DNA from: Ignavibacteriota bacterium
GTDB taxonomy: Bacteria > Bacteroidota > Ignavibacteria > Tepidaquicellales > Tepidaquicellaceae
Assembly (NCBI GenBank): GCA_016218085.1
Contig: JACREY010000003.1
Location: forward strand, 124,001 to 188,000
DNA: 64,000 nucleotides
Direction: 5' to 3'
Part shown: piece by piece, positions 1 through 64,000 of the stretch
Position numbering within the stretch: position 1 is the first letter of the stretch
How the letters are laid out: every line of letters begins with the position of its first letter
Position numbers and translations under genes: made by a program
Notes under the pieces: model-generated
The model's input: the letters and a program-made list of their open reading frames with translations, nothing else
Databases searched by the model: none
What the model was told of the DNA's origin: nothing

Positions 1-1893
1 AGACAGAAACATTTCCAGTTCGCCCTTAATATCGAAGAAATCAAAGTTTTTCTCTTTTGCATCGAAACTCCTGAAATCCATTTTTCCGCAAATTGCAAAA
101 CAAAGATGGTTCTCTTCTGTGAATTTACTGCCTTCGTGTCCGAATACCTTGCCGATTTCGAAGAGTTTTAACGGAGTACCTTTGCCGGAATTGTTGACAT
201 TATTTTTTATAGTCGAGAGCATTCCGTACATTAAATTCACTCTCATCACGTTCATCTCAACTGAATTAGGATTTTCCACCCTCACAAATGAATCCGAAAA
301 ATTTATTATTTTCTTTTCATCCTGCTGGGAGTAAGTGATTATTTCGTTAAATCCCCTGCCTATGAAATGTTCCTTCGTCTGCTTTTTCAGCTCAATCAGC
401 TTATCTCCGTAATCAGCATGTGTAGAAACATCCAGGTTGAAGTGATATTGGTTTTCGATATTGTGATAGCCGTACATCCTTGCAACTTCTTCTGTTAAAT
501 CTATTTCCCTTGTCAGGTCGTTTCTTCTGAATTCGGGAATTTCAAAAATCAAATATTCATCTTCCTTGCCTGTATGTTTGATTTCGATTTTTTCGAGAAG
601 CTTTATTACCTGTTCGTCAGTAAAATCAATTCCGATAATTTTTCCGGCTCTCGAAGCTCTGATTCCGACTTTAAGCTTTTCAAGCTTTTCGGGATAAACA
701 TCAATAATTCCCTTTAAAACTTCCCCTCCTGCTATTTCCTGCATAAGCATTGCAGCGCGGTCCGAAGCAAAAGGCACTTTATCTATATCAACACCTCTTT
801 CGAATCTCTGCGATGCGTCAGTCTGCAGTCCGAGCTTCTTTGAATTTTTCCTTACGCAAACAGAATCGAAATATGCGCTTTCGATGAAAACATTTTTTGT
901 GGATTCCGTGATTTCGGAATTCTCTCCTCCCATTATACCTGCTATTGCTGAATATCCCTCTCCGTCGCATACCATAAGCGATTCGCTGTTCAGCGTTCTT
1001 TCTTTTGAATCAAGCGTTGTGAATTTATCGCCTTCCTTTGCTGTCTTAACAATAATTTCTTTCCCTCTGATTTTTTCGTAATCAAATGCGTGAAGCGGCT
1101 GACCCGTTTCCATCATCACATAATTTGTTATGTCAACTATATTGTTGATTGGTCTGAGTCCGATTGCAGTCAGATATTTTTTCAGCCAGTCGGGAGATTC
1201 CTTTATCTTTACATTTTTTACTACCCTGCCTGTAAACCTCTTGCAGTAATGCTTTGCATCGATTGTAATCTTTGCATATTCATCGCTTCTTTCTTTCGAT
1301 TCATTGATTTTTATTTCAGGCAGAACGATTTTTTTATTATATATCGATGCTATTTCTCTTGCAATTCCTATGTGTGAAAATAAATCGCCGCGGTTGGGCG
1401 TGATTCCGATTTCAACCGAATAATCATTGCTGCCTATATAATCCGCAAATGCCTGTCCGATTTTTGCATCGCTTTTTAGAACCATTATTCCTGAATGGTC
1501 TGCTGAAAGTCCGAGCTCGTCTTCCGCACAAATCATACCTTCGGATAGCTCTCCGCGGATTTTATTTTTCTTTATTTCGAATCCGCCGTTTGGTATTATC
1601 GCGCCGATTTTTGCAAGGCACACTTTCTGCCCGGCGGCAACATTCGGAGCACCGCAAACAACACTTAAAATTTCATTTCCTGAATTTACTTTACATAAAG
1701 TGAGTTTATCGGCATTAGGATGCTTCGCAGTTTCTGATACTTCAGCTACAATAAAATTCTTAAATTTCTCCGCTTCGCTTTCGATACCTTCGATATCGAG
1801 ACCGATATTTACCATTTCCTTCCAGAGTTCATCATATGATGTAATTTCCAGATTCGGAATATATTGTTTTACCCAGTTTAGACTAATTTTCAT
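1..1893 (-). CDS. pheT: Phenylalanyl-tRNA synthetase beta subunit, 3' end outside window
   Basis: The first 631 residues are present and open to the window edge; about 170 residues are missing compared with the usual length near 800. It starts at ATG (1891-1893) with MKISLNWVKQYIP, a standard PheT start. An EMAP/OB-type tRNA-binding domain follows at about residues 39-150, with the VVCGAPNV and GEMICAEDELGL-like (here GELSEGMICAEDELGLS) segments, and then ITPNRGDLFSHIGIARE. The product pairs with PheS to charge tRNA-Phe in the cytoplasm. The missing part would hold the end of the catalytic-like core and the FDX-ACB anticodon-binding domain. No frameshift is seen. pheS is not in the window. 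Confidence 0.95.
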   Translation of the reverse strand, partial: MKISLNWVKQYIPNLEITSYDELWKEMVNIGLDIEGIESEAEKFKNFIVAEVSETAKHPNADKLTLCKVNSGNEILSVVCGAPNVAAGQKVCLAKIGAIIPNGGFEIKKNKIRGELSEGMICAEDELGLSADHSGIMVLKSDAKIGQAFADYIGSNDYSVEIGITPNRGDLFSHIGIAREIASIYNKKIVLPEIKINESKERSDEYAKITIDAKHYCKRFTGRVVKNVKIKESPDWLKKYLTAIGLRPINNIVDITNYVMMETGQPLHAFDYEKIRGKEIIVKTAKEGDKFTTLDSKERTLNSESLMVCDGEGYSAIAGIMGGENSEITESTKNVFIESAYFDSVCVRKNSKKLGLQTDASQRFERGVDIDKVPFASDRAAMLMQEIAGGEVLKGIIDVYPEKLEKLKVGIRASRAGKIIGIDFTDEQVIKLLEKIEIKHTGKEDEYLIFEIPEFRRNDLTREIDLTEEVARMYGYHNIENQYHFNLDVSTHADYGDKLIELKKQTKEHFIGRGFNEIITYSQQDEKKIINFSDSFVRVENPNSVEMNVMRVNLMYGMLSTIKNNVNNSGKGTPLKLFEIGKVFGHEGSKFTEENHLCFAICGKMDFRSFDAKEKNFDFFDIKGELEMFLS

Positions 1894-1951
1894 AAGCTAT
1901 TCAAAAACAAGAATATAATTAAATGAAATACTATAATAAATACAAAAGAAT

Positions 1952-1990
1952 CAAAAAAAAACGTTCCTGAAGATAACCTCAGGAACGTTT
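1952..1990 (-). terminator. Intrinsic terminator of the Lys-rich gene
   Basis: A perfect 12-bp inverted repeat (arms 1959-1970 and 1979-1990, 8-nt loop) is followed on the minus strand by a run of Ts (the A tract 1953-1960 on the plus strand). It lies just after the stop of the Lys-rich gene and before pheT, so it should separate the two transcripts. Confidence 0.88.
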
Positions 1991-2010
1991 TAATAATTTC
2001 AAAATTATTA

Positions 2011-2517
2011 CTATTTCTCTTCTGATTCTTTCTTAGGTTCTTTCTTGAATGTTTCCTGCTTTTCCGGGCTTTCTTCTCTCTTGTATTCTCTTCCCTTCTT
2101 GTCGCCTTCATTTTCCTTTTTTTCATATGTCTTCGGCGGAGTATATGTTCCGTTGTTATTTGTCGGAGGAGTATATACTCTTGTCCTCGTGGTTGTTCTG
2201 TTTCTCTTGCTACGTTTGTTGCGTTTTGTCTTCTTTCCTGACTTCTTTTTAGATGTCTTCTTTGAAGTCTTCTTGTTAGAAGTTTTCTTCGAAGTCTTCT
2301 TGCTTGAAGTCTTTTTGTTTGAAGATTTCTTGGTTTTCTTGCCGGTGCTCTTGTTTTTCTTTTTTGAACTCTTCTTTTTCTTTTTGCTCTGGTCTTTAGA
2401 AGTCTGTTCAGCTTTCTTCGTGGTTTTATTAGACTCATTTAAACCTGTGAAACCAAACACACTGCTAAGAGAAAAAGTAAAAAGAATCACAAACACCATT
2501 AATGCTCTTTTAGGCAT
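2011..2517 (-). CDS. Secreted lysine-rich low-complexity protein
   Basis: 168 residues. The first 22 form a signal peptide (Lys/Arg, then a hydrophobic core ending SSVFG). Residues 30-115 are mostly Lys, Ser and Thr in KKTS/KKTSK repeats, then an Arg-rich stretch, two YTPP motifs and a Glu/Lys-rich tail. No enzyme domain is visible and composition is the only clue. The positive charge resembles histone H1 tails, but the signal peptide points outside the cytoplasm, so binding to anionic surface polymers is a guess. An AAGGAG ribosome-binding site lies 5-10 nt before the ATG. The gene is transcribed alone, with a terminator behind it. Long open frames on the other strand here are by-products of the repetitive codons. 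Confidence 0.75.
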   Translation of the reverse strand: MPKRALMVFVILFTFSLSSVFGFTGLNESNKTTKKAEQTSKDQSKKKKKSSKKKNKSTGKKTKKSSNKKTSSKKTSKKTSNKKTSKKTSKKKSGKKTKRNKRSKRNRTTTRTRVYTPPTNNNGTYTPPKTYEKKENEGDKKGREYKREESPEKQETFKKEPKKESEEK

Positions 2518-2686
2518 TTTTAACTCCTTTTTAGATTTTTCTTAAATAATACACCTCAAATTAAATTTTATAACATAAAAAAACAATGAATAAGGACTAA
2601 GATAATCAAAAAAATAAAATGAAAATAATTTTTGCATTAAAAAATCTTGATTTTTTTCGAAAATCATTACTCTGACTTTATTTTTA

Positions 2687-2709
2687 AACTAAACTGCGGT
2701 ATTTTAGTT
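2687..2709. promoter_or_regulatory. Short inverted repeat before the cupin gene
   Basis: Arms aactaaa (2687-2693) and tttagtt (2703-2709) are perfectly complementary around a 9-nt loop. It ends 8 nt before the cupin ATG, so it could be an operator or a 5' hairpin. Seven A/T-rich base pairs are weak evidence. Confidence 0.3.
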
Positions 2710-2717
2710 CCAATATT

Positions 2718-3212
2718 ATGCACAACACTGCTAAATCAATAATTAAACAGCTTAAGCTGAAAAAACACCCGGAGGGGGGGTACTTTTCCGAAGTTTACCG
2801 CTCCAACGAAGTGATGAAAAAGAATCATCTACCGAAAAGATTTTCGGGCGACAGGAATTTCTCAACATCAATTTATTTTTTACTGACTCAAAAAGATTTT
2901 TCATCTTTCCATAAACTTCAGGCAGATGAAGTATGGCATTTTTATTCGGGCTCGCCGCTGAATATTTATGTGATACAGAAAAGCGGCCGTCTTAAGAAAA
3001 TCGTGCTCGGTAAAAGCCACCTTTATCAGGCTGTAATCCACGCAGGACAATGGTTTGCGGCGGAAGTGGGCAAGCAGGATTCCTATTCCCTCGTCGGCTG
3101 TACCGTTTCTCCCGGTTTCGACTTCAGGGACTTCGAATTCGGAGAAATGAAAAAACTGATTGAACTTTATCCCGTCCATAAAAGTTTAATCAGCAGACTG
3201 ACAATTAAATAA
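2718..3212 (+). CDS. DUF985 (cupin_5) family protein
   Basis: 164 residues, the normal size for this single-domain cupin family. The signature HPEGGYFSEVYRS lies at residues 17-29. It is followed by a FHKLQADEVWHFYSG barrel strand near residues 64-78 and a conserved VSPGFDFRDFEFG segment near the end. Family members (for example yeast YML079w) have cupin folds without a firmly known reaction, so none is assigned. The stop codon overlaps the next ATG by one base, so it is probably co-transcribed with the DCC thioredoxin-like gene. The HPEGGY motif is encoded through a run of seven Gs. Confidence 0.88.
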   Translation: MHNTAKSIIKQLKLKKHPEGGYFSEVYRSNEVMKKNHLPKRFSGDRNFSTSIYFLLTQKDFSSFHKLQADEVWHFYSGSPLNIYVIQKSGRLKKIVLGKSHLYQAVIHAGQWFAAEVGKQDSYSLVGCTVSPGFDFRDFEFGEMKKLIELYPVHKSLISRLTIK

Positions 3213-3607
3213 TGGAACATAAAGCAATAGTACTTTTCGACGGAGTATGCAACTTCTGCAACTCATCAGTAAACTTTATTATCAAACGGGACAGGAAGGA
3301 TTATTTTAAATTCTCTCCATTGCAATCGGAATTTGCAAAAGAATATTTCAATAAAAATAACATCGAAAATAATTTCAACAGTATAGTATTAATCGAAAAC
3401 GGTAAGTTATACAAAAAATCCTCTGCAGCATTGAAAATCGCAAAACAACTGAGTGGTTTTTGGGAACTCGCTTATATCTTTATTGTAATCCCTCCTTTTA
3501 TAAGGAATTTCCTTTATGACATAATTGCAAAATACAGGTACAAATGGTTCGGCAGAAAAGACACCTGTATGATTCCGGACGAAAAAATAAGAAATAAATT
3601 TATTTAA
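3212..3607 (+). CDS. DCC-family thiol-disulfide oxidoreductase-like protein (DUF393)
   Basis: 131 residues. The N-terminal motif LFDGVCNFCNSSVNF with C13xxC16 and the following RD is the hallmark of the DCC family (YuxK-like, PF04134), which has a thioredoxin-like fold. The rest matches the family layout: an SPLQSEFAKE segment, a hydrophobic stretch near residues 88-103 and the RYKWFGRKDTC motif near the end, with a third Cys. Family members are presumed redox proteins, but substrates are not established. Translation is coupled to the upstream cupin by a 1-nt overlap. Confidence 0.88.
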   Translation: MEHKAIVLFDGVCNFCNSSVNFIIKRDRKDYFKFSPLQSEFAKEYFNKNNIENNFNSIVLIENGKLYKKSSAALKIAKQLSGFWELAYIFIVIPPFIRNFLYDIIAKYRYKWFGRKDTCMIPDEKIRNKFI

Positions 3608-3624
3608 TTATAAATTTTGAATGT

Positions 3625-3656
3625 TGAATTCTGAATGATTTGAATTCTGAATGATT
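3625..3656. repeat. Perfect 16-bp tandem duplication
   Basis: tgaattctgaatgatt occurs at 3625-3640 and again, without change, at 3641-3656, in the gap between two convergent genes. It looks like simple-sequence expansion; no function is evident. Confidence 0.8.
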
Positions 3657-3724
3657 AGTGATTTTATTAAAAATTCCGAAACTATTTTAAAATCAGAAAA
3701 AAATACTTCTGCTTTTCACTTCAG

Positions 3725-3855
3725 CCCACGGTTTTGACCGTGGGAAGGAAATCAAAACAAATATACTTAATTTAGTTCAAACTCCGTCAGGAGTTTCCTG
3801 TTAATAGAAATCGAATTCAATAAAACACAAACCCCGTAGGGGTTTCCTGTTGATA
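3725..3855. repeat. Cluster of three short hairpins, two sharing a downstream motif
   Basis: Three perfect hairpins lie in the gap between convergent genes. Stem 1 is cccacggt/accgtggg (3725-3744, 4-nt loop), stem 2 is aaactcc/ggagttt (3779-3796), stem 3 is aaacccc/ggggttt (3829-3845, 3-nt loop). The last two are each followed directly by cctgttrata. The stems differ while the flank stays the same, as in REP-like families. They may also help terminate both flanking genes. Confidence 0.7.
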
Positions 3856-3856
3856 A

Positions 3857-5854
3857 CTACTTAATCAAAATCATTTTCTTTGTTTCCGAATAATCCCCTG
3901 CCGTTAATTTATAAAAGTACACTCCGCTCGGATATTCCGCACCGTTAAATGTAACTTCATAAGTACCCGGATTTTGTTTTTCATTTACAAGTGTTTCTAT
4001 TTCCTTTCCAAGAATATCATATATGAATAGCTTTACAAATTCGTTATTTTTTATTTGGTATCTGATATTTGTAGAGGGATTAAACGGATTCGGATAGTTC
4101 TGCGATAGAGAATATTTATAGGGAATTCCTGTTTCAATCTGAAGTATCCCCACGAGTTCGCTAATAGGTCTTCTCCATATTGACCTTAAATTCACACCAA
4201 TTAATCCAAATCCATTAGATAACAGAACTTGACAAAACGAAGAATTTGGTAGATTATCTAATTTATTTTTCCATGTTAACCCTAAATTTTTTGAAACATA
4301 AACACCGTTATACGATCCTGCTAAAACAACAGAATCAAGCGCATCAATAGAATTAACAAAGTAATTGTTATAGATTTTTGACCAATTTGTACCATAATTA
4401 GAAGAACGGTAAATACCATCGTTTGCACCTGCAAAGATATACGAAGCTGAGATTGCAATACTTTTAACTTCCTTATCATTAAGCGAAGTTTGATACCAAT
4501 TATACCCATTATTTGTTGACATAAATATTCCTCTGGTATCAGTTCCTGCATAAAATCTATTTCCGGAAGCATTTAGTGAATAAAATCTGAGATTTGCCGA
4601 ATCTAATGTTTTTGTCCAATTTAATCCATTATTAGTAGTAAGATAAATCCCTCCATTATAATCTGTACCGAGACAAGTATAACTTCCTGAACTTGCAATC
4701 GAATATACTGTATTTCCGGAAAATGTTGTTGGAGACCAGTTAACTCCGTTATTTGTCGATAGAAAAACTCCATCAAATCCCGTTCCGGCAAAAATATTGT
4801 TTCCTGATTTCGACATCGAAATTATATAGTTATTCCTTAGCTCTGTTAATGTCCAATTGCTTCCATTATCAGTCGAGAAATATAACCCCCCAATATATAA
4901 TCCTGCAAATAATTTACCATCTGATTTTAACATTGAAGTAACCGAAACAGCATCAATACCCTTATTAAACCAGTTTACTCCGTTGTTTGTTGTACTCCAA
5001 ATTCCGTATAAACCTGTTCCGGCAAATAAAATAGAATCTTTATAAAATAAAGAGTGTATACCTTTGTTATTCAAACCAATATTAATCCAATTGATTCCAT
5101 TATTTGTGGACATATAAACTTCATTTGAAGTACTACCTGCATAAATATTATTTCCTGAAAAAGTAAAGCATGTAATATTGAAAGTATCTAACGAAGACTG
5201 ATTCCAGTTTTGTCCGTTGTTTGATGAATAAAAAATACCATCGTATTTTGTCCCTGCAAATATATAATTATCTTTTACTTTAATCGTACGTACAGATGAA
5301 ATACTGGGGAATATATTTATCCAGGAATCTCCATAATCTGTTGATTTATAAATTCCTGAGTAAAACGCACTTGCAAAAATTACACTACCATCAGTCTCTA
5401 ACGAAGCAGGAATGTTTGAATTAAAAACTGTAATCCAGTTTTGACCTTCGTTTGACGATCTATATAATTGATCATCAGAAATTGTAAAAATATAATTCCC
5501 GATTTTTTTTGTTTGATGACAGGTCCTGTTAATAAACCCTATCTGCCACCAGTTTGAGCCATAATCAGTTGATTTATAGAGCCCGAAACCCAGCGAAGCA
5601 TAAAAAACAGGCCCCAAAACAATCAAATCACTAACAGAGGAATTATAATTGTTATTTAAAAATGTCCAATTATTTCCGTTATTAGTTGAACGATAAAGTC
5701 CGTTTGCAGAACAAAGAACCAAACCAATATCTGTGTTTGTTATATTGCTTGTCAATCCTCCTACTAAACCGTTAGATTCAATCCATTGACAAATAGATTT
5801 GTTTTGTAGAAAAAAAAGCAAAACAAAAAGAAATGTAAATATTAACTTTTTCAT
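3857..5854 (-). CDS. Secreted BNR-repeat beta-propeller protein with T9SS sorting domain
   Basis: 665 residues with a signal peptide over residues 1-22. Residues 50-560 hold about 13 copies of a roughly 40-residue repeat with the pattern (I/L/V)(Y/F)xS(T/S)(N/D)xGxNW, the BNR/Asp-box type found in Ycf48-like and sialidase-like propellers. Thirteen repeats suggest two propellers in tandem. The last 85 residues are a type A T9SS sorting domain: SLSQNYPNPFNPSTNIRY, then a GKEIETLVNEKQNPGTY strand pair, ending SGVYFYKLTAGD and KKMILIK. The product is expected to cross the outer membrane and be attached or released. The ligand is unknown; Asp-box repeats alone do not imply a sialidase. It is transcribed alone. 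Confidence 0.9.
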   Translation of the reverse strand: MKKLIFTFLFVLLFFLQNKSICQWIESNGLVGGLTSNITNTDIGLVLCSANGLYRSTNNGNNWTFLNNNYNSSVSDLIVLGPVFYASLGFGLYKSTDYGSNWWQIGFINRTCHQTKKIGNYIFTISDDQLYRSSNEGQNWITVFNSNIPASLETDGSVIFASAFYSGIYKSTDYGDSWINIFPSISSVRTIKVKDNYIFAGTKYDGIFYSSNNGQNWNQSSLDTFNITCFTFSGNNIYAGSTSNEVYMSTNNGINWINIGLNNKGIHSLFYKDSILFAGTGLYGIWSTTNNGVNWFNKGIDAVSVTSMLKSDGKLFAGLYIGGLYFSTDNGSNWTLTELRNNYIISMSKSGNNIFAGTGFDGVFLSTNNGVNWSPTTFSGNTVYSIASSGSYTCLGTDYNGGIYLTTNNGLNWTKTLDSANLRFYSLNASGNRFYAGTDTRGIFMSTNNGYNWYQTSLNDKEVKSIAISASYIFAGANDGIYRSSNYGTNWSKIYNNYFVNSIDALDSVVLAGSYNGVYVSKNLGLTWKNKLDNLPNSSFCQVLLSNGFGLIGVNLRSIWRRPISELVGILQIETGIPYKYSLSQNYPNPFNPSTNIRYQIKNNEFVKLFIYDILGKEIETLVNEKQNPGTYEVTFNGAEYPSGVYFYKLTAGDYSETKKMILIK

Positions 5855-5992
5855 ACCATTATTTTTGGTTAAGCGCTTTTATATATTTTACAATATCCGA
5901 AACAATTAATCAAGTACAAAATATTTAATAATTCTGCGTATTAACCCGCAATTTTCCATTTATATAAAACCCTGAAATAGGTATATTTATAT

Positions 5993-7978
5993 ATGAAAAA
6001 TAAATATTTAGTTACAGCAGCGCTGCCGTATGCAAACGGCTATTTACACCTCGGACACATTGCAGGAGCTTACCTGCCTGCAGATATATATGTACGGTTC
6101 AAAAGACTGAACAATGAAGATATAATATTTATATGTGGCTCGGATGAGCACGGAACGGCAATAGAGATTTCCGCAATGAAAGAAAAAGTAACTCCGAAAG
6201 AGATTATAGACAGATTCCACTTTGCTAATAAAGAGGCTTTCGAGAAAATCGGAATTGCTTTCGACATTTACTCAAGAACTTCGAACGAAATTCATCATAA
6301 AACATCACAGGATTTTTTCCTGAACCTGTATGATAAAGGAATTCTTCTACAGAAAACCGAAAAACAGCTTTACTCCGAAAAAGACAAGAGATTCCTTGCA
6401 GACAGATTCGTGGAAGGCACCTGTCCGATTTGCGGATATGAAGAAGCCCGCGGAGACCAGTGCGAAAGCTGCGGAAGCAACCTTTCCCCGCTTGAATTGA
6501 AAAACCCTAAATCGAAAATTTCAGGCGATACGCCTGTAATCAAGGAATCAAAAAACTTCTACTTCCCTCTTGAAAAATTTCAGCCGAAGCTCGAAGCATG
6601 GCTTAAAACAAAAACCAATTGGAAATCTAATGTTAAAAACTATTGCGAAGGATGGTTCAAAACTGGTTTGAAAGACAGAGCCATAACACGCGACCTCGAC
6701 TGGGGCGTGAAAGTGCCTCTGAAAGATTATGACGGAAAAGTGATTTACGTTTGGTTCGAAGCTCCGATTGGATACATCTCCGCAACGAAAGAACTTTTTA
6801 TTGAAAGAAACATTCCTGATAAATGGAAAGAATATTGGTTCGGAAAAGATGTAAGTATGATTCATTTCATCGGCAAAGATAATATTATTTTTCACGCATT
6901 AGTATTCCCCGCAATGCTGATGGCGCACGGAGAATTTATTTTACCTGAAAACGTACCTGCGAATGAATTCCTGAATCTCGAAGGCGGAAAGTTATCAAAG
7001 AGCAAGGGACACGGAATACTTGTAAAGGATATCGTGAAAGATTTTAATCCGGATGTTGTGAGATATACGCTTGCATCCAATCTGCCCGAAAATAAAGACG
7101 CAGACTTCAGCTGGGATGATTTCCAGACTAAAAATAACAATGAACTTGCCGCCATTCTCGGTAATTTTATCAACAGGACTACAGTATTTGCAAAAACGAA
7201 ATTCGATAATAAAATTCCGGAGAGAAATACAAACTCAGACGAAATATTCGATATAATAAAAAACCAAAGCAAAGTTGTAGCGGAATGCATGGATAATTAC
7301 AGATTCCGCGATGCAGTGAACGAAACTATGAATGCTCTGAGAGCGGCTAATAAATACTTCAACGACAGCGAGCCGTGGAAAGTGATTAAGGAAGATAAAG
7401 AAAAATGCGCAAATATAATCAATAACTGTTTGCAGATATGCTATTCAGCCGCAGTTATGATTTCACCGATTCTTCCCTATACATCGGAAAAAATTCTTAA
7501 AGTTCTGAATGCGGATAAGAATAATTTCTCGTGGGATAAAATCGGAGAGATTAATTTACTGAGCGGAACTGAACTTGGCGATAACGAAATCCTCTTCCCA
7601 CAGCTTGAAATAAAAAAAGAAGAGCCGAAAGAAGAAGTGAAAATTCCCGAAGAGGATATGATTGATATCGATTACTTCAGAAAAATAAAATTAAGAACTG
7701 CAAAGGTAATTGAATGCGAAGCAGTGCCGAAGAGCAAGAAGCTTCTTAAACTTCAGCTTCAGGTCGGCGAAAGAAAAAAGCAGATTGTAGCAGGAATAGC
7801 CGAACACTACAAACCCGAAGATATGGTCGGCAAAACGATAGTGATAGTAGACAACCTGAAAAAGACAAAACTGATGGGAATCGAATCCGAAGGAATGCTT
7901 CTGGCTGCAAAGAAAGACGGAAAGCTAGCTCTCGTTTTACCTGAAAAAGAAATTCCCGATGATGGAGATGTAAGTTAA
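5993..7978 (+). CDS. metG: Methionyl-tRNA synthetase with C-terminal tRNA-binding domain
   Basis: 661 residues. The class I signatures are HLGH at residues 19-22 and KLSKS at 333-337. The connective domain carries C144xxC147 and C157xxC160, a zinc site of the four-Cys MetG1 type. A helical anticodon-binding domain follows, then a Glu/Lys-rich linker near residue 540. The last ~105 residues are an EMAP/Trbp111-like OB domain (RTAKVIECEAVPKSKKLLKL, VGIAEHY-like turn, GMLLAAK), which usually drives dimerisation and tRNA binding. It charges initiator and elongator tRNA-Met. It heads a + strand group ending at 12248, although the 127-nt gap before folP leaves room for a separate promoter. Confidence 0.97.
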   Translation: MKNKYLVTAALPYANGYLHLGHIAGAYLPADIYVRFKRLNNEDIIFICGSDEHGTAIEISAMKEKVTPKEIIDRFHFANKEAFEKIGIAFDIYSRTSNEIHHKTSQDFFLNLYDKGILLQKTEKQLYSEKDKRFLADRFVEGTCPICGYEEARGDQCESCGSNLSPLELKNPKSKISGDTPVIKESKNFYFPLEKFQPKLEAWLKTKTNWKSNVKNYCEGWFKTGLKDRAITRDLDWGVKVPLKDYDGKVIYVWFEAPIGYISATKELFIERNIPDKWKEYWFGKDVSMIHFIGKDNIIFHALVFPAMLMAHGEFILPENVPANEFLNLEGGKLSKSKGHGILVKDIVKDFNPDVVRYTLASNLPENKDADFSWDDFQTKNNNELAAILGNFINRTTVFAKTKFDNKIPERNTNSDEIFDIIKNQSKVVAECMDNYRFRDAVNETMNALRAANKYFNDSEPWKVIKEDKEKCANIINNCLQICYSAAVMISPILPYTSEKILKVLNADKNNFSWDKIGEINLLSGTELGDNEILFPQLEIKKEEPKEEVKIPEEDMIDIDYFRKIKLRTAKVIECEAVPKSKKLLKLQLQVGERKKQIVAGIAEHYKPEDMVGKTIVIVDNLKKTKLMGIESEGMLLAAKKDGKLALVLPEKEIPDDGDVS

Positions 7979-7993
7979 GAAATTCTAAACTCT

Positions 7994-8050
7994 AATATTT
8001 AAATTCTAAACAAAAAACAAATAACAACTACATTTTAGAATTTAGATATT
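7994..8050. repeat. A/T-rich inverted repeat between metG and folP
   Basis: Arms at 7994-8010 and 8034-8050 pair over 17 positions with one G-T pair, around a 23-nt loop. Further copies of the attctaaa/tttagaat words fill the rest of the gap. It has no GC-rich stem or T-run, so it is a poor terminator; it may be a decayed repeat. Confidence 0.5.
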
Positions 8051-8105
8051 TGGATTTGTTTAGGATTTAGATTTTCGGATTTAGAATTTAATAAAAGATA
8101 GAAAT

Positions 8106-8942
8106 TTGATTTATACATTTAAAAATAGAAAATACGATTTATTTGCCCGCACATTTGTGATGGGTATAATTAATATTACTCCCGATTCTTTTTCGGATGG
8201 AGGTAAATATTTCGAAGGAAAAATAAATTACGATAAAATCCTCGAAGATGCGCTCCGCATGGAAAAAGAAGGAGCGGATTTTATTGATATTGGCGGCGAA
8301 TCGACTCGTCCCGGCAGTGAAATGACTACAATGGAAGACGAACTTGAAAGAGTAATTCCTGCAATCGAAATAATTAGAAAAAAAACTGACATTCCAATTT
8401 CAATAGACACATACAAAAGCGAAGTTGCGGACGAAGCATTAAATCATGGAGCCGCAATTGTAAACGATATAAGCGGATTCAAATTTGATAAAAAAATGCC
8501 TGAAGTAACCACGAGACACAATGCAAGTTGTATATTGATGCACATAAAAGGAACACCGAAAGATATGCAGATGAATCCCGAGTATGAAAATGTAGTGAAA
8601 GAGGTTTATGAATATTTATCCGATTCAATTTCGATTGCAAAGAGTGCAGGTATTGAGCAGATAATTACAGATGTTGGAATAGGATTCGGGAAAAAGCTGG
8701 AGCACAACCTTGAACTAATAAAAAATCTTTCTGAATTTAAAAAACTCGGTTATCCGATTTTGCTCGGTGTATCGAATAAAAGATTTATAGATAACATTTC
8801 CCCTGTTCCCGTGAATGAGCGGCTGGAAGGCACTATAGCGGCGAACGTTGCGGGAATAATCAACGGTGCGAACATTATTCGCGTGCATGATGTTTTAGAA
8901 AATAAAAAGGCAGCATTAGTTGCAGATAAAATGAAACAGTAA
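8106..8942 (+). CDS. folP: Dihydropteroate synthase
   Basis: 278 residues, normal for the family. It joins 6-hydroxymethyl-dihydropterin pyrophosphate to p-aminobenzoate in folate synthesis. Motifs in order: MGIINITPDSFSDGG (19-33), the pterin/pyrophosphate loop; DIGGESTRPGS; ISIDTYK; IVNDISG; DVGIGFGK; LLGVSNKRFI; and the terminal RVHDV. The start is TTG at 8106-8108; no ATG lies before the conserved FVMGIINITPDSF segment except the one inside it. The stop codon overlaps the ATG of the copper ATPase gene by one base, so the two are translationally coupled although unrelated in function. Confidence 0.96.
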   Translation: MIYTFKNRKYDLFARTFVMGIINITPDSFSDGGKYFEGKINYDKILEDALRMEKEGADFIDIGGESTRPGSEMTTMEDELERVIPAIEIIRKKTDIPISIDTYKSEVADEALNHGAAIVNDISGFKFDKKMPEVTTRHNASCILMHIKGTPKDMQMNPEYENVVKEVYEYLSDSISIAKSAGIEQIITDVGIGFGKKLEHNLELIKNLSEFKKLGYPILLGVSNKRFIDNISPVPVNERLEGTIAANVAGIINGANIIRVHDVLENKKAALVADKMKQ

Positions 8943-11191
8943 TGGGAAAAGACGACAACAAACCGGAAAATTACGAACATACTGAACTGGACATACTGGG
9001 AATGAGTTGTGTGAACTGCGCCAACAGTATAAAAACATACCTGACAAAAGTTGATGGTGTTTATAATGTCGATATTAATTTCACTTCAGAGGTAGCAGGA
9101 GTAGAATATGACCCCAATAAAATTTCAAAGCTGGACATAATTACCGACATCCGCAAGATGGGCTATGATGTGATGACAGAAACCGACGAGGACAGAGCAG
9201 AAAAGATAAAAGAGAAGCAGCTTCAGCTGCAGAGATATAAAATCTACACTTCGATTGCAATTTCATTCGCGGTAATGTTAATCTCTATGAGCGAACATTC
9301 AGAGTTTCTTGCGGAAATAAGGATGCCGTACAATTCATCGCTTGTTTTACTATTTATTCTGACATCTGTTGTGATTTTCTGGTGCGGGGATAAGTTTTTA
9401 AAGGGAGCATATCACGCTTTCAAAAACAAGACATCAGATATGAATACTCTAATATCTATGGGAGTGTTCACTTCCTACATATACAGCATTATTATTTCAC
9501 TTAATCACCTTTTGAAACTAAACATCAGTGCACTTAACAACTCGCACGAAGTTTATTTTGAAACTTCCGTGATGATAATAACATTTATTTTAATCGGAAA
9601 TCACCTTGAAGCGGTTTTAAAATCAAAGACTCAAAGCTCGATTAAAAAACTGAAAGGACTCCAAGCAAAATTCGTCAATGTGATTAGGGATAATGAAGAA
9701 ATCACAATCCCTTTTAAAAAGGTAAGATTTAATGACATAGTGATTATCAAATCCGGCGACAAAATTCCCGTTGACGGTAATATACTCGAAGGATTCTGTG
9801 TGGTGGATGAAAGCGCTATGACCGGTGAGAGCCATCCCGTTGAAAAGAAAGCAGGAGAAGAGCTGATTAGCGGAACAATAGTGAAAAACGGATTTGTGAA
9901 AATGCGCGCTCTTAAAGTCGGGAAAGACACACTACTTTCGCAGATAATTAATCTTGTTAAGGAGGCATCAAATTCAAAACCAAAAATTCAAAGACTTGCT
10001 GATAAGATTTCAGCCATATTTGTTCCTGCGGTAGTTTCCATAGCAGTATTTACTTTTTTAATCTGGCTTTTCTTTCTGGGAGCTGATTTTGATATAGCCC
10101 TTCTTTATGCAGTATCTGTGCTTATAATCGCCTGCCCGTGCGCTCTGGGACTGGCTTCACCGATGGCAGTCGTAATTGGAATTGGCAGGTCGGCTGAGAA
10201 CGGAATACTTTTCAATAATGTAGAGGCAATTGAAAAAATGAACAAGATTGACACTATCTGCTTCGATAAAACGGGAACGCTTACCGAAGGAGTAATGAGA
10301 ATGAAAAAACTGATATTATATAACGATATGGAGCAGGATGAATTTCTTAAATATGTTTTTTCTGTAGAAAAGTTCTCCAATCACCCGATTGCAAAATCAA
10401 TTTCTAATTTCTGTATAGAAAACAAAATTGAAGTATTCGACAACGTAAAAGAAATGATGAACGAAGAGCGCGGCGGTATAACGGCAATAGTCGATGAAAA
10501 GCTTCTTCTTTTAGGAAGCGAAGAGCTTATGAAGGAGAAAGGTGTTAAGAATTTCATTTCTGATGAATCCAGCAGTAAGGGAATCCTGTATGCAGCGATA
10601 GACAATGAACTTGCCGGAGTGATGGAATTTGATGACAGGATAAAACCGGAATCAAAGGATATAGTGAAAAAGTTTACGGAAAAAGGTTTTGATATTTTCA
10701 TGATTTCGGGTGACAATGAAACATCCACAAAAGCAGTTGCAGATGAGCTTGAGATAAATAATTATTCCTTCAGGACATTGCCTGACGAGAAGGAAGGAAT
10801 TGTTTCAAGACTTCAATCCGAAGGAAAGAACGTTGCAATGATTGGAGACGGAATAAATGATGCACCTTCTCTTGCAAAGGCAAACGTGGGAGTAGCTATG
10901 GGAACAGGGCAGGATATTGCAATAGAATCGGCAGACGTGATACTCGTGAAAGGAGATTTGAGAAATATACTTAAAGCAATAAATATTTCTGCAAAAACTG
11001 TTTCAATAATTAAACAAAATATTTTCTGGGCATTTTTCTATAACGTGCTTGCAATCCCGCTAGCGGCAGGGCTTCTGACACCGTGGGGAATTGTAATAAG
11101 CCCTGTAATGGCCGCAATGCTTATGGCATTCAGCGATGTAATAACGGTTATGGGTAACAGCCTGAGACTAAAATTTATAAACATCAATTAA
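8942..11191 (+). CDS. copA: Copper-translocating P-type ATPase (P1B)
   Basis: 749 residues. It has one N-terminal heavy-metal-associated domain with GMSCVNC (C23, C26), two leading membrane helices and then the P-type core. The actuator loop carries MTGESHPV. The transport motif CPC is at 398-400, the phosphorylated Asp of DKTGT at residue 442, the SNHPIAKSI His-Pro of the nucleotide domain follows, then the GDGINDAPSLAKANVG hinge. The last helices carry the YN pair (FWAFFYNVLAIP) and M-x-x-S. The usual second Ser of the copper MxxSS motif is Asp here (MAFSD). This matches Cu(I) exporters of the inner membrane. The next gene is another HMA protein. Confidence 0.93.
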   Translation: MGKDDNKPENYEHTELDILGMSCVNCANSIKTYLTKVDGVYNVDINFTSEVAGVEYDPNKISKLDIITDIRKMGYDVMTETDEDRAEKIKEKQLQLQRYKIYTSIAISFAVMLISMSEHSEFLAEIRMPYNSSLVLLFILTSVVIFWCGDKFLKGAYHAFKNKTSDMNTLISMGVFTSYIYSIIISLNHLLKLNISALNNSHEVYFETSVMIITFILIGNHLEAVLKSKTQSSIKKLKGLQAKFVNVIRDNEEITIPFKKVRFNDIVIIKSGDKIPVDGNILEGFCVVDESAMTGESHPVEKKAGEELISGTIVKNGFVKMRALKVGKDTLLSQIINLVKEASNSKPKIQRLADKISAIFVPAVVSIAVFTFLIWLFFLGADFDIALLYAVSVLIIACPCALGLASPMAVVIGIGRSAENGILFNNVEAIEKMNKIDTICFDKTGTLTEGVMRMKKLILYNDMEQDEFLKYVFSVEKFSNHPIAKSISNFCIENKIEVFDNVKEMMNEERGGITAIVDEKLLLLGSEELMKEKGVKNFISDESSSKGILYAAIDNELAGVMEFDDRIKPESKDIVKKFTEKGFDIFMISGDNETSTKAVADELEINNYSFRTLPDEKEGIVSRLQSEGKNVAMIGDGINDAPSLAKANVGVAMGTGQDIAIESADVILVKGDLRNILKAINISAKTVSIIKQNIFWAFFYNVLAIPLAAGLLTPWGIVISPVMAAMLMAFSDVITVMGNSLRLKFININ

Positions 11192-11206
11192 ATTATACTT
11201 ATCAAA

Positions 11207-11560
11207 ATGAAAAAAACTATCTTAATTTCAGTATTATTTTTTACGGTCTTTTTACTTTCAAGCTGCGGGAAAAAAGACAGCGTACCTGAAACAAAACCTA
11301 CGGGTGATGCGCAAATTGAATCAATTGAATTCAAATGCGAAAACATGCACTGCAAATCCTGCGAAGAGCACATAACCGAAGAAGTTAAAAAGAATAACGG
11401 CATCAAAGAAGTAACCGCAGATGCAAAAAGCAAAACTGTTAAAGTATTGTTCAATAGCGGACAGACAAGTGCAAAAGATATTGAGAAATCTATTAATGCA
11501 GCGGGTTACGATACGCAAACATCAAAATCCGAAAACAAACACGATTGCGAAAAAGAATAA
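11207..11560 (+). CDS. HMA-domain lipoprotein, putative copper-binding
   Basis: 117 residues. A lipoprotein signal (MKKTILISVL, then LLSSC with lipid-attachment Cys20) precedes a short linker and one heavy-metal-associated domain. The metal loop reads C44-E-N-M-H-C49-K-S-C52, so the usual MxCxxC is MHCKSC with an extra upstream Cys. The protein ends in HDCEKE, another possible ligand set. It lies 15 nt after the copper ATPase, so it is probably co-transcribed. The signal predicts that this chaperone-like domain sits outside the cytoplasm, anchored to a membrane, where it could take metal from the pump. That role is inferred. Confidence 0.85.
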   Translation: MKKTILISVLFFTVFLLSSCGKKDSVPETKPTGDAQIESIEFKCENMHCKSCEEHITEEVKKNNGIKEVTADAKSKTVKVLFNSGQTSAKDIEKSINAAGYDTQTSKSENKHDCEKE

Positions 11561-11561
11561 T

Positions 11562-12248
11562 ATGGAAAAAGTAAATTTTGATGAACACGCGGCAGAGTAC
11601 GAAAAAACCATGGCTCAGGACCTGGGTTTCTTTACTGAAGAAACCGGTTACCTGGCAGAATACAAAGTTAAAATTGTAAAAGAGACATTCGGACACCCGG
11701 AACCGATAAACATTCTTGAATACGGCTGCGGCATAGGAATGAATATTAACTATTTCTCAAAACACTTTCCAAAAGCAAATATTTACGGATGTGATATATC
11801 ACAGAAGAGCCTTGAAGTTGCTGCCGAAAGAAACAAAAAAGTAAATTTTTTCCTGATAAATCCCGAGAACAACAAAAAGTTCGAAGGATATTTCGATTTG
11901 ATTTTTATAGCCTGTGTTTTTCACCACATTCACCCGAAACACAGAAAAGATTCGATGGATAATGTTTATAATCTTACAAAAGAGGGCGGACAGTTTTATT
12001 TCTTTGAGCATAATCCGTTTAATCCCGTAACGCGGCGTATAGTAAACACCTGCATATGGGATACAGATGCAATTTTGCTTAAGCCGAAAGAATCTATTGA
12101 ACTGATAAGCAATTCTGGATTTAGACCTGACGGGAAAAATAAATATACATTGTTTATTCCCTCTTATCTGAGGTTTCTGAGATTTACGGAAAAATTTATT
12201 TCGTTCCTTCCGTTGGGAGGGCAGTACTATATCAAATCTAAAAAATAG
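11562..12248 (+). CDS. Class I SAM-dependent methyltransferase
   Basis: 228 residues from ATG 11562, one base after the stop of the HMA lipoprotein; the frame stays open further upstream, but that part overlaps the lipoprotein gene. Motif I is ILEYGCGIGMNINYF, followed by the acidic IYGCDISQKSLEVA and IFIACVFHHIHP at the motif IV position, typical of Methyltransf_11/12 proteins. A late PFNPVTRRIVNTC segment resembles small-molecule or lipid-type methyltransferases. The substrate is unknown. Position suggests co-transcription with the copper genes, but a functional link is not evident. Confidence 0.85.
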   Translation: MEKVNFDEHAAEYEKTMAQDLGFFTEETGYLAEYKVKIVKETFGHPEPINILEYGCGIGMNINYFSKHFPKANIYGCDISQKSLEVAAERNKKVNFFLINPENNKKFEGYFDLIFIACVFHHIHPKHRKDSMDNVYNLTKEGGQFYFFEHNPFNPVTRRIVNTCIWDTDAILLKPKESIELISNSGFRPDGKNKYTLFIPSYLRFLRFTEKFISFLPLGGQYYIKSKK

Positions 12249-12258
12249 TTATTTTTTA
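12239..12258. terminator. A/T-only hairpin across two abutting stop codons
   Basis: A perfect 9-bp dyad (12239-12247 and 12250-12258) with a 2-nt loop straddles the TAG of the + strand methyltransferase and the TAA of the minus-strand GT2. T-runs occur on both strands, so it may act as a weak two-way terminator. The dyad partly reflects both proteins ending in Lys codons. Confidence 0.4.
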
Positions 12259-12980
12259 TTTTTCTTTTTCAGCTCGGACTTATATTCTTTCCTGTACTCG
12301 AAAATCTCCCTTATGGTACGCAAAATTACGGACGGCCTTGCACCGGTGGAAACGCCGTCCAGGCGCGGCAGATGCTCTACACCAAGCTCCGTAACCGTAT
12401 AATCCAGAAGGTTAGCTTTAAGCATTATTTCCGCATCAATAAATGCATCTATTGATTTTATTTCTATTTTTTTGAATAAATCAGTCTTGAATAATTTAAA
12501 AGCACAGTCAATATCCCAGTAAGAGATATCGAATATTATTTTAAGAAGGTAATTATAACAAAGTGAAGTGAACTTTCTGTACAAAGAATATTGCTTGTGT
12601 TTCCTGTAACCGACAACTATATCCGAATATGGAATGAGTGCAACAAATTTTTTCATCTCCTCGAGTTCAAACTGGTTATCTCCGTCAGTGTAAAACACAT
12701 AATCCATTTTTGCATTAATAAATCCGTCCCTTAATGTTGCGCCGTAACCTAAATTTTTAGGGTGATGAATTACCCGGACTTTCGGGAATTCTTTTGCAAG
12801 TTCATCGGCGACCTCGCCTGTTTTATCAGGGCTTCCGTCTTCTATTATAATTACTTCGTAATCCTTGAATTTCAGTTCTTCGAGTATTTTCACCGCGCTG
12901 CGCGTGACTTTTCCGATATTAAGTTCATCATAATAAGCGGGAAAGAATACTGACATTGTAATCTGTGAAGTATCAACCAT
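12249..12980 (-). CDS. GT2 glycosyltransferase, polyprenol-phosphate-sugar synthase type
   Basis: 243 residues, one GT-A domain. SVFFPAYYDELNIG is followed by the nucleotide-binding IIEDGSPDKTGEVA, the loop NLGYGATLRDGF, FYTDGDNQFELEEM holding the metal-binding DxD-type acid, and a DCAFKLFK acceptor segment. These match the DPM1-like branch that moves a sugar to a polyprenyl phosphate. No membrane helix is visible, so it would be peripheral. It sits last of three minus-strand genes with an epimerase and a GT-C-like protein, a set that suggests sugar nucleotide, then lipid-linked sugar, then periplasmic transfer. The C-terminus is Lys-rich. Confidence 0.85.
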   Translation of the reverse strand: MVDTSQITMSVFFPAYYDELNIGKVTRSAVKILEELKFKDYEVIIIEDGSPDKTGEVADELAKEFPKVRVIHHPKNLGYGATLRDGFINAKMDYVFYTDGDNQFELEEMKKFVALIPYSDIVVGYRKHKQYSLYRKFTSLCYNYLLKIIFDISYWDIDCAFKLFKTDLFKKIEIKSIDAFIDAEIMLKANLLDYTVTELGVEHLPRLDGVSTGARPSVILRTIREIFEYRKEYKSELKKKNKK

Positions 12981-12985
12981 AAAGT

Positions 12986-13921
12986 TTAATTAATTTCCTT
13001 TAATAAATATTGGTATGTCTTTTCTATTCCCTTTTCAATTTCGGTCAGCGGCTTCCAATCCAGCTTCTCCGATATTAGTTTATTGTCAAGAACGTTTACG
13101 GGAACATCTATATTTCTTTTTTCCTTATATAAAACGTTTGCTTTCTTTTTTGTTACTTTTTCAATAATCCCGATAATGTCGTTAAGCGTATATCCTCTTC
13201 CACTGCCTAAATTGAAAATTCTTTCATTAGGATTAGCATCAAGAGATTTTACAAGTGCACCTGTTACATCCTTGATGTATATGTAATCCCTTTCCACACT
13301 GCCGTCACCCCATATTTCAATCTGCTCGCCTTTGATGAGCTTTTTTAGAAATACGGGAATGACACCCTGTGCAACATTCGGGTTCTGCCTTTCTCCGTAT
13401 GGATTCGAAAGCCTGAATACATAATAATCCATCCCGTACAGTTTTCCAAACATATAAAGATAATCTTCAATTGTCTTTTTAATTATTCCATAAGAACATA
13501 TTGGCTTGCGAGGATGATATTCCTTTATAGGCAGTCGCTCAGGAATCCCGTACACAGTTCCGCCCGAAGAAATAAATATAATTCTGGAAATGCCGTTTAT
13601 AAATGCTTCATTAAGAAACCTGAGAGAAGAAACGAGATTTGTCTCAACATCGTAAATAGGGTTCTCGTTCGAATTTGCGGGGAGCGTTGAACTTACAAGA
13701 TGAAAAGCAATATCGATACCTTTTAATGCATTCTTCAAATCAATTTCATTATTAAAATCACCTTCGATGATTTTTATTTTATCAAGAATGTGGTTAATAT
13801 TATTTCTGGAAAAATTAAGTTTCTCGAAAATCACAACATCATAATTCTTTTCCAGCAGTGTATCTGCAAGATGAGAGCCGATAAATCCGCCTCCGCCAAG
13901 TATCAGACATCTTTTTTTCAT
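12986..13921 (-). CDS. NAD-dependent sugar epimerase/dehydratase
   Basis: 311 residues of the extended short-chain dehydrogenase family. It has the NAD-binding GGGGFIGSHLA near residues 8-18, ISSGGTVYG for the catalytic Ser/Thr, and SYGIIKK supplying Tyr-x3-Lys. RLSNPYGERQNPNVAQGVIP and ERDYIYIKDV are the substrate-side motifs of UDP-hexose 4-epimerase-like proteins. It probably interconverts a nucleotide hexose such as UDP-glucose/galactose, but the substrate cannot be read from sequence. It sits 5 nt from both neighbours, so the three genes are one operon. Confidence 0.88.
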   Translation of the reverse strand: MKKRCLILGGGGFIGSHLADTLLEKNYDVVIFEKLNFSRNNINHILDKIKIIEGDFNNEIDLKNALKGIDIAFHLVSSTLPANSNENPIYDVETNLVSSLRFLNEAFINGISRIIFISSGGTVYGIPERLPIKEYHPRKPICSYGIIKKTIEDYLYMFGKLYGMDYYVFRLSNPYGERQNPNVAQGVIPVFLKKLIKGEQIEIWGDGSVERDYIYIKDVTGALVKSLDANPNERIFNLGSGRGYTLNDIIGIIEKVTKKKANVLYKEKRNIDVPVNVLDNKLISEKLDWKPLTEIEKGIEKTYQYLLKEIN

Positions 13922-13926
13922 AAAAA

Positions 13927-15525
13927 TTAATTTAATTTTTCAAAGAAATACAAAGCAAATCTTTTATCGGAAGAAGGAAACAAATTCAGCAGCCTGTAAT
14001 TCACGGTATCCTGAAGAAATTCAAGCTTAATATCGCACTTCCAGACGGAATCCGGACGATAGCCGAAATGCGTGTCCCACGCCATTATTGAGCCTTTTGG
14101 TGCTGTGGAAAGAGTTCTTGAGTTCAGCGGCTGAAACTTTGACGGGTCGTTTTTATAATCATTTGAATAATATTTCACCAGTGGATGATTTGTATAGAAA
14201 TTCCTGTCCTTGAAGTTCTTAACATTAATCTGTTCAGTTGCATTTTTTACGGTCAGGTCTTCAATCCCGAGTACCTTTGGCTTGAAATTTATGCCAAGAT
14301 AAATAACAGCCGTTGCGAATAAAAGAACGGATACCTTGTTCAGATAATCATTTGGAATCTTTGCCGAAAAAACCGAATACACAGCAAATGCAATCAGCAG
14401 AAATAAAACTTTTGTATAATCTGAAACATCGGTCAGAACGCGCCCGTCCGTAGTTCTGGAAAGAAAAGCAAATGTAACCAGAACTACAATTCCTGTAATT
14501 ACGTAATTGTATTTTTTAAATTTTGTATCTATCAGATTATTCAGACCTATTGTTGCAAAAAAAGCGCATATGGGAGATATGTGCAGAATGTATCTCCAGT
14601 TACCGGGATTTGCTTTTATCAGCATTGTGCCTGTGTGCACTGCCATTATCAGGATGAATATAACATAGAAAAGGAAATACTTTTTAAAATATTCTTTCAT
14701 TTTCGGCTTATCCGCAAAAAAGGAGAAAAACCCCTGCATAAAAAGGAGAAACGATACAGGACCCACAACAAAAATGTATGTCTGAGCATAGTGATAGAAT
14801 TTTGGGTATTCCATTTTATATTCGAACGCTGATATATTCCTCATTTCCGAATAAACATATAACCAGTCCCCTTTCATCAGATATCCGAGAAAATTGTAAA
14901 TCAAAGGAAATACCGCAAGAGCAATAATTTCCTTGAATCTCTTTTCCTTAATAAAAATGAGTGTCAGTATTATACCAAGCAAAGCAATTTCCTGTCTGAC
15001 TGTAAAAATAAATCCTACAAGAAGTGCCGACCAAAGGTAATATTCCTTTTTATATAATATTAAAAAAATAACAAACAGCAGAGCCGTGAAAATCTCAGGA
15101 TAAGAGCGGAAAGAAATATCGAAAAAAGTCGGCTGCGCTGCCAGAAGAAGCGCTCCGAAAAAAGCATATTTTATTTCATAAAGCTTGATAAGCTTAAATG
15201 TCAGGTAAACAGTAAGAGATGCAATCAGGGAATTCACAAAAAGCACAGTATCATAACCGAAAAAAGCGGGCAGTACCATGAATATTTTATATCCGGGCTT
15301 GGGTGCATTCCCAAGAATTGCCCAGGGGTCCTTCCAAAAATCGAGCATGTTGATATACTGCGCAACCTCATCATACTGGTAAAAACCCGTAGAATACCTG
15401 CTGGACATATAATAAATAACCGCAAAAAGCGGTATTACAATCCAGAAATACTTATCTATGTACTCTTCAATTGATTTAACATTTTTAATCGCCGGCTGAA
15501 CCTTTTTTGTTACTGTTTTTGCCAA
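13927..15525 (-). CDS. GT-C-like multi-pass membrane glycosyltransferase
   Basis: 532 residues with about 11 hydrophobic helices after a basic N-terminus. The first extracytoplasmic loop carries YQYDEVAQY (D52, E53), where GT-C enzymes such as ArnT/PMT keep their catalytic acid. A ~110-residue soluble C-terminal domain follows. GT-C proteins take sugars from polyprenyl-phosphate donors on the outer side of the membrane, which fits the DPM1-like GT2 two genes downstream. The start is TTG. Family assignment rests on topology and the acidic motif. It could instead be a mannosyltransferase-like protein of unknown substrate. Confidence 0.7.
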   Translation of the reverse strand: MAKTVTKKVQPAIKNVKSIEEYIDKYFWIVIPLFAVIYYMSSRYSTGFYQYDEVAQYINMLDFWKDPWAILGNAPKPGYKIFMVLPAFFGYDTVLFVNSLIASLTVYLTFKLIKLYEIKYAFFGALLLAAQPTFFDISFRSYPEIFTALLFVIFLILYKKEYYLWSALLVGFIFTVRQEIALLGIILTLIFIKEKRFKEIIALAVFPLIYNFLGYLMKGDWLYVYSEMRNISAFEYKMEYPKFYHYAQTYIFVVGPVSFLLFMQGFFSFFADKPKMKEYFKKYFLFYVIFILIMAVHTGTMLIKANPGNWRYILHISPICAFFATIGLNNLIDTKFKKYNYVITGIVVLVTFAFLSRTTDGRVLTDVSDYTKVLFLLIAFAVYSVFSAKIPNDYLNKVSVLLFATAVIYLGINFKPKVLGIEDLTVKNATEQINVKNFKDRNFYTNHPLVKYYSNDYKNDPSKFQPLNSRTLSTAPKGSIMAWDTHFGYRPDSVWKCDIKLEFLQDTVNYRLLNLFPSSDKRFALYFFEKLN

Positions 15526-15644
15526 AATATTTGATTTTTATTAATTCGGTAAAATTAGCTAATTATATATAACTTTTAAAGGATAAATGATAAGATTATT
15601 ATCTTTAATTAACTTTTTATAAATGTTATATTTATAGTTAGTTT

Positions 15645-16757
15645 ATGGAATACAAATTACTCGGAGAGTCAATACAGATTAAGGAGCTTAATGAAACCAT
15701 TAAGCAGGTTGCACCTACCGATATCAGTGTGCTTATTTCAGGGGAAAGCGGCACGGGTAAAGAGGTTGCCGCCAATGCTATTTATTTTTTCAGCAAGAGA
15801 AAAGACAAGCCTTACATAAAAGTAAACTGCGGTGCAATTCCCGAAGGCATTATCGAGAGTGAACTCTTCGGACATCAGAAGGGGGCATTCACCGGTGCAA
15901 TTGAAACCCGACCGGGATATTTTGAAATGGCTGATAAAGGCACGATATTCCTCGATGAAATCGGTGAAATGCCGCTTGCAACACAGGTAAAAATTCTGCG
16001 TGTGCTTGAGTCCGGTGAGTTTATGAAAGTGGGCGGAAATAAACTTCTTAAAGTCGATGTAAGGGTGATTGCGGCTACGAACCGCGACCTGCAAAAGGAA
16101 GTACTGAATAAAAATTTCAGGGAAGATTTATATTTCAGGCTGAAATCAATCAACCTGAACATTCCCCCCCTTCGTGAGAGAAAGATGGACGTAAAGATTT
16201 TATTTAATAATTTCGTCGAAGGATTCTGCAAAAAAAATAATGTCACTTTCAAAGGAATCGATGAAGAGGCAATGGAATATGTCATAAATTACGCGTGGAG
16301 CGGTAATGCAAGAGAACTCAGGAATTTCTGCGAAAGCATTATTGTCCTTTATCCTGATAAGAAACTGAACATCGAAGATGTAAAAAAACATCTGATTTCC
16401 GAATCACCTGAAAATCGCTCTCTCCCCGTAATTCAGATGAAGGCACGAGAACAAATTGAAAAGGATTTAATTCTTCGCGCGCTCTTCGAGCTGAAATCGG
16501 ACATACTTGAGCTTAAAAACCAGATTCAGGAAAACGGAACAAAAGAGCCGCATTTCAAGGTATTGGGAGATGATTTCTTTTTATCAAAGGAGGAAATCAA
16601 CAGTATGAGCTTTGATGAAATCGAAAAAGAAATTTTGCTTTACCTTCTGAATAATAATAATTGGGATGTGAATAAAGTTGCAAGATCACTCGGACAGACT
16701 CCGAGAAATATTTATTTAAAAATTAAGAAATTTAATTTATCAAAAAAAGTAAGTTGA
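15645..16757 (+). CDS. Sigma-54-dependent activator without a receiver domain
   Basis: 370 residues. The AAA+ domain starts almost at the N-terminus: Walker A GESGTGKE (33-40), the sigma-54-contacting GAFTGA loop (80-85), Walker B TIFLDEIGEMP near 98-108, the RVLESGEF segment and the arginine-finger region. The C-terminus ends with a Fis-type helix-turn-helix (NKVARSLGQTPRNIYLKIKK, about 345-364). No receiver, GAF or PAS domain precedes it, so control must be by level or by a partner. lptE starts inside its stop codon. I recall the same pair, activator then lptE, from Bacteroidota genomes. Confidence 0.93.
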   Translation: MEYKLLGESIQIKELNETIKQVAPTDISVLISGESGTGKEVAANAIYFFSKRKDKPYIKVNCGAIPEGIIESELFGHQKGAFTGAIETRPGYFEMADKGTIFLDEIGEMPLATQVKILRVLESGEFMKVGGNKLLKVDVRVIAATNRDLQKEVLNKNFREDLYFRLKSINLNIPPLRERKMDVKILFNNFVEGFCKKNNVTFKGIDEEAMEYVINYAWSGNARELRNFCESIIVLYPDKKLNIEDVKKHLISESPENRSLPVIQMKAREQIEKDLILRALFELKSDILELKNQIQENGTKEPHFKVLGDDFFLSKEEINSMSFDEIEKEILLYLLNNNNWDVNKVARSLGQTPRNIYLKIKKFNLSKKVS

Positions 16758-17263
16758 AATATTTAAAATACATATTATTTTTGTTTTTATTTGTTTTTCT
16801 GAATCTGCAGTGCGGAATTTACGGTTTCAGGGGTAATAATCCGCCTGAAGGCATTAAAACAATTGCAGTTCCCCTGTTTCAGGATGTAAGCGGATTCTCG
16901 GAGGCTGGCTTGAGGGAAAACTTTACGGAAGCTCTGAAGCAGAAGATTATCAGCGACAATACTTTTATAATTGCAGATAAAAACAAAGCAGACGGAATAC
17001 TCAATTGCACCATTTCGAATGTAAAGGATGAAGCGCTGGTAATATCAGGAAATGAAAACGTTACAAAAAGAAAAATCACGATAAATGTGAAAGTTTCTTT
17101 TGAGAATTTGAAGACTCAGAAAAAAATCTGGGAAAAGCAATTTGAAAACTGGGGAGAATACAGCTCTTCGGACGCAAGCTTTTCAGCCAGGACATCGGGA
17201 ATCAGCACCGCTCAGGACAGGATTTGCGATGATATTTTAATTGACATAACATCAAACTGGTAA
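16754..17263 (+). CDS. lptE: LPS-assembly lipoprotein LptE
   Basis: 169 residues. A lipoprotein signal ends LNLQC with Cys20. The mature part starts GIYGFRGNNPPEGIKTIAVP and continues with the VPLFQDVSGFSEAGLRENF segment, ILNCTISNV and a strand-rich KRKITINVKVSFEN region, as in Bacteroidota LptE. LptE plugs the LptD barrel in the outer membrane and helps insert lipopolysaccharide. The start is TTG (16754-16756), read as TTGA overlapping the activator's TGA stop, so translation is coupled. Its presence supports a diderm cell with LPS. Confidence 0.88.
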   Translation: MKYLKYILFLFLFVFLNLQCGIYGFRGNNPPEGIKTIAVPLFQDVSGFSEAGLRENFTEALKQKIISDNTFIIADKNKADGILNCTISNVKDEALVISGNENVTKRKITINVKVSFENLKTQKKIWEKQFENWGEYSSSDASFSARTSGISTAQDRICDDILIDITSNW

Positions 17264-17275
17264 AATAATTTATAA

Positions 17276-18772
17276 ATGGAAATTAGTGCGGTTATTCTGG
17301 CGGCTTACATTATAGCTTTGACGATATTATTCGTATTTGCTTCACACGGATTTTCAATGAGCTATTTTTATTTCAAAACCTTCAAGAAAAGGACTCAAGA
17401 CCTTACTGAAGAAGAAATGAAAATCATCGATTATCCGGTAGTAACGATTCAGCTTCCTCTATACAATGAAAGATACGTTATAACAAGACTCATAGATTGC
17501 ACATTAAAACTCGATTATCCGAAAGAAAAACTGGAGATACAGATTCTCGACGATTCAACGGATGATACATCTGAAATTATAGATCACCACATTAAGCAGT
17601 ATCTGGAGCAGGGATATGACATCAAGCACATCCACCGTACTAACCGCGAAGGATTCAAGGCAGGGGCTCTGAAAGAAGGACTGAAAACCTGCAGAGGTGA
17701 ATTCGTGGCAATTTTCGATGCAGACTTTATCCCGAGAAAGAAATTCCTGAAGCGCACACTTCCGTATTTTTTCAGGGATGATAAAATTGCTCTTGTGCAG
17801 ACAAGATGGGAGCATATTAACCGTGAATATTCAATCCTGACAAAAGCGCAGGCAATAGCGCTTGACGGGCATTTTGTCATTGAGCAGGCAGTCAGAAACA
17901 GAGCAGGATTCTTTATTCAGTTTAATGGCACCGGAGGGATCTGGAGAAAACAGGCGATACTCGATTCGGGTAACTGGGAAGCAGATACACTTACGGAGGA
18001 CCTTGACCTTTCTTACCGGGCACAGATGAGAGGATGGAAGATTAAATACATTGTTAACTTCACTTCTCCGGCAGAACTTCCTGCGGAAATTAATTCCCTG
18101 AAGAACCAGCAGTTCAGATGGACAAAGGGAGCAATCGAAACTATGAAAAAGCTGTTTCCGAAAGTACTGAAATCAAAAATGCCGCTGAAGATGAAATTGC
18201 AGTCTTTTGTTCATCTTTGCAGTAACATAGCATACCCATTTATTCTGATTGCCGGAATACTAAACCTTCCCGTTACACTCATAAAGGAAGGAGGAGAATA
18301 TGACCCCGTTTTTAAATTTATGTCAATTTTTATTTTTGCGTTTGTAAGCTCTTTCATGTTTTATCTCTATTCCCAGAAAGATGTTTATGAAGACTGGCAA
18401 AAAAGGATTGTGCTATTTCCTGTGTTCATGACTGGAAGCATGGGGCTTTCTGTAAACAATACAAAAGCCGTTTTCGAAGGACTGATAAACAAGAAAAGTG
18501 AATTCGTCCGAACCCCGAAATTCAAGATCACGGACGATAAGCATACCTGGCAGGATAAAAAATACCTTACTAAAAAAATTCCGTTTACTACATACATAGA
18601 AGCAGTCTTATCGTTGTATTGCTTTACCGGTGTCGGGTTTTCAATATACTATGTTCAGATTGCCGCTCTTCCTTTTCAGATAATGTTTGCTCTTGGTTAC
18701 GGCCTTATTGCATATTTATCAATCAAGCAGGTTGTTACATATAACAGAACCATTAAAACTCAAAATAAGTAA
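17276..18772 (+). CDS. Cellulose-synthase-like GT2 membrane glycosyltransferase
   Basis: 498 residues. One N-terminal membrane helix (residues 5-27) is followed by a cytosolic GT-A domain, then about four C-terminal helices. The processive-type signature is complete: LDDSTDDTSEII, FDADFIP, TEDLDLSYRAQMRGW and QQFRW near residues 279-283 (D, DxD, TED, QxxRW). This is the layout of family 2 beta-glycan or glycolipid synthases such as CslA-like proteins. The sugar cannot be told. No BcsB/BcsC-like partners are nearby, so a short glycolipid product is as likely as a polymer. It lies 12 nt after lptE and overlaps the next start by one base. Confidence 0.87.
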   Translation: MEISAVILAAYIIALTILFVFASHGFSMSYFYFKTFKKRTQDLTEEEMKIIDYPVVTIQLPLYNERYVITRLIDCTLKLDYPKEKLEIQILDDSTDDTSEIIDHHIKQYLEQGYDIKHIHRTNREGFKAGALKEGLKTCRGEFVAIFDADFIPRKKFLKRTLPYFFRDDKIALVQTRWEHINREYSILTKAQAIALDGHFVIEQAVRNRAGFFIQFNGTGGIWRKQAILDSGNWEADTLTEDLDLSYRAQMRGWKIKYIVNFTSPAELPAEINSLKNQQFRWTKGAIETMKKLFPKVLKSKMPLKMKLQSFVHLCSNIAYPFILIAGILNLPVTLIKEGGEYDPVFKFMSIFIFAFVSSFMFYLYSQKDVYEDWQKRIVLFPVFMTGSMGLSVNNTKAVFEGLINKKSEFVRTPKFKITDDKHTWQDKKYLTKKIPFTTYIEAVLSLYCFTGVGFSIYYVQIAALPFQIMFALGYGLIAYLSIKQVVTYNRTIKTQNK

Positions 18773-19542
18773 TGAACAGTTTAGAAGAATACATTTCAAA
18801 TACAAAGGCAAAACTGAATGAGAATATTTTCTCTCCATTATTCATTAGGCTTGCAAACCTTTATTTTATAAATGAACAGTACGACGATTGCATAAATACC
18901 TGCACAATCGGGCTTCAGATATATCCTGATTATCTGACGGCAAAACTTCTTCTGCTAAAAGCACTGATCAGACTTGAATACATAAGCGAAGCAGAAAGGG
19001 TCTTCGCAGAAATCAAGGGTAAGATTCCGAGTAAAGATATTTACAAGCTTATTGAGAGAAGCCTGGCAGAAATCAGGGAAAAGCAAAGCCAGGAAAGAAT
19101 TTTCTATCCGAATAAAATCAACTCTACAATCGACTTCCAGTCTTATAAAAACAAGTTTGATGATATTAATAAAGACATTCAGAGTGTTTATTATATAGAT
19201 GAATATGTCGACCCTGATTTCAGATTCACAAAGGAAATGGAAAATGCATTCGGGGCATTCAGTAAAAACTACAGCACTTTTAAATTCGACTCGAATGAAA
19301 GTCATGTAATTAAAACAGAAACAAAACCGAAAAAAGAAAACGGTAACCAGAGTGCGGCAGGTTCATTTCTTTCTAAAATCAATATAATTACGGAAACAAT
19401 TGCCGATATATATGTAAAACAGGGATACCTTAAAGAGGCATTCGATGCATATAATCTTTTAATCGAAAAAAATCATCCAAATAAACGAAGAATACAGGAA
19501 AAGCTTTACGAACTGGAGCGCAACATGGTTAGCAGCAAATAA
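18772..19542 (+). CDS. TPR-repeat protein
   Basis: 256 residues, no signal peptide. TPR-like helical pairs are seen near residues 20-95 (LANLYFINEQYDDCINTCTIGL and the following KLLLLKALIRLEYISEAERVF) and again at the C-terminus (ADIYVKQGYLKEAFDAYNLL). A charged, less structured middle separates them. TPRs mediate protein contacts; the partner is unknown. Its ATG overlaps the stop of the GT2 by one base, so it may serve that enzyme. The gene ends 3 nt from the stop of the convergent rqcH gene. Confidence 0.8.
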   Translation: MNSLEEYISNTKAKLNENIFSPLFIRLANLYFINEQYDDCINTCTIGLQIYPDYLTAKLLLLKALIRLEYISEAERVFAEIKGKIPSKDIYKLIERSLAEIREKQSQERIFYPNKINSTIDFQSYKNKFDDINKDIQSVYYIDEYVDPDFRFTKEMENAFGAFSKNYSTFKFDSNESHVIKTETKPKKENGNQSAAGSFLSKINIITETIADIYVKQGYLKEAFDAYNLLIEKNHPNKRRIQEKLYELERNMVSSK

Positions 19543-19545
19543 TTT

Positions 19546-21126
19546 TTATATTATATTTTCCGGAAGCCCTGGTTTAACAAATAAAACTTTCTCTCTTTCC
19601 ATAATGACACTTCCTTCTTTAAAACCTTTTTTCTTTTTGACGTATTTCCGTTCGCAGTATGCGACCGGAACGCTCGACGCATTTCTGGCTTTGCTGTAAT
19701 ATGCAGCAATAGATGCTGCTGTTTCAATAATTTTTTTTTCGGGTGGATTTTTTTTGTCGGATATTTTCAATACGGTGTGCGAGCCGCTCGCACCGCGAAT
19801 GTGAAACCATAAATCATTCTGTGCGCTGTACCTTACCGTGAGCATATCATTGGATGCGCTGTCCTTACCAACCCATACTTCAAATTTATCGTTCAACCTG
19901 AACTTTCTGAAGCGGGAGGTTTCATCCTCTTTTGTAAGTTCCTTTTCTTTCATTTTATATACTTTTAAATCTTGATTGCTTTTTAATTCTTCTATTTCTT
20001 TCTTCAGCAATACAATTATGTTTTTCTGAACTTCGATTTTTTCTTTTAATAATTCAATAGAATTTTTCAGTCTTTTGTATTTTTCATAATACGAAGCTGC
20101 ATTTCCGGCAGGACTGAGTTCACGTTTTAATATAATAGCAATTTCATTTTCTGCGTCACCGTCGATTGTAATCTTATCATCCCCTTTTTTTGCAATATGC
20201 AGGTTCGATAGTATCAAATCTCCGTATGTCTTTAGCAGGTCTGCATTCCCGGCAGTTTCAAGCTGTTTGACGAGCGAATTATATTTTTTTTCGGCCGCTT
20301 TCAGTTGATTTTCTTTGCTGTTAATCACGCTCTTACGTAAATCTTCGCCCGAATGAATGCTGTAAAACATTTTCAAATATGCCTGTATCATATCGTTAAT
20401 GTTGTTATAAACTTTTGCTTCACAGTCACTCAGATGTTCGAATCTTGCAAGTGCAGTATAAAGATTTTTCCCGTCCGAATAGAGAATGTAATCCGGTTTC
20501 AAAAGTTTCTTTTCATATTCATTAATATATTTATCCAGGGATATTTTAATTTCACTGCTGCATTCCTCCGTACCTTTCAGATTTTTCAGGAAAAGAAATT
20601 CTTTCATTGGCAAGTCTCCGAAAGTTCTGCATTCCGAGCGAAAATATTCCTTAATATTCCCGTATTTTTTTCTTATATGTTCCTCTTTTCTTGCCACAAA
20701 TTCATTCAGAGTTCTTCCGATTAATTCTTTCTTATTCCGGAATGTATCAATTATTTTTCCGTCTGTTACAACCAGCAGATTGTTTTTCAGCCTGAAGAAG
20801 ACAAAGTATAAATCGATTCCGCCCGTAAGTGAAAATTGTACGATCCTGTCATTATTAAAAATATATATACCGGTAATTTTCAGCTCATACAATCCGGGCA
20901 TCAGGCTGAGTACATTACGTTTAGCTTTTTTGTAATCTTCTTTGAAAATTAAAAACGGTAGCTTATCTGAACAGGAAAATTCAAGAAATTTATCAGAAAA
21001 ATTATTTGAAAGATGAAAGACGAGTTTATCCTTTTCCTGCGTGAAGATATCTTTAATTAGATAACCGTTGATTTCCTTTTGAAGTAAAGATGAGACCTCT
21101 TTTAAAAGATAAAAATTGTCAAGCAA
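19546..21126 (-). CDS. rqcH: NFACT-family ribosome quality-control protein RqcH
   Basis: 526 residues. The N-terminal NFACT-N domain carries NNDRIVQF with D93-R94. These match the Asp-Arg pair (D97-R98) reported as needed for alanine tailing by Bacillus RqcH. A long coiled coil lies near residues 260-390, and a C-terminal NFACT-R domain reads DLWFHIRGASGSHTVLK, then ARNASSVPVAYCERKYVKK. RqcH binds stalled large ribosomal subunits and adds C-terminal Ala to the trapped chain; the older name is fibronectin-binding protein. The start is TTG, in an A/T hairpin (21113-21130) that could hinder initiation. It follows atpG by 8 nt, so it may share the ATP synthase transcript. Confidence 0.93.
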   Translation of the reverse strand: MLDNFYLLKEVSSLLQKEINGYLIKDIFTQEKDKLVFHLSNNFSDKFLEFSCSDKLPFLIFKEDYKKAKRNVLSLMPGLYELKITGIYIFNNDRIVQFSLTGGIDLYFVFFRLKNNLLVVTDGKIIDTFRNKKELIGRTLNEFVARKEEHIRKKYGNIKEYFRSECRTFGDLPMKEFLFLKNLKGTEECSSEIKISLDKYINEYEKKLLKPDYILYSDGKNLYTALARFEHLSDCEAKVYNNINDMIQAYLKMFYSIHSGEDLRKSVINSKENQLKAAEKKYNSLVKQLETAGNADLLKTYGDLILSNLHIAKKGDDKITIDGDAENEIAIILKRELSPAGNAASYYEKYKRLKNSIELLKEKIEVQKNIIVLLKKEIEELKSNQDLKVYKMKEKELTKEDETSRFRKFRLNDKFEVWVGKDSASNDMLTVRYSAQNDLWFHIRGASGSHTVLKISDKKNPPEKKIIETAASIAAYYSKARNASSVPVAYCERKYVKKKKGFKEGSVIMEREKVLFVKPGLPENII

Positions 21127-21134
21127 TTTTATTA

Positions 21135-21995
21135 TTATCCTTCTTTCAGCGCCTCTGCACCGCTGACGATTTCAAGAAGTTCTTTTGTTATTGATTCCTG
21201 ACGCGCCTTATTATAAAGCAGGTTCAGATATTTGATTAAGTCATCGGCATTCTTTGTCGCAAGCTCCATTGCCGTCATTCTGGCTCCAAGCTCTGCGGCA
21301 TTGGATTCAAGAAGAGTCTTCCAGAACTGCACACGAAGATGTTTCGGAACCAGCTCCCCGAGAATTTCCTCGGATGCAGGTTCGTAAATATAATCAGTCA
21401 GGTTTGCTCCGTTTAACTCTTCCGGTTTTGCAACGGGTAGAAACTGCTCCTTCCTTACTACCTGCTTTACAACTGATTTGAATTCATTATAAATGATTTC
21501 GACCAGGTCGAAATCCCCGTTCAGGTAACCCGTGACTATGTAATTTGCAATTTCATTCGAGATGCCGAGATTAAGATTGCTGAAAAGCTGTGTATAGCTT
21601 TTCACTACATTATATTTTCTTTTTGAGAAGAAATCGTTTCCTTTTTTTCCTACAGTAAGAATCGGAGTATCTTTCCCTGTTTCATCCAGGTAGTTCGAAG
21701 CATATTTAATGAGATTGGAGTTGAATGAACCGCACATTCCTCTGTCGCCGGATACAATTACAACAAGCCTTTTCTTTATTTCTCTTTCCTGCATCAAAGG
21801 ACTGGACAATTCTTCGGTTGCGGCAGTAAGATGGGAGAGAAGCTCTGCCATTTTGTATGCATACGGCCTTGTGGCAACGATCCTGTCCTGTGCTCTTTTC
21901 AGCTTTGTTGCAGAAATCATTTTCATAGCCTTTGTGATTTTCTGCGTGCTTTTAACTGCAGTTATCCTGTTCTTTATTTCTTTTAAAGTAGCCAA
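21135..21995 (-). CDS. atpG: ATP synthase F1 gamma subunit
   Basis: 286 residues, normal length. The N-terminus ATLKEIKNRITAVKSTQKITKAMKMISATKLKRAQ is the conserved first rotor helix. GDRGMCGSFNSN is the Rossmann-core signature, and the C-terminal helix ends ITKELLEIVSGAEAL. Gamma is the central rotor shaft. The start is TTG; the next Met lies well inside the conserved helix, so TTG must be used. It is the last F-type gene of the cluster; atpD and atpC do not follow. Confidence 0.97.
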   Translation of the reverse strand: MATLKEIKNRITAVKSTQKITKAMKMISATKLKRAQDRIVATRPYAYKMAELLSHLTAATEELSSPLMQEREIKKRLVVIVSGDRGMCGSFNSNLIKYASNYLDETGKDTPILTVGKKGNDFFSKRKYNVVKSYTQLFSNLNLGISNEIANYIVTGYLNGDFDLVEIIYNEFKSVVKQVVRKEQFLPVAKPEELNGANLTDYIYEPASEEILGELVPKHLRVQFWKTLLESNAAELGARMTAMELATKNADDLIKYLNLLYNKARQESITKELLEIVSGAEALKEG

Positions 21996-22020
21996 TCTCT
22001 AAGTAATATTTTAAGCGTTT

Positions 22021-22290
22021 TTAAGTTAATCCTTTTTCTTCCAGTTTTTTAACAACGTGCTTTTCAAGCTCGGCATAGCTTAGCGTGGTAGAGCGCGGCT
22101 GTGCCTGTATAATAGCATTTAATACCGAATCAGTCTCGTTGTTCAGGTAAAGGTTTACACAAAAGCTGAGCCTATTTCTGTCGTTGGGAACGGTGATAAT
22201 TTCATCCAGCTCATTTATTGCACTATAAAGTTTCTTTATATCTGCATCAGCATCAAAAAGATTTACTTCCGCAGGAGGTTTAGTGGTCAT
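22021..22290 (-). CDS. Unknown 89-residue protein inside the ATP synthase operon
   Basis: 89 residues, ATG start 8 nt after the atpA stop, ending 25 nt before atpG. There is no signal peptide and no membrane helix. A first segment (about 10-35) is acidic, with DADADIKKLYSAINELDE; a middle part is hydrophobic and strand-like (RLSFCVNLYLNNE); the C-terminus is a charged helix (YAELEKHVVKKLEEKGLT). I recognise no family. Fitting tightly between atpA and atpG in the same direction argues that it is a real gene, possibly a lineage-specific factor of the enzyme. That is inference only. Confidence 0.7.
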   Translation of the reverse strand: MTTKPPAEVNLFDADADIKKLYSAINELDEIITVPNDRNRLSFCVNLYLNNETDSVLNAIIQAQPRSTTLSYAELEKHVVKKLEEKGLT

Positions 22291-22298
22291 TGTTAAAA

Positions 22299-23819
22299 TT
22301 ATTTAATTGTAGTTTTAAATCTTTCGGTGAATTCTGATATAACTTTATTTAATCTTGCCGTTATGTCTTCAGTCAGTTCCTTCTTTATTTTTAAATCATC
22401 GAGAATATCCTTGTGCATATTTTCCATTTCTGACAGAAATTCGGATTCATATTTTGCAAGATTAGGCACCGGAATTTCATCGAGGTATCCTTTTGTTGCC
22501 GTGTATACAATCACTACCTGCTTTTCTATATCCATCGGTACATATTGTTTCTGCTTGAGAATCTGAACAAGTCTTTCACCTCTTCTTAACTGCTGAAGAG
22601 TAGCTTTGTCAAGGTCAGAACCGAATTTTGCAAATGCTTCCAGCTCACGGTACTGTGCCAGTTCGATTCTAAGCGTACCTGCAATTTTTTTCATAGCTTT
22701 AATCTGAGCGTTTCCGCCTACACGCGAAACCGAGATACCTACGTTAATAGCCGGCCTTACACCTGCATTGAAAAGATTTGGTTCAAGGTAAATCTGGCCG
22801 TCCGTTATGGATATTACGTTTGTCGGAATGTAAGCCGATACGTCACCTGCCTTGGTTTCGATAACGGGAAGGGCAGTTAAACTTCCACCGCCTAAATCAT
22901 CTGAAAGCTTCGAGGCTCTCTCGAGAAGTCTTGAATGCAGATAAAATACATCGCCGGGATAAGCTTCACGTCCCGGAGGTCTCCTGAGAAGTAAGGATAC
23001 TTCTCTGTATGCAGCTGCGTGTTTTGTCAAATCGTCATATACTACGAGTGCGTGTTTTCCCCTGTCGCGGAAATATTCGCCGAGGGTTGCACCCGAATAT
23101 GGAGAAATATAAAGCAATGGAGCGGGGTCTGATGCCGATGCCGCAATGATGGTTGTGTATTCCATTGCCCCTGCATCGTATAAGTTTTTATAAACCTGTG
23201 CTATTGTAGAGCCTTTCTGTCCGATTGCTACATAGATACAAAATACATCTTTTCCCTTCTGATTGATGATAGCATCTATTGCGATTGCTGTTTTACCTGT
23301 TTGCCTGTCTCCGATGATAAGCTCTCTCTGTCCGCGTCCGATAGGAATCATGGCATCAACTGCTTTAAGTCCTGTCTGCAACGGCTCTTTAACAGGCTGT
23401 CTCTGGATTACGCCAAGAGCTTTTCTTTCCATAGGAAGAAATACATCTGTTTTTATATCACCTTTTCCGTCTATAGGAATTCCGAGAGGATTGATAACCC
23501 TGCCAAGCATGGCTTCACCCGCAGGCATAGATGCAATTCTGCCGGTTCTCTTCACCTGGTCGCCTTCTTCTACAAGATGCGATTCACCGAAAAGGATACA
23601 ACCTACATTATCCTCTTCGAGGTTTAATGCAACTCCAATAACACCGTGTGGAAACTCGAGAAGTTCCGTTGCCATACATTTAGATAATCCGAATACCCTT
23701 GCTACTCCGTCACCAACCGATAATACGGTTCCGACATCATATACATCAACATCCCTTTCAAATCCGGAAATCTGCTGTAAAAGCATTTTGGAAACTTCAC
23801 CTGATTTAACATCAAACAT
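22299..23819 (-). CDS. atpA: ATP synthase F1 alpha subunit
   Basis: 506 residues, normal length. Walker A is GDRQTGKT (170-177). Other family marks are [21 protein letters not shown], the [31 protein letters not shown] region and the [19 protein letters not shown] segment. Alpha forms the F1 hexamer with beta and binds non-catalytic nucleotide. It is followed by the unknown 89-residue gene rather than directly by atpG. Confidence 0.98.
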
Positions 23820-23865
23820 ATTATATTACTCCTATGATTATGCGGACTAGCCGCAAATATTAAAC

Positions 23866-24411
23866 TTATTTTATGTTTATATCTTTAAACTTGTTTCTTA
23901 AATTTTCAAGCTGTCTTTTTATACTTGCATCTACTACAACATCCTTCACCTTAATAGTAAATCCCCCGACAAGGGATTTATCCACCGAAAATTCCGGAAT
24001 GCTCTTCTTACCGGTGAATGCATTTATAGACTCTGCTAATTTTTTCTTTGCCTTCTCGTCGAGTTCCACTGCAGTCTTAATATCAGTTCTTATCTTCCCT
24101 TCCGCATCATTTTTCAGGTCAATGTAACCGTTTAAAATTTCTGCCAGAAGGTTCTCTCTTTTATTCTGTATTAATAACTTGATGAAATCAAAACTTAACG
24201 GCGAAATTTTCTTTTTGAATAATGATTCTAATACCTGAATCTTTTTATCCGAGCGTATTACGGGACTTTGAAAAAACAATTTAAGGTCTCTGCTCGATTT
24301 CAGCAGTCCTATCAAATTTTTCGAATCATCCGCAACTGCATCGAGCTTTTTTGCCGAATTGGCTGCCTGATACAATGCTAAAGAATATCTGCGTATGGCT
24401 TTTGATAACAT
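23866..24411 (-). CDS. atpH: ATP synthase delta subunit (OSCP)
   Basis: 181 residues. The N-terminal helical domain starts IRRYSLALYQAA. Near the C-terminus, VDKSLVGGFTIKVKDVVVDASIKRQLENL is the conserved segment of the delta/OSCP family. Delta joins the peripheral stalk (subunit b) to the top of F1. It lies between atpF and atpA in the usual order. Confidence 0.95.
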   Translation of the reverse strand: MLSKAIRRYSLALYQAANSAKKLDAVADDSKNLIGLLKSSRDLKLFFQSPVIRSDKKIQVLESLFKKKISPLSFDFIKLLIQNKRENLLAEILNGYIDLKNDAEGKIRTDIKTAVELDEKAKKKLAESINAFTGKKSIPEFSVDKSLVGGFTIKVKDVVVDASIKRQLENLRNKFKDINIK

Positions 24412-24426
24412 TAAATTAATACCGTA

Positions 24427-24990
24427 TTAATTTTTTGGAATTCGGTTTATAAAATCTTCTACAATCTTTTTTTGTTTCTTTTCGTCAAGCGTTTCATTGA
24501 GAATCTTCTCTGCAGCCTTTATTGCAAGGTCGGATATTTCTTCCTTTATCTGCTGAAGAGCAGTAATTTTTTGCTGTTCGATTTCCTGTTTTGCCTGGTC
24601 AACAATCTTTCTTGATTCTTCGTTGGCTTTATTCACAATATCGTCACGAAGTTTTACAGCCATTTCCCTGCCTTCATTTATGACTTTCTGGGCTGCCATA
24701 TTGGCTTCCGAAAGCGCTTTTTTATTTTGCTCTAATAATTCCTGTGCATCTTTGTTCTGCTTTTCGGCATTTTCAATCGACGTTTTGATTGAGTCTTCTC
24801 TGCTGTGCAATGCTTTAATCAGCGGACCCCAGGCTATTTTCTTGAGAAGGATTAATAGAAGGACAAATATTATTATCGTCCATATTATCAATCCGGGATT
24901 TACCGCTAGCAAAGAAGGTTTTTCGTGTCCGTCTCCGCTTAGTAAAAGAATGCAAAAATTATTTAGAAGCAATGAAATATGATAAATCAT
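24427..24990 (-). CDS. atpF: ATP synthase F0 subunit b
   Basis: 187 residues. A membrane helix at about 32-52 ([20 protein letters not shown]) is followed by [20 protein letters not shown] and a long Lys/Glu/Ala coiled coil to the end, the peripheral stalk. The first 25 residues ([17 protein letters not shown]) are unlike most b subunits and could be an extra leader. The true start might instead be a TTG a few codons in; no clear ribosome-binding site decides. No second b gene is present. Confidence 0.94.
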
Positions 24991-25031
24991 AGCTTATGTA
25001 ATTTTCAAAAAAATAATTAAATTCTTCAGTA

Positions 25032-25253
25032 TTAACTCTTGATTGCAAGAAGGATACAGATAACAAGTCCGAAAAGTGCAACACCTTCGATAAGAGCTGC
25101 TGCAATAATCATCGATGTTCTGATATCTCCGAGTGCAGTTGGGTTTCTTCCGCTTGCATCCATTGCCGCTGCGGCTATTTTACCGATACCAAAACCGGCT
25201 CCGATTACTACTAAGCCTGCTCCGATTCCTGCTGCTAAATAAGCTAAATCCAT
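25032..25253 (-). CDS. atpE: ATP synthase F0 subunit c
   Basis: 73 residues: two helices with the Gly-rich first helix (AAGIGAGLVVIGAGFGIG), the polar loop ASGRNP (33-38) and the ion-binding Glu at residue 56 in ALIEGVALFGLV. The Gln32/Glu65-Ser66-Thr-type ligands of sodium c rings are absent (EGVALF follows instead). This points to proton coupling. An AAGGAGAAA ribosome-binding site precedes the ATG. Confidence 0.97.
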   Translation of the reverse strand: MDLAYLAAGIGAGLVVIGAGFGIGKIAAAAMDASGRNPTALGDIRTSMIIAAALIEGVALFGLVICILLAIKS

Positions 25254-25303
25254 TAAATATTTCTCCTTAATTTATTTTTATAAAAAATTTATAAACTCTT
25301 TAA

Positions 25304-26206
25304 TTAATGCTCCTGATGCATTGCCATATTTATGAATATGGCTGATAGCATCGTGAATATATATGCCTGTAAAAGCGCTACGAAAATTTCAAGACAGTAT
25401 ATGAACAGCGCAAACGGAACTGCTATCACCGCTCCCGCCCATTTCATAATGAAAATCAAACCTATCAAAGATAATACTATTATCGAACCCGCAGTGATGT
25501 TTGCAAACAACCTCATCAATAGCGCAAACGGCTTCGTGAATAACCCGATAAACTCAACTATAATCATAATCGGCAGTACAAATGCCGGAACACCGTGCGG
25601 CACCAGTCCTTTAAAATATCCGAATATTCCGTTCTTCTTCATACCCATTATCTGTGTCGTGAAGAATGTAATTAATGCAAGCCCTGTAGTTACATTTATA
25701 TTTTTTGTCGGCTGTGCCATAAATGGTACCAGCCCTATGAAATTCGCAAATAAAATGAAAAAGAATACCGTCAGGAAAAACGGCAGTAGTTTAAGCCCTT
25801 CCTTTCCCATATTTGGAAGTACTATCTCATCTCGAATAAATACGACAATAACTTCAATAAAATTACCTACACTCTTCGGCACCCTGTTCTTCGTGTTAAT
25901 CGATACCGCCCTTAGAAGTACAAATATCAGTATCACTGAAGATACTACCATCATGAATAAACTCTTTGTAATGGAAAAATCTATTGTCATTCCTCCGATA
26001 TGTACGGGAGGAAACTTCGGCAGGGGCAGCTTTCCAAGAAAATAAAAATCTACGTAGTCGTGGTCAACTACCTTTTCGATAATATCAAAATTCTCTTTAC
26101 CTTCGCCATGCTCGCCTTCTTTCTTCGGCTCTTCTGCAAATGTGATTTTAGCCGTGAAAAGGAAAACCAGCAGTAATAAGTAAAGTATTTTCTTAATGTT
26201 CAACAA
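25304..26206 (-). CDS. atpB: ATP synthase F0 subunit a
   Basis: 300 residues, longer than the ~270 of E. coli because of a cleavable-looking signal peptide (1-24, ending ITFA) and an acidic, His-containing periplasmic segment. The functional Arg lies in LLMRLFANITAG (R232). NFIGLVPF and the last AYIFTMLSAIFI helix complete the family pattern. Subunit a forms the proton half-channels. The start is TTG, directly after the stop of the preceding gene with no gap. Confidence 0.96.
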   Translation of the reverse strand: MLNIKKILYLLLLVFLFTAKITFAEEPKKEGEHGEGKENFDIIEKVVDHDYVDFYFLGKLPLPKFPPVHIGGMTIDFSITKSLFMMVVSSVILIFVLLRAVSINTKNRVPKSVGNFIEVIVVFIRDEIVLPNMGKEGLKLLPFFLTVFFFILFANFIGLVPFMAQPTKNINVTTGLALITFFTTQIMGMKKNGIFGYFKGLVPHGVPAFVLPIMIIVEFIGLFTKPFALLMRLFANITAGSIIVLSLIGLIFIMKWAGAVIAVPFALFIYCLEIFVALLQAYIFTMLSAIFINMAMHQEH

Positions 26207-26602
26207 TTATCCTTTATTTTTATCTAAAACTTTATTCAATAAATATATTTCAAAACTGAGATATGCGAAATAAAACCCCAAAAGGGATAATATAAAATAA
26301 TTTTTTTGAAACTTAAAGACCGCAATTAGTACCAAAACAAGAATTATTATAACAAAAAGCCGTATTCCGATGCTTCCAAGCGAAAAAATTAAAAAAACTT
26401 TATTCGTCTTATCGAGTGAGAATACAAATATAAAACTCCCGATTGCGAAGTTAATAACACATATTAAAAATGATGAAAATATTTCAGGAAGTGGTACATT
26501 TAATCCTGATATCTTTACAAATCCATAAAAAATAATCCATAGTAAACTACTGATTATCAATATATTCCTAACAAATACCCGGCTAAATAAATTCCGCATC
26601 AA
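26207..26602 (-). CDS. Small four-helix membrane protein, AtpI-like
   Basis: 131 residues with four predicted helices and almost no other features (NILIISSLLWIIFYGFV, SFLICVINFAIGSFIFVF, GSIGIRLFVIIILVLVLI, YFILSLLGFYFAYLSFEIYLL). Size, topology and place directly before atpB match AtpI (ATP synthase protein I), which helps assemble the c ring in some bacteria. Sequence similarity is weak, so the name rests mainly on context. The start may be TTG at 26602 or the following ATG at 26599. Confidence 0.7.
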   Translation of the reverse strand: MMRNLFSRVFVRNILIISSLLWIIFYGFVKISGLNVPLPEIFSSFLICVINFAIGSFIFVFSLDKTNKVFLIFSLGSIGIRLFVIIILVLVLIAVFKFQKNYFILSLLGFYFAYLSFEIYLLNKVLDKNKG

Positions 26603-26671
26603 CCCGCTTTTTTGTGATTTATTTTGAAAAAAACTAAAAAATAAAACATATTACGTCAAATTTATTATAGA

Positions 26672-26711
26672 CCTTATAACCTTATAACCTTATAACCTTA
26701 TAACTTTATAA
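26672..26711. repeat. 8-bp tandem repeat after atpZ
   Basis: ccttataa is repeated four times exactly (26672-26703), then once with one change (26704-26711). The array overlaps the last codons and stop of atpZ and fills the gap to the AtpI-like gene. Length changes here would alter spacing or the AtpZ C-terminus. Confidence 0.85.
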
Positions 26712-26978
26712 CTTTTTCTTCTTCTCTTCTTCCGTTAGATTCTTAATCGTCAGATAAAAACTGTAAAATCCGCCAAAAAACCCTACAAATGTCAGAATTA
26801 ATGTAAAAATGAACTTCGTTTCAAATTGCTTATCCAGCCAGATTCCAATAAAAAGAAATATAAGTATCGTACCCGAAAGCTGCACTCCCAGCCCGGAATA
26901 TTGCACAAACTTCGAATCCGTTTTTAATAATGGCTTTGTTAAAAAATCTACTAACGGCTTTTTTGGCTTCTCTTCCAA
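26706..26978 (-). CDS. atpZ: AtpZ/AtpI-family small membrane protein
   Basis: 90 residues with two helices. The motif VQYSGLGVQLSGTILIFLFIGIWLDKQF, with the Gly-rich first helix and the G-x-W-L-D turn, followed by FGGFYSFYLTIKNL, is that of the AtpZ family (PF09527). These proteins precede F-type operons. AtpZ with AtpI has been linked to F0 assembly or divalent-cation transport. The start is TTG. This is the first gene of the cluster; the AtpI-like gene starts 103 nt later, across the 8-bp repeat array. Confidence 0.85.
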   Translation of the reverse strand: MEEKPKKPLVDFLTKPLLKTDSKFVQYSGLGVQLSGTILIFLFIGIWLDKQFETKFIFTLILTFVGFFGGFYSFYLTIKNLTEEEKKKKL

Positions 26979-27017
26979 TTAATTAATGTTTTACAAAAAT
27001 AAACAAAAAAGATATAT

Positions 27018-27046
27018 CTTTAAGGTCACAATTTGTGATCTTAAAG
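27018..27046. repeat. Palindrome A: 14-bp arms around a shared core
   Basis: ctttaaggtcacaa (27018-27031) pairs with 27033-27046 around one central T; the only imperfect pair is a G-T. The core ggtcacaatttgtga is shared with palindrome B nearby, but the outer arms are different. Confidence 0.85.
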
Positions 27047-27054
27047 AATAAATA

Positions 27055-27089
27055 AAAATTGGAGGTCACAATTTGTGACTTCCAATTTT
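27055..27089. repeat. Palindrome B: 17-bp arms around the same core
   Basis: aaaattggaggtcacaa (27055-27071) pairs with 27073-27089 around one central T, again with a single G-T pair. Its core equals that of palindrome A, while the outer arms have a different but still complementary sequence. Confidence 0.85.
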
Positions 27090-27186
27090 CCCTCGTTACG
27101 AAGCCCCTGCTTCGTAACGTATAATACGATGTTCTTCCCCCTCGTTACGAAGCTCCTGCTTCGTAACGCATATACTATGTTCTTCC
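27090..27186. repeat. Two tandem copies of a 48/49-bp hairpin element
   Basis: Copies span 27090-27138 and 27139-27186. Each begins ccctcgttacgaagc, forms an 11-bp perfect stem (27094-27104 with 27109-27119; 27143-27153 with 27158-27168) with a 4-nt loop, and ends gttcttcc. They differ at a few bases in the loop and tail. The spacer 26979-27238 holds no gene; it consists of these elements and palindromes A and B. Confidence 0.88.
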
Positions 27187-27201
27187 TCTATATTTCTAAA
27201 C

Positions 27202-27230
27202 AAAAAAAAATCCCCGCTCATCACAGGGAT
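27202..27230 (-). terminator. Probable terminator of the carboxyltransferase gene
   Basis: Stem atccc (27210-27214) with gggat (27226-27230), 11-nt loop, followed on the minus strand by nine Ts (27202-27210). It lies 8 nt after the stop of the carboxyltransferase. The stem is short. Confidence 0.55.
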
Positions 27231-27238
27231 GTTATTTG

Positions 27239-28783
27239 TTAAAGAGGAATATTCCCGTGCTTCCTTCTCGGATTATAATCCACCTTATTCTGAATCAGGT
27301 CGAAGTAATATATTAATTTCTTGCGTGTATCCTTCGGCTCTATTACGTCGTCTATGAATCCCCTCTCCGCCGCTATGTACGGATTGGAAAATTTATTCGT
27401 AAACTCAGCAATTTTTTCATCGAGCATAGCCTGCTTGTCTTCGGCTTTCTCGAGTTCTTTTCTGAAAATAATTTCCGCCGCGCCTTTTGCTCCCATTACT
27501 GCGATTTCCGCAGACGGCCAGGCAAGATTCACATCACCGCGTACGTGCTTCGAGTTCATAACATCGTACGCTCCGCCGTATGCCTTGCGCACGATTACAG
27601 TTATTCTCGGAACAGTCGCTTCGCAGAATGCATATAGCAGCTTTGCACCGTGCCTGATAATCCCCCTCCACTCCTGGTCTGTACCGGGCAAGAATCCGGG
27701 TACGTCTTCCAGTACAAGTATCGGAATATTAAACGCATCACAGAATCTCACGAAGCGCGCGCCTTTTATGGATGAATTCAGACACAAAACTCCCGCAAGC
27801 ACAAGCGGCTGATTTGCAACTATGCCGATTGACCTTCCGCCAAGCCTTGCAAATCCGCAGATGATATTTTCCGCATATTCCTTATGCACTTCAAAGAAAC
27901 TGTCGGGGTCGATGATTTTATTGATAAGCTCCTTCATGTCGTAGGGCTTATTCGGATTATCGGGTACGTATGTATTTAAAGCTTCGAGGTCGGGTTCGGG
28001 TTGCTCGTAATCATATACAGGCGCATTCTCCATATTATTAGCTGGCAGATAACTCATAAGCTTTCTGATTTTTTGGAAGCAGTCAACTTCGTTTTCTGCC
28101 GTAAAGTGGCTCACACCGCTCTTCTGTGCGTGTGCTGCCGCGCCGCCAAGCTCGTCGAAAGTTACATCTTCATTCGTTACTGCCTTAATCACATTCGGTC
28201 CTGTTATGAACATATGCGAAATCTTATCAACCATGAAAATAAAATCCGTGATTGCAGGTGAATAAACCGCACCTCCCGCACAGGGTCCAACTATCGCAGA
28301 TATCTGGGGAACAACTCCGCTGGCAAGTGTATTTCTTAAAAATATATCCGCATATCCTGCAAGTGAAAGCACTCCCTCCTGTATTCTTGCACCACCGCTG
28401 TCATTGATTCCGATTACAGGTAAACCATTTTTCATTGCAAGGTCCATAATCTTCGTGATTTTCCTTGCATAGGCTTCGGAGAGCGAGCCTCCGAGTATTG
28501 TGAAGTCCTGTGAGAACACACATACAGAGCGTCCTTCGATTTTACCCGTGCCCGTGATTACGCCGTCAGTATAATATTTTTGCTTGTCAAGACCGAAGTC
28601 TTTAAAATTGTGCCTGACAAAAACATCCATCTCCTCGAATGTGCCTTTATCGAGGAGCAGGTCTATTCTTTCTCTTGCGGTGAGTTTACCTCTTTTGTGC
28701 TGTGATTCGATTCCTTTTGCCCCGCCGCCAAGGTGGGCTTCAGCTCTTTTTTCCCGTAGTTCTTCAATTTTGTTTTTGCTCAT
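27239..28783 (-). CDS. pccB: Acyl-CoA carboxylase carboxyltransferase (beta) subunit
   Basis: 514 residues, the usual length of propionyl/methylmalonyl-type carboxyltransferases. It starts [17 protein letters not shown] and [20 protein letters not shown], then shows the two crotonase-like halves: [14 protein letters not shown] with the [12 protein letters not shown] oxyanion hole, and [18 protein letters not shown] with [10 protein letters not shown]. It transfers carboxyl from biotin to an acyl-CoA, probably propionyl-CoA, in the cytoplasm. The biotin carboxylase and biotin carrier are not in the window. A methylmalonyl-CoA mutase B12 domain at 57.4 kb would act in the same pathway. Confidence 0.9.
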
Positions 28784-28840
28784 AGAAATTTCCAGTAAGA
28801 AAAATGGTTAAGAAAAATTTATGTGAGTAAAAAACTAATT

Positions 28841-30151
28841 TCATAATCTAACTATTACTGCGCCTAAATCCCTTAACTTCGAGTCAATATCTTCGTATCC
28901 CCTATCTATATACATTGCACCGTTTACTACGGTCTCTCCTTTTGCAATTACTCCTGCAATAAGGTAAGAGATTCCGGCTCTTAAATCCGGTACGGATATT
29001 TCCGCTGCATGAAGCTCCGTGGGTCCTTTTACCACTGCGCTGTGAAAATAATCCTGATTCGCAAACCTGCAGTTCATTCCTCCGAGACAGGTATTATATA
29101 ATTCTATTTCGGCTCCCATTTTCTTCAGCTCATTCACATAGCCGAATCTTTTTTCGTAAACTGTTTCGTGCACAATTGATATCCCGTTTGCCTGAGTCAA
29201 CAAAATTACAAACGGCTGCTGCCAGTCAGTCATAAAACCCGGATGTACATTTGTCTCCAGCGCAATCGAATTAAAGGGACCGTCGTAATAAAACCTGATA
29301 CCTCTATCCTTAACCTCGAATTTTCCTCCTACTTTCCTGACGGTGTTTAGAAATGTTATAAGGTCATCCTGAATGGCGTTTTCAACATATACATCCCCTT
29401 TGGATGCAAGACCAGCGACTGCAAACGATGCCGCCTGATTTCTGTCGGGAATTATGTAATGCGATGCGCCGTATAATTTATTTACCCCTTCGATTGTTAT
29501 TTTTCTGTCGGTACTGATTTCTATTATGGCTCCCATTTTCTGAAGGAACTTAACAAGGTCCATTATTTCAGGCTCTACCGCAGCATTGCATATTGTTGTT
29601 CTCCCCTGAGCCATTGTAGCGGCAATCAGGATATTCTCCGTAGCACCGACGCTCGGATAGTCAAGATTAACATTCGTGCCCTTTAATCCGTCCGTCTTCA
29701 GAATGTAATAATTGTCTTTCACTTCTACGTGGCAGCCGAGCGCTTTCAGCCCGTCAAGATGAAAATTGACAGGTCGCGAACCAATACGGCAACCGCCCGG
29801 AATTGGAATTTCAGCATAGCCCTTTCTGTGAAGCAATGGACCTGCAAAGAGAATCGAAATCCTGTTAAGCGAGCCGTAATTTTCAGGAATGGAAGTTGTG
29901 ACTATTTCAGGAGTGCTTATAAATAATCTATCGTTTTCCATTTTAAGCTCACTGCCAAGATGTTCGCAGAGCTTTCCAGTAATCATCAGGTCATTGATTT
30001 TATTCGGTGAGTTTGTGAACTCGCACGCCTGTTCCGTAAGCAGAGATGCAACAACGAGCTTTGTTGCGGAGTTTTTTGCGCCGCTTACTTTTACAGAGCC
30101 GAAAAGAGGCTTTCCGCCGTTAATCAGAAAACGTGAATTATTTATTTCCAA
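28841..30151 (-). CDS. murA: UDP-GlcNAc 1-carboxyvinyltransferase, divergent
   Basis: 436 residues, normal length. Active-site parts are mostly kept: SGAKNSATK (the Lys), IPGGCRIGSRPV with the catalytic Cys121 that fosfomycin targets, VSVGATEN-like SVGATENILIAA, TDWQQPF for the catalytic Asp, DLRAG and IDRGYE for the arginines. The usually strict DRIE(T/A)G segment reads DRNQAA here, with Glu replaced by Gln. It makes the first committed step of peptidoglycan synthesis; a paralogue with altered role is possible. The start is TTG. It lies between two acyl-CoA carboxylase genes. Confidence 0.9.
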   Translation of the reverse strand: MEINNSRFLINGGKPLFGSVKVSGAKNSATKLVVASLLTEQACEFTNSPNKINDLMITGKLCEHLGSELKMENDRLFISTPEIVTTSIPENYGSLNRISILFAGPLLHRKGYAEIPIPGGCRIGSRPVNFHLDGLKALGCHVEVKDNYYILKTDGLKGTNVNLDYPSVGATENILIAATMAQGRTTICNAAVEPEIMDLVKFLQKMGAIIEISTDRKITIEGVNKLYGASHYIIPDRNQAASFAVAGLASKGDVYVENAIQDDLITFLNTVRKVGGKFEVKDRGIRFYYDGPFNSIALETNVHPGFMTDWQQPFVILLTQANGISIVHETVYEKRFGYVNELKKMGAEIELYNTCLGGMNCRFANQDYFHSAVVKGPTELHAAEISVPDLRAGISYLIAGVIAKGETVVNGAMYIDRGYEDIDSKLRDLGAVIVRL

Positions 30152-30183
30152 TGAAGTAGTAATTTTTTCTGTATTAATAATTT

Positions 30184-31125
30184 TTATTCTTTCCAGAAAC
30201 CCATATCCTGGAATTTCTTTATTCTGTTGTCGAGCAGTTTGTCTTTTTTCACTTTTGACATCAATTCAAGCTCTTCAATAATAGCTTTTTTCAGGATTGA
30301 AGCGGCTTCTTCATGATTGCGGTGAGCTCCGCCAAAAGGTTCTTCTATTATCCTGTCGATAATTCCGATTTTTAATAAATCAGGAGCCGTAAGCTTAAGT
30401 GCCTCTGCCGCCTGTTCCTTGAAATCCCAGCTTCTCCAAAGAATTGAGGAACAGGATTCAGGTGAAATAACGGAATACCAGCAGTACTTGAGCATCAAAA
30501 CCCTGTCTCCGACCCCGATTCCAAGCGCGCCACCTGATGCACCTTCACCGATTATGACTACAATTATCGGTACTTTTAATCTGGACATTTCCAGAATATT
30601 TCTTGCAATCGCTTCTGCCTGGCCTCTTTCCTCAGCTTCAATTCCCGGATAAGCGCCAGGTGTATCGAGAAATGTGATTACCGGTTTATTGAATTTTTCG
30701 GCAAGCTTCATAAGCCTTAATGCCTTTCTGTATCCGTCAGGATTCATCATGCCGAAATTTCTGTACAGGTTTGATTTTGTATCGCGGCCTTTTTGCTGTC
30801 CGATTATCATTACTGAGTGATCACCAATCGATGCAAAACCTCCGACAACTGCTTTATCGTCTCGGTATTGCCTGTCGCCGTGAAGCTCGACAAAGTTTTC
30901 AGTCATAAGATAAATATAATCGAGGGTATATGGTCTTTCGGGATGCCTGGCAAGCTGGACAATCTGCCATGGTGTAAGATTTTCAAAAATATTCTTCCTT
31001 AATTCATTAATCTTGACCTCGAGCTTGTTAATTTCGGCTGAGATATCCAGAGTGTCTGCCATTTTCCGCATTTCTTCTATCTTTTGTTCAAGCTCTACCA
31101 AAGGTTTTTCAAATTCTAATACCAT
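30184..31125 (-). CDS. accA: Acetyl-CoA carboxylase carboxyltransferase alpha subunit
   Basis: 313 residues, normal length. The N-terminal coiled-coil ([15 protein letters not shown]) is followed by [69 protein letters not shown] and [15 protein letters not shown], all typical of AccA. With AccD it transfers carboxyl from biotin to acetyl-CoA, the first step of fatty-acid synthesis. AccD, AccB and AccC are elsewhere. Confidence 0.97.
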
Positions 31126-31163
31126 AATTTATAAATTTAATTTTTAAAACTCTTTTTAATATT

Positions 31164-33101
31164 TTATGTTTTCCGTATAGTGAAAAAAACTGTCTTTAAT
31201 AGTATTTCGATGTCCATTTTGAGATTTTGGTTCTTTGCATAAAAAATATTATAATTCATCATTTCCTCATCACCTATACCTTCGAAATGATTCAATTGAA
31301 TTATTCCGGTTAGACCCTTTTTCCCGAGATATTCCCTGCCCTTTGTCTCATACCAAACGGGAATACCAACAAAACTGTATTTCCCGGTAAAAACACCTGG
31401 AAGCATTAATAGCTTAGAAGTATGTTTAGAAATATTACCTTTTTTTGCTTTGTAATACAATACAATAAACGGATAGACTGTAAAAATCATTAAAATCGAA
31501 ACAATTACATCAAATAATCTCTTTAAAAATATATTCATTTTATTTTTAATATTATATTCAATTTCGACTAAAGATAAATCATTTATATTCGAGTGCAGTT
31601 TTGATAATATCAGGTCATTTCCCGTCGGAACTATCTTGAAAATTACATTTTTCCCCGAAAAATCCCACATAACCTTTAAAATTTCATGGTTCGTAAAATA
31701 ATCTCCTGAGAAAACAACTTCATTTATATTTTTAAGATTTATTATTTCGCTAAGCGTACTTATATCTTTCTTATCCGATATCCTGTTAAAATATATTACA
31801 TTATATTTTGCAAGGAATCTTTCTTCAACGTCCTGATTGAGCTCTTTGTCCCCTACTATCAGGAGATTAATTTTCTTCATTATAATATTCTTCGAAATCA
31901 TATACCTGTAGAAGCTGATGATTCCGCGGTATGAAAGCAGAAATGCAATGCCAAGTATTGTGGACAATAAAATAACTTCTCTTGAATATGCAAACTCCTT
32001 GAAGAAATAAGTAATTGAAGAATTTATAAAAAATCCGGCGATGATTGCATTGAATGTACTGGCAAGAGGAATTACATATTTTTTAGCATAAACCCTGAAC
32101 ATGCTGAATATTAAAATCCAGATTGTAATATATATTGCAATTATGAATAAATAACTCCTGTTCGGGAAAATATCGAATCTTGATTTAATTGATATTACAA
32201 ATGAAATAAAAAGCAGCGCAATATCCAGTACGGGAAATTTTAAAACCCTGAACAATCTTTTCAGGTATGAAAAAAAAGAAAAATAAAAAACACCCAATTT
32301 CAAAATCAGAGTAAGTATTACGGAGCCGCCAAGATTTTTACTTACAAAAATGTTCATTGCACCGTAGAAATTATTTACAAAAGCCAGACCTGATTTTTTC
32401 GTGCTTTCTCCTTTCAGGTGCACCGTTTTTACCTCCGGATAATAGTAAATTTTATAACCATTTTTCTTAATTCTGAAACACAGGTCAAGATCCTCACCGT
32501 ACATAAAATAATCTTCATCAAATAAACCGGCTTTGTCAAGTACGTATTTCGGTATAAACATAAATGCACCGCATACAGCATCTACTTCATGAGTTTCATT
32601 TTCATCAAGATAAGTCAGATTATATTTACCGAATAATCTGCTTTTAGGAAACAGTTTTGAAAGTCCTGTTATTCTTGGCAGTGCAACTCCAAGCGAAGGA
32701 AAACTTCTTTTACAGGCGAGGTCAAGTTTTCCGTTTGCCATTATTAGTTTTGAACTTATTGCACCTACCTCTTTATTGTTTTCACAAAAAGAAATCAGTT
32801 TTTCAAATGTCCCTTCTTCAAGAATGGTATCAGGATTAAGTATAAGAACATATTTTCCCGAAACCCGCTTCAGTGCTATGTTATTGGCTTTTGAAAAACC
32901 TAAATTCTTTTCGTTTTCAATATAATTGGCATTCGGATATTTCCCTTTAAGAAAGGAAGAACTTCCGTCAATTGAATTATTATCAACAATAAATATCTCA
33001 ATACCGTATTTATTATTATTGGATTTATAAATAGATGCCAGGCAGGCATCAAGGTGATCCTTTACGTTATAATTCACTATTACGATGGAAATATCAGTCA
33101 T
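31164..33101 (-). CDS. GT2 fused to a degenerate polyprenyl-phosphate sugar phosphotransferase
   Basis: 645 residues. Residues 1-270 are a GT2 rhamnosyltransferase-type domain (SIVIVNYNVKDHL, DNNSIDGS, NLGFSKANN, LNPDT, GEDLDLCFRIKKNGY, HLKGEST). Residues 280-400 hold several helices, then a Rossmann-like part (INLLIVGDKELNQ). From 526 the sequence follows the bacterial sugar transferase family (LKRLFDVIVS, GKYSFVGIP, KKGLTGIIQLNH, NLKMDIEILLKTV), but it is 120 residues instead of about 190. The lost piece held KFRSM, DPR and the catalytic Asp-Glu. The second half is probably a membrane-anchoring or regulatory relic. It is the last gene of the polysaccharide run. Confidence 0.88.
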   Translation of the reverse strand: MTDISIVIVNYNVKDHLDACLASIYKSNNNKYGIEIFIVDNNSIDGSSSFLKGKYPNANYIENEKNLGFSKANNIALKRVSGKYVLILNPDTILEEGTFEKLISFCENNKEVGAISSKLIMANGKLDLACKRSFPSLGVALPRITGLSKLFPKSRLFGKYNLTYLDENETHEVDAVCGAFMFIPKYVLDKAGLFDEDYFMYGEDLDLCFRIKKNGYKIYYYPEVKTVHLKGESTKKSGLAFVNNFYGAMNIFVSKNLGGSVILTLILKLGVFYFSFFSYLKRLFRVLKFPVLDIALLFISFVISIKSRFDIFPNRSYLFIIAIYITIWILIFSMFRVYAKKYVIPLASTFNAIIAGFFINSSITYFFKEFAYSREVILLSTILGIAFLLSYRGIISFYRYMISKNIIMKKINLLIVGDKELNQDVEERFLAKYNVIYFNRISDKKDISTLSEIINLKNINEVVFSGDYFTNHEILKVMWDFSGKNVIFKIVPTGNDLILSKLHSNINDLSLVEIEYNIKNKMNIFLKRLFDVIVSILMIFTVYPFIVLYYKAKKGNISKHTSKLLMLPGVFTGKYSFVGIPVWYETKGREYLGKKGLTGIIQLNHFEGIGDEEMMNYNIFYAKNQNLKMDIEILLKTVFFTIRKT

Positions 33102-33111
33102 TAAATTCCGA

Positions 33112-33834
33112 TTAAAGCCTTCCGAATATTGATTTAAACTTTAGTTTCCAGACCATAAAATACGCTTCATAAACAACTTTCCTTGACATCTTCGAGCTTC
33201 CGGCTCTTCTGTCGATAAATAAAATCGGTGTTTCAGTAATTTTAAAACCTTTCTTATAAAATTTGAATTTCATCTCAATCTGAAATGAATATCCGTTAGA
33301 TTTTACTTTTTCAAGATCAATCTGCGATAATGCAGAAACTTTATAACACATAAACCCTGCAGTGGTATCCTTTACTTTCAGTCCTGTTACAAGGCGTGTA
33401 TATATATTCGCATAATAGCTGAGAAACAGTCTCCCTATCGGCCAGTTAACTACAGATATCCCGTTAATATATCTTGAACCAACTACAAGATCATAACCCT
33501 TCTCTATCAGATCCACAAACTCAGGCAGGTATTTCGGGTCGTGCGAAAAATCAGCATCCATTTCGAAAACATAATCAAATCCGTTTTCTATAGCAAACTT
33601 AAAACCCCTTAAATATGCTGTACCAAGTCCCATCTTTCTTTCGCGCTCGATTAAGTATACATTAGGATTTTTAAGGCTCTTTACAAGCGAAGCCGTTCCA
33701 TCAGGCGAATTATCATCAACGACCAGGACATTCCATTCACGTCCGGTGTCAGTATAATTCAAGACTTCAGGAATAAGATTTAATATGTTCTCTGATTCGT
33801 TATATGTAGGTATTATAACTAATACTTTTTTCAA
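33112..33834 (-). CDS. Polyprenol monophosphomannose synthase-like GT2
   Basis: 240 residues, a single GT-A domain without membrane helices. VIIPTYNESENI, VVDDNSPDGTASLV, MGLGTAYLRGF, EMDADFSHDPKYL and VVGSRYI are those of bacterial DPM1/Ppm1-type enzymes, which make polyprenyl-phosphate-mannose or -glucose. DTTAGFMCYK and SFQIEMKFKFYKKGFKITE are the C-terminal signatures. The start is TTG with a GGA 8-10 nt upstream. It lies between the active phosphotransferase and the fusion gene. Confidence 0.9.
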   Translation of the reverse strand: MKKVLVIIPTYNESENILNLIPEVLNYTDTGREWNVLVVDDNSPDGTASLVKSLKNPNVYLIERERKMGLGTAYLRGFKFAIENGFDYVFEMDADFSHDPKYLPEFVDLIEKGYDLVVGSRYINGISVVNWPIGRLFLSYYANIYTRLVTGLKVKDTTAGFMCYKVSALSQIDLEKVKSNGYSFQIEMKFKFYKKGFKITETPILFIDRRAGSSKMSRKVVYEAYFMVWKLKFKSIFGRL

Positions 33835-33836
33835 TA

Positions 33837-35219
33837 TTAATGTCCTTTCATTGTAAATACCACTAAAATTGTAAAAATCATTATTCTGATATCAAGGCTC
33901 AGACTCATATTCTCAATATAATAAAAATCATACTGCAGTTTTGTTTTAACATCTTCTATAGAAGTATCGTAAGTATGTTTGACCTGAGCCCAGCCTGTTA
34001 TACCCGGTTTAACAGATAACCTTCTTGAATAATAAGGAATTTCTTTTTTAAGTTGTTCCACAAAAAACGGCCTTTCCGGCCTCGGCCCTACTATGCTCAT
34101 ATCGTTTTTCAGTACATTTAAAAACTGGGGAACTTCGTCCAGCCTGACCCTTCTCATGAACCTTCCGATTGCTGTAACCCTGGGATCGTCTTTATCAGCC
34201 CAGGTCGGTCCGGATTTTTTTTCGGCATCCTGAACCATTGACCTGAACTTTATTACTTTAAATTCTTTTCCGTTTTTACCGAGTCGTTTTTGAGTATAAA
34301 AAACCGGACCTTTTGAAGTTAGTTTTATAAGAAATGCTGTTATCAACAAAAAAGGTGACAATAAAACAAGTACAAATAATGAAATAAAAATGTCAATTAA
34401 TCTTTTAGCCATTTTTGCAGGGAATGACATAAGTTCAGTCTTTACTTCCATTAATGGAAGTCCGTATATCTGCTGAGTCTTAGCCATTCCGCTAATAATT
34501 TCGTAAAGCTCAGGCATTATTTTAACAGAAACATTTTCATCTGCGCAGTAATTAATGGTATCTAAAAGAACATTTTTTGTCTTCTGCTCGGAAGCCACCA
34601 GAACAACTTCAATCTTGTCCCTGTGAATAATTTCCTTTAATTCATTAAGTTTTCCGATTTCATCCCCATTCCTGTTTTCTTCATCCACCCCGATAAATCC
34701 AATAAATTTATATCCTAATTTAGGATATTTTTTTATCATATCAAGTAATTCACAAGCGTTTTTCCCCGAACCTACAATAATTGTATTTTTAACTCCAATT
34801 CCCTTTTCGAGCATTTTCATCTGAAAACTTCTTATCAAAATTCTTCCCAGTGAAACATACAAAACCATAAAGAACCAGTATATCAGAATTAAAAGCCGTG
34901 AAATAACCTGGGCATCTCTTAAAAAATCATCAATAAAAATCAAAAAGAACAGGATAAAACAGCCTACAAATATGGATTTTACTATCGAGATAAATTCATC
35001 AAATCTTGACTTGAAAAACCAGTGCTGATATAAACCGGACAAAGAGAAAAGAACAAGCCAGTAAATATAAATCACAAACATAGGTACAATAAAGCTAGGT
35101 GGATTAGCATACTTGATCCAACCTGTTTCGACACGAAGTAAATAATAAACACAATAAGCTGTGTTTATCATTAAAAAATCACTCAGAATCAGTAATATTA
35201 ATTCTTTTTTTTTAGTCAA
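33837..35219 (-). CDS. Polyprenyl-phosphate glycosyl-1-phosphate transferase, initiating enzyme
   Basis: 460 residues with the WcaJ/WbaP layout: four or five N-terminal helices, a Rossmann-like domain (KNTIIVGSGKNACELL, about residues 143-160) and a full sugar transferase domain from residue 271. This has the re-entrant helix RLIDIFIS, KFRSM (324-328), DPRVT (345-349), the catalytic Asp-Glu of RLDEVPQF (361-362), MSIVGPRPERP and KPGITGWAQV. It loads the first sugar phosphate onto undecaprenyl phosphate at the inner membrane. The sugar is unknown. The start is TTG. Confidence 0.94.
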   Translation of the reverse strand: MTKKKELILLILSDFLMINTAYCVYYLLRVETGWIKYANPPSFIVPMFVIYIYWLVLFSLSGLYQHWFFKSRFDEFISIVKSIFVGCFILFFLIFIDDFLRDAQVISRLLILIYWFFMVLYVSLGRILIRSFQMKMLEKGIGVKNTIIVGSGKNACELLDMIKKYPKLGYKFIGFIGVDEENRNGDEIGKLNELKEIIHRDKIEVVLVASEQKTKNVLLDTINYCADENVSVKIMPELYEIISGMAKTQQIYGLPLMEVKTELMSFPAKMAKRLIDIFISLFVLVLLSPFLLITAFLIKLTSKGPVFYTQKRLGKNGKEFKVIKFRSMVQDAEKKSGPTWADKDDPRVTAIGRFMRRVRLDEVPQFLNVLKNDMSIVGPRPERPFFVEQLKKEIPYYSRRLSVKPGITGWAQVKHTYDTSIEDVKTKLQYDFYYIENMSLSLDIRIMIFTILVVFTMKGH

Positions 35220-35234
35220 AGCTGAATGTAACTA

Positions 35235-36374
35235 TTATAATACCTTAAGTAAATTTTTTATTATTCTGGGACAAGCTTTTCCATCACCGTATGGATTTAT
35301 TGCACGGGACATTTTAAAGTATAAATATTTCTTGTTAAGCAAAGAAGCTGCTTCTTTAAATATTTTTTCCTTATTTGTCCCAACAATTTTTACTGTACCT
35401 GCCGTTACTGCTTCTGGTCTTTCTGTTGTATCTCTCATTACTAGAACAGGTTTACCCAGGCTGGGTGCTTCTTCCTGGATTCCTCCGCTGTCGGTTATAA
35501 TCAGATAAGACTGATTCATAAGATAAACGAACGGCAAATAATCAACTGGTTCTATTAAAAATACATTTTTAATACCCGATAAAATTCTGAATACCGGTTT
35601 CTGAACATTGGGATTCAGATGAACAGGGTAAACTATATCAACATCAGGAAAATTAAGAGCAATTTTTTTCAATGCTTCACATATATTTATAAATCCTGTT
35701 CCGAAGTTTTCCCTTCTGTGACCGGTGACAAGTATAAGCCTTTTACCTTTTTTTATTGTATAACCGTATTCATTTAAAACCTTTTCGATATTGGATTTCA
35801 GTTTTGAATCCTTTTTTAATTTGTTTGATATCATGAATAGTGCATCAATCACAGTATTTCCCGTTACAAAAATATTTTTCTTTGGTACACCTTCGTTTAA
35901 TAAATTTAGCTTGGATGTTTCAGTGGGAGCAAAATGGTATTTAGCTATTGCTCCGGTTAGTTTCCTGTTCATTTCTTCAGGCCAGGGCGAATAGATATTT
36001 CCTGTTCTTAAACCTGCTTCAACGTGACCAACAGCTATTTTCTGGTAGAAACATGCAAGCGAAGTCGCCGATGTTGTGGTTGTATCACCATGGACAAGAA
36101 CCAGGTCCGGTTTGAAATCGGTAAGTACTTTGTTCATTTTAAGCAGAACACTGCTCGTAATATCATAAAGATTCTGATTCGGTTTCATTATGTTTAAATC
36201 ATAATGAACTTTAATATTGAATATTGAAATCACCTGATCCAGCATACTTCTGTGCTGTGCTGTAACGCATACTCTTGTATTAAATTGTTTTTTATTTTTT
36301 AGAAATTCGGTAACAACCGGGGCCATCTTAATAGCTTCGGGTCTTGTTCCGAATACAATCAGTATTTTTTTCAC
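35235..36374 (-). CDS. wecB: UDP-GlcNAc 2-epimerase, non-hydrolysing
   Basis: 379 residues, normal length. [53 protein letters not shown]-like [17 protein letters not shown] and [22 protein letters not shown] are the full WecB set, including the catalytic Asp, Glu and His. It makes UDP-ManNAc from UDP-GlcNAc. No WecC-type dehydrogenase is in the window, so ManNAc itself may be the sugar used. The start is GTG (36372-36374). Confidence 0.96.
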
Positions 36375-36390
36375 ACCTATTATATTTAAA

Positions 36391-37116
36391 TTAGTCTAAA
36401 ATACGATATCCTGCAGTTGCAGCATCATTCGCAAACATTTTAACAGTATCAAGTGATAGATCTTTAAGGTTTCTGTCCACCATTGAAAGTTTTTTCAGTA
36501 AATCGTTTGTAACTGTAATAATTTTGCAACCGCAATCTTCTGCATGAAAAATATTAAGTAATTCGCGAGGGCTTGCCCACAATAGCTCTGCATTCGGTAA
36601 ATCACTGAGAATTTCATATGATTTTTTCATATAAGGTATCGGGTCCCTCCCTGTGTCTGCAATTCTTCCGGCAAAAACAGAAACAATTGATTTAACTTCA
36701 GGTGAAATAGCTTGTGCCACAGCTTCTACCTGCTCAAGGGTAAGTATTGCAGTAATATTCAACTGCATACCGTCAGCAGATAATTTTTTAATAAGTCCTG
36801 TCGAAAGTTCACCTTTAGTATTTGTTATGGGAATTTTTACATTTACGTTATTTCCCCAGCTCTGAATTTTTCTCGCTTCTTTTTCCATTAAATCAAAATC
36901 ATCCGAAAAAACTTCAAATGAAATAGGAAGATCTTTTATCACAGAGAGAACTTCTTTTGCAAATGCTTCATAATTCTGAACCCCATCCTTTTTCATTAAA
37001 GTTGGATTTGTTGTAAAACCTTTAACTAATCCATCTCGGTATAGCTTTATCATATCTTTTACATTAGCGCCGTCTGCGAAGATTTTAATCTTTAATTTGT
37101 CCAGACTGTTTCCCAT
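36391..37116 (-). CDS. Transaldolase / fructose-6-phosphate aldolase-like protein
   Basis: 241 residues, in the short class of the family. [14 protein letters not shown] opens the barrel, then [12 protein letters not shown], and [10 protein letters not shown] with the Schiff-base Lys94, [25 protein letters not shown] and [12 protein letters not shown]. Its place directly after gmhB, with gmhA-like, hddC and hddA upstream, suggests that it belongs to the heptose pathway. One idea is that it makes sedoheptulose 7-phosphate, the GmhA substrate, by transaldol transfer; another is a sugar-specific aldolase. Which one cannot be told from sequence. Confidence 0.85.
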
Positions 37117-37123
37117 TTTTTTA

Positions 37124-37687
37124 TTAATTTTTTTTTAAAATAATTTTTACGGATTCGACGATATTCTTTGCTGAATAATCAGCACCGAAACTATTTAGAT
37201 TATCCTTGCTTATGTAAACTGTATTCAACTTTGCAGTCTTCCCGCATTGAATATCACTTTCCCTGTCTCCAATAAACCAGGATTTTTCACGAACTATCCC
37301 GAATTCTGCGATTGCTTTTTCCACAAAAAAAGTACTTGGTTTTCTGCAATTGCATATAAAACTGTACTCTTTAACTTTTCCATCAGGATGATGGTAGCAA
37401 TAATAGTACTCTTTTATCTGAATTCCATTGTTAATAATCCTATTCCTGAATTCAATTCCGACTTCATATAGATTTTCAATGCTTGTCTTCCCTTTTGCGT
37501 AGTCAGGTTGATTTGATACAAGAAAAAGAATAAAATCGTTCTCGTTTAGTTGTTTAAGTGATTCATAGACACCTTCTAATATTTCAAGATTTTCAATACA
37601 GTGCGGAGGTTCAAACTCACAAGTAATTTCATTATAGATCATTTTTGTAAGAACGCCGTCCCTGTCCAGAAAAACCGCTTTTTTCAT
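37124..37687 (-). CDS. gmhB: D-glycero-D-manno-heptose-1,7-bisphosphate 7-phosphatase
   Basis: 187 residues, a HAD phosphatase. FLDRDGVLTKM carries the nucleophile D8 and acid/base D10; LVSNQPDYAKG is motif II. The zinc-binding insert typical of GmhB is present: CYHHP followed by CNCRKPS. FIGDRESDIQCGKTAKLNTV gives the last acidic motif. It removes the 7-phosphate of heptose 1,7-bisphosphate. It overlaps the gmhA-like gene by 4 nt. Confidence 0.93.
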   Translation of the reverse strand: MKKAVFLDRDGVLTKMIYNEITCEFEPPHCIENLEILEGVYESLKQLNENDFILFLVSNQPDYAKGKTSIENLYEVGIEFRNRIINNGIQIKEYYYCYHHPDGKVKEYSFICNCRKPSTFFVEKAIAEFGIVREKSWFIGDRESDIQCGKTAKLNTVYISKDNLNSFGADYSAKNIVESVKIILKKN

Positions 37688-38295
37688 TTAGTTGATTCCC
37701 ATTTCATTTCATTTGACTTTATTGCAGGATGCGTAACCAATAAATGCCACACAACTGCCTGAAATGCTTCTGAATGCGGTGTAATTGTATCATTATTGAC
37801 AACAGGTATTAAAATGCATGAATCAGCTATCTGCTTTGTAAATCCTCCATCCCTTCCAACTATGCCAATAATTTTCGCTTTTACTTCCTTACCGAACTGT
37901 AAAGCTTTAACAAGGTTAACACTTACATTCTTTTCCACATTGCCTCCTCCTACAGAGAATACCAGTATGCAGTCTTTTTCATTCAATCTGCTTCCTTTAA
38001 GCCAATTTATAAATACAGTATCCCAACCGTCATCATTTGTCCTAGCAGTCAATTCCGAAACGTTGTCCGTTGGAGTATATGATTCTATTCCTCCAATTTT
38101 TCTGAAATCATTTACCGCATGTGAAGCATTAGCGGCACTTCCTCCGACTCCCAATATAAAAAGTCTCCCTGAAGACAATTTTATATCATGCAAAATCCTA
38201 ATGGTTTTTTCAATCTCTTTTTTATCCAGCCTTGAAATAATTTCAGCGGATTCCGCTAAATAAGAGTATATATAATCTTTAAAATTAATCATCAT
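37684..38295 (-). CDS. gmhA: SIS-domain sedoheptulose-7-phosphate isomerase, GmhA-like
   Basis: 203 residues with one SIS fold: LFILGVGGSAANASHAVNDFRKIGG, CILVFSVGGGNVEKNV, IIGIVGRDGGFTKQIADSCILIP and a C-terminal helix with HSEAFQAVVWHLLVTHP. This matches phosphoheptose isomerases, which open the heptose pathway. In E. coli GmhA, His61 and Glu65 bind substrate/zinc; here the His is kept and the Glu position is Asp. The C-terminal Gln/His pair is also shifted. So the assignment leans on the neighbours (gmhB, hddC, hddA). Confidence 0.82.
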   Translation of the reverse strand: MMINFKDYIYSYLAESAEIISRLDKKEIEKTIRILHDIKLSSGRLFILGVGGSAANASHAVNDFRKIGGIESYTPTDNVSELTARTNDDGWDTVFINWLKGSRLNEKDCILVFSVGGGNVEKNVSVNLVKALQFGKEVKAKIIGIVGRDGGFTKQIADSCILIPVVNNDTITPHSEAFQAVVWHLLVTHPAIKSNEMKWESTK

Positions 38296-38298
38296 TAA

Positions 38299-39000
38299 TT
38301 AAACCAACTTATTTTTTAAAAAAATTTCAGTTTCCTTGATTCCTTCAAAAGAACCTATTTCATAAAACCTATCAAAGACTTCATACCCGATAAGTTCCTC
38401 TTTTTCCAGCAATTTCATATAAAGCTCCGACAAATCGAAATTATTCTGATTTTGGAAAAAGTCGAAACTTTTTTTATTTAACACTCCCAATCCATAATCT
38501 ATATAGTTCATCTCAGGACTGTATTCTTTTTTATTATATTTCAATAACTTACCGTCTTTAAAAATAACATTGCTCTTATCCCAGAGATTGTCATTTTTAT
38601 GTACAGTCATCAACCCAAGTTTATTATAACTTTGAAAATATTTAAATATTGCTTGGAAATCAATATCTAAATACGAATCCCCGTACATGATAAAAAATTC
38701 ATTTTCAATAAAATTCAAAGCTTTTTTTATTGCACCTCCGGTCCCCAGAAGTATTTTTCCGTCAAAAGAATATTTCACCTCCAAGCCGTATTCTTCTCCG
38801 TTTTTTATAAATTCCTGTATTTGCTCTCCGTGTTTTCCCGCACAAATTATTACATTATCAAGACCTTTTGACTTTAAAAGTTCAAGTTGATATGCAATAA
38901 ACGGCTTTCCGGCAATTTTTATCATTGATTTAGCAATAGTATGCGTTACAGGATACAATCTAGTTGCTAAACCACCAGCAAGAATAATAATTGGTATCAT
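38299..39000 (-). CDS. hddC: Heptose-1-phosphate nucleotidyltransferase, HddC-like
   Basis: 233 residues. IILAGGLATRLYPVTHTIAKSMIKIAGKPF is the nucleotide-binding loop of sugar-1-phosphate nucleotidyltransferases, followed by LLGTGGAIKKAL and FIMYGDSYLDID (metal-binding Asp). The size and GGLATRL form match HddC, which makes GDP-D-glycero-alpha-D-manno-heptose. The GDP choice is inferred from hddA beside it, since HddA gives the alpha anomer; the ADP pathway would use HldE, which is absent here. Confidence 0.88.
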   Translation of the reverse strand: MIPIIILAGGLATRLYPVTHTIAKSMIKIAGKPFIAYQLELLKSKGLDNVIICAGKHGEQIQEFIKNGEEYGLEVKYSFDGKILLGTGGAIKKALNFIENEFFIMYGDSYLDIDFQAIFKYFQSYNKLGLMTVHKNDNLWDKSNVIFKDGKLLKYNKKEYSPEMNYIDYGLGVLNKKSFDFFQNQNNFDLSELYMKLLEKEELIGYEVFDRFYEIGSFEGIKETEIFLKNKLV

Positions 39001-39001
39001 T

Positions 39002-39985
39002 TCAGCTCTGGAATATTTTTTTTACTCCGTCTTTTTCAAAATAGAACCAAAATGGTTCAAGACCGAATTTACCCATAGCATTTACAAGTTTTGATTTATC
39101 TTTCGGACAATAAAACATTAAAAATCCTCCGCCTCCTGCTCCAACAACCTTGCCACCTACAGCTCCATTTTTCCTTGCATATTCGTAAATTTCATCTATA
39201 TCCGAATCGGAAACTTTATCAGACAATCCTTTTTTAGTAAGCCAGTGATTATGAAGTATTTCTCCGAATTCATCAATATTTCCGGATTCGAATATTTTCT
39301 TGGTGTATAAACCAATTTCTTTAATTTTGTGAAGTCTGTCAATAGTTCCGGCATCCCTTTTTAAGCTTTTTTCGTTCTGAACTTTTAGAATAGAACTTGC
39401 AGACCTTTCTTTTTTAAGATAAAATAAAAGTATGTTGTTTTGAAGGTCTTTAATAACTTCTTCCCGTACATTTAAAGGTTCTACATTTACACTGCCATCC
39501 TTATTAAACCAGTATGCATTAAACCCGCCGAAAGCTGAAGCATACTGATCCTGCTTTCCTATAGGTTCTTTTAAAACATCCAGCTCTATATGACATGCAG
39601 CATCTGCAAGTGCTTCATTTGCCAAATATTCTTTTTTATAAGTAAATAAAGCGTTTAGAAGAGAAACAGTAAAAGTCGAAGAAGTACCTAAACCGCAGTT
39701 TGAAGGAACATCAGCTATAGAAACAATTTCAACCTGGTTTTTTATATCCGTATATTTCAATGCTTCCTTAAATATTCTGTGTTCAATCTTTTCTAAATCA
39801 TCCACAATTTCCGTTTTTGAATAAGAAAGCCTGATGGTCTTTTCGAACCTTTTATTTAAAGATACGTACACGTATTTATTAATCGCAGTGGCGATTAAAA
39901 ATCCTCCGTATTCCTTGTAATATGAAGGCAAGTCTGTACCGCCACCGCCCATTGATAACCTTACCGGAGCCCTTGAAATTATCAT
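39002..39985 (-). CDS. hddA: D-glycero-alpha-D-manno-heptose-7-phosphate kinase (GHMP family)
   Basis: 327 residues. RAPVRLSMGGGGTDLPSYYKEYGG opens the GHMP fold; SNCGLGTSSTFTVSLLNAL is the ATP-binding loop; EPIGKQDQYASAFGGFNAY is the segment that marks HddA and related sugar kinases; VVGAGGGGFLMFY is the third motif. It phosphorylates heptose 7-phosphate at C1 in the alpha position. It shares a 4-nt overlap with the epimerase before it and lies 1 nt from hddC, so the block is translated as a unit. Confidence 0.93.
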   Translation of the reverse strand: MIISRAPVRLSMGGGGTDLPSYYKEYGGFLIATAINKYVYVSLNKRFEKTIRLSYSKTEIVDDLEKIEHRIFKEALKYTDIKNQVEIVSIADVPSNCGLGTSSTFTVSLLNALFTYKKEYLANEALADAACHIELDVLKEPIGKQDQYASAFGGFNAYWFNKDGSVNVEPLNVREEVIKDLQNNILLFYLKKERSASSILKVQNEKSLKRDAGTIDRLHKIKEIGLYTKKIFESGNIDEFGEILHNHWLTKKGLSDKVSDSDIDEIYEYARKNGAVGGKVVGAGGGGFLMFYCPKDKSKLVNAMGKFGLEPFWFYFEKDGVKKIFQS

Positions 39986-40962
39986 ATATTAATCTCCCAG
40001 TTAAATTTTTTCTGTCTTGCATCTGAAATGATTGATTCAACGGAGTTCTTTATTGCTTCATTTGAAGTAAACTCATTTATCCATCCGAACTTTCTGATTT
40101 TCTCAGAGTTCATCCTGACAATAGGTACATCGCCTTTCCAACCTCTGTCACCTCCTGTAAATTTATATTCGACGTTTTTCAAATCAAGCAGACCTGTTAC
40201 AATATCTGCAATTTCTTTTACGGTTATATAATCAAGAGTAGCTACGTTAAAATATGAAAACCCTTTCAGGTTTTGCACTTCCACTGTCATTAATGCCCTT
40301 ACTATATCAGTCACATAAATATATGATTTACTCTGACTGCCGTCACCAAGGATTTTCAGCTCTTTATTATTCTGTAAAAGCATCCTTACAAAATCATATC
40401 CAACACCGTGAGTCTGGTTCGGACCGACTACGTTAGCAAACCTGAAGGCTGATGCGTTCATATCAAACATGAAGCAATAAGATGATATCAATGCTTCACA
40501 AGCAAGCTTGCTCGCACCGTAAGTAGAAATTGGAAGCTGAGGGGAATAATCTTCATCTACCTCATTATAACCTGAATCTCCGTAAATACCACTGCCGGAA
40601 GCATATAACAATCTTTTAATACCGTTTACTCTTAGAGCTTCGAGTATATTGTTCGTAAGATAAGTTCCCTCCCAAAAATCGATGTCAGGCTGTGTAACTG
40701 CTTTTGATATATCCGGGTTCGAGGCAAAGTGGTAAACGACATCAGCACCATGCATAGCTTCTTTTAAAGAATCAAGATTTTTAATATCATCAATTACAAT
40801 CTTTATATTTCCTTTTTCCTTAATCTCATCCAGGTGCCACATTTTACCTGAAGAAAAATTATCAAAAATAATAATTTCCGATTCAGGATTTTCCCTGATA
40901 ATTCTTCTTGCCAAATGACTTCCAATAAAGCCAGCCCCGCCCGCTATAAAATATTTGCTCAA
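39982..40962 (-). CDS. NAD-dependent epimerase/dehydratase of the heptose block
   Basis: 326 residues, extended short-chain dehydrogenase. FIAGGAGFIGSHLARRI binds NAD, YASGSGIYGDSG gives the Ser, STYGASKLACE the Tyr-x3-Lys, FRFANVVGPNQTHGVGYDFV the substrate side, and KSYIYVTDIV the C-terminal domain. The type is WbpP/GalE-like. As it overlaps hddA by 4 nt, it may modify a GDP-heptose, or may simply make another sugar nucleotide. The start is TTG with AGGAG about 9 nt upstream. Confidence 0.87.
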   Translation of the reverse strand: MSKYFIAGGAGFIGSHLARRIIRENPESEIIIFDNFSSGKMWHLDEIKEKGNIKIVIDDIKNLDSLKEAMHGADVVYHFASNPDISKAVTQPDIDFWEGTYLTNNILEALRVNGIKRLLYASGSGIYGDSGYNEVDEDYSPQLPISTYGASKLACEALISSYCFMFDMNASAFRFANVVGPNQTHGVGYDFVRMLLQNNKELKILGDGSQSKSYIYVTDIVRALMTVEVQNLKGFSYFNVATLDYITVKEIADIVTGLLDLKNVEYKFTGGDRGWKGDVPIVRMNSEKIRKFGWINEFTSNEAIKNSVESIISDARQKKFNWEINI

Positions 40963-40988
40963 TTATATTCTCCTGATTAAAATCTTTT

Positions 40989-41816
40989 TTAAAAATGTTT
41001 TCTTTTGAAATAATATAAAAACATCTGAAATCTCCTTCTTATAAAAACAGGCAGTAAAGTATATATATATTGTAAATAATTCAGCGAATATCCTTTCAAG
41101 AAATGAGGATAATCATTTTTATGTACTTTAATAATCTTTAAAATGACTTTTGCCTGCCTTCTTTGATAAATAAAAGATTTATTTTGTCCAGCAACCAAAT
41201 ATTTACCAAAATATTCCTTAAAATTATGAAACTTACCGATTTTTCCAAGCCTCAGCCAGAAATCCCAGTCTTCGGCATGCGGCCAATTTTTATACCCTCC
41301 GATTCTATCTGCAGCATCTTTACGAAACATAACCACAACATGAGCAAAAGGATTTGCAAAAAGTGCCACTTCTCTTATCTCTTCATCTTTTTCTCTCTTT
41401 AGATATCTAAACTTCTCATTTCCATTTTCGTCAACTATAATCATACCACCGCCTACCAGAACATAGTCAGGATTACTTTCAAGGAAATCAACCTGTATTT
41501 TAAGCTTTTCATTAACACACCAGATGTCGTCATCATCCAGCCTTGCAATGTATTTTCCAGCGGCATTCTTTATTCCGTAATTTAGATATTTTGAAATACC
41601 TTGAACATCGTCAACTTCCTTTAAAAGATACCTGATTCGGTTATCTTTCTTTTGCAATTCCTCCATTTTTTCTTTTGTTCCGTCGTCGGAAAGATCATCA
41701 ATGACAAGTATTTCCCAGTTTTGATAAGTTTGTGCTTTTACACTTTCAATCGCTCTTATCAGCCAATTAATTCTGTTATAAGTAGGAATTACTACCGAAA
41801 CAAGTGGTTCCATCAT
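40989..41816 (-). CDS. GT2 glycosyltransferase
   Basis: 275 residues. VSVVIPTYNRINWLIRAIES, VIDDLSDDGTKEKM, YLNYGIKNAAGKYIARLDDDDIW (metal site) and HAEDWDFWLRLGKIG form a standard GT-A domain. The C-terminal 60 residues are basic with an amphipathic stretch that could bind the membrane. Donor and acceptor are unknown. It follows a methyltransferase gene by 22 nt and precedes the heptose block, so heptosyl transfer is possible but unproven. Confidence 0.85.
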   Translation of the reverse strand: MMEPLVSVVIPTYNRINWLIRAIESVKAQTYQNWEILVIDDLSDDGTKEKMEELQKKDNRIRYLLKEVDDVQGISKYLNYGIKNAAGKYIARLDDDDIWCVNEKLKIQVDFLESNPDYVLVGGGMIIVDENGNEKFRYLKREKDEEIREVALFANPFAHVVVMFRKDAADRIGGYKNWPHAEDWDFWLRLGKIGKFHNFKEYFGKYLVAGQNKSFIYQRRQAKVILKIIKVHKNDYPHFLKGYSLNYLQYIYTLLPVFIRRRFQMFLYYFKRKHF

Positions 41817-41838
41817 TTTATCCGATAATATTCAAATT

Positions 41839-42489
41839 TTATAAATGTGCTGTAATGCAATATAATTGTCCAAATTGATCGAAATTATATTTTTCGATAC
41901 CCGCTTCTTTTAAATAACCTTTTATATCTTCAGGAGAAAAGAAATAAACATCGCAATTTCTGGCATTTAACCTGATTTTCCTTATAAATGCTCTTAAAGT
42001 ACCTTTTTTAGGAAAACTCAAAATTATTTTCCCGGTTGTAAGTTCTTTCATTCTTTTTATTACCGGCAACGGTTCAATAATATAATCGAATAATCCGATC
42101 CCTATACAGACATCAAATTTCATTTCGGTATTAAATTCAAACGGATCTGAAATATAAAATTCACATTTATCATTTATCATTTTTTCTTCTGCAATTTTTT
42201 TACATGTTTCTATCATTCCCGGAGCAATATCGATTCCCACAACTTTTTTTGCTTTTCTTCTTACAAATTCAAATACAAATCTACCAGTTCCGCAGCCAAC
42301 GTCAAGTATATTTTTGCCTTCAATTGGCTCAGATTTTCTCATTGTGTAATCAAACCTTTCATACATATCCCATCTTAATTTTTTATCGAGAAAATTTTTA
42401 AATCCACTTTTTCTATGGGAATAAATCGAATCGAAGTTTGATACTTCTTTGTGCCAATAGTTTTTTTGCTGTTCAATGTTTTGATACAT
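41839..42489 (-). CDS. Class I SAM methyltransferase
   Basis: 216 residues. Motif I is ILDVGCGTGRFVFEF, followed by VVGIDIAPGMIETCKKIA and FDVCIGIGLFDYI, the Methyltransf_25-like layout. An N-terminal helical segment (QQKNYWHKEV) is common in methyltransferases acting on sugars. It overlaps the deacetylase start by one base. A role in methylating the polysaccharide or its capping sugar is inferred from position. Confidence 0.84.
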   Translation of the reverse strand: MYQNIEQQKNYWHKEVSNFDSIYSHRKSGFKNFLDKKLRWDMYERFDYTMRKSEPIEGKNILDVGCGTGRFVFEFVRRKAKKVVGIDIAPGMIETCKKIAEEKMINDKCEFYISDPFEFNTEMKFDVCIGIGLFDYIIEPLPVIKRMKELTTGKIILSFPKKGTLRAFIRKIRLNARNCDVYFFSPEDIKGYLKEAGIEKYNFDQFGQLYCITAHL

Positions 42490-43304
42490 CAGTTTATTAT
42501 CTCCTTTACGGGAACGAACCTGAAATCCTTCAGAAGCTTTTCAAGCCTACCGTAAGTTTTATTTAAATTATTATAATGTCTTATTTTTTTTATAAATGGC
42601 AAATTAATTTTTGGCTGTTCCGCATCAATTTCCCAGGGATGTATATAAAAAATTACCGGTCTTCCTGCATTGTTGCATTTTTTCATCAGATATTTTGTTA
42701 ATGAATAAGGAAATTGACGGAAATACCCTCCACCGCTGCACGGAATTCTTTTTCCAAATATCTCCACAACACTAAGAGGCACCTCTATGATTTTTTCATT
42801 AATTTTATAAACAGATAATGGAGCATCAGAAATTCCGTAATCGGGATGAAATCCAACTGGAAATACAGATGAATCATATTCGATTCCGTTATCGGCAAGA
42901 ATATCAAGAGCCCATAAAGTTTTTTTTGTAACGGTAAAAGAGGGTGCTCTGAATCCCCTTATTTTCTGTTTTACACATTTTCTAGTGACTTCCAAAGCCT
43001 TTTTAATATCATTATCAAAATAATCCGGAGTAATTTCCGTAATCAATGAATGCGAGTACCCATGCGATGCAATTTCATGCCCTTGTTCTTCTATTTTTGT
43101 AATTAGTTCCGGTACAACTTCTGCTATCCATCCAAGTACAAAGAATGTAGCTTTTGTTCCATATTTATCAAATAAATCCAGCAGTCTTTCAGTATTCTGA
43201 ACGACTCTGAGTTCCTGTTTGCACCAGTCTTCCCTTTTAATGTAACTGCTAAAATTATAAACACAGAACCAGTCTTCGAGATCTATAGAAATTGCATTTA
43301 ACAT
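42489..43304 (-). CDS. Polysaccharide deacetylase of the exosortase-locus (XrtA) type
   Basis: 271 residues, family 4 carbohydrate esterase fold. ISIDLEDWFCVYNF holds the first Asp, ASHGYSHSLI the metal His pair, RGFRAPSFTV the Arg motif. The C-terminal part, GGGYFRQFPYSLTKYLM, YIHPWEIDAEQPKI and the NLNKTYGRLEKLLKDFRF end, is the DUF3473-type extension of deacetylases found in exosortase (PEP-CTERM) polysaccharide loci. No exosortase or PEP-CTERM protein is seen here. It would remove N-acetyl groups from the growing glycan or its lipid-linked precursor. Confidence 0.9.
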   Translation of the reverse strand: MLNAISIDLEDWFCVYNFSSYIKREDWCKQELRVVQNTERLLDLFDKYGTKATFFVLGWIAEVVPELITKIEEQGHEIASHGYSHSLITEITPDYFDNDIKKALEVTRKCVKQKIRGFRAPSFTVTKKTLWALDILADNGIEYDSSVFPVGFHPDYGISDAPLSVYKINEKIIEVPLSVVEIFGKRIPCSGGGYFRQFPYSLTKYLMKKCNNAGRPVIFYIHPWEIDAEQPKINLPFIKKIRHYNNLNKTYGRLEKLLKDFRFVPVKEIIN

Positions 43305-43359
43305 TAGTTTTCATACTTATTTTATCTTTCCGTTAATTTCACTATTATAATAAAATTAT

Positions 43360-44544
43360 TCATTTATTTAAAGAATATATATCATCATATTTATCTATCA
43401 TAATTTCCTCACTCAAATTTTTTTCAACAAATTTCCTAACTTTTTTTCCCATTTTTTCCAAACTATTGACATTGATTAAGATTCCATCAATTACAGCTTC
43501 AAGTGATCTATAATCTTTATTTTTAAAAATAAATCCGTTTTCATTATTTTTAATCAGCTCCAAAAAAGGAGGAATATCTGAAAACACACAAACTTTTTCT
43601 ACCAGCATCGCTTCATACGCCGCCAATCCGAATCCTTCCGTTATTGAACACATAACAAATAAATCTATCATATTATATATCCTGTTTATTTCTTTTGTAG
43701 TACCAAAAAACTTTACAACATCTTCCAGGTTATTTTCTTTAACAAATTCTTTCATTTCATTATATATCTCCAGTTCGTGCTCTCTTATGCTTCCTACTAA
43801 AATTAATTTAATGTTTTTGTGTTTTTTCCTTAGTTCATTAAATGCTCTTAATAAGTAAATCTGCCCTTTTCTAACCGAAAATACACCGACATTGCAAATC
43901 ACAAAATCATCATTAGAATATTTCATTAATTCTCTTTGGTCTTTCCTTATATTCTCATCCGGATAGAATACATCGGGATTTACTCCGTTATAAATAACTT
44001 TATATTTTTTTTTCTTAATTTTTTCTTTTTTTAAGGAATAATCCATTACGGATTTTGTAACACAAATAATATTTGTTGTGTAATAAGAGAATAATCTGTT
44101 AATAAAATGATGAATAGGTTTTAACCAGTAATAAATATTATGATATGTTATAAATATTTTTGATGGTTTTTCTGAAAAAGAAAGTTTGTTAATTATTACA
44201 GCCAGTCTTGTAAAAAATGCTGCAAAAAAATCATGTGAATGTACAATATCATATTTCCCTTTACGTATTATTCCTGCTAATTTAAGAAATTGTTTCAGGT
44301 TTTTTATATATTCAAAAGGTCTCGGATTTTTATTGACAAAATCTAGCGATATAATATCGCCGCTGACATCCAAGAAGTTTTCAGATAAAAAATTGTCTTT
44401 CTGCTTCAGCATTGTACATATATCAAGATCATATTTATTTTTATCAAGTCCGGAATATATCCTAAATACAAGCATTTCAAGCCCGCCGTCTCCGATGTAT
44501 GTTAAGACATTCAGAACTTTTACTTTCTTTATCTCTTCATTCAT
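43360..44544 (-). CDS. GT4 glycosyltransferase
   Basis: 394 residues of GT-B fold. The N-terminal half has TYIGDGGLEMLVFRIYSGL and DIVHSHDFFAA; the C-terminal donor half has NVGVFSVRKGQIYLLRAF and ITEGFGLAAYEAMLVEK, where the two Glu of the E-x7-E motif bind the sugar nucleotide. Acceptor and sugar are unknown. The 55-nt gap before the deacetylase is the largest in the polysaccharide run. The gene looks markedly A/T-rich. Confidence 0.87.
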   Translation of the reverse strand: MNEEIKKVKVLNVLTYIGDGGLEMLVFRIYSGLDKNKYDLDICTMLKQKDNFLSENFLDVSGDIISLDFVNKNPRPFEYIKNLKQFLKLAGIIRKGKYDIVHSHDFFAAFFTRLAVIINKLSFSEKPSKIFITYHNIYYWLKPIHHFINRLFSYYTTNIICVTKSVMDYSLKKEKIKKKKYKVIYNGVNPDVFYPDENIRKDQRELMKYSNDDFVICNVGVFSVRKGQIYLLRAFNELRKKHKNIKLILVGSIREHELEIYNEMKEFVKENNLEDVVKFFGTTKEINRIYNMIDLFVMCSITEGFGLAAYEAMLVEKVCVFSDIPPFLELIKNNENGFIFKNKDYRSLEAVIDGILINVNSLEKMGKKVRKFVEKNLSEEIMIDKYDDIYSLNK

Positions 44545-44551
44545 TTTTCTG

Positions 44552-45652
44552 CTAATATTCTAAAGTTGATTTATATAAATGCATATAGTTTTCAATCATA
44601 TTTTTTATTGTATATTTACTAAGTGTTACAATCGCATTTATTTGTAATTCACAAAAAAGCTTTTTGTCTTTTGAAAGAGTCAATATTGCATCTTTTAATT
44701 CATCAGTGGAACCTTCTTTTATTATCAATCCTGAAACTCCGTTCTCGATTACATTGCCTATCCCGCCAACATCTGTCATTATTACAGGTAGGCCTATGGC
44801 CATTGATTCAAGCATTACATAAGGTACACCTTCATATCTTGAAGACATTACCAAAATATCAAAATTCTGTAAATATTCAAATAAATCTTTTCTGTATTTT
44901 TCAATCCTGACATATTTTTGCAGTGAATATTTTTCGATATAATTCTCAAGTTTGAATTTATCCTCCCCTTCCCCAATAATAGTAAGATGAAAGTCTGTAA
45001 ATTCATCCTTTAACTTTCTTACTGATTCAAGTAAAATATCTTGTGCTTTCTGAAAAGTCAATCTGCCTACATTTACAAGTTTAATCAATTCTTCAGAAGA
45101 ACTACCAGTAGCTTTTCTGTATTGTGTAAATTTATTTTCATCAATTCCATTATATATTACTTTAATTTTCTCTTCTTTTATTCCGAAATATTTCTTAAGC
45201 ATCTCCTTATCATTGTATGATATTGCTATCTGAAAATCAGAAAAATATTGCTTCACTTTTTCAATAATCTTTCTTTTTAACGGTAAATTTTCCAGCTGTT
45301 TCATCGTATAAAATAATCCGTGTCTAGTTTCAAAAGATATTCTTGAGCTAGAAAACTTACCTATCAAACAAGGTAAAATTCCCGAATTAGAATGGATAAT
45401 ATCAATTTTTTTCTCTCTTATAAACCTGTAAATATTTTTTAATCCTCTAAATGAGAAAGCATTTTTATCTCCGTTTTCAAATACAAATTCTTCTAACTCT
45501 GCCTTTTTCAGATATTCCGAAAGGTCGCTTTTTTGGGGAGTTGCAATAAATACTTTAAATTCATCTCTCGGTAAATTCTCTGCAAGATCCACCACATATC
45601 GTTCAGTCCCGTTTAAAGCAGTACCCAATACTACATACAAAATTCTAATCAT
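44552..45652 (-). CDS. GT4 glycosyltransferase
   Basis: 366 residues of GT-B fold. GTALNGTERYVVDLAENL at the N-terminus, IIHSNSGILPCLIG, VNVGRLTFQKAQDILLESV, IIGEGEDKFKLENYI and SSRYEGVPYVMLESMAIGLPVI are typical of GT4 enzymes. The E-x7-E region is present. It is 7 nt from the next GT4 gene; the two may add neighbouring residues. Specificity cannot be read. Confidence 0.88.
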   Translation of the reverse strand: MIRILYVVLGTALNGTERYVVDLAENLPRDEFKVFIATPQKSDLSEYLKKAELEEFVFENGDKNAFSFRGLKNIYRFIREKKIDIIHSNSGILPCLIGKFSSSRISFETRHGLFYTMKQLENLPLKRKIIEKVKQYFSDFQIAISYNDKEMLKKYFGIKEEKIKVIYNGIDENKFTQYRKATGSSSEELIKLVNVGRLTFQKAQDILLESVRKLKDEFTDFHLTIIGEGEDKFKLENYIEKYSLQKYVRIEKYRKDLFEYLQNFDILVMSSRYEGVPYVMLESMAIGLPVIMTDVGGIGNVIENGVSGLIIKEGSTDELKDAILTLSKDKKLFCELQINAIVTLSKYTIKNMIENYMHLYKSTLEY

Positions 45653-45664
45653 TTATATTTAATA

Positions 45665-46675
45665 TTAATTCCAAAAATTATCATTTGATGTTTTAATAAG
45701 CTCGATATCATCTTCATTTTCAAATTTACTTGTGTACATCCCTTTTTTAATCTTATTTTTTGTCGAAAAAAACAATTTTAGCATAAATTTGTATTGATAA
45801 AATTTCTGTTTCTTTTTACCAGTAAAAGTTTTTCTGAATCCAAGAATCGAAATCCTGAACAATAGTCCAGAAATATGCATAATTCGAAAAATAAACATAA
45901 AAAAAATATTCTTATGTAAAATATAATATAAAATCCTGCTCCTTGTCATATGATAATAATATAAATTTTCACCCTTAAAGCTTCTTACGCTGCTTCTTTC
46001 CGAATGCCATATTTGTATATTCGGTAAAACAACAATCTTATATCCTTTATCTTTTATTCGCTTTTGTAAATCCACATCTTCATAATACAAAAAGAAAGTT
46101 TCGTTAAACCCTGAAATCATTTTATAAACATTCGACCTAACGAACATAAAGGCACCAACCACCCAATCCGGATATATAGGTTCGTTAGACATGGATTTTA
46201 TTCCGGGATGTTTAAGCAGTTTTTCAATTTTTCTACTGCTACCTCTGCCGATTGCCTCAAAAAACTCCCACTTTAATCCGGGAAAATAGTTATATGTATA
46301 AGTTGCTTCATTGTCTGAATTTAGAAGTACACCTGAACATACACCAACATCAACATTATTTTCCATAAAATCATATAATTTGGAAAATACATCAGTAGTT
46401 AAGGTAATGTCAGGATTCACAAATACAAAATATTTCCCTGATGCATTAAGTACACCTTTGTTACATCCAGCTCCGAATCCTTCATTTTTATCATTAAAGA
46501 CAAATCTTATCTGTTTATATTTCTCAGGTAATGATTTTATACTTTTATCCGTTGAATTATTATCCGTTACAATTATCTCGTACTTCAAATTTCTTATATT
46601 CTCAATAATAGAATTAATACATTTGATTAAATGCAAGGTCGTATTAAAATTAACAATTATTATAGATAATTCCAT
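45665..46675 (-). CDS. GT2 glycosyltransferase, rhamnosyltransferase-like
   Basis: 336 residues. IIIVNFNTTLHLIKCINSI, VTDNNSTDKSI, NEGFGAGCNKGV, FVNPDITLTTDVF, YYEDVDLQKRIKDKGYKI and WHSERSSVRS follow the WbbL/rhamnosyltransferase branch, as does the N-terminal half of the fusion protein at 31.2 kb. A hydrophobic, basic C-terminal region after residue 245 may tie it to the membrane. Donor unknown. Confidence 0.87.
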   Translation of the reverse strand: MELSIIIVNFNTTLHLIKCINSIIENIRNLKYEIIVTDNNSTDKSIKSLPEKYKQIRFVFNDKNEGFGAGCNKGVLNASGKYFVFVNPDITLTTDVFSKLYDFMENNVDVGVCSGVLLNSDNEATYTYNYFPGLKWEFFEAIGRGSSRKIEKLLKHPGIKSMSNEPIYPDWVVGAFMFVRSNVYKMISGFNETFFLYYEDVDLQKRIKDKGYKIVVLPNIQIWHSERSSVRSFKGENLYYYHMTRSRILYYILHKNIFFMFIFRIMHISGLLFRISILGFRKTFTGKKKQKFYQYKFMLKLFFSTKNKIKKGMYTSKFENEDDIELIKTSNDNFWN

Positions 46676-46691
46676 TATTTAGCGAATAAAT

Positions 46692-47846
46692 TTAAACTTC
46701 GTTATTTTTAGAAATACTGTCCAGGCAATTCCTGATAATTTCTTCGTATTTGTATAAAGATTTTTCATTATTAAAATTATCCAAATACGTTTTTTTGCTG
46801 TTTTTAGCAATTCTATTATATAGGTCTTTGTCATTTTTCAGCTTTACAATTGTATTACTTAACTCTTCCGGATTACCATAATTATATGTCAGTCCGTTTT
46901 CGCCATCTTTTATTATTTCTAATGATATACCAACTTTAGTTGTAATTAATGGTTTTTCCATTAAAAGTGACTCCAGAACTACCATTGATTGGCCTTCTTC
47001 TTTAGATGTAATAACTATGCAATCCGCCTCATCTATCTTTCTTATAACATCGTTACGCATCATTTCCCCAAGAAATGTTACTCTTCTATCCAAAGAATAT
47101 ATTTTTACTAAATTTTTAAGTTCTTCGTAATACCTATGATTTACAACCTGACCTATAAAATCTACGGTTACAGAATCACTGCTTATTCTGTATAAAGCAT
47201 CTATAAGAACTTTTTGCCCTTTTAACGGATAAATTGAACCAATATTTAAAATACTAAAGTTACCGTCTCTTATTTTACTCAGATTAAGTTTATCGGAATA
47301 CTTAATATAATCCTTTTCATCAAGAGCAGAATAAATAACTTCTATACTTTTTAGGTTATTCTCTTTGGAAATAATATTTCTCAAATAATTCGATATTGTC
47401 AGGATTTTTATTGAAGTCTTCTTGTAAAAAATGAAAATCAATTTTCTGATTAATACTGGGTTTATTTTTTCTTTAACTGATACTATATAAGGTATTTTCA
47501 ATAAAACAACCGGTACCAAATCCGGAAAACAAACTGATGAATTTGCAAAACACAGATCAACCGGACCGTTCTTTTTCAAAAAATAATATATTTTATATAT
47601 TTTCCTGAAGTTCCTTATAAAAAATCCAACATAACTTTTCAGGCGAAACGCAGAAAAAGGAAAAACCATACCCTTAACTGTCAAGGAAATATCGGAATAC
47701 TTCGCATATTCAGAAACTCTTTCACCTTCTGGAAAAATCGATATAATTCTAAATTTCTTTTGTAACTGCTTTAGCAATTTTAAGAAATCTTCTTCACCAC
47801 CACCGGAAAGACTGCTTGACTGCGATATTAATAGAATCGTTTTCAA
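46692..47846 (-). CDS. GT4 glycosyltransferase
   Basis: 384 residues of GT-B fold. SSLSGGGEEDFLKLLKQL is the N-terminal Gly-rich acceptor-side loop; LNIGSIYPLKGQKVLIDAL, TFLGEMMRNDVIRKI and SKEEGQSMVVLESLLMEKPLI form the donor half with E-x7-E. The start is TTG; no upstream alternative is evident. Substrates unknown. Confidence 0.86.
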   Translation of the reverse strand: MKTILLISQSSSLSGGGEEDFLKLLKQLQKKFRIISIFPEGERVSEYAKYSDISLTVKGMVFPFSAFRLKSYVGFFIRNFRKIYKIYYFLKKNGPVDLCFANSSVCFPDLVPVVLLKIPYIVSVKEKINPVLIRKLIFIFYKKTSIKILTISNYLRNIISKENNLKSIEVIYSALDEKDYIKYSDKLNLSKIRDGNFSILNIGSIYPLKGQKVLIDALYRISSDSVTVDFIGQVVNHRYYEELKNLVKIYSLDRRVTFLGEMMRNDVIRKIDEADCIVITSKEEGQSMVVLESLLMEKPLITTKVGISLEIIKDGENGLTYNYGNPEELSNTIVKLKNDKDLYNRIAKNSKKTYLDNFNNEKSLYKYEEIIRNCLDSISKNNEV

Positions 47847-47864
47847 AAATATTCATTAAAATTT

Positions 47865-48599
47865 TTAGTAAAATACCTTTGAAAATAAAACTTTCTTTAT
47901 AAAATTTGATAATATAATTCTATCGAAAATTCTTGCACCGTTTTCTCTTGCAATTTTTATAATTTCGGCGCCTTGATATTTCAGATATCTCCTTGTTAAT
48001 GTTTCCTCATAGTCCCTGTAATACGCTAAATTTTTATCAATATAAACTGGTTCAGATATTTTTAACATTTTTAAAATAAGGTCATAATCGAAAACATATT
48101 TAAGTTCTTCGTTAAGACCCCCAGTTTTTTCAAATAACTCCTTTCTGAAAAAAGTACAGGGTTGTCTTATTAGATCCGCACTAATATGTATTAAAAAATC
48201 CTGGTTATACCTTGTAGTTTTTTCTTTTCTAATAATCTCTTTTTTTTTATTTACAAATGTCAGATTCCCGTACAAAAATCCGACTTTACTGGTTCTAAAA
48301 TGTTCTTCTATTTCACCAAAAATATTTTTTTCGTAAAAATCATCTGAGTTAATCCAAGCTATGATTTCTCCGCTAGCAATTTTCATTCCTTTGTTTATAG
48401 CATTTGCAGCGCCACTGTCTTTTTCAGAAATCCAATTCAAATGTGAATATTGATTTAATATTTCAAGTGTCCCATCAGTCGAACCTCCGTCAACAATAAT
48501 GTGTTCAACATCACTATGATTTTGATTTATAACAGACTCAATTGTATCTTTTATAAACGAAGCCTGATTTAAAGTAGGTGTAATTATCGATATTTTCAT
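47865..48599 (-). CDS. GT2 glycosyltransferase
   Basis: 244 residues. SIITPTLNQASFIKDTIES, IIVDGGSTDGTLEIL, GAANAINKGM and IIAWINSDDFY, with the metal-binding DD, are the WcaA-like GT2 set. It ends with a basic C-terminus. It follows the flippase gene by 21 nt. Substrates unknown. Confidence 0.88.
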   Translation of the reverse strand: MKISIITPTLNQASFIKDTIESVINQNHSDVEHIIVDGGSTDGTLEILNQYSHLNWISEKDSGAANAINKGMKIASGEIIAWINSDDFYEKNIFGEIEEHFRTSKVGFLYGNLTFVNKKKEIIRKEKTTRYNQDFLIHISADLIRQPCTFFRKELFEKTGGLNEELKYVFDYDLILKMLKISEPVYIDKNLAYYRDYEETLTRRYLKYQGAEIIKIARENGARIFDRIILSNFIKKVLFSKVFY

Positions 48600-48620
48600 T
48601 TTATTCGTTTTATTGTAATC

Positions 48621-50132
48621 TTATCCTATTAAAAGTTTAGAACTAATTCTATATATTATTGATTCACTGTTCATATATCTTTCAAGATCACAGGGTTTAA
48701 AAAACCTAAATATTCTGAATGTGGCAACCGAAACCAATATAATTACGGTAGGAATTATCAAAATCTTTTGTATATGATTTAATAGAAAAATATTTACTGT
48801 ATATGCAGAAGAAAAACAAATTAAAAAAAGTAATATTACTTTAATAACCTGCGTTACTGTGTCAAAAATAATACTGTTAAGAAATTTGTACTGATAATAG
48901 ACAGAAACGACAAATGAAAATAATATAGCAACTGCATAAGCAATTAAAACAGAATAATATCCGAAATTATTATATAAAATTAAAAAAACAAGTGCGTTTA
49001 TTACAACATTTACTGCCTGTAGTACAATTGTAATATGAGGTTTTTTTGTCAACAAGTACTGATAAAACGGTATAATTGTAAAACTTCCAATGAAAAACGA
49101 ACTTAATACTACCACAACACCAAATGTTATTAGTTCCACTTCTTTCCCTATCCATAAAAAAACAAATGAATAAGTGCAGAAGAAAACAATGACTAAAACA
49201 GGTTGTAAAAGAATGAAAGATTTTTGTTCCAAATCATGAATTATGCCCCTAATCTTCGCCATATCGGTTAATTTCGCAAGATATGGCAGCAAAGGATAAT
49301 AAGCCTTGTTTATTAGTCCTTGAAATTGATTTCTGAATTTTAATGCAATATCAAAAAAACCGACTTCCTTAATCCCCAAAAAATTCGATATTAATATTTT
49401 TGTAAGGGGTTCATAGAACAAGCTTATAAGTCCTGAAGAATAAATCTGGAAACTGTATTTTATTTGTTTTTTCGAAACTCTTTTAAAATTATTTCCAAGC
49501 CCTTTAAAACTTGTTTTTCCCCAAATTTTGTAAAATGAAAAAACTATTAAAATTAGCCAAATTGATGCAGAAGCAAATATTCCTGTTCCGATAACATCAA
49601 GTGAAAAACCGAGCAATATAGCAGTTAATGTACATCCCCAATACATTAAATTATAAACCAATTGAAGTATATTAGTTAATATAATCTTCTGTTGAGAATC
49701 TATAACCGCTGCAAATAATTGTCCGATAAGCATAAAAGAATTACTCAAAACCGAAAAATTGTAGAAAATTTTTGACATAGAATAATATTCAACCGGAACA
49801 TTTAAAATACTGAGTAAAACTAACTTATTGAAATATATACTTATAAATGTTACAGGAATTAATAGTAAGCAGGTTATTACTAAAGTAACAATAATATCAA
49901 GATTGGATTCATCGGTCTTCCCCTGCTCTGAAAGAAATTTCAACAGAGTTGTATTCAACCCAAGATTAACAAAAATATTCAAATTACCTATAACAGAAAT
50001 TACAGAAAATAGACCATACACTTCTGTACCGAGGATTTTTATAAAGATTGGAATTGTAACAAATGTAAGCACAAAAGAAATAATCAACTGCAAGACACCG
50101 CTGAAAGAATTTTTATATAAAGTAGTTCTCAT
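48621..50132 (-). CDS. wzx: Wzx-type polysaccharide flippase
   Basis: 503 residues with about 14 hydrophobic helices and short loops throughout, starting LYKNSFSGVLQLIISFVLTFVTIPIFIKILGTEVYGLFSVI, the MATE/Wzx-type N-terminus (helix, then ILG-x-x-x-YG). It should flip undecaprenyl-linked repeat units across the inner membrane for the polymerase. wzx lies four genes after wzz, as in many Wzx/Wzy loci. Confidence 0.87.
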   Translation of the reverse strand: MRTTLYKNSFSGVLQLIISFVLTFVTIPIFIKILGTEVYGLFSVISVIGNLNIFVNLGLNTTLLKFLSEQGKTDESNLDIIVTLVITCLLLIPVTFISIYFNKLVLLSILNVPVEYYSMSKIFYNFSVLSNSFMLIGQLFAAVIDSQQKIILTNILQLVYNLMYWGCTLTAILLGFSLDVIGTGIFASASIWLILIVFSFYKIWGKTSFKGLGNNFKRVSKKQIKYSFQIYSSGLISLFYEPLTKILISNFLGIKEVGFFDIALKFRNQFQGLINKAYYPLLPYLAKLTDMAKIRGIIHDLEQKSFILLQPVLVIVFFCTYSFVFLWIGKEVELITFGVVVVLSSFFIGSFTIIPFYQYLLTKKPHITIVLQAVNVVINALVFLILYNNFGYYSVLIAYAVAILFSFVVSVYYQYKFLNSIIFDTVTQVIKVILLFLICFSSAYTVNIFLLNHIQKILIIPTVIILVSVATFRIFRFFKPCDLERYMNSESIIYRISSKLLIG

Positions 50133-50134
50133 TA

Positions 50135-51073
50135 TTATTTTTTCTGTACATCTTTAATTTTACCGAAAACAAGCATATGGTCGAAAGATAGATTATAGTA
50201 ACTGTAAGTGAATTTTTTATTATTAAAAATATTAAGAAAAAACTTTACCATATTCTTCATGCGGACAACTGTCAGATTTTTAATAAAATTTTTTACGTTT
50301 GTTAAAAAGGTACCATTGTAAGGTAATTTAATTATTTCAATTAATTCAAGACCGTTGTTATTCAGAAATACTCCAGCGCTTTTCGGTGAAAAGAAAGATA
50401 TATGCTCCCAGGAACTGTAGTAAGACCAAAGATTTCCCGATAATTTCGAATTAATACTGTTAATATTACCGGTTCCAAAAACTATTAACCCATCGGCCTT
50501 CAAATAGCTCTTAATTAAATCAGCAAACTCATTAGGATTCTTCAAATGCTCTATTAAATCAAAAAAAATTATTAAATCAAAGCTGTTTGGAAGATAATCT
50601 CCATAATTCAAAAAACCATTTTTAATCTTAATATTAAATTTATTTCCAGCAAAAGTACTCGCGAATTTTGATGGTTCAACTCCATACTTTTCCCATTTAT
50701 CATCCGGAAACTCATTAAGTAGAAAACCGAATCCGCTTCCAAGTTCTAAAACCCTACCTTTGTCAATTTTTTTTCTTATTAAATTATATATTTTCCTGTG
50801 TTCTTCAGGCAAGTTATCTTTCGGTTCGGAATTCAAATTATAATATTCAGAATTAAATTCATAATAATAAATATTTAAGTAACTGCTTTTAATTTGCGGG
50901 CTAGCGTAATGATGACCGCAATACCTACATATGTATAATGATACATCAGGTGCATTACCTGAATAATTTAGGATCTTAAGGGTATTATTACTGTAATATT
51001 TTATTCCGAATTTTATTTTGTTTATCGAAGTTCCGCAGACTGGACAGTCTACATCCTCAAAAATATTCTCCAT
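50135..51073 (-). CDS. SAM methyltransferase with N-terminal zinc-ribbon
   Basis: 312 residues. An N-terminal CPVCG (residues 10-14) and a later CRYCGHHYASPQ form a CxxC/CxxC zinc-binding pair. The Methyltransf_23-like domain follows, with VLELGSGFGFLLNEF, YGVEPSKFASTFA and FDLIIFFDLIEHLKNP. This combination is common in glycan loci, in sugar or aglycone methyltransferases. The C-terminal 60 residues are basic and may contact the membrane. Stop and start codons overlap the acyltransferase gene by one base. Confidence 0.86.
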   Translation of the reverse strand: MENIFEDVDCPVCGTSINKIKFGIKYYSNNTLKILNYSGNAPDVSLYICRYCGHHYASPQIKSSYLNIYYYEFNSEYYNLNSEPKDNLPEEHRKIYNLIRKKIDKGRVLELGSGFGFLLNEFPDDKWEKYGVEPSKFASTFAGNKFNIKIKNGFLNYGDYLPNSFDLIIFFDLIEHLKNPNEFADLIKSYLKADGLIVFGTGNINSINSKLSGNLWSYYSSWEHISFFSPKSAGVFLNNNGLELIEIIKLPYNGTFLTNVKNFIKNLTVVRMKNMVKFFLNIFNNKKFTYSYYNLSFDHMLVFGKIKDVQKK

Positions 51074-51684
51074 TATGCGCTTTTTATCATTTTTATAAAC
51101 TTTGCAGGATTCCCACCCCAGATCTCACCTTCTGGGATATCTTTTGTTACTACACTACCGGCTGCTACAATTGATCTCTTCCCAATTTTTACCCCTTTCA
51201 GAATAATGCTGTTTGCTCCGATAAATACGTCATCATCGATAAAAATCGGTTTTGAATTAATTTTATCTGTATTGTGTATCCTTCTGTCTAAATAATCTAT
51301 TGGATGAAAATCCGTATCCCAAATCGAAACATTACCTCCACAGTTTATATATTTACCGAAAATAATCTCTCTTGTACAATATAAAGAAACACCTGAAAAC
51401 CCGGTATAGTCTCCTATAATAAGTCTTGCATTTCCTGCTACGTAGATAGAACTTCTTTTGTAGAGACCTACAAAATTATCTTTTGTGTTGCTATTGAAAA
51501 TTACTCTGTTTCCAAATACTATTTCAGAATTTTTAGAAAACATAAAAAGTGGAAAAGAAAAATATCTTATATTTTTACCAAACTTTACTTTTGAGTACTT
51601 AAGTTTATAATAAACGCTTATTAATTTACTTAAAACAGCAGAATATTTGTTCCTGGCTTTAAAATTATATTTTGCTATATCCAT
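51073..51684 (-). CDS. WcaF-like hexapeptide-repeat acyltransferase
   Basis: 203 residues. Left-handed beta-helix repeats run from about residue 50 to 190 (for example IIGDYTGFSGVSLYC, VFIGANSIILKGVKIGKRS, SIVAAGSVVTKDIP), ending with the classic IWGGNPAKFIK. WDTDFHPID carries the catalytic His of the maltose/WcaF branch of O-acetyltransferases. It probably O-acetylates a sugar of the polysaccharide using acetyl-CoA. Confidence 0.9.
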   Translation of the reverse strand: MDIAKYNFKARNKYSAVLSKLISVYYKLKYSKVKFGKNIRYFSFPLFMFSKNSEIVFGNRVIFNSNTKDNFVGLYKRSSIYVAGNARLIIGDYTGFSGVSLYCTREIIFGKYINCGGNVSIWDTDFHPIDYLDRRIHNTDKINSKPIFIDDDVFIGANSIILKGVKIGKRSIVAAGSVVTKDIPEGEIWGGNPAKFIKMIKSA

Positions 51685-53096
51685 TAAACTTTTGTATTCA
51701 CTTTTTTTAATAAAATCACATAATTGGCAGCTGCTAGCCCAAAAAAGAAATGCATTTGAAATGCATTCTGTCCTAATGTAAATGCCCCAGCATAAATGCT
51801 ATGAAAGGAAATAAAAAAAACAATTAAATGTAATACTATACTTATTTTCTGTTCGTTCAAATCACTTGATAATTTTATGGACTTATAGCTAATTCTGATC
51901 ATTGAAATCAGATAAAAAATGTAACTAGATAATCCTATTATTCCTGTTTCGCATAAAAAATTCATAAACGTAGTATGTGCATCAAGCCCTTTAACGATAT
52001 TATCATACAAAAGTTGAGGCAAAACATTGTAATTTTCCGAAACCTCAAAAAACATAAAATAGCCAACTCCTGTTAGCGGGTTGTGTAAAAAAGCGTTAAG
52101 CGCGACTATCCATATTAATATCCTTGATTCAAGTGAATTTTTTATAAGTCTTCCGTCATCTGAGACTGAAAATAAATCAAAATCAACTTCTCCAACTCGC
52201 TGTGTTATTACATTCCCAAGACCTGTAAACATAAATAGCGAAAAAAGAACTAAGAATAACAAGATAAAAATAAAAAATTTGCTTTTAATGAAATCTGATA
52301 TGCTTTTTTGAAATCTTGCCGTCAAAAACAATCCATATAGAAACGAACAGGTAAAGCCAATCCAAGAATTCCTTGATAAAGTTGTTATTAAGGTAATAAA
52401 TACAACTAGGGTCGCTAGTTTTATTAAAGTATTTGATTTTCCGAGTATAAAATAGCAGTAAAGTCCTATCAACAATGCAACAGGAGTGAAATCAAAAAAT
52501 GCAAGTCCGGAAATATCTGCAAATCTAATTCTTTTTGTAATGACAATAAATACTATTACTAGAGTGCCAAAGAAAAAAGTTGAATAGAAAAATGCATTTA
52601 TTAGCTTAAATATTCTCACTGTTGTATTACTATACCTGAATACAACATAAGAAGTAGTTATGAAAATTATAAATCCAAAAGCGTAATATGCACTGATCCA
52701 TGAAAAATGAGGTGAATTTAACGAGGATAATATAACAGCAAATACAAGTAAGCCCCCAGAAGTCCTAATAATTTTAGGCAGATTTTCCTGGGCAAAAAAA
52801 TCGGATTTTTTATTTAATAAAAAATGAAAAATCATCAAATAAGCTACTATATTTGCAAACTGATTTCTTAATGGGAATGAAATTTCAAAGAATAATGAGA
52901 TAACAAAAAAAATCATCATATGCCTGTCAAAATAATATACGAACATTATCAAAACAGGGATTGAAAGACTCAGAACCATATATTTATAATCCTGAGTTAT
53001 AAGGAAAAAAAGCGCAACTGATATTAGGGTTGCGAAAAAAACAAAATATGCGGCTTTTATGATTTTATAATCAGATTTTAAAATTAAATTATTCAA
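51684..53096 (-). CDS. wzy: O-antigen ligase/polymerase-family protein (Wzy-like)
   Basis: 470 residues with about 11 helices and one large periplasmic loop near residues 325-385 (GRLIKNSLESRILIWIVALNAFLHNPLTGVGYFMF). TTLSRNSWIGFTCSFLYGLF and NPLTGVGYF are the Wzy_C/O-antigen ligase family marks. With Wzx, Wzz and Wza next to it, it is most likely the polymerase, not a ligase such as WaaL. Start and stop overlap both neighbours (4 nt with wzz, 1 nt with the acyltransferase). Confidence 0.86.
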   Translation of the reverse strand: MNNLILKSDYKIIKAAYFVFFATLISVALFFLITQDYKYMVLSLSIPVLIMFVYYFDRHMMIFFVISLFFEISFPLRNQFANIVAYLMIFHFLLNKKSDFFAQENLPKIIRTSGGLLVFAVILSSLNSPHFSWISAYYAFGFIIFITTSYVVFRYSNTTVRIFKLINAFFYSTFFFGTLVIVFIVITKRIRFADISGLAFFDFTPVALLIGLYCYFILGKSNTLIKLATLVVFITLITTLSRNSWIGFTCSFLYGLFLTARFQKSISDFIKSKFFIFILLFLVLFSLFMFTGLGNVITQRVGEVDFDLFSVSDDGRLIKNSLESRILIWIVALNAFLHNPLTGVGYFMFFEVSENYNVLPQLLYDNIVKGLDAHTTFMNFLCETGIIGLSSYIFYLISMIRISYKSIKLSSDLNEQKISIVLHLIVFFISFHSIYAGAFTLGQNAFQMHFFFGLAAANYVILLKKVNTKV

Positions 53097-54268
53097 TTTA
53101 CTTCTTTGATTTTACTCAAAATGCTCTTGAGAATGTGCCGGTATATCAAAATCGAACTATATGAAAAAAATAATGCTATAAAAAATGAAGCAAGAATATA
53201 AACTGCTCTTTTGGGTTTGGCCTTTATTTCGGGTACATATGGCTGATCGAGTATTATTACCGAAGGGGTTTCCCTTTTTTCCTCAATCTTTGCCTGTTCA
53301 AATATCGGAAGAATGTAAACCAGTAATTTTGATTGAATTTCCACATTCCTTGTCAGTCTAAAAAAATTCATCATAATATCAGGACCTCCTTTTAAACTGA
53401 GCGAAGAGGGACTCTCTTCCGAACTTGTACTTTTTATTTGTTCAATTTGTCTTCTTAATGCATCTATTTTATTCTGTTGAAGTTTTATTTCCGACTGTTC
53501 GGGACTTATTATTTTTTTCAGTAGTTCCAACTTTACTTCTTCAGCTTTGAGTTCCGCTTCCATTGTGAATTGTGACTGAGTAGCTGCCTTCATTTGTAAA
53601 TCCGGAGCCAAACCATATCTATCCTGAAATATTTTCAAACTATCTTCTGCGGTTTTTAAATCGTTTTTAATGATTTTATATCGAGTTTCAATAAACTCCT
53701 TGTTATTCTTTGCGTTCAGAGCATTCATCTCAGTGTTTATTTTATTCAATTCGAATATAAGAAAATCACAAATCTGCTTTGATCTTTCTGGGTTTTTATC
53801 ATAAACTGCGATTTCCATTGTTCCGGCAACCTTATCCTTATTAATCTCCATTATATTTTCTTTGAAATGCTTAATACAATCCTGCATATGCTTAAATTCC
53901 CATTCATCATTCAGTTTAAATTTAACAACTACTTCTTCAATACATCTCCTGCTTAAGAGTATATTCTCATATAAGGCAAGCTCTTTGGATGCGGATGATC
54001 CGCCTGCAAGTTCACCTACGTCTCCCAAACCGGGAATCGATGTTCCTGAACTCAGCATCCCGCTCAAACCACTTGATTTACTTGTGATTTTTACAACACC
54101 CACGGATTTAAATATCGGTGCAATCACAAAATACATTAGAATACCCACAATCACACTGATTACAATACTTACGCCTAATATTGTTTTCTTAAATTCAAGA
54201 AACAATTTTATATAATCTATAATTGATAATCTTTTCGTCAGATTTTGATTATTTTGGTTTGAATCCAT
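53093..54268 (-). CDS. wzz: Wzz/GNVR-type chain-length determinant without kinase
   Basis: 391 residues. An N-terminal helix (about 31-52) and a C-terminal helix (about 362-382) flank a periplasmic part. This holds a Gly/Ser-rich LSGMLSSGTSIPGLGDVGEL segment, a long coiled coil (205-290) and the GNVR-like LTRNVEIQSKLLVYILPIFEQAKIEEKRETPSVIILDQP with PKRA before the last helix. No tyrosine-kinase domain follows. It should set polymer length and link the polymerase to Wza. Confidence 0.93.
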   Translation of the reverse strand: MDSNQNNQNLTKRLSIIDYIKLFLEFKKTILGVSIVISVIVGILMYFVIAPIFKSVGVVKITSKSSGLSGMLSSGTSIPGLGDVGELAGGSSASKELALYENILLSRRCIEEVVVKFKLNDEWEFKHMQDCIKHFKENIMEINKDKVAGTMEIAVYDKNPERSKQICDFLIFELNKINTEMNALNAKNNKEFIETRYKIIKNDLKTAEDSLKIFQDRYGLAPDLQMKAATQSQFTMEAELKAEEVKLELLKKIISPEQSEIKLQQNKIDALRRQIEQIKSTSSEESPSSLSLKGGPDIMMNFFRLTRNVEIQSKLLVYILPIFEQAKIEEKRETPSVIILDQPYVPEIKAKPKRAVYILASFFIALFFSYSSILIYRHILKSILSKIKEVN

Positions 54269-54276
54269 TTTTAAAA

Positions 54277-55974
54277 TTATTGAGTGTTTTTAATTAGAAT
54301 ATAAGTTGTTAAAATACCTAGCAATACTCCCGATATCTGTGAAATTATCGTTACTGTTTCAGAGAATGTATTAGATGTTTTCTTTGGAACATATACAAAA
54401 TCACCGGAATTCAAGCTTACATCATCAGGCTTATACCAGCCTCTTGAATTAAACTTAATTACTCTTGTATTTCCTTTATCAGCAGCAAGGGAATACCCTC
54501 CTGCTCTTTCAATGTAATATTCGTAATCTTCACCTTCTTTAAACGGTACATAACCTTCGCTCTGAACCTGACCGTAAACGTAAACAGCATTTTTGTTGTC
54601 GTTTATATAGATAATATCCTTATCTTCAAGAATGATATTCTGTGATTCGTCATTTTCTTTGTATAATTTTTCGAAATCTATTACAACCCTGTTTCTCCTG
54701 CCCCTTACATCTTCTTCAAAATTTAGTTTATCCTTTTCCGATACTATTAAATCATTTGCCCTCTTGTTTACCATAAGCTCCATGGTATCTCTTCTTAAAT
54801 ATTCCTCATCGTAAGATCTGAAAATTATGCACAATGGAAGATATGCATTTTTAGTCATTCCTCCGGCCATTTCAATTACTTCTTTAAGTTTTGTATTTTT
54901 AAATGTAATCGGATATGTACCCGGTCTTAAAATTTCACCCTGAACCTGAACTGATACCATCTTCCTGAAATCCGATTTATATTTTACAAATATTCTGTCG
55001 AAAACTTCTATTTTAAAACTTTTCTCCTTGTCATAAGATAACACGAATGTCTTGAAACTTTTCGAATCGCTGCTTGTTCTGTAAACAAGTATACTGTCGG
55101 GATTTGCATTTGCATCAAATCCCCTGCCAAGCCCAATTATTGTTTCCAGATCATCGTTTTTATTATATTCGTAATGACCCGGAATCTGTATTGCTCCTGA
55201 AACTGTAATACATGATGTATTAAGATTTGTATATGGAATTTTAAGTAAATCACCTTCCCTCAAAGTAGGATTATATTTATCGTCCTTTGTACTGAAATAC
55301 TTATAAATATCAACCGTTATTATAGAACCGTCTTTTCTTTTTAGCTCTATATTTCTAAACGAAAAACTCATGTTTTCGTTTATCTTTTTCATATCAAGTC
55401 TTTTCTGAGCATTAAGTGTGTCAAAAACCACAATTGAAAGTAATTGCGAAGTTCTTGTAAGACTGGTAACCGCGTATGTCCCCTGTGTGAGACCTGTAAC
55501 CGGAATTAAAAATGTTCTCGGTTGGGAAAGTGTAAAACTTACATTACTGGAATAATACCTTTTCTTAACTGCAGATACGACTCTGTCTTTTACCTGAGCA
55601 AGTGTTAAATCATTAACCTTTATTTCACCGACCGATGGTATAATAATTGTTCCTTCAATCGATACTGTTAATGGTATTACCTGATTTAAAAATCCATACA
55701 AACCCAGTGAAAAAATGTCACCCTGACCGACAATATAGTTATCAGGATTTACAACTCCTTCAACAGGAAATGTATTGAAATTCTGTATCGGTGCATTTAA
55801 TTCAGACAGTAGTTGATTAGCGTCTACGTTAACATTTGTTTTGCCTGAAGTATTAAACTGATACTGTTGTGATGTTATAGAACTTTTATCTGTTGATGTT
55901 TGGCTGACCTGCGAAAATGCGGTAATACCTGTTAATAACAGAATTGTTACTATAAATCTTTTTGTAAATTTCAT
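54277..55974 (-). CDS. wza: Wza-like outer-membrane polysaccharide export protein (SLBB)
   Basis: 565 residues. The signal peptide (1-21) ends ITAFSQ and has no lipobox Cys. A Poly_export domain lies at about 78-160 (YIVGQGDIFSLGLYGF, PSVGEIKVNDLTLAQV). SLBB domains follow (VSGAIQIPGHYEYNKNDDLETII, VQGEILRPGTYPITFKNTKLKEVIEMAGGMT, VYGQVQSEGYVPFKEGEDYEYYIERAGGY). The last 23 residues form a hydrophobic helix. It should form the outer-membrane channel with Wzz. Unlike E. coli Wza it is apparently not a lipoprotein. Confidence 0.93.
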   Translation of the reverse strand: MKFTKRFIVTILLLTGITAFSQVSQTSTDKSSITSQQYQFNTSGKTNVNVDANQLLSELNAPIQNFNTFPVEGVVNPDNYIVGQGDIFSLGLYGFLNQVIPLTVSIEGTIIIPSVGEIKVNDLTLAQVKDRVVSAVKKRYYSSNVSFTLSQPRTFLIPVTGLTQGTYAVTSLTRTSQLLSIVVFDTLNAQKRLDMKKINENMSFSFRNIELKRKDGSIITVDIYKYFSTKDDKYNPTLREGDLLKIPYTNLNTSCITVSGAIQIPGHYEYNKNDDLETIIGLGRGFDANANPDSILVYRTSSDSKSFKTFVLSYDKEKSFKIEVFDRIFVKYKSDFRKMVSVQVQGEILRPGTYPITFKNTKLKEVIEMAGGMTKNAYLPLCIIFRSYDEEYLRRDTMELMVNKRANDLIVSEKDKLNFEEDVRGRRNRVVIDFEKLYKENDESQNIILEDKDIIYINDNKNAVYVYGQVQSEGYVPFKEGEDYEYYIERAGGYSLAADKGNTRVIKFNSRGWYKPDDVSLNSGDFVYVPKKTSNTFSETVTIISQISGVLLGILTTYILIKNTQ

Positions 55975-55978
55975 ATAT

Positions 55979-57388
55979 TTATAAATTAAAACTTTTAATT
56001 GTATTTTCTAATACTTTTTGTGTTTCGGTTTCACTATTTGTTTCGCAGTAAAATCTTAACAGCGGTTCTGTTCCTGATGCCCTTACGATTATCCAACCGT
56101 TGTCGAAACTGAACTTATATCCGTCAAGGTTGCCCTTTTCAGTAATTTTCCTGTTTCCTATTGTATCTCCGGTCTTTAGTTCTTTGCATTTCAAAAGAGT
56201 AGCCTGTTTTAGGTTATCCGTTGTATGCACATCTATTCTTTTGTAAAAATAAGCTCCGAATTCTTCTTCGAGGTTTTTCTTCAGCTGACTTATGCTCTTT
56301 CCTGTCTTTGCCAGCATTTCAAGATAGAGCAATCCGTTGAAAACACCATCCCTTTCAGGTAAATGGCCCTTTATTCCTATTCCGCCGCTTTCCTCAGCAC
56401 CTATAAGCACATCTTCCGAAATCATTAATTTTGAAATATGCTTGAATCCAATCGGTACAGTTTCAAGCTCCAGATTATACTTATCGCAATATTTTTTAAT
56501 TACATCACTTGTTGAATATCCCCTTACCACTTTCCCGGTCCATCCTTTATCGTGGTGAAGATATTTAAGCAGCAGGGCAAATGTCTTTTGTGCATCGAGA
56601 AAATCCCCGTTTTCATCTATAATTGCAATCCTGTCGGCATCACCATCTGTTACTATTCCAATGTCATATTTTTCGTCTTTTATTTTCTTTTTGGCTTCTC
56701 CTAAATTTTTCTCAACCGGCTCAGGTGCTCCACCTCCGAAAGAAGGATTAAATACAGCATGTAGCTGGTCAATTTTCAGAATCTCGCTAAGGGTATTTTG
56801 TCCTGTACCGTACATCGTTTCATAAAGAATCTTTAAATTCTTCTTGCCAATTAAATCAATATTTATTTTTTTCTGAAGGTTTTTAATATAATAATCCCTT
56901 CCGTCTATGTATTCAACTATTTTTTCATTAAGTAGAATATCAAGGATTTTAAAGTCTGTTACTTTTCCAATATCCTTAAGTTTTTCTTCAACCTTCAGAA
57001 TTTCGTCCGGATTCATTGACCCGCCAAATTCATCTTTGAGCTTGAAACCGTTATACTGGAAAGGGTTATGAGATGCCGTAATCATTACTCCGTATGCAAG
57101 GTTTTTATCCCTTGAAAGAAGAGAAACGGTAGGAGTTGTTACAAATGAATCCGTTAAATAAACCTTTATATTCATGCTTCCGAAAATTTCTGCAGCTGCA
57201 ACTGCAAACTCTTTCGAAAGAAATCTTGTGTCATATCCTATAACTATCCCATTTTCAATCTTCGGATGATTAATAAAAGTCTGGGCAGTTGCAAGTGAAA
57301 CTCTTCTTACATTTTCAAAAGTGTATGTATCCGCAATTACTGCTCTCCAACCATCTGTTCCAAATTTTATTTCAGGAAAATTACTCAT
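55979..57388 (-). CDS. Phosphoglucomutase/phosphomannomutase
   Basis: 469 residues, the four-domain alpha-D-phosphohexomutase. KFGTDGWRAVIA opens it, the phosphoserine is S106 of MITASHNPF, DGDADRIAI binds metal, GEESGGIGIKGHLPERDG is the sugar loop and RASGTEPLLRFY the phosphate loop. It interconverts hexose 1- and 6-phosphates for sugar nucleotides. Whether glucose, mannose or glucosamine is preferred cannot be decided by eye. It is the first gene of the polysaccharide run and precedes wza by 4 nt. Confidence 0.94.
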   Translation of the reverse strand: MSNFPEIKFGTDGWRAVIADTYTFENVRRVSLATAQTFINHPKIENGIVIGYDTRFLSKEFAVAAAEIFGSMNIKVYLTDSFVTTPTVSLLSRDKNLAYGVMITASHNPFQYNGFKLKDEFGGSMNPDEILKVEEKLKDIGKVTDFKILDILLNEKIVEYIDGRDYYIKNLQKKINIDLIGKKNLKILYETMYGTGQNTLSEILKIDQLHAVFNPSFGGGAPEPVEKNLGEAKKKIKDEKYDIGIVTDGDADRIAIIDENGDFLDAQKTFALLLKYLHHDKGWTGKVVRGYSTSDVIKKYCDKYNLELETVPIGFKHISKLMISEDVLIGAEESGGIGIKGHLPERDGVFNGLLYLEMLAKTGKSISQLKKNLEEEFGAYFYKRIDVHTTDNLKQATLLKCKELKTGDTIGNRKITEKGNLDGYKFSFDNGWIIVRASGTEPLLRFYCETNSETETQKVLENTIKSFNL

Positions 57389-57413
57389 AAATATTTCAGA
57401 TTATTAAAGTTTT

Positions 57414-57824
57414 CTATGTTTTTTTAATATTATTTTTTATGTAATGTACAATCTCAATTGTCGAAGCACCGGGAGTGAATAGCTTGCCAATTCCGAGTTT
57501 ATAGAGCTCTTCGATATCTTTTTCCGGTATTATCCCGCCTCCAAACAAAAGAATGTCATTTAGACCTTTTTCGTCCATTAATTTCTTGATTTTCGGTAAA
57601 ATAGTCATATGCGCTCCGCTCAAAATGCTAACACCTATTGCATCCACATCTTCCTGAATAGCAGATTCGACTATAGATTCTGGAGTCTGCCTGAGTCCCA
57701 TATAAATAACCTCAATTCCGGCATCTCTTAAAGCAGATGCTATCACTTTTGCCCCTCTATCATGACCGTCAAGACCTACTTTTCCTATAATAACCCTTAT
57801 TTTTTGATTATTTTGTGCATTCAT
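57414..57824 (-). CDS. Methylmalonyl-CoA mutase B12-binding domain protein
   Basis: 136 residues. [41 protein letters not shown] carries DxHxxG (DGHDRG), whose His ligates cobalt; [12 protein letters not shown] and [26 protein letters not shown] complete the fold. This is the stand-alone C-terminal domain of methylmalonyl-CoA mutase; the catalytic barrel subunit must be encoded elsewhere. It would turn methylmalonyl-CoA to succinyl-CoA, or the reverse, together with the carboxyltransferase at 27.2 kb. Confidence 0.94.
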
Positions 57825-57873
57825 ATGATTTTACTAAACATTTAAATTAGAGTTTATAAGCAATAAGTTCAAG

Positions 57874-58860
57874 TTATTTTTCAGCAGAGTTTTCAATGCC
57901 TAAATTCTCTATTTTTTTATTAGTTAACCTCTGAAAAAGGAATACAGAAATAATACCGACAAACACGGCAAACCATAAAGTCGCAAGTCGTATTATTAGA
58001 GTAGATGCAACCGAAATATCTTTGGAAATTTTCGAAAAAACCAAAAGCCCCGTTAAAGATGCTTCAGTAATCCCCACTCCGCCGGGTAGCATCGCAACCG
58101 CACCGATTAAAGTTGAAAAAGCATAAATAAAAGTTGCTGAAAGGAGACTGATTTCCATATTTCCTGAATGAGAGAAGGCATTCAATACTATAAAAAACCC
58201 AATACACTCAAAAAACCACGATATCAGACTTATGAAAGTAGCAATGATTAAAGGCTTAATCTTAATCATCAGATAAATACTTTCATATGCAATGTTTATT
58301 TTATCTATGTGTTTTTTTAAAAAACCGATTTTTGAAAGCAGATTTATCAAATTAAGTGATAAATTCTTCATACTGAGAAGTACAATAGTCAGTATAAAAA
58401 CAATTCCGATAATTATTATTACTGCTTGACCGTAATTATAAACATAAGAACCTAATATGCATAAAAGTACAATAGAAACAAAATCCGTTAGCCTTTCTGC
58501 CAGCACTATCGGAGCAGATTTACTTACCGGTGTTCCGTTTTCCTCTTTTAGCAAATATGATTTCAGCACTTCTCCCATTTTTCCCGGGGTTACACTCATC
58601 GTAAGAGCAGACAGAAAAATAAGAAAGCTTTCTTTCCGGGATAATCTAATATCGAGAATGTAAAGATAATACTGCCACTTCAGAAACCTGAAAATGTAAT
58701 TCATAAAAGAAAGTGATAAAATCAGAGGCAGCCATAGCCAATTAAAATCTCCAAATGCCGCTAAAAGTTTATCCAAATCGGCATATATGCTGAACGCAAG
58801 ATAAATAACCGCGCCAAATGCAATTGAGACTAAAATCTTTTTTTTATACTTCGAAAACAA
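57874..58860 (-). CDS. UPF0104 / lysylphosphatidylglycerol-synthase TM-region protein
   Basis: 328 residues with about eight helices. MSVTPGKMGEVLKSYLL and MLPGGVGITEASLTGLLV are the two hallmarks of the UPF0104 (AglD/MprF flippase-like) family. Members are thought to move lipids or lipid-linked sugars; the substrate here is unknown. The start may be TTG at 58860. Lying between maf and the B12 protein, just before the polysaccharide genes, it may serve glycolipid traffic. Confidence 0.87.
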   Translation of the reverse strand: MFSKYKKKILVSIAFGAVIYLAFSIYADLDKLLAAFGDFNWLWLPLILSLSFMNYIFRFLKWQYYLYILDIRLSRKESFLIFLSALTMSVTPGKMGEVLKSYLLKEENGTPVSKSAPIVLAERLTDFVSIVLLCILGSYVYNYGQAVIIIIGIVFILTIVLLSMKNLSLNLINLLSKIGFLKKHIDKINIAYESIYLMIKIKPLIIATFISLISWFFECIGFFIVLNAFSHSGNMEISLLSATFIYAFSTLIGAVAMLPGGVGITEASLTGLLVFSKISKDISVASTLIIRLATLWFAVFVGIISVFLFQRLTNKKIENLGIENSAEK

Positions 58861-58872
58861 ATTCAGTTAAAT

Positions 58873-59466
58873 TTATTTTGATAATAATTTCTGAAGGGAA
58901 AGAAAGAGGTTTGTCAACGGCAAACCGACAACGTTGTAGTAATCCCCCGCAATTTTATTGATAAACAGACATCCGAAATCATCCTGAATGCCATACGCAC
59001 CTGCTTTGTCAAGCGGCTTGTGATTTTCAACGTAATGCTTAATTTCATCGGTTTTCAGCTTCCTGAAGTGTACTTCGGTTTTCTCGTAAGAGAAAATCTC
59101 TTTTGATGTTTTTGTGTCTATGAGATTTATTCCTGTATATACAATATGCTTTTTATTGCTAAGCCTTGAAAGGAACCTTACTGCCTCTTTTTCATTTCTG
59201 GGTTTTCCAAGTACCATCTTGCCGAGTACAACAATTGTATCTGAGCCGATAATTATTTCACTTTTATATTTCCCGGCAACTTTCCTGGATTTGTTTTCGG
59301 AATTAATTTTAACAAGCTTAACAGGACTGATTTTATTCGAATTAATCTCATCGGCATTGCTGTCTACCACTACAAAACTAAGCCCAAGTTGATTAAGCAG
59401 CTTCTTTCTTCTTTCTGAACGCGAGGCCAGAATATATTTCCTGCCCAGAATTTTCTTAATATTCAT
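58873..59466 (-). CDS. maf: Maf family nucleoside triphosphate pyrophosphatase
   Basis: 197 residues. ILASRSERRKKLLNQLGLSF is the phosphate-binding loop, VKINSENKSRKVA follows, GSDTIVVLGKMVLGKPRNEKEA has the catalytic acid, and YTGI and DKAGAYGIQDDFG complete the family set. Maf proteins hydrolyse modified or canonical NTPs such as dTTP/UTP. The ATG lies inside the end of proS (11-nt overlap), so the two are coupled. Confidence 0.95.
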   Translation of the reverse strand: MNIKKILGRKYILASRSERRKKLLNQLGLSFVVVDSNADEINSNKISPVKLVKINSENKSRKVAGKYKSEIIIGSDTIVVLGKMVLGKPRNEKEAVRFLSRLSNKKHIVYTGINLIDTKTSKEIFSYEKTEVHFRKLKTDEIKHYVENHKPLDKAGAYGIQDDFGCLFINKIAGDYYNVVGLPLTNLFLSLQKLLSK

Positions 59467-61183
59467 TTACCAGCCCGGAGATTTTATTGTAAAAATCAGC
59501 AACAGGAATCAGCATCCTCACACCTGTCCTTCTTATCTTTATTTCAATATTCCCGTTCTTTAGGTTTTTCTCACCGATAATTACCTGAAGCGGGACTCCG
59601 ATTAAATCCGCATCATTAAACTTGAATCCCGGTCTGATATCCGGCCTGTCGTCGTATAAAACTTCTATTCCTTTTTCCTCCAGTAAACCGTATATCTTTT
59701 CAGTTTCTTTTACAGACTCTTCTTTGTTCGCGCTAGCGCAAATCAAATGCACTTTAAAAGGAGCAATTTCTCCACCCCAGATAATGCCTTTATCATCATA
59801 GTTCTGCTCGATGTAAGACGCTGCAATCCTTTCCACGCCGATTCCGTAACTTCCCATTACTATAGGATTTTCTGCACCATTCCTATCAAGGTAATATGCA
59901 TGAAGTGCTTTTGAATACTTTGTCCCAAGTTTGAAAATATGCCCTACTTCAATTGCTTTGGTTATTTTAATTTTGTGCTTCTTGTCAAGCGTAAATTCGC
60001 CTTCTTTTACTACTCTAATGTCATAATATTCTATATTTTTTACATCCCTTTTTAAATCAATATTCTTTATGTGATAATCATTTTTATTTGCACCGCTTAT
60101 TAATTCATCTGCATCTTTTAAAAGCAAATCTGCTATTATTTTAACGTCTTTGTTTTTCAACCCTATCGGACCAATCGAACCTGCATCTGCGCCTGTAATG
60201 GCTGCCAGTTCTTCCGGGTGTCCCGGACGGATATTCTGTCCGAAAATATTCTGAAGCTTGGTTTCGTTCACTTCGTCGTCTCCGCATACAAGCACTAAAA
60301 TATATTCGTCTATTTCCCCTTCAGATTTTGCAGGATTTACAAACACTCTTGATTTAGCAAGTCTTGATTTATCCGATATACCCAGAAATCCTGCAAGCTC
60401 TTCAATTGATTTAATATTAGGAGTATGAAAAGGTTCATAAGGCAGATTTGAATCTTTCCTTCCGACTCCTTCCCTGTATGAAACTGCGACTTCAATATTG
60501 GACGAATAACTTCCGTCTTCAGTAATTGCTACAACATCCTCGCCTGCATCTGATTCAACCATAAACTCTTCCGAATTGCTTCCGCCCATTGCTCCGCTGA
60601 ACGCAGTCACTGAGAAAAATTTCAAACCACAGCGCGTAAATATGTTTTTATAAGCTTTATCCTGTAATTCATATGCGGCATCCAGTCCTTTTTCATCCGT
60701 ATCGAATGAATATGCATCTTTCATTGTAAATTGCCTTCCGCGCAGCACTCCCGATCTCGGTCGGGCTTCATTTCTGAATTTCGTCTGAATCTGATACCAC
60801 ATGCACGGCAAATCTTTGTATGAAATTAAATTGGATTTTGCAATCGAGGTAAATACTTCTTCATGAGTAGGTGCAAGAACAAGTTCTCTATTCTTTATTC
60901 TGAACATTGTATCCCCATAATCCTCTAATCTACCTGTCTGTGACCATAAATCATTCGGAGAAAGCGCCGGAAGAAGAAACTCATTTCCACCTATTGCATC
61001 CATTTCCTCGCGTATAACTTTTTCAATTTTCTTAAAAACGCGCAAACCGAGCGGTAAATATGAATAAACGCCCGAAGTAAGCTGTTTTATCATTCCTGCT
61101 CTGAGCATCAATTTATGCGAAATAACGACTGCATCTGCCGGATCTTCCTTTAAAGTAGGTACAAAAAATTTAGTTAATTTCAT
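59456..61183 (-). CDS. proS: Prolyl-tRNA synthetase (bacterial type with editing domain)
   Basis: 575 residues from ATG 61181-61183. The frame is open four codons further to a TTG, but MKLTKFFVPTLKEDPADA matches the normal ProS start. Class II motifs: FRNEARPRSGVLRGRQFTMKDAYSFD (motif 2) and GSYGIGVERIAA (motif 3). The YbaK-like editing insertion lies at about 230-390, so the enzyme should clear mischarged Ala-tRNA-Pro. The anticodon-binding domain ends the protein (IEVLYDDRPDIRPGFKFNDADLIGVP). No proofreading frame break is seen. Confidence 0.96.
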   Translation of the reverse strand: MKLTKFFVPTLKEDPADAVVISHKLMLRAGMIKQLTSGVYSYLPLGLRVFKKIEKVIREEMDAIGGNEFLLPALSPNDLWSQTGRLEDYGDTMFRIKNRELVLAPTHEEVFTSIAKSNLISYKDLPCMWYQIQTKFRNEARPRSGVLRGRQFTMKDAYSFDTDEKGLDAAYELQDKAYKNIFTRCGLKFFSVTAFSGAMGGSNSEEFMVESDAGEDVVAITEDGSYSSNIEVAVSYREGVGRKDSNLPYEPFHTPNIKSIEELAGFLGISDKSRLAKSRVFVNPAKSEGEIDEYILVLVCGDDEVNETKLQNIFGQNIRPGHPEELAAITGADAGSIGPIGLKNKDVKIIADLLLKDADELISGANKNDYHIKNIDLKRDVKNIEYYDIRVVKEGEFTLDKKHKIKITKAIEVGHIFKLGTKYSKALHAYYLDRNGAENPIVMGSYGIGVERIAASYIEQNYDDKGIIWGGEIAPFKVHLICASANKEESVKETEKIYGLLEEKGIEVLYDDRPDIRPGFKFNDADLIGVPLQVIIGEKNLKNGNIEIKIRRTGVRMLIPVADFYNKISGLVNEY

Positions 61184-61265
61184 AAAAAAATTCAATTTTA
61201 ATCTTTAAATATATTAATTTAATTATTAGATTACTATGTAATTAATAAACAAAATATCACTTTTT

Positions 61266-61898
61266 ATGTGTTCAAGATTCGAAAACAAGGAAACAGGTTT
61301 CAGTATTCTTGAAAAGCTGGACAAGGACGAACTCGGAAATTATATTCTGGAAGACGACGGTGACCTTAATAAAGAGGTATTTGCACCCACGAATTTCGTT
61401 TTTTCTTTGGTTAAATCAGATAAAGATTTTAAACTGAAGAATTTTATCTGGGGAATTCAGTTTGACAAGGTGATGAAAAGCCCTCTTATTTTTAATTCAA
61501 GAATAGAGACTATTAAAGAAAAAAGCTACTGGACAAGATTATTTTACAATAACAGGTGTCTGCTTCCCGCAACCGCATTCTACGAATGGAAAGAAATTAA
61601 CAAGAAAAAAATTCCTCACAGAATTTCCATTCCCGGGGAAGATTTCTTTTTTATTCCATCGATTTACCTTAAAATGGAAAATTTCCATTATGCATCTATG
61701 ATTACCACTCAGCCGAATACATTTATGAAAAACATTCATAATAGAATGCCGCTTATTCTAAGCAAAAAAAGCGGCATAAAATTTCTGAATGCAAAACCTG
61801 AAGACGCCCTCGAAATGTGCAAATCACTCAGCGATAAAGTGAAAATGGAAGCCAGTATAGCAGAAAATCTATTATCAGTTAAAAAAAAGAACCTATAA
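61266..61898 (+). CDS. SRAP-domain protein (YedK/HMCES)
   Basis: 210 residues. The start MCSRF leaves the catalytic Cys2 at the N-terminus after Met removal. The family set follows: PTNFVFSL, NSRIETI, RCLLPATAFYEWK with the Glu, ITTQPNTFMKNIHNRMPLIL with the active His. YedK/HMCES proteins form a covalent, thiazolidine link to abasic sites in single-stranded DNA and protect them. It is divergent from proS and transcribed alone. Confidence 0.94.
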   Translation: MCSRFENKETGFSILEKLDKDELGNYILEDDGDLNKEVFAPTNFVFSLVKSDKDFKLKNFIWGIQFDKVMKSPLIFNSRIETIKEKSYWTRLFYNNRCLLPATAFYEWKEINKKKIPHRISIPGEDFFFIPSIYLKMENFHYASMITTQPNTFMKNIHNRMPLILSKKSGIKFLNAKPEDALEMCKSLSDKVKMEASIAENLLSVKKKNL

Positions 61899-61981
61899 AT
61901 AACCGATAATTTTAGTATTGATTTAATGACTAATATTGGACATTATTATTGAAATTAAAAAGGGATTATTATATAAGGTTG

Positions 61982-62002
61982 ATACAATATTTTTTATTGT
62001 AT
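61982..62002. promoter_or_regulatory. Perfect dyad upstream of the PorV-like gene
   Basis: atacaata (61982-61989) and tattgtat (61995-62002) flank five Ts, ending 18 nt before the ATG. It could be an operator or a 5'-leader hairpin. An 8-bp perfect dyad is suggestive, but A/T-rich DNA gives such dyads by chance. Confidence 0.4.
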
Positions 62003-62019
62003 AACTAAAAAGTACAAAA

Positions 62020-63039
62020 ATGAAGCTTAAAAAAATCTTTATATCCGCATTTATCCTTTTTATTTATGTTAGCGCTTTCGGACAGGGCAGCGGTAATAAA
62101 TATGCAGGCGAATTTTTATCTATTGGAGTCGGCGGAAGACCGCTTGGTATGGGAGGCGCATTTGTTGCCCTCGCCAACGATGTTACTGCAGGTTACTGGA
62201 ATCCTGCTCTGCTTTCAAGAATAAATTATCCTCAGTTTTCCCTTATGCACGATGCAAGATTCGGCAACCTTGTCAATTATAACTATGGGGCGGTCGGACT
62301 TCCTTTCGGAAAAAATGCATCTCTGGGATTAAGCGTGATTATGATGGGTATTGATGACATTCCCGATACAAGAAATGCCCTTATCGATTTAAACGGAAAC
62401 GGCGTTCTTGACCCCGGCGAAAGACTCGACCCTGACAGAATCACATCTTTCAATTCCTCGGATTATGCTTTTTACCTAACTTATGCAAAAAAACATTCGG
62501 ATAATTTTTCCTATGGTGCGAACCTGAAAATTATTAGAAGAAATATTGCCGAAGAATCTGCCTGGGGGCTCGGTTTTGATATCGGTGCTTCTTATGTGCT
62601 GATGAACAGGATTCTGCTTGGAGCAAATCTTCAGGATGTCACGACTACTTACCTGACCTGGTCAACTGGTAAAAAGGAAGTAATAACTCCTACGGCGAAA
62701 ATCGGCGCAGGATATATGATAGATTTCTGGAAAGGCGTGCTGACTCCTGCTGTTGATTTCGATGTTAGATTTGAAAACAGGCGCTCTTCTGCAAATGCAA
62801 ACCTCGGACCTGTTTCTTTCGATATGCACGCTGGAGCTGAATACACATTCCAGAATCTCTTCAGCATTAGAGGCGGTTATAACGACATCGGCAACCTCAC
62901 ACTCGGCGCAGGAATCAAGATTCCGAAAATCAATATCGATTATTCATTCGTAAAATTCGACGGTGATGAAAACCTCGGCAATACTCACAGGATTTCTCTG
63001 GTCTTCACACTCGAAGAAGAAAAGTTTATGAGGAAATAA
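62020..63039 (+). CDS. PorV/PorQ-family outer-membrane protein
   Basis: 339 residues. A signal peptide (1-21, ending AFGQ) precedes AGEFLSIGVGGRPLGMGGAFVALANDVTAGYWNPALLS, the hallmark of the PorV/PorQ (FadL-like barrel) family. Amphipathic beta strands continue to the end with alternating small/aromatic residues (for example YGANLKIIRRNIAEESAWGLGFDIGASYVL). PorV shuttles and helps anchor T9SS cargo in Bacteroidota. Many Ignavibacteria-type genomes have several paralogues, so an exact PorV role is not assured. A calcium-like DLNGNGVLDPGE motif lies near residue 126. A strong terminator follows. Confidence 0.88.
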   Translation: MKLKKIFISAFILFIYVSAFGQGSGNKYAGEFLSIGVGGRPLGMGGAFVALANDVTAGYWNPALLSRINYPQFSLMHDARFGNLVNYNYGAVGLPFGKNASLGLSVIMMGIDDIPDTRNALIDLNGNGVLDPGERLDPDRITSFNSSDYAFYLTYAKKHSDNFSYGANLKIIRRNIAEESAWGLGFDIGASYVLMNRILLGANLQDVTTTYLTWSTGKKEVITPTAKIGAGYMIDFWKGVLTPAVDFDVRFENRRSSANANLGPVSFDMHAGAEYTFQNLFSIRGGYNDIGNLTLGAGIKIPKINIDYSFVKFDGDENLGNTHRISLVFTLEEEKFMRK

Positions 63040-63063
63040 AAACATAGAAACACACTAAAAATT

Positions 63064-63090
63064 AAAAAGGAGGCTAAAGCCTCCTTTTTT
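63064..63090 (+). terminator. Intrinsic terminator after the PorV-like gene
   Basis: aaaaaggaggct (63064-63075) pairs perfectly with 63078-63089 and is flanked by a T-run, so it can work in both directions. It lies 25 nt after the stop codon. Confidence 0.92.
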
Positions 63091-63256
63091 TATTATTAGA
63101 TGAATCATTTTCTTTTCATCATTAAATCCATCGGTTTCCGGCTGAAGATATTTTACTAATTAAAACGAGAATCAATACTAAAGCAAAATATTTCTTTAGC
63201 TTATTACACCCTTTCAAAATATAAAAATATTGTTGCAAATATTCTGTTTTTGCTAT

Positions 63257-63293
63257 AAAAAAAAGGAAAGCCTTTCAAGCTTTCCTTTTTTTT
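63257..63293. terminator. Intrinsic terminator of the 3' T9SS cargo gene, bidirectional
   Basis: The left arm (63257-63271, A-run plus ggaaagc) pairs perfectly with 63279-63293 around a 7-nt loop. Its T-run is usable on either strand. It lies 22 nt after the stop of the minus-strand cargo gene. Nothing else is seen in 63091-63256. Confidence 0.9.
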
Positions 63294-63315
63294 ATTAAAA
63301 ATTAAAATTTAGTTC

Positions 63316-64000
63316 CTATTTCACGAGTATCATTTTCTTTGTTGACTGGAAATTGTCCGCAGTGAGTTTATAGAAATAAACACCGCTTGAAAGACGTGAT
63401 GCATTAAAGGAGACTTCTTTACTTCCTGCGCTGAGGTTTTCTTCAACGAGGGTTTCAACAAGCTTTCCTGTTATATCATATACATTCAGAGTAACAAAAC
63501 TACTCTTCGGTACGTCGAACCTGATTGTTGTTGTCGGGTTAAACGGATTCGGATAATTCTGATTCAACGAATACTTTGCAGGTACAGAGTTGTTTACTTC
63601 GCGTACGCCTATATTTGCAGGATTGAATTTTTTAAGTACGTGATAGACTCTGTAAGTAGGTGCGTTATTATTAAAGCTCTGTGCTCCGGGTCCTTTTGTA
63701 ACCTGGTATTTTACGGTAAACTGCCCGGAAGTATTTCCTGTTTCGGAAAGTACAGGATAGAGCTCATCCCAGGTATGAGTATTTGTAAGATTTACAGGTG
63801 CCGCCCAGTTAAGTCCGCCATTGTCGGAATATGTGATGTAAATATCATTATAGTTGAATCCGTCAAGGCTGTCTCCCGGCTGATATGCAGAGAAAGCAAT
63901 CACGATTCTTGAACCATCGCTGGAATAAGCAATAGAAGGATGTGATAAAGGCGTAACACCAACCTGTAATGCCGCCATAGTGTTGAATAGACTCGGGTTA
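63316..64000 (-). CDS. Secreted protein with T9SS sorting domain, 5' end outside window
   Basis: The last 228 codons of an open frame that runs off the window; a Met at 63978 is internal, as the frame continues with NPSLFNT before it. Visible parts are a BNR-like segment (DIYITYSDNGGLNWAAPVNLT) and a linker. The final 85 residues are a type A T9SS sorting domain (YSLNQNYPNPFNPTTTIRF, GKLVETLVEENLSAGSKEV, SGVYFYKLTADNF, KKMILVK). It is a close relative, in the tail, of the protein at 3.9-5.9 kb. Function of the missing N-terminal part is unknown. Confidence 0.92.
   Translation of the reverse strand, partial: NPSLFNTMAALQVGVTPLSHPSIAYSSDGSRIVIAFSAYQPGDSLDGFNYNDIYITYSDNGGLNWAAPVNLTNTHTWDELYPVLSETGNTSGQFTVKYQVTKGPGAQSFNNNAPTYRVYHVLKKFNPANIGVREVNNSVPAKYSLNQNYPNPFNPTTTIRFDVPKSSFVTLNVYDITGKLVETLVEENLSAGSKEVSFNASRLSSGVYFYKLTADNFQSTKKMILVK

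Follow-up and report, generated by a model that had tools for sequence, protein, structure and literature searches.

A class-wide orphan gene captured between atpA and atpG in one clade of Ignavibacteria

Few bacterial gene clusters are as well conserved as the atp operon, and to our knowledge insertions between its F1 genes have rarely been described. Small non-core genes do belong to it, such as those of the ATPase gene 1/AtpI-AtpZ kind, which lead atp operons and encode membrane proteins. Zeta (DUF1476, PF07345) is a known F1 inhibitor. According to PMC9317440, zeta is restricted to a single class, the alphaproteobacteria, its gene usually lies outside the atp operon, its conserved part is the disordered N-terminal inhibitory side, and the epsilon subunit of alphaproteobacteria is described as non-inhibitory.

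The locus considered here lies in a window of 64,000 nucleotides, by which we mean the whole stretch analysed, on contig JACREY010000003.1 of an Ignavibacteriota bacterium. On its minus strand, which carries all the genes of the window named in this paragraph, an 89-codon open reading frame with an ATG start (ORF89, 22021..22290) is placed between atpA for the F1 alpha subunit directly upstream (22299..23819; TIGR00962, E 5.8e-245) and atpG for the gamma subunit directly downstream (21135..21995; TIGR01146, E 3e-97). The spacers of 8 nt from atpA and 25 nt to atpG are those that an earlier note on this DNA had read. Further upstream, the same operon contains the frames of atpH (delta, 23866..24411), atpF (b, 24427..24990), atpE (c, 25032..25253) and atpB (a, 25304..26206), named by sequence recognition, and starts with ATPase gene 1 (PF09527, 26706..26978; 59.6 bits against a Pfam cut-off of 26.6). 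The order had been called standard, which holds for B-E-F-H-A-G but not for atpD and atpC: these form a separate pair on another contig of the genome (G000:C4, locus L235), and the operon in the window therefore ends at atpG. As the spacing is tight and the atpA-atpG gap has no terminator-like site on the strand of ORF89, co-expression with F1 is likely, in agreement with what had been proposed from the letters of this one genome, and the product is probably now made together with ATP synthase.

Two other genes of this region were observed in passing, both on the minus strand. Between ATPase gene 1 and atpB lies a 131-aa open reading frame (26207-26602) without a Pfam match at E 0.001, which we guess from its place and hydrophobic look to be an AtpI-like accessory. 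An NFACT-family (RqcH-like) gene (19546-21126) follows 8 nt downstream of atpG; a match to it adjoins atpG in nine of the 12 loci that carry ORF89, the remaining ones being short or without a match.

ORF89 is not one of the familiar components of the operon. It matched none of the F1 core-subunit profiles, and there is no missing core gene for it to fill, with beta and epsilon encoded on the other contig and delta at 23866-24411. Like ATPase gene 1/AtpI-AtpZ it is a small non-core gene inside an atp operon, but it sits between the alpha and gamma genes and does not match PF09527. It does behave as a gene. A tblastn search matched it in 18 of 59 relatives, and Nei-Gojobori estimates of dN/dS lie at 0.057-0.162 for the five pairs, out of eight, that escaped saturation, next to 0.046-0.075 for atpG, computable in three of eight pairs; with dS at about 1 or more throughout, these values are rough. 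Purifying selection on ORF89 is clear all the same, at about 0.06-0.16 where dN/dS was measurable, as befits the real gene that had been postulated.

How the gene came to its place can be read from the relatives. A profile search detected ORF89 in 12 of the 29 genomes of the window's family, distributed over seven genera, and in every one of the 12 it is found between atpA and atpG, with 2-26 nt before it and 3-40 nt after it. In the order as a whole, atpG was located in 42 of 44 genomes. Fifteen family members without ORF89 have an empty atpA-atpG gap of 16-157 nt, too short to hold it, as are the gaps of 3-86 nt in the sister family, read in three of its 15 genomes. Two family genomes were left out of this count: G016, whose atpG is fragmentary and lies at the end of a contig, and G028, where no atpG was found. 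The shared position that the earlier note had anticipated in related genomes is thus seen in every readable member of the clade, but the gene is absent from the site in half of the family. A tree built on AtpA and AtpG of 30 genomes unites all 12 carriers in a single clade (support 99/99), with one change accounting for the presence of ORF89. No further copy was found in the order at E 0.001 with a profile of 137 sequences, where weak matches start at E 0.06. Synteny, empty sites and trees together demonstrate a single insertion into the atp operon, in the common ancestor of the clade to which the window belongs, followed by retention with no loss seen since.

The gene itself is much older than this insertion. 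In the class Ignavibacteria, 233 of 391 genomes are positive with the family profile and the other 158 negative; outside the window's family, 221 of 362 class genomes carry a homologue, and two matches in one genome occur in just two cases across the class. When the phylum was sampled, 57 of 395 genomes matched, every one of them within Ignavibacteria. ORF89 therefore belongs to an old, class-wide and mostly single-copy family, so far found in Ignavibacteria only, which overturns the earlier impression of a gene peculiar to its lineage; operon capture of a class-wide orphan describes it better. The protein tree, with 137 rows, gathers the window's clade in a single group (100/91), and one change suffices for ten of 15 families; the tree rests on 91 columns, has long branches flagged and omits the carrier row L004, a near copy of another row. 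The single group and the ten families argue for mainly vertical descent with losses and against repeated transfer. The atp-linked gene is best seen as the moved orthologue, a regained copy being less likely, although direct relocation and loss followed by re-acquisition would leave the same picture.

Away from the window's family the gene keeps different company. We inspected 126 loci, chosen from the 221 positive genomes for their spread over families rather than at random and read to about 5 kb per side where the contig permitted. The homologue is present at all of them, and at none does a neighbour resemble AtpA, B, E, F, G or H (blastp, E 1e-4). In 54 loci (for example L143, L115 and L157) a heptosyltransferase gene and then a Kdo-transferase gene lie upstream on the opposite strand, back to back with the homologue, and in 41 a fructose-bisphosphatase gene converges from downstream, often in this same setting. 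In another 18 loci a MarC gene comes after the homologue on the same strand. The conserved heptosyltransferase and Kdo-transferase setting raises a possible link to the outer envelope. Both flanking genes of at least 100 aa are on the opposite strand in 58 loci; together with the variety of neighbours this suggests that the unlinked homologues are mostly transcribed from their own promoter and have no constant partner. The cultured Melioribacter roseus provides an example, with its homologue at 1.81 Mb (G175:C1:1810532-1810783, locus L157); its atpA is MROS_0272, as given in PMC5492636. Such unlinked homologues correspond to ORF89 over the full length, with the same size and the same motif, but they lie away from atp genes and differ from it at residues 18 and 46. 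Separately, two related genomes (loci L013/L019 and L016/L022) have a PspA-like coding region, named from its sequence, upstream of the homologue at a distance of about 1 kb. Gene fusions were considered as a clue to function and discarded: long frames at some matches were read as upstream read-through, and in all nine loci trimmed among the first 66 an ordinary start lies inside the long frame.

At the level of the protein the family is compact and well defined. AlphaFold2 predicts four short helices for ORF89 (residues 12-30, 35-49, 56-63 and 72-86; mean pLDDT 81.5, pTM 0.63) and nearly the same four for L143, a distant member of the class (mean pLDDT 76.4, pTM 0.56); the last predicted helix agrees with the charged C-terminal helix noted before. 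Y22 and R40 are invariant in all 137 rows, and N36 (128/137), D37 (129/137) and L41 (134/137) nearly so, and conservation peaks over residues 36-43, where helix 2 begins. We refer to these helical proteins of about 88 aa as the Ignavibacteria NDR-x-RL small-protein family, defined by a full-length profile match, Y22 and R40, the pattern N36-D37-x-x-R40-L41 and a length of 82-96 aa, a definition drawn from the same 137 rows. ORF89, with N36-D37-R38-N39-R40-L41, belongs to it. Its pI is 4.86 and the median of the 126 others 6.8; without marked basicity, the proteins are unlikely to be general nucleic-acid binders.

Comparison with described families and folds yielded no relative. The absence of a recognised domain in ORF89, claimed before from inspection, was borne out at the cut-offs of Pfam (best COG5_N, 18.9 bits against 31.2) and NCBIfam (best 12.9 bits against 257), and among 78 members searched against both collections no family was matched in more than five (best E 0.0016). 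PDB sequences, searched both with ORF89 alone and with three alignments, gave no solved-structure match; a poxvirus A46 chain (E 0.04 over 39 residues) was dismissed as chance. Phages and plasmids gave no match. In fold searches with the two models, Foldseek had no match at E 0.001 or better, and a HAD phosphatase region (best Z 6.6, rmsd 6.6) was dropped as under the chance level for helical models. The modelled fold has no confident structural relative. A literature search found no publication on the gene in the texts it covered.

On balance, we consider it most likely that an independent small protein with an older role unconnected to F1 was captured by the operon. The genes of this family normally stand away from ATP-synthase genes; at the root of the window's clade the gene came to be placed between atpA and atpG, and it was kept there. 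Transcribed on the atp message, as spacers of 2-40 nt suggest, its dose would now track F1, with the protein retaining its older job, for which F1 is not required. ORF89 might be a dispensable four-helix adaptor or regulator that binds a partner through the face formed by Y22, N36-D37 and R40-L41; the adaptor role is our guess from size, modelled fold and conservation. ORF89 may act directly on F1, but the data can be explained without it.

Retention in all 12 clade members, set against absence from 158 class genomes, could nevertheless mean that a use together with F1 has been gained. If so, this clade alone would have recruited ORF89 after its insertion, as an assembly factor, stabiliser or inhibitor of F1, by way of matched expression. 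Strict retention with tight spacing in all 12 carriers and the site between the alpha and gamma genes speak for such a recruitment, as do changes at two residues. Of the 126 unlinked homologues, 123 have E at position 18 and 113 an aromatic residue at position 46; none of the 12 atp-linked proteins has E at 18, and all 12 have N or S at 46. If helices 1 and 2 pack antiparallel, the two residues would sit level with each other on them. Their change could mark a new partner. The search for group-specific positions was exploratory, and the count in the atp-linked clade is no excess, other groups tested showing 0-3. Recruitment has also to contend with older homologues unlinked to atp genes and with the 15 family relatives in which atpA and atpG do without ORF89, and position alone may persist because excision would harm atpG expression.

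A need for an additional inhibitor is hard to discern as well. The epsilon subunit of the window's genome, 135 aa long and encoded beside atpD, matches both PF02823 and PF00401, which leaves no visible regulatory gap and led us to reject, for this genome, the idea that ORF89 stands in as inhibitor for an epsilon domain that was lost. In the other carriers the open frame of epsilon measures 131-156 aa, except in G001, where a 90-aa fragment matches in part. Taken together, the two-domain epsilon, the 15 gaps lacking ORF89 and the count of zero atp-linked loci among the 126 outside the family weaken the earlier proposal of an assembly factor or inhibitor, and we regard recruitment as an F1 accessory as unlikely. 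A more specific form of it, in which a captured class-specific orphan became, in this one clade, a supernumerary subunit of F1 or a regulator of it, with residues 18 and 46 recording the change of partner, appears to us improbable to a similar degree.

Zeta opens a different path. By analogy with this class-specific regulator encoded outside the operon, a role on F1 may be entertained even for the unlinked proteins: ORF89 would then act on F1 throughout the class and be encoded in trans in most families, and its arrival in an atp operon would be understandable. The NDR-x-RL proteins resemble zeta, as portrayed in PMC9317440, in being short, at least partly helical, confined to one bacterial class and usually encoded outside atp operons. 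There are differences as well. Zeta is conserved at its disordered N-terminal side and the NDR-x-RL family at residues 36-43, and whereas the alphaproteobacterial epsilon is described as non-inhibitory, that of the window's genome has both Pfam domains. Eighteen members, scanned at E up to 1, matched 16 families, and PF07345 was not one of them; nor was it among the matches listed (25 of 26 families) when 78 members were scanned with the limit at 0.1. A search of the window's genome for PF07345 found none, while the positive control matched in Caulobacter. Fold searches had no zeta chain among the matches listed, and their best Z of 6.6 is a score that small helical models without kinship also reach, which speaks neither for nor against a fold shared with the solved zeta structures. 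A partner of F1 across the class would, moreover, have to be missing from 158 of 391 genomes and, at 126 loci without atp linkage, to accompany heptosyltransferase, Kdo-transferase, fructose-bisphosphatase and MarC genes instead, and we hold this explanation to be quite improbable. That ORF89 is a chance or decaying frame and no gene at all is refuted for practical purposes by open homologues of full length, present in 12 genomes of the family and at 126 loci beyond it, and by dN/dS well below 1, with nothing found in its favour.

The date, site and single origin of the insertion can thus be read from living relatives, and the class-wide orphan family, for which no curated family model matched, merits a name. 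If ORF89 binds F1, the clade and its relatives with empty sites would show the birth of a new ATP-synthase subunit; should the captured-subunit reading be true, they would amount to a natural before-and-after experiment, with relatives keeping the ancestral unlinked form. If it does not bind F1, the locus would offer a clean case of operon membership without proof of shared function.

Follow-up and report, generated by a model that had tools for sequence, protein, structure and literature searches.

What is a GT2 glycosyltransferase doing with a sugar phosphotransferase (PGT) domain that has lost its active site? The question is raised by a gene on the reverse strand of the 64,000-nt stretch of an Ignavibacteriota contig analysed here (the window), which a preliminary description had read as a GT2 domain joined to a large-PGT layout without catalytic core. 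The open reading frame occupies exactly positions 31164–33101 (−) and encodes 645 amino acids from an ATG start, no frameshift being required. Pfam and profile matches to WbaP and PglC confirmed the proposed architecture. The GT2 domain (residues 1–240; 32382–33101, −) was matched over residues 5–236 by Pfam (PF00535, 77.4 bits; PF13641), and its motifs D40, N89-P90-D91, D195-E196 and E203-D204 are invariant in column counts over 84 sequences, for which reason we infer an active GT2. A membrane four-helix bundle follows (residues 262–405; 31887–32318, −), delimited by AlphaFold2 (AF2) helices and by the match to WbaP (PDB 8t53), and then a DUF, that is, a CoA_binding_3-like Rossmann domain (residues 406–505; 31587–31886, −), recognised by the WbaP match and hhalign, with PF13727 scoring 17.5 bits, below its cut-off of 25. 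The terminal PGT domain is indeed shortened, to ~125 residues instead of 184. An intact large PGT is encoded two genes upstream (33837–35219, −; KFRSM, DPRVT, LDEVPQ; NCBIfam TIGR03025). Bac_transf (PF02397) matched the fused protein at profile positions 97–177 of 179 only (35.5 bits, cut-off 27) and the upstream enzyme at positions 1–178 (238.7 bits).

We then compared the C-terminal domain with PglC, whose active site consists of D93-E94 together with K59, R88 and R111 (PMC12802240), and in which UndP binding requires R88 and R145 (PMC10519829). KFRSM and DPRVT are missing from the fused protein, while GKYSFVGIP, GLTGIIQL and the C-terminal helix are retained in the frame, all as previously described. 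The Asp-Glu dyad, also listed among the deleted elements, proved instead to be replaced. HMMER paired the PglC segment IRSLSLDELPQLFNVLKGDMS without gaps with the relic segment, which reads NISKHTSKLLMLPGVFTGKYS in the window, and this pairing places D93 at Ser562 and E94 at Lys563, in a register that may be shifted by a few residues. What has been deleted are ~50–65 residues ahead of the place of the dyad, comprising a hairpin, KFRSM, a loop and DPRVT, plus ~8 residues after VG; the deletion scar (residues 553–561) and Ser562-Lys563 map together to 31413–31445 (−) in the alignments to PglC and WbaP. K59 falls within the deleted block, and R88, R145 and R111 (the GPR arginine) are replaced in the window protein, by Ile557, Phe606 and Pro581, respectively. 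Across Ignavibacteria, no conserved basic residue occupies the R88 and R145 positions. The dyad is absent from all 124 aligned fused proteins, and the C-terminal part of none of them has a genuine KFRSM, DPR or LDELPQ block; DExP and KxRSM pattern matches in the relic tails aligned to the hinge or the C-terminus and were discarded as spurious. With the UndP-binding arginines gone, docking of a lipid-linked sugar in the former active site appears unlikely. The former Glu position (Lys563, 31413–31415) is a lysine in 32 of 33 Ignavibacteria, as would be expected if the relic had acquired a novel function, catalytic or ligand-binding, around this residue; we consider this very improbable, given that hydrophobic residues fill the same place in WOR-3 and Bacteroidia.

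The residues that survive are of a different kind. In PglC, the re-entrant membrane helix is shaped by D11-x12-P24 and by D168 (PMC12802240). Its counterpart in the fused protein (residues 519–552; 31446–31547, −) contains K527-R528 and D531-x12-P544, conserved in 83–84 of 84 sequences (D531 and P544 in 83 each), and the stabilising Asp equivalent to D168, D630, is found in 77 of them. The latter lies in the retained rear half (residues 564–645; 31167–31412, −) of the PGT domain, which also carries GKYSFVG, GLTGIIQL and YAKN and superposes on PglC. Since Foldseek matches of the whole model were dominated by GT2 folds, residues 262–645 were modelled alone with AF2 (mean pLDDT 82). AF2 rendered the re-entrant region as helix-break-helix. 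From residue 519 on, the model of residues 262–645 superposed on PglC with a Z score of 11.9 and 3.0 Å over 125 residues. Superposition on WbaP extended over 240 residues (Z 14.3) with an rmsd of 14.2, so that domain placement differs. In profile comparisons, residues 262–645 matched WbaP 8t53 (E 6e-37) across bundle, DUF and PGT domain, and the C-terminal piece matched PglC 8e37 (E 3e-19); both alignments contain a single large gap. Hhalign aligned the relic to intact PGTs from these genomes with probability 100. The swapped beta-hairpin of the WbaP DUF dimer, N251–Q268 (PMC10942596), has an equivalent by alignment to 8t53 at residues 501–518 (31548–31601, −), where pLDDT is low in monomer models. 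Collectively, the sequences indicate a fused protein from which the chemistry is gone and in which the membrane-insertion determinants are kept.

Recurrence with conserved retained residues had been set beforehand as a check, and the outcome was strongly positive. The same core-less fusion was recovered end to end in an open frame in 46 of 59 relatives at 34–67% identity. A contig search located the fused protein in Ignavibacteria, WOR-3/Stahlbacteria, Chitinophagaceae, Saprospiraceae and others, and a phylum sample of 395 genomes yielded at least ~150 matches spanning positions ~2 to ~645 of the 649-position profile, the pattern recurring in well over a hundred genomes, which far exceeds chance. 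The assemblies L028 and L053 split the fused gene into two overlapping frames, reflecting either an assembly error or a local pseudogene. A similar assembly error or frameshift masking an intact PGT domain in the window has a negligible probability, because the same frame is open in dozens of independent genomes, which rules out a sequencing artefact, a frameshift or recent decay. A tree built from the shared region separated 44 relics from 32 intact large PGTs with a support of 0.999, a split to which long branches may have contributed. This topology is consistent with one ancient loss of the PGT core, which it supports without proving; the loss is described as ancient, and not as a lineage-specific clean deletion. 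An intact GT2-PGT fusion, that is, a living ancestor, was not among the sequences read across the Bacteroidota sample, the 80 WOR-3 genomes and the 39 Calditrichota genomes, and the long frames inspected (L224, L192–L194) lacked an intact core. When two Ignavibacteria families are compared, identity in the retained core (49%) and in the re-entrant helix (56%) lies near that of the GT2 (60%) and above that of the membrane bundle (37%) and the DUF (28%), and both segments therefore appear to be under purifying selection. Since bacteria across the Bacteroidota and a few WOR-3 share the dead tail, the enzyme appears to have been reused as a membrane anchor long ago and to be still under selection in that role, rather than to represent a recently broken gene.

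Comparison across lineages, some of whose names were deduced from named neighbours and genome features, uncovered a graded series of tails. WOR-3 members retain an extra hairpin-like stretch that is absent from Ignavibacteria; in Chitinophagia and other lineages the tail has diverged further; there are also forms of ~611 aa; Calditrichota proteins end just ahead of the re-entrant helix, Flavobacterium-like proteins end inside the DUF, and other lineages have the GT2 only. We had supposed the dimer hairpin to be present in every shortened form and abandoned this view, as the Calditrichota and Flavobacterium-like tails retain one side only. Across these forms, the GT2 is the constant part of the protein, and some lineages can do without the tail. 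Such a series, running from WOR-3 through Ignavibacteria, Chitinophagia, the ~611-aa forms, Calditrichota and Flavobacterium-like proteins down to GT2 alone, is what slow decay would leave behind if the PGT function of an ancestral bifunctional GT2-PGT had disappeared once and the remnant had since been trimmed at varying speed, serving as a non-specific tether at most. We regard this scenario as rather unlikely, because in Ignavibacteria the core and the re-entrant helix are more conserved than the bundle and the DUF, and because the helix-shaping residues are near-invariant across several phyla.

Gene context provides further clues. The genes in Ignavibacteria follow the order intact PGT, Dpm1-like GT2 (33112–33834, −), fused gene, accA-like gene (30184–31125, −) and murA, the PGT, the Dpm1-like GT2 and accA all being syntenic in relatives and the first a candidate partner of the fused protein. 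The segment Dpm1-like GT2–fused gene–accA (window 30184–33834) is also present in Calditrichota (L211–L230), an arrangement that links the synthesis of lipid-linked glycans with a gene of fatty-acid synthesis in two phyla. In Chitinophagia, the fused gene is flanked by unrelated housekeeping genes, with no adjoining PGT. Genes preceding the PGT at 36391–40962, also syntenic and named by sequence look only, resemble gmhA, gmhB, a sugar kinase and a nucleotidyltransferase for heptose activation, next to a transaldolase-like gene; the glycan may contain heptose. Separately, the syntenic stand-alone PGT of one relative (L056:3919–5265, +) is itself shortened, with VKYNV in place of KFRSM, the DPRVT loop gone and FDELPQ kept. 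This is another core loss within the same gene cluster, of a different kind, and it perhaps extends to a related genus (L018, L020–L022). Elsewhere in the source genome (G000:C6:25021–25494, −) and in L113 (1474–2541), a 355-aa open reading frame combines a Bac_transf-like catalytic part (KIRTM, LDELP) with a preceding N-terminal stretch that shows no obvious re-entrant helix, its profile match starting only at position 31.

The linkage to an intact PGT bears on the function originally put forward for the relic, namely that it docks the GT2 to the lipid-linked sugar which the active enzyme produces, either by binding Und-PP-sugar in what is left of the PGT site or by pairing with the intact PGT. 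Besides this linkage in Ignavibacteria, the K/R-G-[LI]-TG-x-x-Q loop kept in the same group fits such a role, as does the fact that WbaP dimerises via its DUF, a domain with additional binding of UMP and UDP-sugars (PMC10942596). Our results nevertheless weaken the proposal and make it quite unlikely: besides the missing R88, R145 and GPR arginine, the TGxxQ loop is gone in Bacteroidia, the PGT linkage is missing in Chitinophagia, and several lineages have dropped the PGT domain altogether yet kept the GT2. An unlikely variant would make the dead domain a dedicated partner subunit, its DUF pairing with the intact PGT to join steps one and two of lipid-linked glycan assembly in one membrane complex and Lys563 taking on a new binding role.

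We therefore favor, as the probable explanation of the sequences and models, a working GT2 with a conserved but catalytically dead large monotopic PGT (pseudo-PGT) at its C-terminus that would act as its membrane anchor. An anchor or scaffold role is suggested because the membrane-insertion residues are what is kept. The pseudo-PGT would insert into the cytoplasmic leaflet in the manner of PglC and WbaP and hold the GT2 at the surface of the membrane, the expected location of a lipid-linked acceptor. The DUF could make the fused protein a dimer, perhaps mixed with the intact PGT encoded two genes upstream, and in such a mixed dimer the GT2 might add the next sugar to the lipid-linked sugar produced by its partner. 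Against an anchor stand the separation of the fused gene from any PGT in Chitinophagia and the loss or shortening of the tail in Calditrichota, Flavobacterium-like and other lineages, which means that the tail is not essential to the GT2 everywhere.

We found no description of PGT pseudoenzymes or of a GT2 fused to a core-less PGT in the open-access papers searched. The proteins reported here represent a widespread pseudoenzyme of the PGT superfamily, present in at least two phyla, in which catalysis has been lost and membrane insertion kept. They offer a natural experiment that separates the residues of the re-entrant membrane fold from those of catalysis, with a graded series available from a near-full large-PGT layout down to GT2 alone. 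The linkage to an intact PGT further suggests a two-step complex, which is testable. Automatic annotation of such fused proteins as sugar phosphotransferases is wrong.

Among known systems, the closest in layout is WbaP of Salmonella enterica, a large monotopic PGT (PDB 8t53) with which the fused protein shares the order of four-helix bundle, DUF and re-entrant-helix PGT domain, thereby conforming to the large-PGT type; it differs in the added N-terminal GT2 and in the lack of the catalytic block and dyad. With the small monotopic PGT PglC of Campylobacter concisus (PDB 8e37), the re-entrant helix and the rear half superpose, whereas K59, R88, D93, E94, R111 and R145 have all been lost or replaced, so the protein is a monotopic PGT (Bac_transf) by homology and not by its dyad or its K59/R88/R111 substrate residues. 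The bifunctional monoPGTs (Bi-PGT, named in PMC10942596) likewise join a PGT domain to a second enzyme, but their PGT is active; in the fused protein it has a large-PGT layout and, lacking the dyad, is dead, which places it outside that class. Finally, surface-glycan GT2 enzymes (PF00535; TIGR01556, rhamnosyltransferase-like) have their GT2 motifs and profile matches in common with the fused protein, which is set apart from them by its C-terminal pseudo-PGT.
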